From Rhizoclosmatium globosum (taxonomy: Eukaryota; Chytridiomycota; Chytridiomycetes; Chytridiales; Chytriomycetaceae), in contig MCGO01000057.1 of assembly GCA_002104985.1 (NCBI GenBank), positions 212,422-276,421 on the forward strand: 64,000 bases of DNA. The letters run 5' to 3'. Positions 1 to 64,000 of the stretch are shown in pieces. Under the pieces are notes generated by a model. It searched no databases and was not told where the DNA came from. It worked only from the letters and a program-made list of their open reading frames with translations. Position 1 is the stretch's first letter. Each line of letters begins with the position of its first letter. The translations under genes and the position numbers were made by a program.

Positions 1-942
1 AAGACTCGGAGCATTACATCCTTATTTGTGAGGATACCGACCAGAACGTCTGGATTTGATTCATTGACGACAAGCACACCGGTATGTCTTGCATCCCGCA
101 TGACAATACATGCATCCCTATTTGAGGCAGAAAGAAAGACAGGTTCAGTGTTGATTGATAAGAGAGGGGGATGAGGTTGAATGGGCTTACCGAATAGAGG
201 CACTTGCACCCACAAGTGGCAGCATTGAGTTAGCAACTGCCTGGCCCACTGAGACGGCATCCATTCGAGACAGGTCCTTCTGATCAAGGCCCTTGATGCG
301 CGAGAAGACACACTGGGTAATGTCCAGCAAACCAGCAAGATCGTCTTCGCAGCCCTCTTCGTCGCTGAGCACGGGCAAGTGGCGGCATCTGTTTAAAGTG
401 CATTCATTGGTTAGCAAGTGATTTGGTTGTTTGTGTTTGAGTTGCAGTCCGAGGGAGGCAACTGTGCATCACAGTCACACACACAGTCACACACACACAC
501 ACACACACACACACCTCCGGGCAACCATCTGACGCAGGGCAAGAGACACGGCTGCACTTGAACGCACAGACAGCGGTGATTGGGTCATGACATTCGCACA
601 CTTTGTTCGCTGACCATCGAGGCCTCCAGCTACAACCCGCCGTGAGACATCGCCTCCGGTAAGGATTCCTATTATGGTTTTATGGTTTAAAAGACAGGGC
701 TCAGTATGCGTAGAACTGGGATTATGCGATGCATCCATCTCCTAGGGACTTGGGACTTGGACCTCACCTGATAGTGATCCTGATCCATCCACCAGTAGAA
801 CCGCATCCACCCGCTTTGCTGCCATCACAAGGCACACCTGAGACACGGCTGCTGATTCGAGAACAATCACTGGCGCAGAAAGCAGCGATCCAAGCGATTG
901 CACAGTCCGCTTTCCGTCCTTTGATGTTGCCGTAAGGGTCAT
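1..942 (-). CDS. CBS-domain protein (CBS/PB1 family), 3' part missing
   Basis: Four minus-strand exons: 942-768, 668-515, 388-190 and 117 to the window edge, with introns 767-669, 514-389 and 189-118 (give or take a base). Joined, they read as three CBS units: the first around AAKRVDAVLLVD and GILTGGDVSRRV, the second around SPLSV and RHLPVL, the third around HTGVLVVNES and LVGILTNKDVMLRV. CBS domains bind adenosyl ligands. Fungal proteins with this arrangement usually end in a PB1 domain, which would lie outside the window. The 514-389 intron opens with an uninterrupted GT microsatellite that also forms its donor. The start at 942 is the first in-frame ATG; a further upstream exon is possible. 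Cellular role not established from sequence. Confidence 0.75.
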
Positions 943-1376
943 TTCAGAAGAAAATTAAATGGAAGAGGGAAAGGAGAAAGAAGAACAAGCAACAGTGAAT
1001 TCAATCAGAATCAGAATCTTATTTTATTGAAAACATTATCGTCTAAGCTGTTCGTTGTCTGTTTGCTGTGAATAAAAAACTTGATGCAGTCATGTCACGC
1101 ATTCCTCACCAAGGCTTCTAGTGCACGTAATGATATTAATTTACGTGACAGTAGCAACAACAGTGGAGAAGTTTGTTGGAGTTGGGGAAAGAGACGCGCT
1201 TCCTGTTCCAAAAAATCCACACAAAAGTACACCCACCAACACCACCACCGCCAAGTGAGTCTGCCCATCCAGCAGCGACGCCAACTGGACACCGCTCCTT
1301 CAGCTGAAACAAGCTCTCTTCAATCCACTCCGTCCAATGCAGAGCTAACTAACCCTCCAATTCGCCTAGTTCCCAA
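943..1376. promoter_or_regulatory. Divergent intergenic region, CBS gene / RPN1
   Basis: 434 bp between two divergent start codons. I see no gene in it; the short ORFs here are low-complexity shadows. It must contain both promoters, but no clear TATA box or known operator is visible. Confidence 0.5.
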
Positions 1377-4300
1377 ATGACCAAAGAAATCGCGAAACCT
1401 GCAGCAACCGAGCCCAAGGATGTCAAGATGGGCGAGTCTTCAACAGCAGCAGCAGCAAAGAAAGACGTCAAAGATCCAAAGAAGAAAGACGATGACGATG
1501 AACTCGTAAGCTGTCTCTGTTTAACACCCACTGCTTAGCCTGCCATCTAACCTAACCTGAACCAAACAACCAAACAACCACTTTAGTCCGAAGAAGACCA
1601 GAAATTAAAAGATGAGCTCGAGATGCTCGTTGTCCGTCTTCAGGTGCGACACGCCGCGACTTCCTGTTTTTGTTTTGGTTGGTTGGTTGTGGTGTTGCGC
1701 GTCTCAAAACACCAAACACCAAACCCAACCCACACACAAATCCCTCCGCTGAATCGCTCTATCGCATCGCATGCATCCTTCCATCCATCCATCTTCCTCA
1801 TCACTCTAAATCTTGTAAAACAGGAATCAAACACGTCACTCCACAAACCTGCCCTTGAATCCCTGCGCACCCTTATCCGAACTTCAACTTCATCAATGAC
1901 TTCAGTCCCAAAACCACTCAAGTTCCTCCGTCCTCACTACTACGAGCTGCAAGCTGTCTACGAGAAATGGCCTAAAAGCGAAAACAAGGTGGGTCTTTCA
2001 CAGTCCTGTGTCCAAGGATGCTAACTACCACTTGAAGCTCTTCCTTGCTGACATTATCTCCGTATTGGCCATGTCATATGACGATGGAAAGCGTGACTGT
2101 CTCAAATACCGATTCTTGGGAGCGTCAGAGCCTGTGGGATCCTGGGGACATGAATACGTCAGGTAATGAGCCTCCACCTATGTTGTGCTTAAGAAGCCAC
2201 TTGTCCACACATCCTCTCTCCTCTCTCTCTTCCACCGCATTTAACTCCCATCTTCTTAGACACCTTGCGTCCGAATTGATTGTCGAATACAATGCTCGTG
2301 CCGAGACTGGAGACGCGTCCGAAGCCACACCAAAAGACGTTACACCACAAACACCTACCTCAGATTTAATCAAACTTGCACTGGAGATTGTTCCTTTCTG
2401 TTTGAAGCACAATGCGGAGGCGGATGCGTGTGACTTGTTGCTTGAGTTGGAGAGCTTGCACAAGTTGCCAGAGTTTGTGGACAAGGATACTTTTGGACGT
2501 GTTTGCTTGTACATTGTCAGGTTCGTTTTTTGTTTTGTTTTTGTGTTGTCGTTTGGATTGTGGGGTTAATGTGTATGCAATTCAAAAGCATGGTTCCTTA
2601 TGTTGCTCCTCCTGATGACTTGGCTATCTTGAAGACTGCGCGATCCATCTACAGAGCTCAAGGAGAGTGGACCCGATCTATCTTGATTTCGTTGAGAATC
2701 AACGATTTGGAGCTTGTGAAGGAAGACTACGAGTCTTGTGAGGACCCGTAAGTTTGTCTACACTTTGTCATCAAATACAGCATCTTACATTTCGATCAGA
2801 CTCACCAAGAAGCAACTCGCGTTCATTTGTGCACGTCAGCAAGTCTTTTTCGAGACTGGGGATGAAACCATCACTGAGATTTTGAACAACACAAAGTTGT
2901 CTGAGAACTTTATGGCTCTGGCGAGAGACTTGGATGTTGTAGAAGCCAAGACTCCTGAAGACATTTACAAGACTCATTTGGAGAACTCAAGTATGGAACC
3001 CTTCTCCTCTGCTTGTTCTTAGTTGTAGACTAATCAGTTGGAACAGGACACGGAAGCTCTGCTGCTAACGTTGACTCTGCTCGTCAGAACTTGGCCTCCA
3101 CCTTTGTGAATGCGTTCGTAAACATTGGTTTCGGAAGCGATAAGTTGATGATGAACTCTGAGGATGCAAGCAACTCTTGGATTTACAAGAACAAGGACCT
3201 TGGTAAATTCACTCACTTGTAAACGAAAGGATGCTTACTTTACTATTAGGTATGATGAGTGCTGCCGCATCTCTTGGAGCCATTCTTTTGTGGGATGTCG
3301 AAGTTGGTTTGACTGAAATTGACAAGTTCTTGTACTCTACCGACGATAACATCAAGGCTGGTGCTCTTTTGGCCATTGGACTTGTCAGCTCAGGAGTTCG
3401 ACACGAGTCTGACCCTGCTCTTGGTTTGCTCACTGAGCATGTCAACAGCACTACTTCTGTTCACCGTGTTGCTGCTATTGTTGGGTAAGTGTTTAATTTC
3501 TCGAAAGTGAAGGGATGTTAAATGCTTTGGCTATTTAGTCTTGGTATCGCATATGCTGGAAGTGCTCGTGAAGAAGTTCAGGAGCTTTTGCTTCCTTTGA
3601 TTTCTGACACTGGTTTGACCATGGAGCTTTCTTCTTTGGCTGCATTGGCTTTGGGAATGGTGTATGTTGGTACCTGTAATGGAGATATTGCGTCCACCAT
3701 CCTTCAAACTCTGATGGAGCGTGACGATGAGACTCTCAAGAGTTCTTGGGGCCGTTTCATGGGTGTTGGTTTGGGTCTCTTGTTCCTTGGAAAGCAAGAT
3801 GCTTCAGAAGCCACATTGGAGACTCTCAAGGTTATTGAGAACCCTCTTGCCAAGCTTGTTGGAGTGATTGTTGATGTGCTTTCATACATTGGAACTGGAA
3901 ACGTGCTCAAGATTCAAAGCATGTTGCACTTGTGTAATGACCACTTGGACAAGGAGAAGGAGGATGACAGTTTCCAGGCCTTTGCTGTGCTTGGTATTGC
4001 TTTGATTGCTATGGGAGAGGAGGTTGGTGCTGAAATGGCTTTGCGTACTTTCAACCACTTGGTGAGTGCCTCTTAGATTTTATTGGATATGTTATGGGAG
4101 TGCTGATTTATGTTTGGTGGTAGATGCACTATGGCGAGCCCGTTATTCGTCGTTCTGTTCCACTCGCCCTTGGTGTACTCTGTGCCTCCAACCCTCTCGT
4201 CAATGTTCTTGATATCTTGTCCAAGTACTCCCACGACCACGACACTGATGTTGCTCTCAATGCCGTGTTTGCTATGGGTCTTGTTGGTGCGGGTACCAAC

Positions 4301-4846
4301 AATGCCCGTTTGGCCCAAATGCTCAGACAATTGGCTGTCTACTACTACAAGAACCCCAACGTGCTGTTTGTTGTCCGAGTGTCACAAGGACTCGTCCATA
4401 TGGGTAAAGGAACTGTGACTTTGAACCCATTCCACAGCAACAAGACACTGCTCAGCCCTGTTGCCGTTTCTGGTCTCATCACTGTCCTCACTGCATTCAC
4501 TGACGCCAAAACATTCATCGTTGACAAGGCCCAGGCACACTACCTGCTGTACTTTTTGGTTCCATCTGCATACCCACGCTTCTTGATGACTTTGGACGAG
4601 AACCTGAAGAACCTTGCCGTGACTGTCCGCGTTGGACAAGCTGTGGATACCGTTGGACAAGCTGGACGTCCAAAGACCATTACAGGGTTCCAAACGCACA
4701 GCACACCTGTCTTGTTGGCCTACAGCGAGCGAGCTGAGCTTGCGACAGAAGAATACATTTCTGTTGGAACTACGTTGGAGGGCTTTGTGATTCTGAAGAA
4801 GAACCCTGAGTGGATGGAGGAGGACTCAAAGGATGCTGCCAAGTGA
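1377..4846 (+). CDS. RPN1: 26S proteasome regulatory subunit Rpn1 (PSMD2)
   Basis: Non-ATPase base subunit of the 19S regulatory particle; a scaffold that binds ubiquitin-like shuttle receptors and Ubp6. ATG at 1377 is followed by a Lys/Asp-rich tail, then the conserved body. Ten introns: 1506-1586, 1644-1823, 1989-2037, 2163-2259, 2521-2588, 2748-2799, 2991-3046, 3203-3249, 3485-3538 and 4062-4123; each restores one frame. The joined protein is about 900 residues, the normal family size. PC (proteasome/cyclosome) repeats are obvious in the second half, for example [24 protein letters not shown] and LALGMVYVG. The C-terminal segment ([19 protein letters not shown] and the block ending in [10 protein letters not shown]) is typical of Rpn1. 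No disruption seen; this is a conserved core gene. Confidence 0.96.
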
Positions 4847-4974
4847 GAGAGATAAATGGTGGCTTTTTTAGTTGAGATGAATATTGGTGGGGTTGTTTGC
4901 AAGGGTTGTCCCTTTTTCTTGTTTGTATTGAATTGAATGGAAAAGAGAGGTTTATTTGATTTTTTTAACTTGTG

Positions 4975-5771
4975 TCATTCATCCCTTTCATCACTTTGAC
5001 GTTCATTTTCGGTGCAGACGTCAACTTTGAAATAATGTATGCTCCAAACAAACTAGGAACAGTAGCTCCAGCAAAGGTACTCACTTTGAATTGTTTGACC
5101 CAACATTCGGCCCTCTTCAGTTGGCAGCAAAGGCCGATTCCAGCTCGATAAAAATGATATTCCCAGGGTTTTATTACTGAGGACTTGCAACTCCTTGGGA
5201 ATTTGTGAGTTAGTGACAAAAATTGTTCCAGTCACAACAGCCTTTGCTACAACGAATTGCCCAAAATGAGTAGTGACACCGTACTTAGCCAATATTTTCG
5301 AGCGGTACAGTTGTCGATCTGGCGAATAGCGTTCTATGAGTGCGAGTTAAAACCCCAAATTGAATACCAGAAACCGTCCTTACGACACAAAGCGACTTTT
5401 GCTGCCAGGACTGCGACTTCTTTCATGAGAAGGGCTTATTGTTTGGTAGCTTCTTTCTTGATAAGAGATGCTTTTTTGATATTTGATAACAAAGCGGCAT
5501 CTTTGTCTCTGAGACTTTCAAGTTTGGTTGTTGCACTGTTGAGCAGTACTTCAAACGGACGAGTCTCCTCCTTGTTCGTCATAGCATTTGAAAGTGATTG
5601 CTTTGCTTCATGATGTTCTCTCTCGAGCAGTTCAGTCTTGCGAACGATTTCTTCAAGTTTGAGACATGATTTCGCCTTACAAAACTTGGCAGAAACGAAA
5701 TAAAGCCTTTGCTGTTTCTCTGTCTCAAACGTTTCGAAAGAACGCAAGATGAATTGGAATAGAACATACAT
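4975..5771 (-). pseudogene. Coiled-coil protein gene with an in-frame stop, next to repeat copy 1
   Basis: Minus strand. From the ATG at 5771 the frame codes a charged, helix-rich stretch (motifs KLEEIVRKTELLEREHHEAK and TTKLESLRDKDAALL) to an in-frame TAA near 5437-5439, then continues in the same frame (ALLMKEVAVLAAKVALC). An intron (gtaagg...catag, about 5376-5327) leads to an exon with SPDRQLYRSKILAKYGV; a 60 bp intron (gtgagt...caaag) leads to the final exon ending SDERDE and a TGA at 4975. Intact splice signals around a coherent protein argue for a once-real gene. The TAA and the abrupt 5' end about 30 bp from the repeat suggest that it is now broken. Family not recognised. Alternative: the stop falls in an intron I failed to place. 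Confidence 0.5.
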
Positions 5772-5799
5772 TTATTGAGAAATTGAAACGAATTCGCAG

Positions 5800-6850
5800 G
5801 GAAAGAGAGTTTGGCATTGGTTTCCGAGATGTGGGTCTCGTACTCACAGCAGACGCCACGTGAAGGCTCCAAACGCGGTCTACCAAAATAAAGGAGCCAA
5901 CATTAGAGCTCATATTTAGTCAAAGGGATCTCATGTCAAAGGAAGCTCATGTCAAGGGGAGCTCGTGTCAAATAAAACTCGTCCCAAGTAACAGGTTTGG
6001 CACACTACACGCATCTTCTCCAGTTACTGCCAGCCGCAAGAAGGGATATTCTCGCTCTGCCGACCTGACAGCGGAAGAGTGTTAAGGGCATATTTAATCA
6101 CGACCATGCCTTCTTTCATCAACAGTTACCTCCACTCGCCAAAAAGGCGAGTGAAAGAAGCTGTGATAGGAGGGGCAGGGCGAGTGTATCACGAGAACCA
6201 AATCGTGAGGGAAAAGACTACTGCGTGGCCTACAATATCTAATCCCAACCCGTTTCCATCGTGCCGCCCAAAGTCGTGGTGTGCCGGTGGTTTGCATCAA
6301 GGAGAGATTCCACGCTGTACAGAGGAAACAGAAGACATGTACTTGACAACAAAGAAAGTGTCTGACATATTCCGATCATCGATGGTGCGCTTCACACCCT
6401 CCTCCACCCTCAATGTCAGCGTCAGTTCCTATCCGTCAGTGAGGAACTTGGCTGTTGTCTCTGGCGATCCCGTTGGGTGAAGACCACCCATGTGCGAGAG
6501 ACCCTGGCTGTGGAGACGAGTTTGGTGGTTGGATCTCGTGTGGGACTGGTAGCTCACTGGTGATGGACCATGTTGTGGGACTTTGAGGTAGTAGTTTGGG
6601 AGCATGTTTTTGGAAGAGAGGCCATATTTATAGGCTGTTGTTTGGGTGTGCAAAAAATCTATCCCTCGGAATTGTGTGTCGGACACAAGGAACAGCGTGT
6701 CCGAACGCAAATAAAATGGCAAAAAGCAAATAGCAAAACCTTAAATGGCGAAGAAGCAAATAACTCGGTGTTTGTTTTGTTGTATCTCTTGGTATATTTA
6801 GGTTTGAATCCTTCGTGCCGGCGAAAAATAGGAGTACAAGGAAAGGCAAA
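5800..6850 (+). repeat. Long interspersed repeat, copy 1 (inverted relative to 12,663-13,735)
   Basis: About 1.05 kb that reappears as its reverse complement at 12,663-13,735. By eye the copies differ by scattered substitutions and small indels. Landmarks: a triplicated short motif around aagggatctcatgtcaa at 5,920-5,970, and a stretch matching tcgtgccggcgaaaaatag near the inner edge. An open frame at 6,079-6,480 is shared in part with copy 2, but it shows no recognisable domain. No target-site duplication or TG...CA ends could be fixed. It could be a solo LTR or a non-autonomous element. A TATAAATA-like box is present on the minus strand near 6,627. Confidence 0.8.
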
Positions 6851-7640
6851 TAAAAATAGGTAATGCAGAATCTGTCCTTGTTACAAAGGAGGTTCCAATG
6901 TCAAATGTTTTGGTTTGTACGAGCGATATGGATACAACAGATGTACTGGGCGGCGTTGAATCGCGAAGCAATGATTTAGTGATGGTTTTGATTGTTGGTG
7001 TTGATGAAGATACTCCAGTAATTATTGCATAAACGCTTGTTGATATGTTATCAGATTCTATGCTGCTGGAAGTCAGTGTTGTTGAATCGATGGACGATTC
7101 AAATGAGGAAGTCATAGCTGAATTGGTTGATGGTATAGAAGATGATGTTTTTATACTTGTTGTCGTGGTTGGAGTTGTCGTAGAAATTTCTGTACTTGTT
7201 GATGAAATAGTTTCTGAAGTAGTGAAAGTAATTGTTTCGGTGCTAGTTAAAGTTGTTGAAGAAGTTTCTGTACTTTTTGACGAAGTGGTTTCAGAAGTAG
7301 TTAAAGTCGTTGTAGATGAAGTTGATGATGTGCTCTCCGAACTAGTTGAGGTTGTTGATGTTGCCGTGAATTTGCGCCATACTGCACATTCGCGGCATCC
7401 AAAGTTAGGAACCAATCATGCCCAGGTGTGCTATCGTAATTAGGCCATTTCACAGAGAATGGAAGGATGTTGATTGGATTAGCGTTTGGACAAGAAAGGG
7501 AATCCCACTTCCGTCCTGGAAGAAGCAAAGAGGAGCGTTGATTTGCGAGGTACGAACAAAGTCAAATCCGTTTCCTGTGATTGTTACTGAGATCATTACT
7601 TTTTTGGCGTTGATATTTGATCTTTGTTTTCATATTCTCC
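6798..7640 (-). CDS. Ser/Thr-rich surface-type protein with IPT/TIG-like segment; 3' end lies in the repeat
   Basis: Minus strand. The 5' part reads ISVTITGNGFDF, a strand typical of IPT/TIG immunoglobulin-like folds. A short intron (gtacct...ttccag) then leads to a segment with SLSCPNANP and FSVKWPNYDSTPGHD. A frame change follows; a ~71 bp intron (gttcct...actag) would rejoin it to a stalk of about 150 residues made almost wholly of Ser and Thr with Ile and Val. Such stalks are usual in secreted or wall-anchored fungal proteins and are O-glycosylated. The reading frame terminates at 6,798, inside repeat copy 1, so the original C-terminus has probably been replaced. The true start was not found: the ATG near 7,590 is only the first plausible one. 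Could be a pseudogene. Confidence 0.4.
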
Positions 7641-7839
7641 ATCTGAAGATTCGAGAAAATCATGTCTAAATATTATCCTTCTGAAAAGAAGAATGAACAG
7701 TTTTTTTACTCATACATGTGATTTCTGCATCCCATTTAAATCAAATAATGGGGTAATTTACTCGAAGATCCAAGAAAAGAAAAAGTAGGCCAATATGGGC
7801 TCCAATATACAAACAAATAGATAAACCAAAATCAGAGGA

Positions 7840-10241
7840 CTACACAGCTTGCTGCTGCTGTTGCTGCTGCTGCTTCTTCCTAATCATATACTCCTTCATC
7901 CGAACATGCCCCTCCGGCGTCACCGCAAACATCCGTTTCTGATCACTACTCCACAAAACATACCCAAGCTCCCTCGCGAACCCAACCGCCTCCAAATACT
8001 CCAAACTCCTCGGAAAGTCTTGATACAACACAGCAGGCGCGGCAACAGCGCGCTTCCGCTCACTCTCCCACAACTTGATTTGGTCCACGACTGTTGGGGG
8101 CAGCTCCTTTTTCATTTCCGGGTGCGCGTGGTTCGTGAGGAATTGCTTGATTTGGTCGGATGAGATTCCGTTGTTGTAGGCTTCGCGGACTGAGTCGCGG
8201 GTGAGGATTCCAATGACCATGTTTGCGAAGCGGGCTTTGAGGGTGAGGAAGAGGGAGAGGACGGCGATTTGGAGAGGGGAGGCTGTTGAGAAAGAGGAAG
8301 GGGGTTTTAGTATGTGGAGAGAGGATATTTTTTCATGAGTTGGGAGAAGGTGCTTAACTGGTATAGGCATAGACTTTGAAACTGAGTGAATGAGGGGCAG
8401 TGTTAGTATGATGATTAAAACACTGAAGGTAAACACATACTTGGTCTCCACAATAATATATCCCGCGTCTCCGGTATCCCCACTCGCCGCAACCCCAGAC
8501 GTCAAAGAAGTAGCCAACCTCGTCGGATAAAACCTAGAACTCTTCTTCCTCCGTTGATACACCAACCCAAAATGCTTCAAATCCTCCAACATCTGTTTCT
8601 GCGTATCCGTCAACACATCCACGCTATAATCCTGCCCAAACTCCAGACTTCCCAGCTGGAAAAAAAAGTTCAACACGTCCACGGGGTCCATGCCGAGTTG
8701 TTCTGACATTTCGAGGTATTGCAGGAGGAAGCCCCAGACTTGCTCGTTCACGTCTTGGAGGAGGAATTGGAATCCTTTGTTTGTGATGCGGAGGTCTTCG
8801 GGGCGGTGGGAGTGCGCGGGTTTGGCCATTAGGCCGGAGCCTTCCATGAGAGTTACGACCTTGATCTTTGTGATGAGTTGTTGTGTTTTTTTGGGGGGGA
8901 GTGGTAGTGGTGGTGATGAAGGGAAGTGATTGTGATATCGATGGGAGAGTAGAGTAGAGGAAAGAAAGAATCTTGGGGTGAGGAAATATGCATAGGAAAG
9001 TAAAACAGACGGACTTTGGAAGGAGAGAGAGAAAAGAAAGCGACACCACAAAAATATTATAACGGAATCAAACAACATACAGCAGTTGGCCTCTTTTCTG
9101 ATGGAGTCCCGACAAGAAAATGCAATACAGTTTCCCAAGATTCTTTCGCATACGTGTCCAAGTACTCCAAAGTGATATCTTTTTTGTCTTTTGAATCTGT
9201 GGGTAATCCGAAACTCGACGTATTGCCACTATTATTATTATTTTGTTTGAAAGGTTGATGAGAAGGTTAGGTAAAATGCCGGACGCGATAATATGTAGTA
9301 TCAATGCAATAGGTATTTACCCTCCCACAAGTGCGTTTTTGAGATTTGTCTGAAAGACTTGATTGATGATGAGGGAGCCGTTTTCGTCCCATGCAATATT
9401 GAAATTTCTCAGTGAAAGGAGGGCTTCCGCGAGGGATCTAAATTTGATTCACGGGTTATTCACAATTTCGAAGGAGTAGAACCAGAGTAAGGCTCAAATG
9501 TTAATTCGCTCGCTACAGCTCAAACTCCATTATTTCAAGTGGTCATTGTGGGTTTTCGACTTATTGTGTGGAGTCAATTGTGAAAGTGTGGAGTAGCAGT
9601 GGGAGGGGGAAAAGAGAGGGCCAGGCAGTGAAGGCGACCAAGTGGAAGAACAGGCGAACGAATAACATTTCCGCACACGAATTGAATGATTGATGCAAGA
9701 TTTCTTTGGATATTGACATTAAGAGCGCGTTCATATCTTTTGCTTTTCTTTGTAGATTTGTTGATTGATTCATGTTGCTGGTTCATTACAGACTCCATTT
9801 CGTCCCAATTGTATGCATACATGCATGCATCATCAACGACAGACAGACAGACAGACAGATTGATTGATTGATTGATTGATTGACTGACTGAGTAGGAGCA
9901 GAGACACTCACGCCTGCTTTGTGTCAAAGATCCAATTGAGGACCACGGGCATTTCGACGGCACCAACAAAGAGCAGACGCATGATAATGTGCTTAGCGAG
10001 TGGTTGCAGAAGACTGGATTAGAGATGAGAGGGTGGTCAGGGGTAACGAGGCAGTAAGGTAAGGTAAGGTAAGGTACCGCAGGATTGCCAGACATGTTGC
10101 AGGTTGGTGGTAGAGACGCGTGAGGGTGTTGTTATCGAGTGTTTTAATGTGCTATTTGTAGAGAGTGAATTCAAAGACATTAAGAGAGCGAGAGAGAGAG
10201 AAGGCAGTGATGCTTCAACTCACTTCCAAGATGGTACTCAT
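7840..10241 (-). CDS. TFB2: TFIIH core subunit Tfb2 (p52)
   Basis: Subunit of the TFIIH core used in transcription initiation and nucleotide excision repair; it anchors the XPB/Ssl2 helicase. The N-terminus is built from tiny exons: ATG at 10241 (MSTILE, intron gtgagt), then HIKTLDNNTLTRLYHQPATC, LQPLAKHIIMRLLFVGAVE, and after a ~470 bp intron SLAEALLSLRNFNIAWDENG, then GNTSSFGLPTDSKD. The body (VWGFLLQYLEMSEQLGMDPV, DYSVDVLTDTQKQ, YYPTRLA-like FYPTRLATSL, VETNFKVYAYT) and the C-terminal clamp (TVVDQIKLWESERKR, PEGHVRMKEYM) match the family throughout. It ends in a polyglutamine run before the stop at 7840. The long intron holds tetranucleotide repeats at ~9,838-9,895. Divergent neighbour: the phospholipase, 61 bp away. 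Confidence 0.95.
9838..9895. repeat. Tetranucleotide microsatellites in a TFB2 intron
   Basis: Adjacent runs of GACA and of ATTG units followed by CTGA units, inside the large second TFB2 intron. They are simple tandem repeats and are not coding on either strand. Confidence 0.9.
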
Positions 10242-10302
10242 TTTTGTTTTCTAAAAAACAATAAAATAAAAACAAATAAAAACAAGTACTAGTAAACAAA
10301 CA
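10242..10302. promoter_or_regulatory. Very short divergent promoter, TFB2 / phospholipase
   Basis: Only 61 bp, A-rich, separate the TFB2 start codon (minus strand) from the phospholipase start codon (plus strand). Both genes must share this segment, or use control sites inside each other's 5' exons and introns. No TATA box is evident. Confidence 0.6.
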
Positions 10303-12534
10303 ATGGAAGTATTCACACGCTTTGTCCGTGAACAACTTCAAACACGTCTCGTTCAAATCAAAGCAAACATTGAAGAAGTTGCTTCAAAGACACTAAACGA
10401 TGTCAATGTCAATGTCAATGTCAACTTGCACTCATTTGCAGTGTCCAACAACCCACCAAACCCACCCAGACAGCAACAACTCGCCGTCGTTCGAAGGGCT
10501 GATCAACTTGGACAACGCGAAACAGACTGGCTCAGACGAAGGCGCCAGAGATCGGCGGAAGCAATTCAGAAACTGCTTTTAAAGGAGAAGGAGAAGAGGA
10601 AGGTGAATCCGGAACACGCGCCGATCGTGGCAATTGCGGCAAGGTATTTACTTATCTACTTCCAAGTGCTTCCCTTGCTAACACACAAGTACCTGTTTAA
10701 TAATAATAATAATAATAACTGCTTTATTAAACAGTGGTGGGGGTGCCCGTGCAATGGTTGCTACTGCTGCCCAACTGACTGCCTTACACAACTGCGGTCT
10801 TCTTGATGCCACAACCTATCTTGCCGGCGTCTCAGGCTCAACCTGGGCCATGGCGAATCTCTACAACTCTCCCGAGCGAATGCCAAATGATGCCCTGCAA
10901 TCAATTCGCTCAACTCTTTCAAAGCCACTCATCAATCCTATTCCAATCCCTCTCGTCGATACGGATTCCACTCCAAAGGTCGCTCTTGCAACGGCAATTG
11001 AACGCTTGAAAACGGCAAAAACAAAAGTCAATTTGGTGGATTTGTTTGGTGTTCTGCTCACGGCAGCATTTCTCGAAAACTCGCCTGGTCCCTCGGGCAT
11101 TCCAAAAATATCTGATCAAGCATCTGGTCACTTTGAAGATGCCCGCCTTCCCTTTCCTCTCTACTGTGCCGTGTCAAACACTCCCCTTCTTCACAACCAT
11201 TCCCTTCAGTCTTCTTCGTCGTCTTCTTCATCCGATCCTTTCATCAAAAAAGAACATTCGCTCAAAGCAAGATTGGATCAATCCTTGAAATCCCATTCGT
11301 TTCAATCACTGTCAAACTTTTCGTCGAAACGCGCGCACTCAAATCCCATTGATTCGTCTCTTCAGCATTCTCCTTCTGCATCCTCTTCTGTTTCTCCCTC
11401 TTCTTCCCAGTCTTCCTCGATTGGCTCTCACTGTTCAACGTGTCCAGAAATGTATCAATGGGTCGAATTCTCTCCTTATGAAATGGGTCTGATTTCAGCT
11501 CATAATCTGGAACAAGGAGTTTGGATTCCTACAAGGTATAGTATTCTTTGAGAATTTTAACCCAGTGAGTCTGAGCATGCGAATGCAACTTCAGAATGAA
11601 TTCAGAAGTTAAAAATCTATACGGATAGGACTCACGCCCAAGCGAAGCGACTAACCGTTGAACAGAATGGGAGGAACTCATGGTAGAAACCAAAATTGGT
11701 TATTAACATTCCGCTTTTTATGTGTAGTGCTTTCGGTCGCAGCTTTTACAATGGAACAACAACATCCAATGATCCTGAAGTCGCATTTGGAATCATGCTC
11801 GGGTAAACACTACCTTCGATTATCAAACCCTTTTTTGTCTAACCCAAACGCTCAGAGTCTTTGGCTCCGCCTTCACCGCAAACCTCCAAAGAATCCTCCA
11901 AGAAATAAGTCCAGACCTCCCCCCCGAAATCACAACCCACCTAACACAACTCCTCTCCACCCGCCTCGACACAACCCACCCCCTTACCCCCTCCCAATTC
12001 CCAAACCCTGCATACAAACTCGCAGCCTTCTCCGACCCCTTAACAAACCACCCAACCCTCTCCCTCATGGACTCCGGAATGGACAACTCAATCCCTTTCG
12101 CGCCCCTCCTCAGCCCCGCCCGGAAAGTCGACATCTTAATCATCCTCGACAGCTCAGCCGACATCGGAACGCACCCGTTCCTCGCCCGCGGGAACCGATA
12201 CGCTGAGCGACGCACGGGGTACACGCTGTTACCCGACGCCGTGGCTGAAAAGCACGTGTCGTCGTCGCGGAACGGTGGCGAAGGCGACGGGAACGGGGTT
12301 GAGGTTGTGTATTTGCCGTTGGTGGGTGCGGCGGCGAAGGCGTGGTATGCGAAGCCGGGGAACTTTGTTTGGACGGAGGGGCAGGTGGATAGTGTTGCGG
12401 AGTTGGCGGCGAAAGGTGTTTTGGAGGCGCGTGAAGAGATTGAGGCGTTGATTTTGAAGGTGTGGGAGAGGAAGAGGAGGGAGGAGAAGGAGGAGGAGGA
12501 GGAAGAGGAGCAGGGGGGAAAGGGATTGAAATAA
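10303..12534 (+). CDS. Cytosolic phospholipase A2-type lipase (PLAc domain)
   Basis: Predicted acyl hydrolase of glycerophospholipids or lysophospholipids. An N-terminal basic helix region is followed by an intron (10,644 to the acceptor before 10,735). The catalytic core then begins with ASGGGARAM, the oxyanion/arginine loop, and GVSGSTW holds the nucleophile Ser (GxSGS). A Ser-rich insert of about 90 residues (11,200-11,440) interrupts the domain before WVEFSPYEMG. A 193 bp intron (11,536-11,728) leads to AFGRSFYNG and AFGIMLG; after one more intron comes FGSAFTANLQRILQ, and then LMDSGMDNSIPFAPLL with the second catalytic residue Asp. The C-terminus is Glu-rich. There is no signal peptide, unlike secreted yeast phospholipase B, so a cytosolic cPLA2-like enzyme is favoured. 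Both catalytic elements are intact. Confidence 0.88.
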
Positions 12535-12662
12535 ATGGGGATTGATGCTATTGGTTTCTTTGTAGGTATATTATTCAGTTTCAATTGGATTTATTAAGAT
12601 ATCTTTTTCTCATGTTCATTTCAAGGCTTCTTCCTCCAATGAACGAATGAAAAGAGAGTTAA

Positions 12663-13735
12663 TTATTGCCTTTCCTTGTATTCTTATTTTTCGCCGGCAC
12701 GAAGGATTCAAGGCTAAATATACCAAGAGATACAACGCAACAAACACCGAGTTATTTGCTTCTTCGCCATTTAAGGTTTTGCTATTTTGCTTTTTGCCAT
12801 TTTATTTGCGTTCGGACACGCTGTTCCTTGTGTCCGACACACTGACAATTCTGAAGGAAAGATTTTTTGCGCACCCAAACAGCCAGTCTATAAATATGGC
12901 CTCTCTTTCTCTTCCAAAAACATGCTCCCAAACTACTACCTCAAAGTCCCAAAACATGGTCCATCACCAGTGAGCTACCAGTCCCACACGAGATCCAACC
13001 ACCAAGCTCGTCTCCACAGCCAGGGTCTCTCGCACATGAGTGGTCTTCACCCAACGGGATCGCCAGAGACAACAGCCAAGTTCCTCACTGACGGATAGGA
13101 ACTGACGCTGACATTGAGGGTGGAGGAGGGTGAAGCGCACCATCGATGATCGGAATATGTCAGACACTTTCTTTGTTGTCAAGTGCATGTCTTCTGTTTC
13201 CTCTGTACAGCGTGGAATCTCTCCTTGATGCAAACCACCGGCACACCACGACTTTGGGCGGCACGATGGAAACGGGTTGGGATTAGATATTGTAGGCCAC
13301 GCAGTAGTCTTTTCCCTCACGAGGTGGTTCTCGTGATACACTCGCCCTGCCCCTCCTATCACAGCTTCTTTCACTTGCCTTTTTGGCGAGCGGAGGTAAC
13401 TGTTGATGAAAGGAGACATGGGGTCGTGATTAAATATGCCCTTAACACTCTTCCGCTGTCAGGTCGGCAGAGCGAGAATATCCCTTCTTGCGGCTGGCAG
13501 TAACTGGAGAAGATGCGTGTAGTGTGCCAAACCTGTTACTTGGGACGAGTTTTATTTGACATGAGCTCCCCTTGACATGAGCTCCCCTTGACATGAGATC
13601 CCTTTGACTAAATATGAGCTCTAATGTTGGCTCCCTTATTTTGGTAGACCGTGTTTGGAGCCTTCACGTGGCGTCTGCTGTGAGTACGAGATTCACATCT
13701 CGGAAACCAATGCCAAACTCTTTCTTTTCTTGCGA
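12663..13735 (-). repeat. Long interspersed repeat, copy 2 (inverted relative to 5,800-6,850)
   Basis: Reverse-complement counterpart of the 5,800-6,850 repeat, so the pair flanks the TFB2/phospholipase block as a ~1.05 kb inverted repeat with a ~5.8 kb centre. In this copy a TATAAATA box sits on the plus strand at about 12,891, followed by an open frame to ~13,098 without known domains. Outer ends share the sequence around tttggcattgg, inner ends the sequence around ttgcctttccttgta. The triplicated ATGTCAA motif is more regular here than in copy 1. Confidence 0.8.
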
Positions 13736-13766
13736 TTTCCTTTTGCTTTCTTTCCATACATTCTTC

Positions 13767-14142
13767 TATTAAAGCAAAGAGCGAAAAAGTTGCTCCTTTC
13801 AAATTTCACATTCAAATTCAAATTCCAATTCTAATTCCAATCCAAACCTTCCATATTGCAGCACTAACGTCAACAGCTAGGTTTGAGAGATAATCATTCT
13901 TTGTCTTGACAAAAACCTTCTTGTTGCCACAGTGACGAAGTAGATGAATGTGGATTGTACATCAGGGCAATGGATTGGAAGGTCGTATCAACAAAAGGCA
14001 CTCTTTTGAATTCATCTGTGTCTATTTCAGGCCATCAACAACAGCAAGGATGCTTGTCTTGGTTTTTGAATTTTGAATTTTGAATTTTGAATTTGAATTT
14101 GAATTTTGAAAGGGGCAACTTTTTCGCTCTTTGCTTTAGTAA
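13767..14142. mobile_element. Short element with ~34 bp terminal inverted repeats (MITE-like)
   Basis: The left end carries taaagcaaagagcgaaaaag, and the right end carries its complement ctttttcgctctttgcttta (around 14,116-14,136). Homology extends inward to the block around gctcctttcaaa. The ~300 bp interior is non-coding, with AT-rich runs of AATTC and GAATTTT units beside both ends. Size, terminal repeats and lack of coding sequence fit a miniature inverted-repeat element, or a large hairpin. A target-site duplication could not be fixed, though TA is possible. It lies just outside repeat copy 2. Confidence 0.5.
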
Positions 14143-14237
14143 ACACTTAAAATCAAAAGGAAACTTTTTTAATTACTTGGCATGAATACAAAACAAACAA
14201 AAGATCACGAAATTAAGCAGGCCCTTTTTGGCCTCAC

Positions 14238-17200
14238 TCAAGTTGCCGCAGACAAGCGCAACTTATCTCTCCCACTACTCACTGAAATCCCGGAACTATG
14301 GGATGGGCTCCCAAAAGTCATTTCAGCTTCACTCACTCCATCACTTACAACTGAAGCTTTACCGAGCGCATCTGCAACGATAATTTGATTTCTCCTCCGT
14401 TGCCGTGTATCTTCAATCATCTCTACCGACCGCCGCATCGCCCCTCCAACACTATCTGTCGGCTCTATTGGCTGAAAGATGCTAGCATATGCATCACTTG
14501 CTCCATTGGTACTTCCAGCAGAAGGGAATGTCTTTCCAACCAGTGCTGAAGCATCAAACCCAGGAATACCATCAAAGTTATCGTCATCGTCATAATAGTC
14601 TTCCACTCTCTGGTCTCTGTCACCTTCTTCAGAGTCCCCAAGATCGCTCCTGTAGTCATCGCCAAACCCTTGCGAACTGTCATCACAATATGAGTCTCGA
14701 AGACTGTCCGGAATTCGGCTGCTTGTGTCTTCACGGGGTATCATGTCCAGAACATCGTCAACCGAGTCTTTCTCTGCGTCAGAGAATCGGTGGCGGAAAG
14801 ACGAGTGGAAAAAGTCTCGAGACGATTTGCCTCCTTCAAGAATGTACTTGTTGAGAGGTGCAAAACTTTCATCTTCCGACACCATACTAGCACGATCAGA
14901 GGAAGGAATGGCTGGCGCTGATTCCTCCTTCTCGAACTCAATTTGACCGAATACCCATTCTGCGTATTCAATCAAAATCTCCATAATATGTGTAGTGTGC
15001 GCCATGTCACTCAAATATCGCTCGTTGGTATCCAGATGAGGAGGCAATTTAAACAAGCTCTGAGCAAAAATGCTGGCCAAGTTCTTGACGCCCATCTTGT
15101 TTGAAGTTGAAAAGGATGACACCTTGAGAAGATGCAAGCAAACAAAGCGAAGAGTCTCAAAGTTTTCTGTCGGGAGTTGGTGGATAACATCTTGGACTGC
15201 AATCATTCGCTCTCGCCAATCAGTGACAGCTAAATATTGAAGGTTTAGCGAAACAAAAAATTTGAAGGAAAGAACTAACCAGCAGCTGCCATAAACGAGG
15301 TATACAGCTCATATGTCGTAACAGGTGCCATTTTTGGTGGCAACCCTTTTCGCAAAAAGGCCTTCACCACACCAGCAACCACATGCACATCATTGTCGTA
15401 CAAGCTTCCACTACTGAAAGCAGAATTTGAAATAATAGTGTCTTGAGCACGACGTGGTTTGCGACCTCGAGGTGGCTCTGTGGGTGGGTTTTGTGGAGGC
15501 TTCACTGCAGGGCTGTTACGTCCCAAGAGCAAAGCAGTACCCGATGACGTGGCCTTGAGCTTATCTGTTGAATTACTGGAATGTCCGAGTTCAATGATCT
15601 TGGCTGGAATAGATGCAAGAGCAGCCAGTGCTTCAGCATCAATACTTGACCTTGAGGATGAAACCGTTTCAGTCAACGAGAGTCGAGAGCCACGTCTCCG
15701 TTTCGAAACAGGACTATCGGAAATAAATGGCGATGACAAAGATGCAAGAATGTGGCTATCCGGTGGAGGGTGCAAATGTACCCGAGTTGGGTCAGCTTCG
15801 AACAATCGTTCCAACTTCTGTACAGTAAGCGCACTACCAGACACACGGTACAGTCCTTCAACTTCAAGACCTTAAATTTCAAATTCATGAGTTTTAAAAC
15901 TTTCAAAGCACAAAAGAACAACAAAACACTCACCAATCTCCTCAATAAGTTTGATACATTTCCGCAAGACAAGTGGAACATCTCCCGTCCATTCAAATCC
16001 ACTTCGATAAGTTCCACTCGCACTAGCAGACGTTTCAGCACTCAAACGCTTATCATCCTTCTTCCCCTTTGCTGGTACACGACGCATAGAGGAACTGTTA
16101 CTAGTTGTCGTTTGCGTTCGCTTCATAAGAATGTTGTTCATTTCCTTGGTTGCAAAGTTCCGGCTCAACAGCGAAGGACGTGAAGGAGTCTCTTTCTTCT
16201 TCAATTGGGGTTTAGAATCTGAAGCTGAAGGTCCACCGTTACTATTGCTGACGTCCTTCTTCTGTGCAAAAAAGGGGAAGAACTTGTGCTTCTCCGATGA
16301 CGTAGCTGCTGCTGCATTCTCCATATTCACGAGCCCAACCGCAGTCGTCTTTTGAACACTGTGAGACATTGCTCTCTTGCGTCCAATACTCAAGTCTTTC
16401 GTATCAGGGAACGGAATCACCACAGAAGTCGAGGTCGGACTGTCAGGCACGGCAGTAGGGTCGTATACAGGAGGATCACTTCGAGTTCGGTCTCTCCAAG
16501 AGAATGCACTGATGGATGTGCTCATTGATGGTGGTGACAATGGACTTGGATCCACAGGCTTGTACGCAGTTGGGCCACGCAAACCAGGACGCTGGTTCAC
16601 GACAGCCACAGTTCCATTTCCAATCACTTCACCGTTATTTCCACGCTTTGGACTTGACGAGCCAATCTTGATTTCTGACTTCAACTCTGTCACAACGAGG
16701 GGCGGAACAGGTGAACTTCCAGACAATGACACTGGGGAATACTCCTCCCCGCCACCGACTCTCTTACCCTTTCCAAACAACGAAAACGAAGGCTTGTTGT
16801 TAATGACTGGTTGAGCTTGTGGTGGTTGCTGTTGCTGCTGCTGGTTGAGGTAATACTGTTGAGGAAATTCACCAGTCGTACTTGGACTTGTCCCCAGGTC
16901 GCTTCCTTCATAATGCGTCTGTACAACACTGTCTCGCTTTTGCAACTTTACTGGCGCACTGGACTGATGATGCCACCATCCACTGCTTTCAGGTGCAGGA
17001 CTGCTCGCAAACGTCGCTGCAGACAAGGTGGGACTGCTTCGTCCTCCCTTATCCTTCGAGAACGACAGTTTCGTCAAGCTTCGTTGGATGAAACCGTTTC
17101 CAGATCCAGTAGTCACAGTATTGGTGCTCATGATACTGCTGCTTGAAGCTTTAGCGGTGACAGTGCTTGCATTCGTGGCTGCACGACTCATGGCTTGAAG

Positions 17201-20200
17201 TTGAGCTTGCTCCCAAACACCGTAAGTGCTCACAAGCGGGTCGAAGCTCAAAAGACTGGACAATCGAACCGCTTGGACCCATTCATCCAATTCACGCTTC
17301 TTTGCTGTGGGCGTTGGCTTCGTTGTAATAGTGCTGCTGGTGCTGTTTACGCTGTCAGTCGGCGTTGGCAGTTGTCCTCCTGTAGCAAGTGTTTGCTGGT
17401 TTGCAAGAGCAGTTGTCCAATCCCACGTGAGTTCATCAACAATATCAAGCATCAAACGCTCCTCCATTCCATTCGGGTTGGAGTCCAAAGGTGAAGGAAC
17501 ACCAACACGCACAGACAAGGAAAGATATGAAGGGAAAGTACTTGGCGGTGGAGGGACCTCAGAAAAGGTGTGGAAGAGTTGAGAGCTGCTGGTCCGAGTA
17601 AACACATATTCAACAGATGCCAAGTGCAGAGGAATGTAGTGAATCAAAGTACGCTAAGAAGCACAAATAAGAAAACGTTAAAACTTCGAAATAGAAACTC
17701 ACAGGAGCATTTTTGATATCATTCGGAGACAAAGCACTCCACAACGACCGGGCACTGTCAGTACTATTCCGTCTGTCCCCAACATTACTTGGAGGCTGAT
17801 ACCCGCTCTGACCCCCGTTCGAACTAGAATGCGAAATGGCAGGTGGAATTGGAGAATTATTTGTAACACGAAGTCTCAAATCCGCATTCGAAGGCCGCTT
17901 CAAGTTCTGGTTAATCAAAAGCTGAGCAGCCGCCTTTGTCCGTTTACTGAAATCGCCAAAGAGCTGATTATACACAGTTAAGAGACAAGTCCATACTTCA
18001 GAGTAACACTCACCTTATTAAACCCAATCTGTGGCTTCTCAGCTTTCGTGCTCATTTGACTGCTGGGCCTCTTCCATCCACTGCCACCACTTGACCCGTT
18101 CCCAGGATTCGCCGTAGCGGTACTCGTAACACTGCCACGTCGCCCCAAATTCAAACTCGCAGTCCCTCCAGATCCGCTGCCACCCAACGACGGCGCAGAA
18201 CTGGCCATATCCATCGGCATACCAACACCTCCGTTGTATCCTTCCACACTCATCATACTTCCACTGCTCGTCTGCGGGCTCCCCATAACATATTGCTGCT
18301 GTGGAGAAGATTGCGCCGCAACTTGCATGGGAGGAAACATTGGCATGACGAGGTAGAAAAACAGGTATCGACCTCGAACTTCAACGTAGTAAAGGCCCCA
18401 GTCTTCTTCGTCTTCGGCAGGCCCGCTGCCGACGCCGCCTCCGCCTAAACCTGGGTAGCTCAACGTGCTTGTGATGGAAGGACTTCTGGCGTCTAAGCTG
18501 GCCCCACCAGGCTGTGAATACTGTTGTTGCATTGTAGGAGGGCCACCGTATTCGCCTTGAATGTTGTGCTTTGATCGAGAGTGCAGTAACGCCATAATGT
18601 TTCGTCCGAAAGTCTTTGTCGAAGAATTCGAACTCGTGCTGAGTGTACTCAACGTTGACGGTGTAGGTCGAACACTTGGGAAAAGCGACGAATAGTTTGA
18701 CGTGTTGGGTGCGAGTTTCAAGTGTTGCAAGTCCCGACGGAACAAGAAACCAGACTTTCGGACCGGCCAACTCGCAATTTGGTTCGACACTTGCTGTTGA
18801 ATTGGATCTTTTTGCGACATGAAGTCCAGAATCTGTTTTTGAGGAAAAAACGTTTCAGCCACCATTTAATAAGGAAATTTTTTCCACTTTACCCCACGGA
18901 CAGGCAATTCGAATTCCGGTTTCAAGGAATGCACGCCCAACGATCCAGCTGGAACGATTCCATGAACCATTTCCGGTTGAGATTGTGGTAAAGGTAGCGG
19001 AGGCACTTGCACATTGGAAGGAGCATGGTCCGCAACAATAGGAGTTCCAACAACAGGAATCGCAATAGGAGCAGAGGGTGCAACCGGAGTCACCAACGAA
19101 GCCGACACCCTCGCCGATCCAGCAACTGACGCCGTATTGATTGGTTCAAATCCAGATTCGACATTGGCTGCACTCAAATCCATGGACTGGGCCCGCGAAA
19201 GAGCTGCCGCAACAGCAGAAGTCTGTGGCTGCACAGCGTTCATCATCGTCATTAATCCAGAAGCAGAAGCATCCTCAGCGACTGCTGTGCTAGGGATGAC
19301 TTTGGGGGTCCCAGGTGGAATAACTGGAACAAGGACTGAAGGAACTGAAGTGGATGGTGAAACTGAAGGACCAAGCGATACTTCGTCTTGTAAAACACTG
19401 TTTCCTACAGCTCCTGCAGCAACAGCTGGGGCCAAGAGAGACTCTAAGGCTCCAACTCCTCCACCCATGCTAGCCGCCTTTTCAGAAGCCATGAGCACTG
19501 GCGCCAGCAAGGTTTCAAGGGCACTCGGCTGGACAGGTTGCTGTTGCTGTGGTTGTTGATCGATTTCTAATTTGCGGCAAGGGAAAAACCAAGTCAATCA
19601 AAAAAAATCAGGAGTCATCAAAAACAAATGAGCCATACCAGTTGTATCCTCTTCTTCCGATTCTGTTTCGGTGCCAATAAACGATGATACAGGAACAGCT
19701 GCTGCAAGTGGAGCTGATGGGAGCGATAAGGGGACAGCGTTTGCTGTGGTAGGTGTTGAAGGTTGAGATGCGGCTTGGGAAACAATGAGCGATGCAGATG
19801 GTATTATTGGCTGCGGCAATGCAGGTTGAAGAGCTGCTGTAGTAATAATTGGCAGTGTGGTTGTGCTCGGAGGGACTGAGACTGTTGTTTGAGTGATGAC
19901 GGAGGAAGGAACAGAGATGGATGCAGGTGATGGTAATGAAACGACGGCATCTGCCGCAGTAGGAATGATTGCAGCAGCAGCAGCAGTGGTGGAAGTAAGA
20001 TCGGGCAGAGGAGAAGGATTTGAGAGCCGCAGTTTTGAAATGCTGGTTCGAGTTGAAAGGGCAGGCAAGGGCGTCGAAGGCAGCGATGCCGATGCTATTG
20101 ACGGACCAGTGGCAGACGGCGTGGCAGTTGCTGTTGACGTTGCAGGTGGAGTAGGCGACAGGCGTGGTGAGGGTGTTGCCGATGCGGGTGGTGGTAGCAG

Positions 20201-21157
20201 AGCAGTTGATGTGGATTGGCTTTGAACGGGTGTCACAGGGTCTTGCAGAGCCTCGGGTGTTGGATCTGACGATGACGGTGTTGGAGGGCCCGTTTCTGCT
20301 GACAACGATGCCAGCTTCTCGGCCAGGGCAGTTGAGTTGAGAAGGGGTCGGCGTGGAGGAAGGTCTGGTGGCAGGGGAAGCAGCTGGTCATCATCATAGG
20401 CAGTAGTGGTGGTAGTGGTGGTGGTGGTGGTAGGGGTGGCTGAAGCAACGATTGTCACAGTGTTTGAGCGTGTTGCAGTGGCAGGCGTGGCTGGGGAGGC
20501 AATGCTGATGACGTTGATGACGTTGTTTCGCTGTGGAATGTTTGTGACAGCGGGCGATGCAGCAGCAGTGTGTGGCTGAGTTGCAGGCTGCTTTGTGAGA
20601 AGGAGCTGAAGAGCAGAGGGGCCTTCTTGGTGGTGTTGTTGTTGTTGTTGTTGAAGTGGTGGTTGTGGTGGTGGCGGAGTAGTGTCCTTTGTTGCTTGTT
20701 CAAGGACTTCCTTCTCTTTTGTGACTGAAGTGACTGTTGCCGTTGTAGGTGAAAGTGAAGGAGTAGGAGAAGGGGTGGTTTCGGCGGTGGTTGTGTGCGT
20801 GGTTTGCACTTGTACTTGCACAGGAGCAGTTGCTATCACTACAGGCACTGCTGCAGACGGTGCATTCACTGGCACTGGCACTGGTACTGGTACTGGCACT
20901 TGAACAGGACTAGTACTAGGCAAGGCAGCAGCAGGGACTGTGACAGAGGCAGAGACAGAGACAGGCTCTTCAATCACAAAGGGTGATGAAGATCCTACAT
21001 CGCCGCTCTTACTGCTGACGATGCCTCCTATCCCACTGCCACTGCCACTGCCACTGCCTAAACCACTACTGCCCTCATTCATACTGCCCGTATCCAGTGC
21101 TATCGACCCTAGTGCTGCGGCAATCGGCGCTGCACCAACGGGCGCTGAAGAAGGCAT
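14238..21157 (-). CDS. Large RhoGAP protein with PH-like region and low-complexity N-terminus
   Basis: GTPase-activating protein for Rho-family GTPases, roughly 2,200 residues in at least seven exons. First exon (ATG at 21157, to ~19,640): ~500 residues of Pro/Thr/Ser/Val-rich disorder. Second exon: more disorder. Third (18,818-18,015): ILDFMSQKDP then WPVRKSGFLFRRD and GLYYVEVRGRYLFFYLV, a PH-like fold with long inserts. The exon at ~17,645-15,930 resumes with LIHYIPLHLASVEYV, LTWDWTTALANQQ and a Lys/Arg-rich ELDEWVQAVR. The RhoGAP domain starts at its end with DVPLVLRKCIKLIEEIG, continues after an intron as GLEVEGLYRVSGSA, which holds the arginine finger, and goes on through NFETLRFVCLHLLKV and KMGVKNLASIFAQSL. 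A large Ser-rich insert separates finger and core. The acidic C-terminal tail ends at 14,238. Likely acts in polarity or cytokinesis; the Rho target is unknown. Confidence 0.85.
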
Positions 21158-21213
21158 CCCAAGATGAAAAAATTGGGGTTGATCACTCCCAAAACAATAT
21201 TCCAAAAACTCTT

Positions 21214-23442
21214 CTATTCCACTCCGATTTTGCTTTTTAAGATACGATCAACTAGGACCGGATCAGCTTTCCCTTTCGTTGCTTTCATCACCTCTCCCGA
21301 GAAGAACTTGAGCTTGCGCGTCTTGCCTCCCTTAATAGCTTTCACCTATACATTCCAGTCAGATTTATGTCCTGTTTGTTTGTTTTTAACAGGGATCTCA
21401 CCAAGTCTGGATGCTTGTTAATCAAATCTCCAATTAGTTTCTCCAATAAATCTGTCGCACCACCCTCCGCTCCACCACCAATCAACCAATCCTGCTGTGT
21501 CGCAATGTCCAATGCAGATGGCTTTTTTGCACCTTCAAGTGTCAAGGAATTTTCAAACATGATCCGTAACACATCCTTTCCACGAAGCCCAGATACTTTG
21601 CCTCCTTCCACTAAATCAATCAACTGACCAAATTCATGTACTCCCACTGGACATTGCAAAAGTCGAATTTCATTTTTGTTTAGCTGTGCAAATAGCACTG
21701 ATGTTAGCCTGTTTCACATTCAAAGAAAATTAGTAAGGTGAAACGTATGAAACACATGTCCCCCCTCGTCAATTAAAACAAGCTTACGAACCAGCTCAAT
21801 GCTTTCGCCTTATCTCTTCCCTTTGCCAACTGTCGTCCAGAGTGCGTGTAAACTTGTCAATAAAGAAAATCAAGAGAAAGTAAAAACACACACACATACC
21901 TCTTCGTAATACTCCACAGCTCCAGGTTCATCCATCAACACTCCAATATGAAATGCACTCAATCCGTACTCTGTCTCAAGTCTCTCCCGTCTTACATCCA
22001 ACGATTCTGGCATTGTAGCGCGAACATGATCAATCAATGCCTATTCCCCCATATGAATTCTAATGTTAGCAATCTAGGTCCAAGGAACTCCACAAACAAA
22101 CAAACAAACGCACATCAGTGATGACCATGGCGGGAAGGTCGGGTTCAGGCATGTATCTGTAATCAGGTGCATCCTCCTTCCCACGGAGCCTGACTGTGTG
22201 TCCGTTTTCATCAAGCCCCATTGTCTCTTGCAACACTGGAAGGCCCTTTTCCAACAGCTCAATCTGTCGTGCGACTTCGAATTCTGAATGTTTTTATGGA
22301 TATCCGTCAGCAAACAGAGTGAGGTCAACAAAAGGTGCAATTACCAATCGCGGTCTTGACGACACTAAACTTTGAAACATGCTTCAATTCCGTTCGCACA
22401 CCGTATTCAGAGCTTCCTTCCTTTTGCACGGAAATATTCACATCACATCGCCATGCCCCCTTTTATATTGGATATTAACAAACCTAAAAAAACCTTCTAT
22501 TCCCATAACAACCAGTTATAACAAACCTCATCCATGTCACTACTTGACGCACCAATATGCCATAAAAGCCTCTGCATCTTTTTCATGAACGCAACAACCT
22601 CGTCAGCACTCGAAAAGTCCGGCTCCGTCACGATTTCAAGAACGCCCACACCGGCTCTGTTCAAGTCCACGTGGACTTGCGGTGTTGCTGCGAAATTCGG
22701 TTTGATGAGTTTCCCTGAATCCTAGCGAGGGTGTAGGGTTTCAGATTTCTTTGAGAGGAGGAGGAGGGGGGAAAAAAGGGGGGCTGTTGTGGAATTACCT
22801 GTTCGATTTGGATTTGTTGTATCCGGAAGAGCTTTTGGTTGGCGAGGCCGTCGTGTTTTGTGAGGGAGAGGTGGCCGCCTTTCGCGAAAGGGTCTGTTGA
22901 TGTAGACGATATATTAGACTAACGCGTTCCAGATTTACGAGCACAGATATCATGAAGTGTAAGAGGGATGGATGACGCAACTGAAATGCTGAGTGATTTG
23001 GTAACCATGGGGCAGGTCGGGGTAGAAGTAATGTTTCCTGTCAAAGGTGGAGCGTTTGTTGATTGACGAATCGAGAGCAAGGGCGGTTTTGAGGGCAAGA
23101 CGAACACAGTCTTTGTTGAGGATCTTATTTTTTGATTTCAAGTTGGGTTTAGTTGCAGAGTGACACCTTGTTTGATCTCTCACAGGAAGCGATCCAGGAA
23201 AGGCAGCATCAAATAGGGATACATTCGAGTTTGGAGCATCAGTCAGGCGGGAGGCAAAAGCGGGCGAGGCTGGTGTTGGATGGATGGATGGTTGGTTGGT
23301 TGGTTGGTTGTTAGTTTACGAGTATTAAGAGCCTTGAGCGGTAATGCTAGCAATCGCAATGTCTAATACCTGAGAACAGCTTCGTTGCCGTCTTAATCTG
23401 GGCATGCACCTCCAGTCCAATGACAGGAATGTATTTTGTCAT
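21214..23442 (-). CDS. GatB: Glutamyl-tRNA(Gln) amidotransferase subunit B, mitochondrial type
   Basis: Transfers amide nitrogen to Glu-tRNA(Gln) as part of the GatAB(C/F) complex. Exons joined on the minus strand: ATG at 23442 with [19 protein letters not shown], then [79 protein letters not shown], the block with [11 protein letters not shown] and [31 protein letters not shown], and finally the helical/YqeY-like end ([20 protein letters not shown]). All family landmarks are present. The predicted start lies directly at the catalytic domain, leaving no room for a mitochondrial presequence. The stop at 21214 is 56 bp upstream of the RhoGAP start on the same strand. At the other end the P450 start is only 38 bp away. 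Confidence 0.93.
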
Positions 23443-23480
23443 TTATTGGAAACTAAAGGAAAAAGAGAAAGAAAGAGAGG
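23443..23480. promoter_or_regulatory. 38 bp gap between divergent GatB and P450 starts
   Basis: The two start codons face away from each other with only 38 bp, AG-rich on the plus strand, between them. Promoter elements must overlap the opposite gene's coding sequence unless one start lies in an undetected upstream exon. Confidence 0.5.
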
Positions 23481-24845
23481 ATGGTGCAACCCCCACTGGT
23501 TCCCCCCTCCTCTTGGCTCCTTGGCAATGCAACCAGTCTCAAGGGCGATCCCGTTCCCTTTCTCAACGAATGCACTTCAAAGTACGGCCCCGTCTTCCGA
23601 ATTAGAATCCTCGCTCGGGAATTCACCGTTGTTTCCCTGGACGATCCAGCCCTCCACTCAGCCATCTTTCGCAACAGCGCCCTCAGTCTCGATCAGGGTG
23701 GCATCAATACGCTTCGATTCGATGCTTTCTTGAACTACGGGAACCTGGTACACACGAAGGGTGTGAATGCAAGTGTTCTGCGATCAACAAAACTGGATTC
23801 AAAGCCACTGTGGCAGATTAATGATAAATCTCTGAGGGAATTGGTTAATAGCCTGCCTAATTACACCTCTGAAGGAGGTGCTGTGGTTACTGATCCCGAG
23901 TCGCTGATGCTGCACCTTGTCGCCAGCTCGTACGCTAAAGTTCAGCTTGGTGAACCCCTCGCCTCAAATCCAAAATTGAAATCAATCTTTTGTGCATTCT
24001 TTCTCCAAGTTGAACTTTGCGCTGTCCTCGTGACTCTACTTCCTCCATGGCTTGTTCCATTTGTATTCTGGTTTCTCTTTCCCCTCCGCCGCGCAGTAAC
24101 CGATATGGAAGCAATCCTAAAACCTGAAATTAAACGCCGTCGTCAACACGAAAAGCAAGCCGACCAGTTTGACTTTCTCGACCTTCTCATGGAACAAGAA
24201 ACAAACGACGAGTACCTCACTACAAACATCCTCCTCCTTCAAATAGCAGCAATGCGTAACACATCATTGATGCTCCAAAACATCCTTTACGATATTGCAG
24301 AAAACCCATCCATTGCAAACGCGTTACGCCGTGAAATGAAAGAACACATTGATTTTTCACTCAATGAACCGTTAACACGGCAAACACTTACAAACCTCAC
24401 ACTCTTGGATTCATTTATCCGTGAATCACTCTTCCAGTCGGCGAAGCCAATAACTTCAGTGCGCACAGCAACTTCAGACACTGCCATCAATGGATTTGAT
24501 ATTCCTGCTGGCACAGATATACTCCTTTATGGCGCTAAAGTACATGGAAAAGCTTTTTGGGAGACTCCCATGGAAGAGTTTTACCCTGATCGATGGATTG
24601 GAAGTGGGAAACATGCGACAACAACGTCCTCTGAGTACATGCTATTTGGTGGTGGCAAGACAATATGTCCTGGTCGATTCCTCGCTGTTCTTGAGATGAA
24701 GACTTTTGTTTGTTGTTTGTTGAACAGGTATGATGTGCGACTGCACCATGGAGGAAAAGTAAAGAGGGAGTTTAGTATGAAACATGTCTTGCCAGCAATG
24801 GAGAAAGGGAAGCAAGTTCCGTTAGTGTTTGTGCCAAGAAAGTAA
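23481..24845 (+). CDS. Cytochrome P450-like protein, intronless, atypical catalytic motifs
   Basis: 454 residues, single exon. The haem-binding loop is canonical (FGGGKTICPGRF, 24,640-24,675), with the Cys ligand present. Other hallmarks deviate: the I-helix reads AAMRNTS (24,246-24,266), where the usual acidic residue before Thr is Asn, and the ExxR site reads ESLF (24,423-24,434), so the Arg is Phe. The PERF-like segment is present as FYPDRWIGSG. The protein starts at the proline-rich hinge (PPLVPPSSWLLG) without the N-terminal membrane helix usual in microsomal P450s, though a hydrophobic stretch occurs at ~185-205 (LVTLLPPWLVPFVFWFLF). Substrate unknown. The changes suggest an isomerase- or dehydratase-like P450, or relaxed constraint. 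Confidence 0.85.
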   Translation: MVQPPLVPPSSWLLGNATSLKGDPVPFLNECTSKYGPVFRIRILAREFTVVSLDDPALHSAIFRNSALSLDQGGINTLRFDAFLNYGNLVHTKGVNASVLRSTKLDSKPLWQINDKSLRELVNSLPNYTSEGGAVVTDPESLMLHLVASSYAKVQLGEPLASNPKLKSIFCAFFLQVELCAVLVTLLPPWLVPFVFWFLFPLRRAVTDMEAILKPEIKRRRQHEKQADQFDFLDLLMEQETNDEYLTTNILLLQIAAMRNTSLMLQNILYDIAENPSIANALRREMKEHIDFSLNEPLTRQTLTNLTLLDSFIRESLFQSAKPITSVRTATSDTAINGFDIPAGTDILLYGAKVHGKAFWETPMEEFYPDRWIGSGKHATTTSSEYMLFGGGKTICPGRFLAVLEMKTFVCCLLNRYDVRLHHGGKVKREFSMKHVLPAMEKGKQVPLVFVPRK

Positions 24846-25209
24846 TTCTTTTGATTTGATCAACAAATACCCATTTCTTGGGAGGCTTTTTCATAATAAT
24901 AAAAGAGCATTTATTAGATAATAACATCTATTGAAAGAGTAATTCTGAAGTATAATACTCTTGGACATTTTTAAAAAATAACCCCAAGAGTAATTCTGAA
25001 CGCATAATACCTAACATCCATTCATCTTGGACGTTTTTCATTTGGCAATTGTATATGGAATAAATTATTGAATTGAAAGGTTGAGCAGTCTGCTGTTTCT
25101 TTGTTGTCTTAATTAATTTAGTAGTAAAAATTAACATATTAAAACAGAGCCTTTTTTTAAAGGGGGCTTAACGTAAAAATGCACAACAAATAACAAAGAT
25201 AAATAATAA
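24846..25209. other. AT-rich convergent intergenic region
   Basis: 364 bp between the 3' ends of the P450 (plus) and the F-box gene (minus). A short sequence, taattctgaa plus flanks (around 24,938 and 24,990), occurs twice. No gene or RNA recognised. Confidence 0.6.
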
Positions 25210-28200
25210 TTAAATAACCACGATGACTCCACTTGTGCCACTGCTATTCCCACTCGCGCTACCACCTCCACTGCTGACTACACCACTACCACTACTCTTA
25301 TAGCTCTCTGTAATGAGAACCCGAATCTCATCCCATTCATCATCTGGCAAGAAAAACTCATCTTCATCCCTCAATAAGTTCTTGTCCCGCAGCCCATACT
25401 GCAACATACCCTTGATGAAACTAGTGCCAAATATGTTCAGTTATTATTTAATAACGGTAAAAGACGAGCGACTCACCAATATGCTTCACCCGGGTACGCT
25501 GGGTCATCACACATTTTCAATAACTTTCGCAACTGTATCATTGCGAAATCAACAACCCGAACAGCAATGTCGCGTTCAAGGACAGGTACAAGGTTGATAC
25601 GAACACCCGCTGCATTCGGGTGTCGTCGTCGTTGATACAATGAGTACACGTTCGCTGCAGAGGGATTGTTATGTATCGGGCGTGTGGCATGCAACGCCGC
25701 TAAAAATGATGCATTGACAACATTGTCAGGTAACAAGGCAAGTGTTGCCTGAGATGGAATCGGGAGTCCCAGCCGTTGTTGAACAAGCACCCTTCGGTAA
25801 CATCGCGCAGCCATTGGCCATTCATCCCACTCCCCTATCGCGAAGAAATCAAAACACGAGGTAAATTTTCCAAAAATAAAAGGCTCTTACCCGGTGGCAT
25901 ATCTGCGATGGCAGCTGCGGCCAAAAGAACCTGATCCCCGACAATTGCTCCAGCATCCAACAACTCCATCACCCGTTCCTTCTCTCCATTCTTTAAATCT
26001 TCTACAAGTAAATCCCCCAATCGCGTCACAAAATACAACGCGCAAGCGTCTCCAACCGCCGCCTCAAACAACACACATCTACTGCCCTGACTGAACTTGG
26101 CATCGATAGCTCGAGAAAGTGCCTTGACAACAGGCGCGCTTCCAATTCTGAAGCCAAGCATATTGTCGCGACACGGGTCAAATACAGTGGGTCCATAAAA
26201 CTCAATCACAGCACCTACACTTTGAGGACCCAGCTTCACAATTCCTTCCCACCGGCGTTCTGTTACAACAACACCTCGTCGAAGTGCCCAGCTCCATACC
26301 GTTCGTCCAGCACTGTCAAGTGCAGCAGGAGATGGCATAGGTCCTCCAATAATACTTGGATCCCCCGGTTTTCGGACACAGGACGCAAGGGACGCATCTT
26401 CCTCCCATCCAGCGAGATCAGCTCCACAGTAATCCGCAAGGTATGATAAAAGCGGTAACGATATGCGGTCAAGGGCAGCGGTGACATGACAAGGACGCAC
26501 CTCGATGTACTCACTGTACTTGCTCATCAAAAGCGCCACCATCCGTACACTTCCAAAAACGACAAAAGCATCAAAAGCGCGCTGAAGAAAATGGACAGGA
26601 AGGCCCCACAAGTCCAAGTCAATAGCTCGCTTTCGACCTCGAAACACAGTCTCGTTTAAAGTGCCGACAAGGTATTCAAGTCCCTGCATTTCTTCATCAT
26701 CCTCCTCCACATCTGCACCCAAGACTTCTCCCAGAATACCAGCTGATAATAACACGTCACAACTTCTGCTCACAGGCATGTCGTGCCTCTTCTTGCCCTC
26801 AACGACTCCCTCCATATCACACACACCTCCTCCGCGACGTTTCCCATAAAATGAGAATCCACTACCAGCGACGCATCCACGTCTTTCATCCTCAATTATC
26901 TCCCAACACACTTTCATAGCATGCACGATTGTTTCAACAATTTCTTCACCAAGTTCAAGTTGTTCAGGAACACCTCCGGGAGTCTGCATCAAGAACACAG
27001 TAACGACTTCGTCTTCTTCTTGAACAACTTTTTCAAGTACATAAAAGCGAGATGCAGAGCACCGAGGCCAAAGTAAACCTGTGTGGGGGGTGCAGAGATG
27101 GAATGGGTCGCCATTATCCCAGGCACGAGAAAATGCGTCAGCGATTACTCGCGGATCGAGGAGGAGGGCTTTTTGGGTGAGCAAGTAGCGAAGGGTGGAT
27201 ATATCGCCAGTGTCTGCAGCATCAAGAAGTAGACGACGATCGTCAACAGGAAAGACAGGACGAGTTTGAGCGAGCAATGGGTTAGGGCGTAAAGCAGTGG
27301 GTTCTTGGAGCTCTTGGGATGGTTGTTGAATTTGGACAGGGTTATTGTGTGGATCCAAGGTTTGCACCAACTATCACAATATATCAGCAATTATGTGGAA
27401 TCAAAGACGTGGAAAGCTTGGTACAATTGCTAACCTGGGAATTGTCTTCATCCGTTTCCAAGATAGGATCCATGGTACCAGGATTCGCCGAATTGTTGAT
27501 GTTTGTGGTGGTATTAGTTGCAACCAAAAATTCATTTGGTGCCGCAGTGATTTGTATTATAGGCTGTGGTGTATGAAGCTGAAAATGGGGAATATGTTCG
27601 TCCTGCTGTGGCGGTGGAGGTTGTTGAGGTTGCTCTGGTTGCATGGGTGGATTTTGCGGTAGTTGTTGAATTTGAGCTGGTTGTGGAAGTGTGATTGTTG
27701 AAGGTTTTTGAAAGGGGACTGTGGCGCGGATTTCTTCCCTGTCAAAACTGTTCAGCCAAGCAAACAAACAGAAAAGTGAAACCAACCCAAATATTTCAAG
27801 GCCCCAGCTTGAAACAATATCGGTGCATTTGTTGAATAGAGAAAAGGCGCGTCTATCTGTTGGGAGTATTAAATAAAGGAGGTTTTGAGTCAACAACGGA
27901 ATACTTGCACATGCGCTGTAATTCGTAGCGTGAAACGAAAGGATCGATACGGAGAAGCATATGAGCAACATCAGGTTTACGAGCAATGAGTTTTACGCGA
28001 AGGGGATGTTTGAGCGCAGCCAAAAGGGGATGGACGGGGGCGGGGGGTCGCAGAGGAGGGCAGATTGATACAGGGACAAAATGGTTGTGAACCGCAAGCC
28101 ATGCAGCAAGAAGAAAGGCATCACGATGCAGTGCCGTGTAAAGAGCTGTAGAAGCGGAAGCAAGACGCGTTGGATTTGAGAGCAAGAGAAAGATTCTTGC

Positions 28201-28803
28201 CAACAGTTCGTGAGGAAGACGAGAAATATTATTTGCAGCTGAAGCCGTGGAAGTTGAATTTGAATTTGAAGTTGAATTTGAAGTTAAAGTTTGGTGACAA
28301 GTTGAGGTATTTCTGATTTGGCTTCGGACAACTTGGACAAGTGAGTCCGGCGACACAGCACCGCCACCACCAATCTGAAGTGCTTCTTCGGCCGTGCATC
28401 CAGGCACCGAAACACACTCATCGACACTGTCCGTCGACACTGAGATTCCTGAGTCAGCGCGTTGGAGTGGAAACACGGTCTTGTCACTGCCTGCCACTCC
28501 TACTAGGCCTCCTCCTCCTACTCCTCCTACGACTACTCCTACTGCCACTGCTACTACTGACACGGATTCTTCAGAGAAAGCAAGAGACCCGTCAGCGACA
28601 GTCAGAGCACTGCTTGCATTGGTGGTTGTATTCAATTGATGCATCTGGTTCAGAAGTGCACTGGACACTGAAAGCGAGCCGGCCGCGTCGTGCGACATTC
28701 CCTGTTGGTGCGACAAGTCTCCGGCGCCGTGCTGTGAGGCAGTGCGCGTGCGTGGACGGCGTGCGGGCGATAAAGGGTGGTGGTGGTGTTGGTGGTGGTG
28801 CAT
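25210..28803 (-). CDS. F-box protein with ankyrin-like C-terminal region
   Basis: Minus strand, at least six exons from the ATG at 28803 (His-rich start). After ~200 low-complexity residues (Ser/Thr, Val/Gly) comes a clear F-box, ISRLPHELLARIFLLLS (about 28,235-28,170), which would bind Skp1 in an SCF ubiquitin ligase. Exons with FVSRYELQRMCKY, then RRAFSLFNKCTDIVSSWG, then a Gln/Pro-rich linker, lead to the long exon at 27,370-25,890. That exon has DRRLLLDAADTGDISTLRYL, an ankyrin-repeat-like helix pair, and further helical units such as VRMVALLMSKYSEY and EKERVMELLDAGAIVGD. The last exons carry VFINL-like hydrophobic helices and end in a Ser/Gly tail. Substrate unknown. The F-box is convincing; the ankyrin label is tentative. 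Confidence 0.7.
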
Positions 28804-29057
28804 TCCCGTTCCTCCTTCAAAAAGAAAGCAAGCTTGTCAAAATGGTTTTTTTGTTTGCCATTCCCCCCGCTTGGGTGTTTGCTCAAAGACCCGCCAGGGG
28901 GTTGCTTCCCTCCTTCTCTCTCCACTGTTTGACACATTCAATGTTGGAAGAATACTTTTACTATATAATAAACAAATAGAAACATCAATCAATCATCAAT
29001 ACCGTGCACCATTCAAATCCATCTATCATTCCATCTTTTATCCAGTCATTCCTTCAT

Positions 29058-32590
<3,533 letters not shown>

Positions 32591-32758
32591 GAAGATTGGA
32601 AAACAAAAAACATTCCATTTAGTAATATGAATTAATTAACTTAATTATTTTAATTATTAGTTATCTGGAACTTCAGCGGGTTGGTTTGTTTTCTTCCTCT
32701 GTGCCAACCATTCTACAATCTACATCTAATAATATAATTGATTTTAGATTAACTTTAA

Positions 32759-33483
32759 TTATTCCTTCTTTTTCAGCATAGATTCGAGGGAATCCAACAG
32801 AGTAGGTTTGTTTTCCTTCTTTTCTCTCCGTGTCCAACCCATACCAATACAGTCCGCAAAATCCGTAATCACTTCATTGCAGGATTCCAATTTTCCCGTA
32901 TTTGGATCGACATCTTTTGGTTCTACAGTGGGAGTCAGAGGTCACTGATTGAGAGAATAGAGACAATGCGGTCAAAAAAGGGGATGGAGACATACTAAAT
33001 ACGCCGCCAATGCATTCTTCCTGACGAGCGATTTGTTTTCTGCAAGTTTGACTGAATGGAATTTGTAAGTTTGAGAGTGGGTTGATAAAGAGGGAGCAAA
33101 GAGGCTTAAGACAGGTAACGCACCGAAAGTCTGATACTAAACGCACATTCTGTTGGGTGCAAGTATCAAGGAGTTGTTCAATGTGGAGACAGGCGGCCTT
33201 TGTGTTTTTGTTGTTTGCCAATCGACAGTTTCTGAATGGATTGGATTGGATTGGATTGAATTGGATTGGATGAAGGAGGATTATAAATATAGACATCAGT
33301 TAGCTAGACCAGTGGGATACGCAAAGACACTAACTTAAGTTCCTGGCTTTCTTCACCACAAAACTTCTTAACTTGATCAACAAAGACCCTGTGTTGAAGG
33401 CTCTTTCCAAGTTGGTCAATTGTGTGGGCCATTGCTGCCTGGGCCGCTGACGCCTTATCTCTTCTTGCCTGTTCAGGATCCAT
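32759..33483 (-). CDS. Small protein with four CX9C motifs (double CHCH), four exons
   Basis: About 158 residues. ATG at 33483 (MDPEQARRDKASAAQ), then FCGEESQELK | NCRLANNKN, AACLHIEQLLDTCTQQN, QTCRKQIARQEECIGG and ESCNEVITDFADCIGMGW, ending in a Lys-rich tail and a TAA at 32759. Introns fall at about 33,336-33,234 (the first CX9C is split by it), 33,122-33,056 and 32,995-32,923. Cysteines are spaced exactly nine apart in all four pairs, which is the signature of coiled-coil-helix-coiled-coil-helix proteins that are oxidised by Mia40 in the mitochondrial intermembrane space. Two twin-CX9C domains recall complex I subunit NDUFA8, but sequences around the cysteines differ, so I do not assign it. 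The AT-rich 3' flank to 32,600 holds nothing else recognised. Confidence 0.7.
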
Positions 33484-33637
33484 TTGTTTTCTTTTCTTTT
33501 GTTTTGTTTTGTTTTGTTTGGAGTGATTAATGGGATGAGGGAGGAAGAAAGGAAGAAAGAGAAATCCCAAATCCAAATCTGGTTGATCACTACTTCCAAC
33601 CAACAACAACATCCAGTAATCCAGTACAAAGATCCAA

Positions 33638-35168
33638 ATGGCAGCACTCTTCCGATCCAAGTCAATTGGAGATCTGCTCAAGCGAAAGGACTCTGATGCG
33701 AATGCGAACCCAAACAGCGATGCCCTATCAATTGCAACTGGCACTGGCACTGTTACTCAAGGTGGCAGTGGCAGTGGCAGTGGCAGTGGAACCCTAATTT
33801 CGAGGGTTGCAACACTTGCCCGGGTGCCAACGCTCGGCCGCAGCAACCGAGAACGGGACGAGGAGCCTGTGATCCTGTCTGATTCGGGTGTTCCAATCAC
33901 TGCCCCTTCCACCCTGGCCCATTTGCAGAACTCATCGGCAACAGCTTCGCTTGATCGCTCCTTCTTTAACAAACAGAAGGAGAACAAGGAGGTGCGTGCA
34001 TTGTTTATCGTTATTAATTGATCTTGCTCAATTCGAATTCATAATTAATTAGGTGGCCCCAAACCCTGTCAAACTGAATGCTTCAAAGGCCGCTCAACCA
34101 ACTACTCTCAAGTGGTGGCAAGCTCCAGGTGTCACTAAAGAGACACAGGTTAGTGTCTACAATGCCCCCTTTGATGATGACCAATCTGCCCTCCTGAAAC
34201 AAACCACACCCCAATGTTTCATCCTACTCAAATCAACTACTCATGACTAACAAAATACGTCTAAGGCCGCCCTCGAAAATGCTGCTGCCGCTGCCGCCGA
34301 CCCAGACTCAGGCCCAAACAACTACGAATCCCTCCCTCGAAAAGCCACTACCCTCGGCCGCTCAAACACATTAAACACCCTCAACGCCCCCTCAACCCCC
34401 ACAACTGCTGCCGGCGCCGTCCTCGCCCCCTTCGCCACTTCCGGTCTCAAATTCGATCAATTCCAGGAAGTCGCTATCATCAAAAACAATTTGATCGCCA
34501 TCGACGCGAAAGCCCCCAAATTCGGTCAAGTCCCGAAACTCCTCGACAAATGTGGTGCTGGTGCGTACATACTTTTCCAATTCGTTTTTCATATTTGGGA
34601 GGGGGGAATGATCAACTCATGCACTCTCTCGCATAAACAAAAAAAAACAGGCGCCACTGTCACGGTCATCCACAACTTCACGTCAACAACCTCTTCAGAC
34701 CTGTCAATTTCAATCGACGATATCGTGCGCATCCTTCGTGTCGATATGGGTGGTTGGGTTCACGTCAAACTCCTCAAACAAGGCTCCTCGCCTAACCCGA
34801 ACCATCCCGGGAAAGTACACAGGTCTGCTGGTACGGGCAGTCAAGTGGGGATGGAAGGACTTGTTCCTCTTGGGTGTTTGGATTCAATGAAGACGCGGCG
34901 GATTGATGGCGGTGGTGGTGGTGGTCCTGGTCCTGTTGGAAATGGTGGTGCTGGTATGGGAATGAATGGGATGGGTGGTATGGGTGGTATGGGTGGTATG
35001 GGTGGGAGACAAGAGATGATGGCGAATGTCAGACCAGATGGTCGTGCGGCTAGAGGTCCTTATGGTGGTCCTCCAGGCCAACAACAACAGCAACTGCAAC
35101 AACTGCAACAACAGGAGCAGTATGCGGCTAGAGGTCCTAGAGGCCCTAGATCTTTGAGTGCTGCTTGA
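33638..35168 (+). CDS. SH3-domain protein
   Basis: ATG at 33638, four exons (introns about 33,991-34,051, 34,150-34,265 and 34,561-34,650). The N-terminal half is Ser/Gly/Asn-rich with basic patches (RSKSIGDLLKRK, TLGRSN). A conserved-looking stretch, KFDQFQEVAIIKNNLIAIDA, precedes the SH3 domain: ATVTVIHNFT, DLSISIDDIVRILRV, GGWVHVKLL and GLVPLGCLD. These are the ALYDY-, WW- and P-loop-equivalent strands of an SH3. The C-terminal tail contains GMGGM repeats, polyglutamine and RGP motifs. Probably an adaptor in signalling or the cytoskeleton; partners unknown. Confidence 0.75.
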
Positions 35169-35816
35169 TGTTGATGCATCAATGCGACGTTCGTTGTTGG
35201 AGTGATTATTGGGAAATAGAAAAATAGTATGACTTACTCTGTTTACCATCAACGTTTATATCCCAGTTCGTTGTTACAAAAATTATCTCCTATCTGCTTA
35301 GTCCACATTAGCGGCAAAACTTGAAATGGTGGACAAAGAAGGCCTAATCTATGTGGGGCAGTAAGAATGGCATAGAACTGTTGAAGCTCTTATGAAAGAC
35401 TGCTTCTTTTCACCGCACTGTATTGGATAGCCTAACCCTTGTGTGCACCTTGTCACAACCTACATGAAAAAGTTGACAAATCTTCGTACATGTTAATCCA
35501 TCTTCATAAGGAAATCAAAAGACTCGAAATATACTCGCTAAAAGGCAACAATGCTTGCTCTCCATATTACGTGGAAAGAATCGAATTATCCCGTCTTGTG
35601 GAATAGTATTATGTTTTCGATATATAGTACATTGAATGACAAATACTCATATGCAACTGAAATGGTGAAGGTTACTTCCATTCACCTCATTTTTTCATAA
35701 AAGGTGACAGCAAAACCTCAATATTCGCTTTCAACTCAGCAATAACAAAAAAAGAAGAAACTGAAATTAACTGAATATAGACTAAAGCAGCTTTGGAGTT
35801 TTAAAGAAGTAACAAA
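35169..35816. other. Convergent intergenic region, 648 bp, AT-rich
   Basis: Lies between the 3' ends of the SH3 gene (plus) and the CID gene (minus). No ORF of substance, tRNA shape or repeat was recognised. It could hold 3' UTRs or an unrecognised non-coding RNA. Confidence 0.5.
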
Positions 35817-37311
35817 TCAATAACCTCCACCAAACCCAAACAATCCTCCAACACCACCTCCAGCACCACCACCCGTCAATCCATTCAACAAATTCAACAC
35901 TTCTTCACTCGCAGGGTCGTTATTCTGGATCGCATTCTGGGCAGCAAGCAACAATTCAGCCGGGATAATCAAGTGCGAGTCCGCTCCCATCTGACTCGTA
36001 GACGCCGACGCTGTCAAAGAGCCAGGGATAGGAGGAGGAGGTGGTGGAGGCGGCAGAGTGGACATGAAGTCCATAGCAGAGCTAGTATCCATCGCCGATG
36101 ATGACGTTGATTTCGATTGCGGAGGAGGACTGATGGGGGACATGATTGGAGTGTGGGAGTCAAAGTCTCGGTCAGAGGAAGGTCCTCCTGCTGCGGGTGG
36201 GGCGTGTGCTTTGAACGCGTTCGAAGAGGCTTGGGAAGGACTGGGTTGTGTTTGGGAGGGGAATGTACTGCTGGTGGGAGATGTTGTGAGAGAAGGTGGG
36301 GGTTGGAAGTCTTTTCCGAGAGCAATGGTGAGTGGGTTTGTTGTGAATTCCTATCATGTTAAAGGTTAGAATGGTTGTCAAAATGCTTCGCTCAGATGCA
36401 TCCACTCGCTAGTTTCACTTAGAGAAATATATTGAAGAGCTTACCTGAATGGCATCTACAATTTTGGCACAAGCTTGCTCCTCAACGTGAATCCATTTTT
36501 TCAAATCGTCAATGAGTTTTTTGCGCTCGTTCAGTTCAGAAGAAAAAGCATTTGTCAACGCCGAGACCTGAGAGGCGACTGTGACTGGGTCAATGGAAGG
36601 TTCAGAGGTTGAGATTGTGCGTTCAAGGTGCAGGCGGGAGGAATGAATGTGTTTGATGGACTCGGTGTGGTGCAAAATAGTTTTCATGGTATCTTGATGG
36701 TGCGCGTGTGATTGAGAGGAAGGAGTATTGGAGGGTTGAGCTGATGAAGGAGGTTTTGACGCCGACTTTTCAGAAGAATTCCGCTCCAGAGCATTCTTGA
36801 GGTCAGCAACAAACTCCTTTGCATAAACGCCACGTTCTTCCCAAATAGCGAGAAGTCTGCGGACTTTTGCCACGAGTTCCGATGGCGCGTGTGCAGCAAA
36901 CTGTTTCAGATTCGCGGGAAGAACCTTTGCGAATTCACGCACAAAATCATCTGCTTTTTTGCGAGAGACTTGGAGAACATCGTTTGCCAAATGCAGAAAA
37001 GCCAGTTTTCTGTTTGTTGACGCTGCGTGAAAAAAACGTGGTTTCAGTTTTGTTGTTTTTGGTGAAGGAAGGAAGGTGGTTGACAGGCTACTGCACCTTT
37101 GCCAAATTCAGTCGCCCAAACATGAACAGCTTCGCGAGCATTCTTTCGGTGGAATATGAGCCCTATTTGACAGTGAAAGGGAGGGTATTAGCATCCATCG
37201 AGTAGTCCCTCACACCACCAACAACTACGCACAGTGTGAAAGCAGATTGATTGAATCCTGCGTATCAGCCAGCTTCTGCAGCTTGCCCTGGAGGCTTTCG
37301 TCCGTGTACAT
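35817..37311 (-). CDS. CID-domain protein (RPRD1/Rtt103-like, binds RNA polymerase II CTD)
   Basis: ATG at 37311. Exons: MYTDESLQGKLQKLADTQDS..., then GLIFHRKNAREAVHVWATEFGK, then NRKLAFLHLANDVLQVSRKK, FVREFAKVLPANLKQF, VRRLLAIWEERGVY. This is the order of the eight-helix CTD-interacting domain (CID), including the RLL-x-IW-ExR motif. A coiled-coil segment follows (SELNERKKLIDDLKKWI), then, after an intron, a Pro/Ser-rich tail with polyproline and a Gly-rich end. The architecture resembles yeast Rtt103 and animal RPRD1, which act in transcription termination and CTD dephosphorylation. Role inferred from domains. Confidence 0.82.
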
Positions 37312-37752
37312 TCAGTGCTTCAGTTCAGTCGCAGGTTATCAAGTGCGGATGGATTGGATGATGCCTGGGTGTCTAATCCACAAGTGGCTAAAGTGATGCG
37401 GTGGTTGCGTAGCGTTTCCTACGTTCTTCTGCTTTCTACTTGTCTGATGGATGCTTTCTGTCCCTTGCGATTCTGGTGAGTACGAGCAAGGTGGAAGGCG
37501 GCGAGAAACTTTTTCAAACAACAAAAGCAAGAAGAAATGGAATCAGAAGAAACAGTTATTTTATCTCAGAAGAAAAGGAAATAATAGAGAAGTAGAAGAA
37601 GAGATTAAGAGGTTTTTCAATTTCATGTCAAATACTAGCAGTTGTGTGTTTAGCATCCTTTTGCTCCAGATTGAACAGCAAGCCAAACTTGCATGTATGC
37701 GCCATTCACAAGAGCCCAGTTACAAATAATAGTGTTTTGGCAAGCCCAAGGG
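37312..37752. promoter_or_regulatory. Upstream region of the CID gene
   Basis: 441 bp between the CID gene start and the 3' end of the next minus-strand gene. It contains purine-rich and T-rich stretches but no recognised gene. Confidence 0.4.
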
Positions 37753-39549
37753 TTACCATTCATTGGCGAACATGGTTGCCCTACAACTACCTTGTTTCCT
37801 CCAAATGTCAAACGATATGGAATGAAAAGAGAGCCTGGATGCGCTGGTTTTAATTACAGTCTTGGGCTGGAGTTGTTGGACCAGTGTTGGTGGGGGTGGA
37901 GGCAGAGTTGGTGGAGGAGGTGGTTCCGGCGGCGGACTGAGGCCCTGGGGTATGGTAATGACAGCGTTGCTTGAGTCAACAAGCTTGAGTGGAATTGATA
38001 AACCTATTTAATTACAATGGATGAGAAATAGTGTAAAGAGATTGTGTCGAATAGTTACCAAGTTCAGGAAGCATACGTGGCAGAATGAAGTCAATCAAGG
38101 TGATTGGTTCATACGGTGGCAAATAAAGCCTTGGTTTTTTGATGACTAAAGACGAGATTGGTGGCGTTGTGACAAGAGAAGATGTAGAGTTTCTATTGGC
38201 AGCAGACAACCAATTCAAGGACGGGATATCACCCATTGCAGGATGAAAGATGGAAGGAGACCATGAAGAGGATACTTGAGGATTCATGTCCGAGAACCAA
38301 ATCCCAGAATTGCGATGACTCTTCTTTGTAGATGGAATCTTGGGTTGGCCAGATATCGTCTGTGACAGACGAGGATTTGGAGACGCAGTGTTTGGAATTA
38401 TAGCAGGATTCAAAATGACTGAATCGGACTGGTTGGAAGTAAGAATTGGAGTTGAAGTCTTGGTGGTATTTAATCGGCTGTGTAGCCGTGGGCGTGACCC
38501 AAGCCGAACAAGACTACTCGGATTTAGACCTAAGCCTGACCCAACAATTAGCTATGGATACCTTACACGAATTGAATCTTACCTGAGAGTGTTGCACCAG
38601 ATGTTAATCGCTTCCAATACCGGGCAGGTTGGAAGAGTTGGAGGCCTTCAATTGGGAGACCAACAGCCACAGATGCAGCCTGCTTTGCTTCCAGCACAGT
38701 TGAATCATTGGAGACTAGAACCATAACAATTGATCCATTTGGTACGATAACAGATAGATAGAACTTGTCATCAACGGACAACGGCTTCAAAGGCACTGAC
38801 AACCATAGGTACTTGGCGAGGTCCAACAGCCCGCCAATCAAAAAGACACAGAAGGAGAGCAGCAAGCCACAGAGGGCAATCAGGTTCTCATAGCGAGTAA
38901 GTAGCTCGGCAACGCGAATCTCCTGGATAAGTCGTTCATAACCAGCAAGCAACTCGACCAGTTGAGAGAGCTTCAGTTCCTTGGCCACGGTCTTGAGAGA
39001 CTTCTTGGCCCAAGACTTGTGTCGGCGATGTTCTTTCTTCCTTCGTTCGTAGTCGGAAGACCCAACGAGAGGATGATTTCTCAGCCATTTTGAGTGGAAC
39101 TTGAACTGGAGACGCAGTGCGTTCTGGAATAGAAATCTTTCCCAAACAAGTAGGAAGAATGGAAGAGGGCATGAAATGGACACGGAAAGGAGTGACGAGA
39201 TCGACAGTTTCAAGGTGACCTGGGGAAAGGAAAAGACAAACGTTAGAAATGCGATTCAAAGAGGACACAAGAATCATACCTGCGTGTCCACAAGTGGAAG
39301 ACAGATTGAAGCCAAGAATCCTCCCACGGTGGTTGGCGACCAACATTTGGAACCCCTGATTACATTCACTTGGACAATAGACGTCAAATACCGACAAATA
39401 ATCAGAGAGAGACCACGGAATGAATAGGATACTACGTGTCAATAATAGTGTCAGCGTTTCTCATGGCGATTCAGGACACAAGACACACCTCCACCAGTAA
39501 AGATCTTCGAAAGGACGGCAAAGAGAGCGGCAACGGAGAAATAGGATAG
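37753..39549 (-). CDS. Membrane protein of unknown family
   Basis: Five exons with frame-consistent joins: 39549-39489, 39431-39280, 39219-38583, 38418-38059 and 38003-37753. Begins MLSYFSVAALFAVLSKIF, a signal-anchor-like helix. A hydrophobic pair follows (GFLASICLPLVD..., SVSISCPLPFFLLVWE), then a basic, charged stretch (YERRKKEHRRHKSWAKKSLK), a helix with LSQLVELLAGYERLIQEI, and a strong transmembrane segment (LIALCGLLLSFCVFLIGGLL). A beta-rich soluble part (KFYLSVIVPNGSIVMVLV...) could be ubiquitin-like. The C-terminus is polyproline-rich. I do not recognise the family. Three to four membrane passes are likely; the organelle is unknown. The exon structure is my own reconstruction. Confidence 0.55.
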
Positions 39550-39712
39550 CATCGTTTAAGTCTATTTGGATATTTAGTATCAGTGATTAAATAAAGAAGA
39601 AGAGGAGAGGTATGGTAGGAATTGGGCGTAGATAGCCTCTCTCCTTCACCAACAACAAACATTTGACACAACCTCAGGTTCACAGGGAAGGAGGAGTGAA
39701 TAACCGATGGTA

Positions 39713-40108
39713 TCAAGAGTAATTGAAGGGTGAGATATGGGAAGATGAGATCGTAATCAATTGAGTGGGGGGCGGTGGTCCAGACCAATCCAGATCACGG
39801 AATGAGAGGATGCCGTAAGATTGCAGAGCACTCAAGGTGAACAAACGGTCCTCTATCAACGACAACTAATGCTAAGAAGGAAGGGAAGCGGTGATGAAGG
39901 GGAGAAAGGGATGACTCACTTGCAAGCGTTTGTTCAAATTTGTGAGGATTTTCGAAATTTGACTCACTATCCACTGGTAGAGTGATGAAAATGAACAGAA
40001 AATTATGCCAATCACAGACGGATAACTTAAAGGAATCAGGGATGCAGTAGTAGCAGAGTTGGCTGAAGAGGAGCCTGAGCCGAAGGACAAGAATGAGAGG
40101 TAATGCAA
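39713..40108 (-). pseudogene. Hypothetical two-exon gene that has lost its start codon
   Basis: Minus-strand frame beginning HYLSFLSFGSGSSSA, then a hydrophobic helix (SVIGIIFCSFSSLYQWIV). An intron (gtgagt...cattag, about 39,919-39,866) leads to LSLIEDRLFTLSALQSYGILSF and a stop at 39,713. The same first residues occur at 42,931 preceded by an ATG (MPSTSS). Here the ~16 bp that would carry the ATG are missing, so the frame has no initiator. The first exon lies in the direct duplication described separately. Alternative: an upstream exon provides the start. Confidence 0.45.
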
Positions 40109-40381
40109 TTATTTACGATAAAAAATGATGTTGTTTTGCGAAAGTGAAGGTGCAATTATTGCGTGCAAAAGAGGGGAGTTTGTTTCGTTTCGATTGGGAT
40201 TGGGTTGTTTCGGAAAATTTCAGTTTGATATTCACCCCCCTGTTTTATATGGAAGGAGGAAAGAAGGAAGAAGAAGCAGATGGAAATATATTATTAAGTA
40301 ACCCAGTCCTTTCCACGAGATTCTTAAAGCTTCCGTTAAAATAGAGTGTGTGAGTAAGAGAGGGGAAAGAAAGAAAAGAAT
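40060..40381. repeat. Direct duplication, copy 1
   Basis: About 322 bp repeated in the same orientation at 42,868-43,217. Shared landmarks: ggagcctgagccgaaggaca, ttgcgtgcaaaagaggggag and cagtcctttccacgagattc. Copy 1 lacks small blocks present in copy 2, including the one encoding an ATG. Its right end overlaps the 3' end of the chitinase reading frame. Confidence 0.93.
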
Positions 40382-42321
40382 TACAGAAGTAGATGTGGTA
40401 GAAGTAGCCGAAATGATGGTAAAAGTAGCCGAAGTGGTGGTCAAAGTTTTCAAAGGAATACTTGTTGAAACTTGTGTCGCCGAGGTTCCAACAACAGAGG
40501 CAGTGGAAGCGGTTTTAATAGCAGATGTTGTCTTTGTCACAGCGGTTGTGAAACTTGCCGAGGATGACGAGGCAACACAAATTCCTTCTTGGAACCACGC
40601 GTCAGAAGTGCCCGGAGCAGCGTTTTGATCAATCCAATACTTTGGGTGATAGTTATACCCTTTGTAACTGCATTTATCTGATGGGGACTTGTATTGAACG
40701 GTTTTATCCCATGGAGGATAACAAGTTGCTGGACCGACTGGTGGAGGACCGATAGGTGGGTGCACAGGAACATTGTTTGATGATCCAGGAAGAGGGGCAT
40801 CGTCCAAAATAGGAATTGATCCTGAGCAACGTGCGGTTTTGGGACCAAGGACTTGCTTGCAAAGTGCTTGTGCCAGAGCATTCACGGGAACATCCGCTTT
40901 GGATCCTTGTGGCTTGAAAAGTTCCCAAAAGAATCCGTTTTTGTAGTATGGCTGAGTGTTGGACAAGATTTCACCAGCAAGAGAGTTTGAGAGAGGCATC
41001 AAGTGTTCCGCGTCGGAGGCGGGTGGATAAGCTGGAGTTCCAATTTCATAACCGACAGCGGCAGGAATTCCAGCAGAGGTGTAGGTTGACATGTAGAATT
41101 GGACTTGTCCATCAAGAGAGCAACTAGCTGGTGCAGGTGGGCAGTTCACAGCAGAGTTGGAGAGATCGTATGTCATAATATTCCATCCACCGCTGTTGGC
41201 AATCCATTGAACGAGATCAGGATAAGCAGCTGCCATGTTCAAAGTCAACCCCTTCAAGTTTCCTCCCCACCAAGTCCCAGCCCAAGCTCCTGCAGCAGAA
41301 CCAGCAGTAGAGACTTTAAGAGACGGGTAAATATTTTGTGCGTTAATTCGAACATCCTGCATTATTGCCGAATACTTGAAGACTGTTTGGTATAAGGTAC
41401 ATCCAGTCCCACAGTTTGCCTGCCCAGCTTTGAACTTGTCCGCATGCCAAAACTCCTCATAGTCAATATCAACGCCATCAAGACCAAGATCTTTTGCGAG
41501 GTACACCAAATCTTGATATGGATCGCGTCCCTTCTTGTTCCACTCATTCCATCCCGGAACAACGTGTCCCTCCACGGTGTTACCAGCAACAAGCTCAGGG
41601 TGCCAAACAGGATCCACGCCAAAGTTGTTGTTCTTGGTGACGTATACCTGGGCCTGTTTCCAAGTTGGGCTGTTTGCGGGCTCAGGAAAGACTGCAAAGG
41701 AGTTGGGTGTGTTTCCATTCGCGGGGGGTTCACACGCGTAACACCATTGATTTGCGTCGTTACAGTTTGCAAAGTTACCACCTCCGAATTTACCGATGGT
41801 TGAGGAAAAAGTCGGGCCGGGACCGTAGTTGTTGATGGAGTACAATGCGTATGCCCATGGCCTTAAGATGTGTTAAATTGAAGTGTTATACACGTAAAAA
41901 TCACTTACCAGCAGTTATAATCCCAGCCTCCCATTGACAAGAAGACTTCAACACCACCAGCTTGCAAGTCCCCAACATATTTCTTGATTTCAGAGAAGCC
42001 ATGATCAGGCAAGGATTCATCATAGTTTAAGCCGACTCCAACAAGGTTCTTTGACCCCGGCTCATAATACATGTCTGGACGGGCGAAGGAGAGCCAGACT
42101 CGATTGACTGGTAAGGTAGAGGCACTTTCGGCAAGCAATTGAAGTTTCTTCTTCTGGCCCTATTTTCAGTTGAATTCATTCATTGTCAGTATATGTAAAC
42201 AGATAGGGCAATCACTCACGAAGAGAACGTAACCACCAGCAAATGCGTCGACAGGAGGGTTCACTAAGGCATGCACTTGAACGGCGGCAGCAGCAGCTAC
42301 AGCAATTATTGCGAAAAGCAT
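40232..42321 (-). CDS. Secreted GH18 chitinase with C-terminal chitin-binding-like module
   Basis: ATG at 42321 with a signal peptide (MLFAIIAVAAAAAVQVHA). Two introns (near 42,215-42,140 and 41,910-41,855) join it to VWLSFARPDMYYEPGSKN, EVFLSMGGWDYNCW (the SxGG strand) and the large exon. The catalytic motif DGVDIDYEE (near 41,455-41,485) is intact, and GWNIMTYDLSN and the Trp-rich strand match GH18. A Cys/Trp module (CYPPWDKTVQY, YHPKYWIDQN, WFQEGIC) resembles CBM5/12-type chitin-binding domains. A Thr/Ser/Ala linker follows. The last ~45 residues (from about VILFFLSPLL) are encoded inside the duplicated segment and are hydrophobic, so the natural stop may have been lost or the tail may act as a membrane or GPI-type anchor. 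Likely acts on the fungus's own wall or on external chitin. Confidence 0.9.
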
Positions 42322-42694
42322 TCGGATGAGGATCACTTGCTTTTGAATCAAAGTTTCTTGAAGCGCCAAGGTTACTTTGAGTCCTGGTCTTTTTAAACCA
42401 AAGTGCAAGGGTCGTTGATGTGTGTTTTTTTGGTTTTGTTTTTTGCGGTCACGAGGAGAACTGCAAAAAAGTGACAGGTGTCATGTGACATACACATTTT
42501 GGCTGAAGGTACAGAATCATGCTTAAAAGGAGCCCGCCCAAGAGAGGAGATGGTCATATTTTGAATTACTATAAATTAAGGGGAGTTGTATAGACAAATG
42601 TTTATTTTATACATGCCCCTATGAAGGAGGATAGCTTTTGAATGTAGTTACAAGTAGAGCAGTGCAAAGAAATATTAATATACTTTTTAGTTTT
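42322..42694. promoter_or_regulatory. Chitinase upstream region
   Basis: 373 bp. T-rich on the plus strand (A-rich on the chitinase strand), with a TTTAAA-like motif about 70 bp upstream of the chitinase start. No gene seen. Confidence 0.4.
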
Positions 42695-42931
42695 CTACTG
42701 TTGCAAGCTCAGCTCGGACGGCATAGGAAGGACGGCGATGTTTGACCTGCTTCGTTTCGCATGCTTATGATTGCGACGCGAAGAAGTAGGGGGCGCATCG
42801 AGTCCAAGAGAAGTTTCACTTGATTGTCTCAGATTCTGCTGTTCAAGATCGTCGTTATGCTTTGCGGTGGCTGAAGAGGAGCCTGAGCCGAAGGACAAGA
42901 ATGAGAGGTAATGCGAGGATGTCGATGGCAT
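42695..42931 (-). CDS. Small hypothetical protein (78 aa)
   Basis: ATG at 42931; begins MPSTSSHYLSFLSFGSGSSS, then a charged region (SSRRNHKHAKRSRSN) and ends LSLQQ. The first ~20 residues are shared with the frame at 40,108, because both lie in the direct duplication; the rest is unrelated. No domain. It may be the first exon of a longer gene or a chance ORF behind a duplicated promoter. Confidence 0.3.
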   Translation of the reverse strand: MPSTSSHYLSFLSFGSGSSSATAKHNDDLEQQNLRQSSETSLGLDAPPTSSRRNHKHAKRSRSNIAVLPMPSELSLQQ

Positions 42932-43217
42932 TTATGATAAAATTGTTATGATGTTGTTGTTGTTTTGCGAAAGTGAAGGTGCAATTATTGCGTGCAAAAG
43001 AGGGGAGTTTGTTTCGTTTCGATTGGGATTGGGTTGTTTCGGAAAATTTCAGTTTGATATTCACCCCCCTGTTTTATATGGAAGGAGGAAAGAAGGAAGA
43101 AGAAGCAGATGGAAATATATTAGTAAGTAACCCAGTCCTTTCCACGAGATTCTTAAAGCTTCCGTTAAAGTGGAGTGTTTAGAGTGTGAGTAAGAGAGGG
43201 GAAAGAAAGAAAAGAAT
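42868..43217. repeat. Direct duplication, copy 2 (between small ORF and SerRS)
   Basis: About 350 bp, the counterpart of 40,060-40,381. It lies in the divergent interval between the 42,931 ORF and the SerRS gene, so it probably includes promoter sequence for one or both. Copy 2 is the more complete copy and may be the ancestral one. Confidence 0.9.
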
Positions 43218-43325
43218 GAGCTAAGAAAAGTAGATAATGTCAATGTTAATGAAAAGAAAGAAAGAAAGAAAGCAAGAGAGAAAAGAAAGAATGAGTCACA
43301 CCCAACTCCATCATCCCAAAAAACG

Positions 43326-45144
43326 ATGAAGCCTTCCCCTTCAACCAACCAACTAGTTCGCATGAGCAATGTCATCATCCAACAAAGCACCACCACTGCT
43401 AGCACCACGCGATACCGACTAAAGACGACAAGCACACGTGGGACACTGAATGCGGGCCCTTTAAAGGGCTCTTTAAACCAACCAACCAACCAACAACAAC
43501 AACAATCAAACCAAAGTCGTTCCTTCCTTCCCCATCTCGACTACAAATCACTCAAGGCAAAGACCCTCTCTGGTTCGCTGCCCTCAAACATCAAACTCAG
43601 AAACATCGCAAACACCGATCCATTCTCCGTCGTTGCTCTCTACGACAAACGTGTCTCGGCCGACTTTGATCTGGCCGAACTCAGAAAACTCAGAAACAAA
43701 ATCGCCGCCGATGTCAAAGCACTCGCAAAACAGAAAACCTCAAATCAAAATTCGGACGCCTTTCAGACCCTCCAACAACGTGGACGCGCTCTTAAACAAG
43801 AAATTGCTGAAAAGGAACATGCTCTTTCCCAGTTGGATCTGAATCTGTGCGTGACCTTTTACCTCAAACAAAAACTAATACAATACACCACATAAAATCT
43901 AGTTACGACGAAGCCCGGCATTTACCCAACGACACGTGCCCCTCTGTTCCGATTGGCGATGAATCAAAAGCGGAAGTACTCGACATTATAAACAAACACA
44001 AAATCCCTCCCCCTCCCACACCAGAAACTCTGGATTCCATCAAAAACCACGTCGACCTCTGCTCCCTCCACGACATGGCAGACTTCACACGTGCATCAAA
44101 AGTATCTGGCTCAGGCTTCTACTTTCTAAAAAACTTTGGCGCTCTCTTTGAACTCGCCCTCCAACGCTACGCCATCGAAACTCTCACCCTCCACCACGGT
44201 TTCACCCCCGTTACAGTCCCCGACATTATCCGCCACGAAGTCCTTGAAGCCTGTGGATTCTCCCCGCGTGCCGGCGTGCAAGACCCTCAAACCTATTTCT
44301 TGAACACCCATCTCGATCCATCCCAGCATCAACATCACACAAACACCACCAACGCCGCGGCTTTTGATCCAATGCGTCTGTGTCTGGCTGCTACCGCTGA
44401 ATTCCCTCTGGCCGCTATGCATGCCGGGGAAGTCTTGAAGCCATCTGAACTACCAATCAAGTACGTCGGTCTGGGTCGTGCGTTCCGTGCGGAGGGGCTC
44501 GCAGGTTCAATCAACCGTGGACTCTACCGTGTCCACCAATTCAGTAAAGTCGAAATGTTTGGACTCGTCGCGGGCGGCTCTGGGAAAGAGGCGCTTGAAC
44601 GCTCTGAGGCGATGATGGAGGAATTCAAGTCTATCCAGCAATCCCTTTTTGAAGGGTTGGAGATTTGCTTCCGGATCTTGAATATGCCCACGGAGGAACT
44701 TGGGGCTCCGGCGTACAAGAAATACGATATGGAGGCTTGGATGCCGGGAAAGAATGCATGGGGAGAGGTTTGCTTCCTCACCTTTTTTGTGTACTACGCA
44801 CTGATCCAAACCAAAAAAACAAACAAACACAGATTTCTAGCACGTCTAATTGTACAGACTACCAATCGCGTCGCTTGAATATCCGCAACTTCCCTCAATC
44901 TCAATCCACTGATTCCCCAAGTGGTGGTGGTGAGGCAACAACAACGAATTTGGACTTTGTGCATACAATCAACGGAACTGCTGCTGCGATTCCAAGACTT
45001 TTGATTGCACTGGTAGAAACACATCAGAATTCAAAGGGGGATGTGTATGTGCCTCTTGCGTTGAGACCGTTTTTGTTGGGTGGGAAAGTGGATGTGATCA
45101 AGGCGGGTGAAAGCTTTGGGGATGTGATGAAACGTATTCGTTGA
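43326..45144 (+). CDS. Seryl-tRNA synthetase (probably mitochondrial)
   Basis: Class II aminoacyl-tRNA synthetase. The N-terminal ~70 residues are Ser/Thr/Gln-rich and basic, as in a mitochondrial presequence; ATGs at 43,326 and 43,362 are both possible starts. The coiled-coil tRNA-binding arm follows (ADFDLAELRKLRNKIAADVK, LKQEIAEKEHALSQLD), then, after the intron at ~43,848-43,902, the catalytic core: SGFYFLKNFGALFELAL, TVPDIIRHEVLEACGF, LGRAFRAEG...YRVHQFSKVEMF (motif 2). After the intron at ~44,767-44,831 comes ISSTSNCTDYQSRRLNI, then HTINGTAAAIPRLLIALVE (motif 3). Complete by length and motifs. Confidence 0.93.
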
Positions 45145-45532
45145 TGATTTGAGGTTGACATGAAGTTGAAGTAAAGAAAGATGGGATTTTAATGACCTTT
45201 GTTTCTTTGCCATTGGATGTAGCGGAGCACACCATGATCTTTGACATAACAGAGGCGACGGGTCTGATCCTAACGTCCTTACACAGAGAATACGATGAAA
45301 AATGATCAAATTATGGATGTGGCTGTACTGCACACCCAAAATCTGGAACTGGTCTTCTCACTCAACTTCGCGTCAACACATGAAATATCATTGAGTTAAA
45401 TCAGTTTAATCACATAATTGGCAGAGCAGAGAGGAAAATGAAAACCAAATATTGGGCAAATTCAAAAACCCGATCATCCAAATCCTTCACCCTCCCCCTC
45501 TTTCCCTTGCCCAAAACATTAGAAGAAACAAT
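45145..45532. other. Convergent intergenic region, SerRS / NDP kinase
   Basis: 388 bp holding the 3' flanks of both genes. No gene, RNA or repeat recognised. Confidence 0.5.
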
Positions 45533-46194
45533 TTACTCGTAGATCCAGGCATCAACGGCACGGTCGAAAGCCTGGACACCCTCAGGGAACCAAAGGGCAA
45601 TCTCGTGCTCAGCAGACTCAACAGAGTCAGAACCGTGGCAAATGTTACGGCCAATGTCAATGGCAAAGTCACCACGGATGGTTCCTGGGAGGGAAGCCAA
45701 TGGGTTGGTCTCACCGAGGAGGACACGTCCAGACTTGACGACACCCTTTCCGGCCCAGACCATGGCAACAACTGGACCAGAGGTCATGTACTGGATCAAC
45801 TGTATATGAACAATATCATTTTAGTTTTCTTTCTTTTTGTGTTGATTCATCAAAGGGGAAGTGGAGTGTGGGTGGTTGGGTGAAAAAGAGCAAAAAACGC
45901 CAGTTGATGAAGGGGAAAGGGTATTAAAAAGAAGAGGCAAAGAGTGGTACTTACACCTGGGAAGAACTTCTTCTCCTTGAGGTCAGCGTAGTGCTTCTCG
46001 AGGTGAGCCTTTCCTGGGGCAGTGAGCTTAAGAGCAACAAGCTTGAAACCCTTGGCCTCGAAACGCTTGATAATCTCTCCGACGAGTCCTCTCTGGACTC
46101 CGTCTGGCTTAACCTGATGCATTCATTGTACATGGTTAGAGGCATCTTCTGCTGATGGTGAACAAAGACTCACCATGATGTAGGTGCGCTCCAT
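45533..46194 (-). CDS. NDK1: Nucleoside diphosphate kinase
   Basis: Exchanges phosphate between nucleoside tri- and diphosphates. Three exons: MERTYIM at 46,194 (intron gtgagt), then [20 protein letters not shown]...EKKFFPG, a ~150 bp intron, then [37 protein letters not shown], and [20 protein letters not shown] with the phosphorylated His. Ends with WIYE. About 150 residues, normal for the family. No targeting sequence, so cytosolic. All active-site residues visible. Confidence 0.97.
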
Positions 46195-46463
46195 TTTTGC
46201 TGTCTTGTTTTTGCTGAAGGGTGAAAAAACGCAAATAGCACTCAAAAGGGAAAACAGCGAAAGTCAGCGAAGAAGCTGGATCATACAGGCCATTATTCCT
46301 AAAGGATCATCCGTTCCTTCTACATAATAATTTAGAATGTGACAGCAGAAGAAAAAGACGTCAAGAAGAACACAAACAAAAGTATCGCGAAATATAGTTT
46401 ATTCGCAAGAAACAAGAAAAAAAAAGGTGTCAAACAATACAGGGTTAAGTCAAATGTGTGTTT

Positions 46464-47958
46464 TTAAGCGTTAGTTGGCTTCAAGACAATTGGCTTGGAA
46501 CCCTCTGGGAAAGGCACACCCAACTCCAACAACTTGGCAAAGGCAGCAGAAAAGTCCTTGAAGAACAAGTCTCCATCCTTGGCGTACTTGTACGCCTGCA
46601 AGTAGAAGGTACGGTCGTTGTAGAAAGACATGTCGTTTGGAGTCATCATCAAGTCACCAGTGGCCTTGTCAGCAAACTGCTTTGGTCCATCCCACTTCTT
46701 CTCAACCCACTTCTCTTCAAGCAAACGGGTAAAGTAGTCGTTGGAGAAGGTGGTTGGGGCGCGGGTCCATGGTCCATCGTATCCGGAACGGTCAGTGTGG
46801 CAACGGCCGAGAGCGTGGGCACCAACGAGGGCAACGATTTCTTGGTCGTTGAAACCCATCTTGTAGAAAATCTCACGGGAGTGCTTTTGGCCTTGGCTGG
46901 CGTCTGGGAGACGACCCTCTGGTGGGCAAGCAGCTCCAGAGGTGGCATCAGTACGGCCTGGGCGCCATGGAACAATTGGTCCACCCTATTTTGTGGCTGT
47001 GGGTTAGCGGACTGTGGTGATTGTTTTTTGGAGAAGGGCACAAAACATACCATCTCTTGGACGGCAGCAACTCCAGCAAGAGTCCAGAGATCAGCGTAAG
47101 AAATTTGAGGGAACTTCTTCTTGATTGGCTCAAGAATGTTTCTATTCAATAATGCAGAAAAGTTAAGGATTCATTGCCCATTCAAAAGAGACTCCCAAAC
47201 AACCCTCCAACTCACCTGGCAACAGCCAAACCAGCGTTAGCACCGTGAGAAGCCTCAGGTTCGAATCTCATAGTGGCACCGTTGGAACCACCAGTGTTGG
47301 AGTGCTTGTCGTAGGTACCAGAAGCGTGCCAAGCAAGACGAACGAGAACAGGTCCGTAGGAACCGTCATCGTAGTTGTCGTTGTCTGATTGAATTCAAAA
47401 GAGGGGAACGGTGATGGGAAGAGGAGGAGGAGGGGTGGATTAGTAAAATTTGAAATTCGGGTTTTGAGGGTGGCCATGAGCTTTGAGACGCGAGGGGAGG
47501 TTCGTTCGTTCGAGATGGAGGGTGGTGGGCAGGCGAAGGTGGCAGGGAAACCATAGTAAAGAGCAAGAGAGGGACAAGGAGTAGAGAGGGGACGAGAAGG
47601 TGGTGGAGGTGGTGGAAGGGAAGGGAAGGCAGCAAAAGTGAAAAGGTAGGGTGAGGGAGGGTGAGGCATACCAAGGAGACCAGCGACAGCGTTGTAAACC
47701 TCCTGGTAGTCAAGGGGCTTCTGTGGGACACCGGCAGCCTGGATAGCAATTAGGCATGTTTTAAGAGCAGGGTATTAAGCACCGCACCTTTTGCAGATCA
47801 CTCTGGAAGTAGTAGGCTCCTGCACCGGCAGCACCGAGAAGGAGAGGAAGAGTCCATGAGGAACCCTTCTTCTCGCTGGCTGAAGCAAATTGGCGGACTG
47901 GAGCAACGCGTGCGGATGCTGGAAGACGAGCCGCGGTGGTCAAAACTCGGGCGAACAT
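46464..47958 (-). CDS. CCP1: Cytochrome c peroxidase, mitochondrial
   Basis: Reduces hydrogen peroxide with electrons from cytochrome c in the intermembrane space. ATG at 47958: [20 protein letters not shown] is an Arg/Ala-rich presequence, followed by a hydrophobic sorting segment ([17 protein letters not shown]). Next exons: [14 protein letters not shown], then [16 protein letters not shown] (distal Arg, Trp, His), [36 protein letters not shown], and [21 protein letters not shown] with the proximal His. [18 protein letters not shown] and the C-terminus are standard. Intron between 47,384 and ~47,672 is purine-rich on the plus strand. The gene starts 471 bp from the divergent MFS gene. Confidence 0.95.
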
Positions 47959-48428
47959 TTTGGAGGAAAAAAGAGGTGGTGAGAACAACCAGGTGCTTTG
48001 TGTCTCTTCTTTGCTCTTCTTTGCGTACCCTGTCCTTTCGCGCAATACCAATTCGTTTCAGCCTACCATCAGTGCTTTTCTTGTATTTTTTAGGGGTAGG
48101 GCCTTCTTCTTATACTCCACTTGGGCGTTCCTTCTCCGCCATTGGCCCTCAAGTCCCGATCTCTCAGAAACCCTGACAATTCATTTCCTAGCCAATAGGA
48201 TTCTGTTTTATCAGTCTCTTGTTCTTTATGAGGAAAAACTACGAGCTTGTGTATTCTTAGTAACAGGGAAGTCCCTTGACATTCGTGCAGCCGTGACGTT
48301 ATTTGGGATATCGATATAAATAACAGAAGGTTTTCAATCTTTACTTTTAGTGGTTTTGGGGACACCAGCCAAGAAAGAGATCACAAGATTGTGAGATGCA
48401 AGATTCTTTGCCCCAAAAGACGTGAAAG
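47959..48428. promoter_or_regulatory. Divergent region, CCP1 / MFS transporter 1
   Basis: 470 bp between two divergent ATGs. CT-rich on the plus strand at 47,997-48,030. No separate gene recognised. Confidence 0.45.
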
Positions 48429-50343
48429 ATGTCCACAACAGCATCAACCATCACGGCATCGCAGGAACTAACACCGCTGCTTGGACCACGCGTGGATGTC
48501 GATGTAGAAGCAGATGATGAAGGGCAGCAGCAGCAGCAACAGCAACCACCAGCCAGTGCCAGTGCCAGTGACAACCAGGTCCGATACATGTTGCTACTGC
48601 CCCTACTTCTGTGCCACATGACAGTGAGCACAATGGGCCTCAATCCGCTGAACCAGTTTGTGCTACTTCGCGTGTGTTCTGTGCCTGAGTATGCAGTGTG
48701 TGCGAAGGACCCGGCAGTGCAGGTAGAGTACAGCAGAGTAGAGAGTGTTTAGGTTACTAAACCAACCAACCAACTAATTAACCAAAACCAAAAAGAGAAG
48801 CGCCGCGTTTTGGGTCCAGGCAATCTCGCTCGCAATTGCCGTGCCAACCTTCTTTGTGTCGCCGCTTCTCGGTCTTCTTCTGGACAAAGTGGGTCGTCGT
48901 CCAATCCTGTTTCTGCCCTTTATTGCCGTGTTGCTTCCTTCTGCTGCCGTGCTGCTGATCAAGCACTTTGATCTGTCGCTGTGGCTGCTTGTTGCTGCTG
49001 ATCTTGTGAAGGGGCTGCTTGGGGGAAATGCTGTCTTTGTCATGGCTGTGTACTCCATGATGGCTGACTTGACCACAGGCGAAACAAGGACACGAATGTT
49101 TTATCTGAAAGAGGTGATCTTATTTATCTCAACCTGAAAAGGCACTGACTATAAAATCACAGGCATTCTCCCTTTTTGGTTTCTCGTTTGGCCCCTTCAT
49201 TGGCGGCCTGATCTACGATCGTCTCGGCCTCGAAGCTGTATTTACCACTATTGTTATTGCAGAATCATGCATCCTCCTCTATGCATTCCTTTTCATCAAA
49301 GAAACTCTCCCAGAATCAAAACGTAAACCATTCAGACCCTCAACAACTACTCCAACCACTCCCTCAAACAGCAACAACAATACAGAACAAGACCACTCTG
49401 ATTCCCTCAACCCTTTAATCCACCTCTCCCACTCCATCAAATCTCTCTCAAAGCTCTTTTCAACACGCACACCTACAATATTCGCTCTCATCAACGCAAC
49501 CGGTGCACTCACGCAATCCGGATACACTTTCATTTTCTTTTTCGTCCCCTCGAAGCGTTTCGGTTGGGACTCGTATGAATCTGGTCGCTTTTTGATGGTC
49601 GGATCGTTTTGTCGGTTTGCCTACTTTGCTTTCGTCGTACCTTCTGTCATTTGGTGGTTTCATCAAGGGCGGGATGCGGCTGGGAAGGTTGGAGTCGAGT
49701 TGAATGTTATCAGGTAATTTTTAATCTCGATGAATGAGTTGAGTTGTGTGAGTTGTGGATCGAAAGTGTTGGAGTCTGAGATTGGTGAGACTGTTGGAGA
49801 CAGATTGAGTAATTGAAAGAGTGAGAGAGTCATAAAGTGGTAGCAGAGAGATGCCTGGGAGGGAAATTCGATCTGGCACAATGCTTAACAAGGAATCGAA
49901 TTATAACTAATTATATGAACCGACAGGGCGGGTTTGGTGACGTATGTCGTAACGCTCTGTGCGTACGGTCTCGTACAAGAAGGATGGGAATATTATTGCA
50001 GTTGAGTTCCTTTTAAGTTTCTGTAAGTCGAGTCTCGCTGACCTTTGAATCAGTTATTCCATTCTACTCTTTTGCTTCTTCGGCACTGCCAACACTCAGA
50101 TCCTTGCTTTCAAAAACCATACCGCAGGACTCTCAAGGACGACTTTTTGCAAGTCTTGAAGTGTTGCAGAGTAGTGCAAGTTTATTGTCACATATCGTGA
50201 TGCCTTTTGTCTTTAGGCAAACTGTTGGAACAGTTCCAGAAGCAATGTGCTATATTGTGGCAGGAATGTGGGGTTTTGCGTTATTGGGGACTTTCTTTGT
50301 TCGTGTTGAAGAGCTAGTGGTGAACGCTGTTGGGCAGGTGTGA
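48429..50343 (+). CDS. Major facilitator superfamily transporter 1
   Basis: About 500 residues, 12-helix pattern. The N-terminus is cytosolic with a polyglutamine run (48,525-48,545). Helix 1 (YMLLLPLLLCHMTVSTM) is followed by an extracellular loop and introns at ~48,722-48,808. Then comes the MFS motif region GLLLDKVGRRPILFLPF, and after further introns AFSLFGFSFGPFIGGLIYDRLG and a cytosolic loop rich in Thr, Ser and Asn before helix 7. The second half has a repeat of the charge-type motif (SKRFGWDSYESGRF) and ends TFFVRVEELVVNAVGQV. It resembles the SLC46/folate-like branch by layout; substrate unknown. A paralogue follows in tandem 142 bp downstream. Confidence 0.8.
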
Positions 50344-50485
50344 ACTTGATGACGGGAAATATTTTGCTTACATTCTGGTAATAAAGTAGTTCTTTTGAAA
50401 GTATATAATATTGTTTGGTGGCTTACTGGAGGTTTTGACGGATGGAGCGGAAACGGAGGAATTGTTTCCATCCATCCATCCGGCA

Positions 50486-52589
50486 ATGACACATCCCTCT
50501 GACGTTCCCCAAACCAAGATATCACCGCTACTTGTGCTACCGCCACTTTTCCTACATGTTCTTTCCGCCAGTTTAAGTGCAACGCCCCTGAGCCAGTTCC
50601 TCATTATGACAGTGTGTGAATCGCTTGGGGCCAACGTGCCACCACCGTCGAATTCAACACTGCCACTGTCGCTGCCAGGCACGGCTGTTGGAGTAGACTT
50701 CCCTGACTACAAAACCTGTGCTTCCAGGGTCGATGTCCAGGTTTGTTGTTGACTAAGCCTTCCTTAACAAACAAACTGACGTTTTTCTCGGGGGGGAACA
50801 GACTCAAGCCGCTCTCTGGTCTCAGATGATTTCTCTTGCATCAGCTATCCCGGCATTTCTTCTGGTTCCTCTCATGTAAAATCTATGCTTTGCAAAGCGA
50901 TCTCCCCCTTCAGTGTTGTTTACAAGCAACAATGACAACCCCTTTCAAACGCAAACACTAATCGATTCTTTTGGTAATAGGGGTAAACTCGTCGATAACA
51001 TTGGTCGTAGACGGCTCATGATTCTTCCTATCCTTGCGACATGTGTTGGTGCACTTTCAGTCATCGTGGTTGCCGAGTACTCGTTGAGCCTTTGGGTTAT
51101 TGTTGCTGTACACGGTTTGCAGGGATTTCTTGGCGGATATACAGTGTTTTCGCTATGTGCGTATGCGTTTGTTGGAGATACGACACCTGTTGCAAAGAGG
51201 ACGCAGACCTTTCTGTTTGTCGATGCGTTCAGTTATTTTGCTTTGACTGTGGGGCCATTTACGGGAGGAGTTATGTATAGGGTGAGAGATTTCTTTACTT
51301 TTATGATGTAAATTGGATTTTTTAATAATTTGGTATAGAACTTTGGAATCTTGCCTGTATTCTATACCGTACTTTGTTTTGAGTGTTTTGTGTTCTTGTA
51401 CGTTCTCCTCGTACTTCCAGAGAGTCTTAAGCCAAAGCAAGGATCTGCGTCAAACTCGATACAGAGCTCATTCTTCAGCCCGCTTGCACTTTGGAGGCTG
51501 TTTTCATCAAGTTGGAGCGGAAGTCTCGATGTTCTTGCTGTTCCAGGGCGTGGGGCTTCGCTGTTTATTCTTGCGATTGTGACCTCCATCGGATCCATGA
51601 CGTTTGCAGGATATGCTTTTGCATTCTACTTCTATCCAGCACAAATGGTAAATTTTTGTACCCGGTATTACGTATTTGGCTAAAATTACTCCTAGTTTGG
51701 TTGGGATTCATACGATGCAGGAATTTTCAGTCTCATCAACTCAGTGTGTCGAATGTTTTACTTGACGATTCTGTTGCCGTTTTTGCTGCGAAAGTTGACG
51801 GAGGGTAGCACGAACCCTGTCGCCAAGATTCGAGTCGAGTTGGGGTTGATTCGTACAGGAATCTGTGCATTTGCGTTTGGATTGATTTTGTTTGGTCTCG
51901 CACAACAAGGATGGATGTTCTATGTGATCATCTGTGTTTATGCTTTTGGAACGATCGGTAAGAGAGACGATTTTTGATTTCTTGTGCTGATGTAATGTAT
52001 GACAATCAAATTAGCATTCCCAACTGTTAGAGGCCTCGTTTCTCGTCTTGTTCCAACATCCAGTGGTGGAGCTTTGTTTGCTGCTCTCGAGCTCCTTCAA
52101 TCCGGTTCAACACTCTGTGCCCAGTTTATTCTTCCGTCAGTCTTTCGTGTCACAAACTCTATGGGCAAGCCACAAACTATCTACTTTGTTCTCTCTTCGT
52201 TGTGGATAAGTGCATTAATTTGCAGTGCCAGACTCAAGAGTCGCGAACTTGTTGCAATTGAAGATGACGTTGTCACCGAGGAAGCCCCACTTTTGGCAGC
52301 AGCTGCGGCAGCAGATATGAGACGGGGTTCATCCCGCGACTTACGATCTGTTTATCATCAAGATTCCGAGGTCGTTTCTTCGGCTCAGAGTTACCGACGC
52401 ACGCGCTCTGTGCGAAGTTATGGCGCGATGGATGATTTGGAAGCGACAAGCTCAAGTGAAGAAGAAGAAGTAGAAGAAGTAGAGGTTGGAGGGTTGGCTG
52501 CTTTCCAGAAACGAATGTCGTTGTTGTTGGATCCAGACTTGGTCGAAGATGCCGTGGAGGGTATTGCTCAAGAGCTTCAAATCGAATGA
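50486..52589 (+). CDS. Major facilitator superfamily transporter 2 (tandem paralogue)
   Basis: Same plan as transporter 1: LLVLPPLFLHVLSASLSATPLSQF (helix 1), a long first loop with Cys, GKLVDNIGRRRLMILPILATC (motif A), HGLQGFLGGYTVFSLCAYAF, FALTVGPFTGGVMY, and after introns FGWDSYDAGIFSLINSVCRM, which parallels FGWDSYESGRF of transporter 1. Start chosen at the first ATG (50,486) of the frame. Unlike its neighbour it has a ~130-residue cytosolic tail with Arg/Ser-rich and Glu-rich blocks (SSSEEEEVEEVEV). The pair arose by local duplication. Substrate unknown. Confidence 0.8.
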
Positions 52590-52783
52590 GGCTGGAATTT
52601 GATAAGTATATAATTAGCTGCAGCTTTCGACGTCATAAAATAAAGAAACAAGTTATATCAGTGGTGCTTTATTGCAAAATCAGTCCCACCCAGCCCCTCA
52701 TATGAAATCCCTTTCACGAAAACAAAAATAAAAGCGTGCTAATGATACACAAACAATTACAACAGATTCGACGTCACACCAAT

Positions 52784-53690
52784 TTACTCCTTGTTGAGCT
52801 TCTTCTTAGCCTCCTTCTTCTCAATCGCCTTGGCCTCCTTTGGAGTTGGAGTCTGAGCAGGTGGCTCAAACATGTTCTTCTTCCAAGGTCTGGCCAAAGC
52901 ACCAGTGGCAGGTTTACCCAAAATGTAAAGCTCAAAGAGAGGAGTGGTATAAACGTTGCGGAGACCCATAATAGCCTGGAGGAGGAGAGGACGGATGAAA
53001 CCAAACTGGAAGTGCATGATACCCATCATAACGACGGCAAGAACGGTCTGTTGCATGGTTTCGTCGGCTTTTTTGGCATCGTACTCTTTGACAGTTGTAG
53101 TGATAGTTTCGACATTCCTTTTTTTTCATGATGAATGAATAATTAGGATTTGATGTGTGGATATGGGTTAGAAGGGAGTGAATGAGGCGAAAAGGTCCGG
53201 AAGGGGAAAAAGAGAGAAGGTTGTTTGGGGCAGCCAATCCAAATGGAGCACGGGGGATTTGATCAAATTGGACCAGGGGAAGGAGAGACAGGATGCAGAG
53301 AAGGAACAGAGATTACTTTGGGTCGAACATGCTCTTTGCTTCAGTGTAGATGAGGGCGGTTTTGTCTGGTGAAGAGTAGCAATTGGTTAGCACTGCAACC
53401 TGTCAAACCCAGTACTTTGGCAGTACACCACGCAGAACACACCATTCTTCTCCTCAATCTTGTTCTTGATGTAGTACGCAATGGTGAGTGTCAGAAGCTG
53501 CACGGTGAAGTACGCAGCTCGGATGTACGGAATGAACTCGGTGCGCTCAAGGTCGAATCGAGTGGCAAGCTGGTTGATTCCGAGCACGAGCGCTGTAACG
53601 GTTCCGCATTAGCTTATTAAGGTTAACAGCGTCATCCAAGAAGGTACCAATGTTGATGAAGGGGGCCAATGATTTGGAATCGAAAGACAT
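52784..53690 (-). CDS. Pho88/Snd3 family ER membrane protein
   Basis: Homologue of yeast Pho88 (Snd3), which works in SRP-independent targeting to the ER and was first linked to phosphate uptake. Four exons: MSFDSKSLAPFINIG (ATG at 53690), LVLGINQLATRFDLERTEFI...YFTVQLLTLTIAYYIKNKIEEKN, a small exon (DKTALIYTEAKSMFDP), and NVETITTTVKEYDAKKADE...MMGIMHFQFGFIRPLLLQAIMGLRNVY...LGKPATGALARPWK. The C-terminal Lys-rich tail ends LNKE. The domain order and GLRNxY/LGKPATG motifs match the family. Confidence 0.9.
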
Positions 53691-53785
53691 AGTTGTGGTT
53701 TGGTGGTGATTTTTGGACAAGGTGAAACGGACCAGTCCCTGAATTCAAATAATACCAACTCTACTTTCATATCTGAGGAAAGGAA

Positions 53786-56011
53786 TTACAACAGGAGTGT
53801 ACCCAAAAACCACGCCAAAATGGCCAATACCAAAGCCAAAACCCCAAACACAAAGTAAAACATACCAAACCGCCTACTTTGTGTATCCACAAACCCAGGC
53901 TTACCACGAATTTTAAGTTCATGCTCCGCAACTCTTTCAACCATCCCTTTAGGCATGAAGAGTTCATCTCCTTCACCTCCATAAACATCCTTCACAATAC
54001 CACGTGCAGCCATCATCGCACTCGTCACACAACTCTCCAACAACGGAATTCCGTCTCCAAAATAACTACCCACAAACCATACTCCACCTCCACCACCTTG
54101 CACATCCTTCAAAGCTTTCACTGCATCCCCTGTATCCATTCGAACAATCGCACGTTCATACCACGTCGCAGAAATAACACTCTTCGGGTCCGGAAGTACA
54201 ATTGGGTTCGTGGTTTGGAAAAGCGGTGGAACAGTGTCGGGAACCTCTGTCTGCGTCATTTGCGAGTAGTGTGTACACATGGCAAGCCCTTGAACGTCGT
54301 ACCCTTCTTCATGCGATTTTTGCAACCCAACAGCCGACGCGTGGTCTTTTGTGTGTTTTTCAAGGACTCCAAAGTTGAGGCACCGCCATTCGGAGCGGGA
54401 GGTTGGCATCAGAGTTTGGTCCGTGTGGCAGACAACAAGGGATTTTGTGTATGGGAAGCGGTCCAGGATTTGGATCGCTTTTGTGACGAATGTAGAGTAG
54501 ATGCTATTGTTTTCTGCATCTGCGGTTGGGAGGGCGGTGGAAGGTGTGGAAATTTGTTTGAGGATTCTCGAGGCTTGGTTTGCTTGTGTCGCGAAAATAA
54601 CATAGTCAAACGCGGAAGTTGTAGGAGTTTGATCCACAGACGGAAGATGAGCTTGGTTGGTGGGGACAGTTGTAAGAGTGAATTGATTGGTGGTTTTGTT
54701 GTGTTGGATTCCAATGACTGTCGTACTGCAACGAACGTTTTGGACAGGACCAGCAAGACGATCACACACTTCCTTTGTGCCACAAGTTACGAAAGACATT
54801 TTGCCGTCTGGGAGACAGATGGCAGAGTATTCTGTGTTTTCATACAAAGTTTAGCCGAGGTTTGAAGAGTTTTTCCAGAAATTGGTACCAAGAATCACAT
54901 GGGCTGGGAACGCTTTCAGGTCATCGAACGTGCATGTACAGGCTCCACTGAAGAGAGGTAAAAAGACACTCCAGAAAGCATCGCTATATCCACTCCCTAG
55001 CTTTTTGATACACTGTCCAAATGTCATACCAGCAAGAGGACCCTTTCCTTCTTTCGACTACAAAATTCGACAGTCAGTATTCTTCTCGTAAATATTATGC
55101 GGTAAACGGGGGGAAAGAGGTGTTGGACTGGTGGTTTGTAATTGCCGTCAGCCACAGTTTCGGAGATCACGATTCTGTCCATCCTTCCACCCAAATCGAC
55201 AAGCATTACTGTTCATTACAAACCTGTTGAATCACGCCAGAGTCCAGACAATAAACAGCATATTGCAGAAATTTGATGTAGTCTCTTGAAATCTGATAGG
55301 AGCGCATCACGGTTGCAACATAATCAGCGGGACTCTGTCGAAGAGTCGCGAGTGAAGGAAGATCAGGGATACCAAAGAAGTTGTTTACGGGAGGGGGCAA
55401 TTTGTAGCAGGAGAAGGAAAAGAAGGAATCGTTTGACTTTTGGGGGGCATCCGCACTCAAGTCCTCCTTTGAATCTGGCAAATTGAGATCAAGTTTTGTG
55501 GGGAACGACTTTGGCGAGTGGAAAAGGAGGGACGGGTCTGTTGGTGCGGCAAGGGAGAAGAAGGCCATTGAGTTGTCAGACTGTTTGTACGGGATCGCAA
55601 GGGAGTCATACAGCGAAGTGAGGAACGGGTAGTAGCCTGTCGTATGGATAGTTGCATAGTGTTAATAAAGGGTCGAAAGTGGGAGTTGTTTGTTGTTTGA
55701 ACATAGCACAAACCAGGAAAGAAGGAGCGCATCGGCACATCAATGCGGCCTTCAAAGTGCTTGTGGGTCGCAGTACGCGGACTACTCGTCGGGCTACTAG
55801 ACCGGGCAGCACTAGTTGGTGCCGTGCTAGTTGCAGCACAGGCATCACACTCGCACGGCACCGCAATAGATCCCGCATCCATTCCAAGCCCTGCACTTCG
55901 TTCGAATAGCGTCACTTCGATTCCTTTCGTCTGGGCGAGCACATGCGCTGCGCTGAGTCCCGCAAGTCCACTGCCAATCACGGCGACTCGTTTGTCCTTT
56001 GTGTTGGCCAT
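53786..56011 (-). CDS. FAD-dependent amine oxidase-like oxidoreductase, C-terminally membrane-anchored
   Basis: ATG at 56011; KRVAVIGSGLAGLSAAHVLAQ is a dinucleotide-binding Rossmann motif, followed by VTLFERSAGLGMDAGS and RIDVPMRSFFPG, typical of the NAD(P)-binding/amine oxidase proteins that resemble the desaturase-type enzymes of bacteria. After an intron: YYPFLTSLYDSLAIPYKQSD. A 155 bp intron (55,226 to ~55,072) leads to SKEGKGPLAGMTFGQC, then SGACTCTFDDLKAFPAHVI, then YSAICLPDGKMSFV, DYVIFATQANQASRIL and GGVWFVGSYFGDGIPLLESC (FAD-contacting end). The last segment, FYFVFGVLALVLAILAWFLG, is a transmembrane tail. Substrate unknown. Confidence 0.85.
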
Positions 56012-56580
56012 CGATTTGATTGAGATTCGTGCACAGAACGAATCGGGTGGCCTTTCCAGCTGTTAAAACAACATATTTCTGGGTTTACTTCGCTGTATGA
56101 AGTAAGCGACAGTGGATGCCCATTTTCCGCGTTGGTTGTCTGATAAAACGGGTTTAAGTCCCAATTGGGCACTCGTATAAATCTGATGGTATTAAAATAT
56201 GGTTGTTAACAGTTTCCTCTGTTTCAGTTGTTCGTTGAGAATATCGTTTTGAGTCACAACCCAAATTGGTGCAGAATTACCTCTTCCTTTTCTTTCACCG
56301 GATAAATCAGATGGGGTTTTCTGTCTCCGGTTCAAGATCACAAATTCTTCCAAAATGTTGATGGAGCAACAGATGATGCAGACTGCGTCCTCCTCGCGCC
56401 CGGTAGTGTGGGAGCTGCCTTTCCCCCAATACTTAATTGTTACCCCGTCTAGGTTATTGAGTGTACTATTGTTAAAGTTCCAACTCATGGCCACACCACT
56501 TTCTTGACACAAGACACTATGGCGGCATTAGGAGTTTCCGATGGGTAGATAACTCAATTCTTTTCTCTTTCACTTAACAA
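56012..56580. other. Intergenic transition region before the subtelomeric segment
   Basis: 569 bp. A minus-strand open frame (56,192-56,512) contains a plausible stretch (ILEEFVILNRRQKTPSDL), but I recognise no domain and see no support from splicing. Nothing else recognised. Confidence 0.4.
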
Positions 56581-56583
56581 GTA

Positions 56584-57170
56584 AAGTAGAGAATGTATCC
56601 TTGTCACGGGCCAAGAAAATCGTTGCACTGTTTTGACAGTCGAAAAAAGGAAGATGAAGGTTCATCATGGTATCTCACTTTCTAGTGAATCGTTGGATAA
56701 CCTTTCAGTCTCTGTTGGCAACACTGTTTTTGTAAAGAGTGTTCCAGTGTCTCATGGACGTGTTGTGGAGTTCATGCTGTCAGTAGAGAATGAAGTTGAT
56801 GTTGATAATCCAAAGAAAATGCTTGAAGACTTCTTCAAAACAAATTTGAGACCTGTACATTCTGGTAATACTGTTGCCATCCAAGGATGTCTTTTTGTGG
56901 TCAAATCTTGTGATCCTTCTCCTTACTGTCTTGTAGGTTTAATATATCTACAAACATTAAGAATTAACCCCTTTCCAGATTGACAGTGACACTTCTGTGT
57001 TGTTTTTGCCTGAAAGCTCAAAAAAGGAAGATGAATTGTATCTGGACAATGACTTACCTGCTGTGATTGAAACTGAGGATAAAGACCGTCTGTGGAAGGC
57101 ATTTTATGCCTCCAAAGCTGTATATGAAGATAATCTAGGGTTAGGGTTAGGGTTAGGGTTGTTTTTTTGA
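56584..57170 (+). pseudogene. CDC48-like AAA ATPase N-terminal domain, truncated at telomere repeats
   Basis: Joined over one intron (about 56,932-56,978), the frame reads NRCTVLTVEKRKMKVHHG, LDNLSVSVGNTVFVK, HGRVVEFMLSV, FKTNLRPVHSGNTVAIQG, VVKSCDPSPYCLIDSDT and SKKEDELYLDND. This parallels Cdc48/p97: NLRVRLGD, RPxRKGD, DPSPYCIVAPDT and the KREDEE linker. The first D1 ATPase residues should follow, but the frame instead enters four TTAGGG units (57,136-57,160), read as LGLGLG, and stops at 57,168-57,170. The ATPase modules are therefore absent. The 5' end is not certain: no clear start codon was found. Confidence 0.6.
57136..57160 (+). repeat. Interstitial telomere repeat, left tract (TTAGGG)4
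   Basis: Four units of TTAGGG on the plus strand (tagggttagggttagggttagggtt). They begin directly where the CDC48-like reading frame loses similarity and end directly at the T-run of the retroelement. The G-rich strand points to the right, so this was once a right-hand chromosome end. Confidence 0.97.
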
Positions 57171-57259
57171 ACATTCTTTATTCCGTGGATACCAACAGAG
57201 TTTAGGTTAGAATAAGATTGAAAAGCAAGAGTCAAAAGCAGATAGAGTTGCTAGAGTAT

Positions 57260-59440
57260 TTAGAGTTGGCGAAGGAATACAAGTCGATTGTAGGCAAATA
57301 CAAGATCGTTCTTGGCTAGGGCTTTGGTGACGAGAGGATCTGGCCGGTGGGCAAGAGACAAGTTGTGGCGAACAAGAGCAGACTGTTGTGCAGCTGTAAG
57401 TTGAGTGTGTTTAAGAACGTTTGCCATTCCTGAAAAGGGTTTGAAGATAATGTGCTTAAATTGCTGGTTCGAGTGGATTTCTTGGTTGCGGAAGTATCGT
57501 TTGATGGCGGTTTTCAAGTCAAGTTCGTCGGATTGATGGAAGTACATACGAATTTGGTTGACGAGAGGCAAGTGTCGAAGAAAGGTTGTGAGAGTACAAG
57601 CAGCAGGTGAAAGTGTAGGGATAAGTGTTGGAGGCTTTGCGGCTAGAAGGGCGACAAGGTAGTTGGCACGATCGCGGTACGTCTGGATTCCAAGTAGGTA
57701 GCGGACTTGCGGAGATGGCACAGGCAGAGGCAGGTGTTGTTGAAATGGCTTAAAGATCCACTGGCAGACAGAGTTGATGAGTGTAGTACCAAGATAGTCT
57801 AGAGAAGAGAGCTGCTGTTGGGTAAGTACAGCCATTGCAAGAGGAGTGGCATATTCCCATCGTGAACGGATAAGCGAGAAGAATATGTTTCGGCGGTGGT
57901 GGGGATGCCAAAAGCGAGCGAAAGGCGAGTTCGAGAGTTTCTGGAAGGTTTTACGAGCTTGGTGAATCTTGCCAGTGTAGTACTGGTAGAACAAGGGGCC
58001 TGAAGTAGAAATGTTGATACCAAGGTATTTGTGAGAGTTAGTGTTGGCAATTTGAGTGTTGTTGTAGATGAGGGCGGGACCAGAGTAGTTGATAGTAAAG
58101 CACTTAGTTGGAGAGAGGGACATGCGATTCTGTTGGCACCAGCGGGAGATTTCGGTAAAGGCAATTTGAAGATTTTCGTTGGAGTTTGTTCTGACGGCCG
58201 CATCATCGGCAAAGAGTGATGCAGGAGTGTTGCCTCTGTGGGGGGAAAGGGTGTTGTCTAAGAGATGGGCAAGGTTGTTGATGAAGATGTTGAAGAGAAG
58301 TGGGGCTAAGGTAGAGCCTTGTGGGAGGCCACGGCTGCGGCGGATTGTACGAGAGAGTTTGGAGTTGATGCAGATTTTGGTAAAAGTGGTGGAGAAGAGT
58401 TGATGGATGGCTGCAAGGAGTTGTAGAAGAATGGGACAGTGACCGGTGGAGCGAATGTTTTGTTCAAGTTTGAAGAGGAGGATGTGGATGTCAACGGTGT
58501 CGTAGGCTTTGTGGAAGTCGAGAAGGAGTGTTCGAGTGGACTGGTGGGAAGTGTTGGCGGCCCAATTCAGGTTACAGATAGTTGAGCAATTTTTGACGAA
58601 ACCCTGTTGGCTAGGGTGGAGGGAGGTGAACTGTTTTAGATATACAAGAAGATGTTTTTCGTAGAGGAGACGGAGGATGTTACTAAGACCAATGGGACGG
58701 AAGTCGAGGAGAGACGGGTTTGCTGGCGGGGTGCTTGATTTCGGGATAAGGACTGTGGTGAAGGCTTTCCATTGTTCGGGGATAATTCCAGAGACAAAGA
58801 TTTGATTAAACATGGCAGATAGAAGGTCGGGAAGGTCGGTTGTGAGGCAGAGGTGTTTCAAGAGATCGATGGATATACTGTCGGGACCAGAGGCTTTGTG
58901 GAGGGGGTGTTTTTCGATTATGTTGGTGACTTGCTGCGGCGTGGAGAATTCAAAGTTTTGGGGCAGTGGAGGTGGTTGTTCATTGTCAGGGAAAGGGTGT
59001 GGCGGTTCAGAGTAGTTGGGGTCAGCTGAGGCAAATAATTTGTGGAAGGATGTACGAGCATTTTCTAGAAGTTCTTTGGACGGTGTAAATGGTGGCGGTT
59101 TCTGATGGAGGGATTTCTGGGCTTGGCGGATGGCTTCTGTGGTGGAGACAGGAGGTTTAATAGGTGGATTCTTGGGATTGGTTTTGGGGTCAGAGGATGA
59201 AATTTTGGAAATGAAAGGGTCATAGAGATCAAGGGCAATTGAACGAAGTTTGTCAGTGAGTTGGTTGTAGATTTCGTTGATGAGATGTTGGGAGTTATTT
59301 GGGGATGTTGGAGGGGAAATGGTGTTGCGAAAGAGGGGGGTGTAGTGTTGTGGTAGTAGATTGAGGCGAGGTTGACGGCGGTAGTTTATGCGAGAAGAGT
59401 ATTGAGGGATAAAGGCTTGGGCTTTATTGATCATTGGCAT
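57260..59440 (-). CDS. Non-LTR retrotransposon reverse transcriptase (ORF2)
   Basis: 726 residues, uninterrupted. An N-terminal region of ~170 residues, Pro/Ser/Asn-rich, is followed by RT blocks: IIEKHPLHKASGPDSISIDLL, GIIPEQWKAFTTVLIPK, DFRPIGLSNILRLLYEK, QGFVKNCST, LLLDFHKAYDTVD, RSRGLPQGSTLAPLLFNIFI, SLFADDAAV with the catalytic Asp pair (complement of 58,196-58,213), and ISRWCQQNRMSLSPTKC with the KYLGI block. The C-terminal ~230 residues (SRWEYATPLAMAVL..., YLLGIQTYRDRANYLV) are typical of LINE ends. No apurinic-type endonuclease lies before RT and no CCHC or restriction-like endonuclease is obvious after it. The frame stays open without an ATG to 59,520, so a 5'-truncated parent remains possible. 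ORF intact, so recently active. Confidence 0.95.
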   Translation of the reverse strand: MPMINKAQAFIPQYSSRINYRRQPRLNLLPQHYTPLFRNTISPPTSPNNSQHLINEIYNQLTDKLRSIALDLYDPFISKISSSDPKTNPKNPPIKPPVSTTEAIRQAQKSLHQKPPPFTPSKELLENARTSFHKLFASADPNYSEPPHPFPDNEQPPPLPQNFEFSTPQQVTNIIEKHPLHKASGPDSISIDLLKHLCLTTDLPDLLSAMFNQIFVSGIIPEQWKAFTTVLIPKSSTPPANPSLLDFRPIGLSNILRLLYEKHLLVYLKQFTSLHPSQQGFVKNCSTICNLNWAANTSHQSTRTLLLDFHKAYDTVDIHILLFKLEQNIRSTGHCPILLQLLAAIHQLFSTTFTKICINSKLSRTIRRSRGLPQGSTLAPLLFNIFINNLAHLLDNTLSPHRGNTPASLFADDAAVRTNSNENLQIAFTEISRWCQQNRMSLSPTKCFTINYSGPALIYNNTQIANTNSHKYLGINISTSGPLFYQYYTGKIHQARKTFQKLSNSPFARFWHPHHRRNIFFSLIRSRWEYATPLAMAVLTQQQLSSLDYLGTTLINSVCQWIFKPFQQHLPLPVPSPQVRYLLGIQTYRDRANYLVALLAAKPPTLIPTLSPAACTLTTFLRHLPLVNQIRMYFHQSDELDLKTAIKRYFRNQEIHSNQQFKHIIFKPFSGMANVLKHTQLTAAQQSALVRHNLSLAHRPDPLVTKALAKNDLVFAYNRLVFLRQL

Positions 59441-59525
59441 GAGAGTTGTTAGACTGAGTAGAAGACATGGTAGGAGGGGCAGTGTTGGAATTCGTTTGAG
59501 TGTTGCTGGCAGTTTCTTCGCTCAT
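59424..59525 (-). CDS. Short ORF1 of the retroelement (33 aa)
   Basis: From the ATG at 59,525: MSEETASNTQTNSNTAPP... ending NDQ and a TAA at 59,424. Its last 17 bases overlap the start of ORF2 (ATG at 59,440). The stop-start overlap resembles termination-reinitiation arrangements of LINEs. Ser/Thr/Asn-rich, no domain. Could be incidental. Confidence 0.4.
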   Translation of the reverse strand: MSEETASNTQTNSNTAPPTMSSTQSNNSHANDQ

Positions 59526-59531
59526 TTCAAC

Positions 59532-59562
59532 TTAGGGTAGGGTCAGGATTAGGGTTAGGGTT
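59532..59562 (+). repeat. Interstitial telomere-like repeats, right tract (with variants)
   Basis: ttagggtagggtcaggattagggttagggtt: two perfect TTAGGG units and degenerate units (TAGGG, TCAGGA). Same strand and direction as the left tract. Another TTAGGG-like unit occurs at ~59,740-59,752 and a weaker one at ~59,893. Confidence 0.9.
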
Positions 59563-59613
59563 CTATACTGTTGGATTAAAAAGAGTTTGTAACGTCAGAC
59601 CAAGAGAGGAAAA

Positions 59614-62600
59614 ATGAGTGAAACCCAAAGGTGAGTATGAGTCTGCTTGAGTTGTGTGTATCTCGAAACGGAGAGAGTTGTACATCAGGATGCAACTTAT
59701 GATCCGACAAAGATTTTGGATGCCTGAGTGGGCTGAAGGGGTTAGGGTTATGCCAAGGGGGGTTTCTTTGTGTTAGGTGATGGTGGGATGGTGTTGGTTG
59801 TATGTGCTGTGGGTGGTTGTGTTGGGAGGTTGGTTCATCAAATCATAGCCCTTGAAGGACTCCATCTATTCATCCCTTCAAAAGCCCCATATCTTTAGGG
59901 TTAAATAAGGCATTGTTATCCTTTCTGATTATCCTTCATTGATCATCAGACTTTAAATCCTTTTTACTAACTACCACACTTTCCAACAATAGATCAGAAC
60001 GAGAATGTTCCATGGAAGAGTGCAAGGACGTTCCTGCCTTTAGCAACAAGTATGCATTGGCAAAACATGGGAGGATGGTTCACCAGCGAGTTGTTTCTGT
60101 TCGATATTGGATCAATGACTACACACGTAAGTTCTTTTGAAAGAAAACATAAATAACACATCTTAATTTAGAGGAAGATGTACTCACAATTATTCCAAGA
60201 GATTCAGACAACAACATGTTCAACTGCATCAAGTGTGACCTTGCTGTAAGCCATCCAGAGAAGCTCCAGAATCATGTCAGAAAGGCAAAGTGTGGCTTGA
60301 CTCATCCTGCCATATTTGGGTTCATGTGCTTGGATTGTGCCTATGTTTGTGTTACAGAGAATGGCATCAGGGTTCACTGTCGTAACAAGCATCCAAAGAA
60401 TCCATACTGGGGATACAGGCCAACCAAAGTGACAAAAGTTCACACTCGTGTCTACAGAATGTATAACCCAGAGGAAGGCTTTGATGCCAAGATGAGAGCC
60501 AAGGAACTCAAAAGCTTTGCCCGTAAACAGAAGAAGATTAAAAACACTGCTGGATCACGTTCAAAAGCTTATTTATCCACTGGATTGGAAACTGCTGGTT
60601 TGATTGCCTCTTCAAGCAAAACAAACACTCCGTTCTTGAATAATGTATGTCTTTTGTTTTCCTGTGGGTCCATTACTTACTCTATGTGAAATAGATGGGA
60701 TGGGACAAGTTGGTGTTTGGTGTTGATGCAATCAAGAATCCAGCCAACTACATTGCCATATTGAATGAGACAAAAGACACAAAGGCCATTGTAATTCTGT
60801 GTCGTTTATTTTTGGAGAAAGTCAATGAGTTGGCAACTCTGCCTGGAACCCAACCAACCCGCACTGCAATCAAGAATGCTGGCCGTAAATCAACAAATGA
60901 CTCTGGATATGCAGGAAAGGCTTTCAAGCCTATTGATGTCAAAACTACTATCCCAGCATACGCTAGAACACTTGGAGTATTTGTAACCATGTTGATTGCT
61001 CGTAAGCAGGGTTCCAACACAAGAACAAAGATGCCAATGCTAAGTAATGAGATCAACAGAGCTGTTGAGGGATTCTTGGAGGCCCTTGATGTTCCTCTCC
61101 TTTGCAGAACAAATGCAGTCTTTGAGAATCAGCAAGAAGCTCTGATCAAATTGCTGCGAATTGTCTTGTTTGAAGATATTGGATTTGAAGGTCTGAACAC
61201 AAGTCAAATCCATTTGGTGGAGGAGTACTTGTTGCTTAGATTCCTGCAACCTGATGGTACTTTTTGCAAGGAACAGCTCATGACTGGGCCATGTACTCAT
61301 TTTTTGTTTACTTGTCGTTGTCTTGTCTTGGAATGGTGTCAAGAAATTGCTTCTTTTGGAACTTGGATGAGTAGAGCCGAGAAGGAAAAGTGAGTTTTTT
61401 GTATTTGTCTGCTCTTTCTAAATATGTTTAAAACAAGGGAAATCAATCAAGTTATTGAGCTTGTCAGCTATGGGAAGCATAGTCTCCCTTATGCCAAAAT
61501 GAAGCAATTCAAGTCCACATGTGGATTGATCATGATGGGCAGTAATACAGCCAATCTCATTAGCAAGCATTGGGATTACAGTTTGCCTAATGAGCCAAAG
61601 TTGGTTATCGATGGGCGCTTGGGTGTTTCAAAGACCATGTTCCGGGAAGGTCGAGCAAACTACTTTAGAGTGATCACAACAGATCTCAGTAATTTGCTGT
61701 TTGGGATGGATGTTTCAGACTTCACGTTTGACCCAAAACGATTGACTGACAATGTCGCAAACTCAAGACCAGGCTACAGCTTCATGACAGAGCAAGCCAA
61801 CAGCTCTACATTTAATGAAGAAAATGGGAACAGACTTGAAATGCACATCAAAAAGACCAAGAACTTGAGGACTGAGTTTTTTGAGCCCACAAGACTTATC
61901 TACAAATCAGAGGCAATGGAGCTGTACACTGGTATTTTGGTTCAATTTGCTGCATTCATCTGACCCTTTTCTTTCTCTTTTAGCAAAAGTGGACAACTTT
62001 ATTTCCATTTTGATGCTTGGTCTTGCATTGTTTTGTGGAATGCCTCCCAGAACAACAGAGTTTCAAATGACGACTATTGTGAATTCTGGGTTGGGAAAAA
62101 GGAACTTGATGATTCTTGAGCACAGATTATGCATCAACTTGAGGTAATTTGTGTCCTTGTTTGGAGTGATTTACTTAGCAACATGGTTTGAAAAAAGATA
62201 CAACAAATCAAGTGCAAACTCTGGATTTCATAAAGACTTATTTCGGTTTGTTCCAGATGAGCTAGCACAGATTCTTGTAAAGTATCTGGTCTTTGTTTAT
62301 CCACTCTATATGTAAGCACTTACTTGTATTGGTTGTGGTGACTACTTATGAAACAACAAAGTGCATTCTGGGCTGACATAAGAATCCGCAAGAAGCTGAC
62401 TTTCTTGACCCATGAAGATGAAATCCAAGCCAAAACTTATCTCTTTTTGAGAAACGGAATCCCTACCAAAGTATCCAAGCTACATGGCTTGTACATTCAA
62501 AACTTTTGGAATATTTTTGGAGTCAATCTGGGAATTCGACACACTCGACAAATGATGGCCTCATTTGCAGACAACATTGACTTTGAAGAAACTGCAGTGG

Positions 62601-63334
62601 CCAATGTAAATGTGACTGTTAGCAATCAATTTGGTCATAGCTCCCAAGTGCACCAAAATAATTATGGAGCAACAACTGATGGTGCAGCTATTATCCGCAA
62701 AATGAAGGCTATATCTGACAAGTGGTGGGAATGGTGCAGTTTGATTGGTGAGGCTGCTTCTTCAAGTAGTTCACCCGAGGCTGCAGCAGGAGCACAAACA
62801 GGATCTGGGTCAGCCTCTGGTTCCGTGGTGATTACAATCCAAGAGAGCAGTGAAGATGAAGAGAGTGGTAATTCAGTAGACGATATTGAGGACAATCAAG
62901 TTCATAGAGACAAGGAAGGTGATTATGAAAGAGAAGAGGGATTTGGTAGTATGGACGACTGTGTCATGGAAAATGAATTTGCGGTTGATAGTGACGGTGA
63001 TGTTTATGAAAGTGAACATGGTCAAAGTAACAGTGTCAATGAAAGTGAACATGGTCAAAGTAACAGTATGGATGAAAGTGAAGGTGGTGGTAGTGACAGT
63101 ATGGATGAAGTCAGAACAAATCAATCTGAGTTTACCAACAGTCAAGAAGTTTCAACTGGAAACAACCCACCACTTGATTCCATCTATACCAATGATCGTA
63201 ATGACCCATCACTTGCAAACTATTATGCAAGAATTGACAAGTTCTTGGAAGATCATGCAGAAATTCTTGGGTACAACAATACACTAAGTGAGGATGAAGC
63301 ATGGGCTACTGACTACAGTGACGTTAAAGATTGA
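59614..63334 (+). CDS. Subtelomeric zinc-finger protein with tyrosine-recombinase-like C-terminal half
   Basis: Eight exons, all joins frame-consistent: 59614-59630, 59993-60126, 60172-60644, 60695-61389, 61438-61931, 61984-62143, 62198-62312, 62363-63334. Three C2H2-type motifs lead: CSMEEC...HGRMVH, CIKCDL...HVRKAKC and CLDCAY...HCRNKH. The centre contains LLLRFLQPDGTFCKEQL and RLIYKSEAMELY, wording also met in telomere-linked helicase-like proteins of fungi, as far as I recall. The second half shows LFCGMPPRTTEF (compare tyrosine recombinase box I, GxRxxE), RYNKSS (Lys hairpin), GIRHTRQMM (compare LRHT) and FGHSSQVHQNNYG (compare GHSS...Y). An acidic Ser-rich tail with a repeated ESEHGQSNS motif ends at 63,334. 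Function unknown; the recombinase reading is inference. Confidence 0.65.
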
Positions 63335-63462
63335 AATTCAAACCATGTGCTTTGTTGTTTTCCTACTTTTCATTATTTCCTTCAATCATGCTTTCATCAC
63401 CTTTTAAGATTAACTCGTTTTTGTTTCGTGTTTATTCTTTGTTTCAAGACCTAAGTAAATAG
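63335..63462 (+). other. Short T-rich gap between subtelomeric ORFs
   Basis: 128 bp, T-rich. May be a 3' UTR or an intron joining the zinc-finger gene to the next ORF. No strong GT donor was chosen. Confidence 0.4.
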
Positions 63463-64000
63463 GATGAAATTGTCACGTCTTTATCGAGAAATTCATCATC
63501 ATTTGGGTCTCTTTATATCAGTCACTACTGAGAGCAATGATCAAACTGAAATAGGCTTGACAGTTAATATTCCAATGTTCTGTCAATTTGCAGCTGTTGT
63601 TCGCACCCAATTAACAACTTTGGTTTGGGATGGATTAGTTGCTGACTTGAAAGACAGTGGAAAAGTAACAGGTGAAATACTAGATGCTATGGTAGATGAA
63701 TTCAACATGCTTGCAGCCAAAGGCCAAGATATGACACTTTGGCACGGTAATGCCTTTGAACTACTTTCTCAAGTCAGCAACCGAAGAGCTACTGAAGCAG
63801 ATGACGAGGAAAATAGTGCAAGAATGAATGTTGCTGATCCTGTTGATGAATGGGGTGATGTTACTGATGAGCAAATGAATGAAGCATTGCAAGAAGCAAT
63901 TGAGTGTTACAGAAACAGTCAGAGCCCTCCTCATGGTCAGGCTGTTGGAAGAGGGGAAACACAGGAAGAATTGCTGGATGCTCTTGCCAGAATGGGGATG
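63463..64000 (+). CDS. Open reading frame running off the window (subtelomeric, function unknown)
   Basis: From the ATG at 63,463 (MKLSRLYREIHHHLGLFISV) the frame stays open to the last base, 179 codons. Segments: NIPMFCQFAAVVRTQLTTLV, AMVDEFNMLAAKGQDM, an acidic stretch (ADDEENSARMN) and EQMNEALQEAIECY. No stop seen, so the gene is 3'-partial. It follows the zinc-finger gene on the same strand and has similar base and codon use. In other fungi a RecQ-type helicase domain may come next; none is in view here. Confidence 0.55.

Follow-up and report, generated by a model that had tools for sequence, protein, structure and literature searches.

What placed a retroelement between two tracts of telomere repeat, with further sequence still beyond the outer one, is the question raised by the window, by which we mean the whole stretch of 64 kb analysed here, the last part of contig C374 (276,421 bases) of a chytrid genome of 56.9 Mb in 420 contigs. 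The first-pass annotation had described, on the plus strand, a TTAGGG tract, a T-run, an antisense element and a second TTAGGG-type tract, all in one direction, and this order is indeed found at 57135–59560. TTAGGG is the telomere repeat of this genome. Uninterrupted runs of four perfect units are found in 16 contigs, and in four array-bearing contigs of known length (C63, C357, C376 and C388) the array stops 16 bases or fewer from the contig end. A telomerase RNA-binding (TERT) domain is encoded on contig C190 (62.6 bits). In the window, TTAGGGTTAGGG with at most one mismatch occurs five times, compared with 0.19 expected from shuffles, and four of these matches lie at the two borders of the element.

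A truncated LINE between two telomeric tracts

The proximal flank (56100–57134, plus strand) is gene-like and single-copy, matching only itself in a genome search. Its open frame runs into the telomeric tract, where the gene-like sequence ends, and the same search returned no intact paralogue, a configuration from which we infer that the gene was broken and then healed at the tract. The tract itself, CTAGGG(TTAGGG)3TTG, occupies 57135–57161 on the plus strand (CTAGGGTTAGGGTTAGGGTTAGGGTTG) and is followed by seven T residues (57162–57168), the antisense of the A-run at the 3′ end of the element, which lies on the minus strand. A short 3′ UTR (57169–57259, minus strand) carries an AATAAA signal close to the A-run (antisense TTTATT, 57177–57182). 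ORF2 (57260–59440, minus strand) encodes a LINE-type reverse transcriptase (RT) of 726 residues from the first ATG, in which no endonuclease was found, and its frame is open to 59521, giving 753 residues. The RVT_1 domain spans residues 271–504 of this longer frame (58010–58711, minus strand; Pfam 98.6 bits, E 5.2e-28). The last codons of ORF1 (59424–59531, minus strand) overlap ORF2, and the element is truncated at 59531, where a distal telomeric tract, TTAGGGTAGGGTCAGGATTAGGGTTAGGG, is joined to the 5′ truncation (59532–59560, plus strand).

We refer to all copies that share the 3′ end of this LINE as family A. Six of them (C13, C51b, C35b, C371, C395 and C62) have element sequence where the window has its distal tract, and extend past the position equivalent to 59531 into ORF1; the window copy is therefore 5′-truncated, and the possibility that its 2.4 kb unit is the whole element was rejected. 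None of the family A copies is certain to be full-length, and two pieces of ORF1 scanned with Pfam gave no family above cut-off. An RT of the RVT_1 family, a defined 3′ end with an A-run and variable 5′ truncation identify family A as a non-LTR retrotransposon. The earlier description of an element bounded by telomeric tracts thus holds in that both borders are of TTAGGG type, but it has to be amended, as the copy is incomplete and the contig continues past the distal tract for another 4.4 kb, this remainder being subtelomeric (59561–64000, plus strand) and starting with a recurrent edge, TTCTATACTGTTGGATTA. A P450 also encoded in the window points to a likely chytrid host, its closest matches being proteins of Siphonaria sp. 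(44% identity) and of Obelidium mucronatum (43%).

Family A copies face the same way near contig ends

A DNA search recovered 15 copies of family A genome-wide, and a 28-base 3′-end pattern allowing up to three mismatches returned the same 15 loci and none besides, the 28 bases being identical in every copy. A further 208-base piece containing ORF1 sequence only, 13 kb from the end of C395, has the same polarity. Copies far from contig ends, which would speak against telomere-end priming, were looked for and none was found. All 15 lie less than 22 kb from a contig end, the farthest 3′ end being at 21.6 kb, and zones of that depth cover no more than 32% of the genome (a hand calculation from 420 × 43.4 kb). 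Since assemblies break at repeats and so bring repeats to contig ends, we gave polarity more weight than proximity. A random orientation was likewise sought, and in all 14 copies whose direction could be read, the poly(A) 3′ end points inward and the 5′ end outward, the strand being minus for the eight copies at left ends and plus for the six at right ends. The C318 copy lies mid-contig and represents the same event as that of C366, while the C371 and C62 copies have a common flank. With these two pairs merged, 13 independent events remain, and in every one the 3′ end points inward (p = 0.0002 in a two-sided sign test calculated by hand).

That this regularity was created by the assembly, through contigs broken and misjoined at repeats near their ends, is hardly credible, because nine of the 15 copies sit 4–22 kb inside contigs with differing flanks and all 15 have the same 3′ terminus. 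Some contig ends are nonetheless noisy, with many single-base indels in C62, and the four-unit TTAGGG arrays are unevenly distributed between strands, with 15 contigs carrying them on the plus strand and one on the minus.

The T-run at the 3′ junction ranges from 7 to 18 bases across the 15 copies. An exact TTAGGG is present within the 60 bases before it in 14 copies, compared with 6 of 2747 background windows from the first 55 kb, and the sole exception is C395, where TTAGGG is absent from those 60 bases. In the C62 fragment (C62frag) one of the two TTAGGG matches sits in a TTCTATAC repeat, and in the C318/C366 event the TTAGGG before the T-run is the 3′ end of family B, another LINE of this genome. 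An element-blind pattern (TAGGGTT, 0–14 bases, eight T) matched 51 overlapping places at 15 loci, ten of which are family A junctions and five not; the reversed pattern matched ten places. The uniform polarity and the frequency of TTAGGG at the 3′ junction lend support to the telomere-end priming proposed in the first-pass annotation, with priming and capping as its deduced steps.

Probable healed breaks and the 5′ junctions

The 5′ junction is readable in ten copies, corresponding to nine events, and in the other five copies the contig ends within the element. Five events (C374, C371, C51a, C51b and C389) enter TTAGGG-type repeats within four bases, at five different truncation points. The clearest is C371, in which tract, T-run, element and truncation are followed by 87 bases of TTAGGG-type repeats and then the contig end, and in C51 two copies stand head to tail with TTAGGG-type repeats in between. 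The remaining four events have no TTAGGG joint: C35a, C35b and C62frag join sequence starting TTCTATACT directly, and C318/C366 joins a different sequence.

The proximal flanks of C35a and C35b record breaks. The first is a family B element broken inside its RT, then TTAGGG; the second is a subtelomeric block present unbroken in the window, which ends at GACGTTCCT (region of window position 60027) and continues with TAGGGTTAGGG before the element begins. Both orders are compatible with breakage, healing and subsequent addition of the element, the events being undated. Family B is also joined to TTAGGG at an arbitrary break point in C63, and the idea that every junction between TTAGGG and an element records retrotransposition was rejected on the arbitrary break points in C63, C35a, C35b and C376. 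Because family B and the subtelomeric block join TTAGGG at arbitrary points, a TTAGGG border is by itself no proof of priming, and we therefore counted the constant 3′ terminus with its A-run as the sole evidence for it.

This terminus also bears on whether break-induced replication or telomere-driven repair passively moved a few old insertions between ends while preserving their polarity. The two duplicate pairs (C371/C62 and C318/C366) and the subtelomeric blocks common to several contig ends are what such spread would produce, and a telomere-driven process that captures subterminal sequence has been described in Pyricularia (PMC8381367). Copying from breaks, however, predicts that both borders fall at arbitrary points, which is the pattern of family B at C63, whereas family A presents 13 different proximal flanks and T-runs of varying length, and its junctions almost all show one and the same 3′ terminus. 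We regard passive spread as a very improbable source of the family A distribution. A tRNA search of the TTCTATAC block found none at default settings and many low-score candidates at a lowered threshold.

A conserved reverse transcriptase and the search for an endonuclease

With the window frame as reference, ORF2 was compared in 12 further copies; the remaining two, C389 and C62frag, were too short. The 98 distinct substitutions fall 21, 12 and 65 on the three codon positions; 64 are synonymous (30.2 expected), 34 change an amino acid (64.8 expected) and none creates a stop (3.0 expected). The RT of family A is under purifying selection. In ORF1, 32 substitutions comprise 18 synonymous changes, 13 amino-acid changes and one stop. 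Indels, many of a single base, occur in eight of the 12 compared copies, and some of them, as in C62, are likely assembly errors. Purifying selection implies that family A spread by means of a working RT, and that decay of a single copy does not account for the missing endonuclease.

A Pfam scan of ORF2 returned RVT_1 only above cut-off, with no endonuclease. An APE-type endonuclease was detected neither by Pfam nor by alignment nor in a structure model. In the alignment, family A and its relatives P0001–P0003 start where the N-terminal APE-like part of the longer relatives P0004, P0006 and P0013 ends, and the C-terminal Cys/His cluster of these three is also absent from ORF2 of family A. In the predicted structure (mean pLDDT 72), residues 1–158 form helices or are disordered, and the sheets that an APE endonuclease has are absent. 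A restriction-enzyme-like endonuclease was not found in a scan limited to general Pfam families, and the C-terminal part is helical in the predicted structure. A blank Pfam result is weak taken alone, because Pfam also passes over the APE part indicated by the alignment in P0004 and P0013.

A maximum-likelihood tree of 39 RTs places family A in a clade with the metagenome-derived P0001–P0003, P0124 and P0125 (support 100/100), and an earlier tree of 67 rows grouped it with P0001–P0003 (support 100); both are without named CRE, R1, Jockey or Penelope sequences, and neither assigns a named LINE clade. Pfam detected no endonuclease in the five clade relatives either. In these and in family A the RT starts at residues 147–174, and in 26 of the 32 other proteins measured it starts at residues 361–561; the six with an earlier start (P0009, P0126, P0128, P0130, P0131 and P0134) may be incomplete. 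By sequence and by fold, the best PDB matches of the family A RT are R2 and L1 ORF2p, the fold ranking giving E of about 1e-18 for these versus 1e-6 for telomerase in a comparison set without a Penelope sequence. Viral contigs scanned with the RT alignment yielded no relatives.

A second LINE with mostly opposite polarity

Family B carries an APE-type endonuclease (PF14529, 33.3 bits), and its RT is about 29% identical to that of family A. Among its 17 3′ ends found, 13 are directed toward the closer end of the contig or the telomere array there, two point away (C201 and C360) and two are not readable in direction (C55 and C318). TTAGGGTTAGG follows ACCG in 11 of the 13 3′ ends read, the search pattern having included the first TTAGG of TTAGGGTTAGG and not the second. 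The sequence after family B 3′ ends varied and was often not TTAGGG, so telomere targeting by this family can be suggested rather than read from its junctions. The polarity of family B is mostly the one expected of a nick in the C-strand, and that of family A is the one expected of a free G-strand 3′ end.

The two families together bear on an alternative in which family A enters telomeric arrays by ordinary target-primed reverse transcription. The G-strand would be nicked by an unrecognised nuclease, whether encoded by family A itself, by another element or by the host, much as MoTeR or SART insert with their own endonuclease. TTAGGG is present on both sides of the element, as in MoTeR and FoTeR, and an APE-type endonuclease is encoded in this genome by family B; an enzyme that is unrecognised or acts in trans is conceivable, as the APE part overlooked by Pfam in P0004 and P0013 illustrates. 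Yet neither ORF2 nor the two scanned pieces of ORF1 contains a recognisable endonuclease, and, since family B polarity implies a C-strand nick, a borrowed nick would give family A the same polarity, which is not seen. We therefore consider array insertion unlikely. Reading family A as primed at the chromosome end gains support from both the undetected endonuclease and the mostly opposite polarity of family B.

Proposed route of addition

A chromosome end offers one 3′-OH without a cut, the 3′ end of the G-strand, and the polarity of family A is the polarity that this primer dictates. As family A occurs only near contig ends, with its tail inward and nearly always against TTAGGG, it likely copies itself onto open chromosome tips. 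We propose, as the probable explanation of these arrangements, that family A is a LINE without detectable endonuclease, primed by the G-rich 3′ end of the chromosome, and that its cDNA is capped by telomerase. An overhang ending in or near T would pair with the poly(A) tail of the element RNA, and the RT would start at the overhang and copy the RNA, often stopping early. Telomerase, a TERT domain of which is encoded in this genome, would then add new TTAGGG repeats to the 3′ end of the cDNA, which it could extend because the cDNA would already be the G-strand, and the C-strand would be filled in by normal replication. Overhang priming and telomerase capping are both deduced here from the order of junctions.

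A broader and more tentative extension, which we would not yet favour, is that a whole LINE clade lacks an endonuclease and uses open ends as primers. In this fungus the ends would then be built in turns by telomerase, by family A and by the fixed-edge subtelomeric block (TTCTATAC), the 3′ end of each being joined first to whatever was added before it. Family B, with its endonuclease and opposite polarity, would act on the other strand of these telomeres, making a mixed system of telomerase and retrotransposon that stands half way to that of Drosophila.

Comparison with known telomeric elements

MoTeR of Pyricularia oryzae and FoTeR of Fusarium oxysporum are telomeric CRE-type LINEs (PMC12857005, PMC7367193) and, as the cited excerpts describe them, resemble family A in several respects: the 5′ end faces the end of the chromosome, the borders are of TTAGGG, truncated copies sit on telomere repeats, and head-to-tail pairs have TTAGGG between them. 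They differ in carrying a C-terminal restriction-enzyme-like endonuclease, none having been detected in family A, and MoTeR1, in the same excerpts, has telomere-like repeats of its own at one end, which were not seen here. TRAS and SART, known from the silkworm and other insects, occupy silkworm telomeres in opposite orientations (PMC10088271) and are, like A and B, two telomeric LINE families of opposite orientation in one genome; their ORF2 endonuclease recognises telomeric repeats, whereas here an endonuclease is found in B only. Thus the telomere-targeting LINEs compared (MoTeR, FoTeR, TRAS and SART) bring their own endonuclease. Endonuclease-independent insertion of L1 at telomeres (Morrish 2007, in PMC4700185) resembles family A in that a LINE RT adds sequence without use of an endonuclease; the excerpt places it in repair-deficient mammalian cells, whereas family A is a natural family under selection. 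Family A would seem to work like MoTeR and FoTeR and also like endonuclease-independent telomeric L1, except that the endonuclease carried by those LINE families was not detected in it. A literature search covering few subscription journals returned, among the matches listed, neither telomeric LINEs of chytrids nor natural endonuclease-free LINEs at telomeres.

The Penelope-like elements Athena and Coprina are endonuclease-deficient and located at telomeres. They share with family A the lack of an endonuclease and the association with telomeres; they are of Penelope type, whereas the nearest solved relatives of family A are the LINE proteins R2 and L1. HeT-A, TART and TAHRE of Drosophila (PMC5537684) attach with the A-run inward and the 5′ end outward in successive additions to chromosome ends. 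Family A has the same arrangement, but the Drosophila elements replace telomerase repeats, whereas this genome has TTAGGG arrays and encodes a TERT domain. Because A and B point in opposite directions within a single genome, the question of the primer can be tested directly. If the proposed route is correct, a LINE lineage can persist on nothing more than open chromosome ends, and family A would be a natural form of the endonuclease-independent L1 events known from mammalian cells deficient in repair. It would also be a plausible intermediate between telomeres maintained by telomerase and those maintained by retrotransposons.

A subtelomeric block with a fixed edge

The subtelomeric sequence beyond the distal tract begins with TTCTATACTSTTGGATTA (59561–59578 in the window), and a pattern search allowing up to one mismatch found 119 sites for this sequence in the genome. 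Among the matches listed (100 of 119), no minus-strand site is more than 22 kb away from its contig's left end, and a plus-strand site at C412:21391 is an apparent exception to this placement. The sequence forms the fixed edge of a block common over 1 kb to C42, C35a, C51a and C62 (contig numbers; a and b distinguish separate family A copies on one contig), and upstream of the edge lies either TTAGGG or, directly, a 5′-truncated family A copy. The block so edged is possibly a second end-attaching unit. A stack of three pieces, all of one polarity, occupies C62:72060–72160 (locus L023), where roughly 25 bases from the TTCTATAC block come first, then some 65 bases of family A including the T-run, and finally another TTCTATACT sequence.

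The distal block carries a plus-strand gene, apparently with one or more introns (59981–63334), and broken sequence related to it is found on C35. Cys/His-rich stretches are present in this gene, as is a 33-base tandem repeat (63006–63109).

Family B and TTAGGG-continued cuts

The 3′ end of family B, the LINE with an APE-type endonuclease (loci L050, L051, L053 and L055–L066), is ACCG-TTAGGGTTAGG, and these ends mostly face the contig ends.

Sequences cut at arbitrary points and then continued by TTAGGG were found at loci L006 (end of C63), L062 (end of C376), L012 and L016. At C63 and C35a it is family B that is interrupted in this way, and at C376 and C35b a subtelomeric block; the window carries the stretches cut at C376 and C35b in unbroken form. 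Of the 16 contigs genome-wide that have arrays of four perfect TTAGGG units, 15 carry them on the plus strand and one on the minus strand, an imbalance that looks like an effect of assembly or trimming. The cuts at C63, C35a, C376 and C35b look like healed chromosome breaks.
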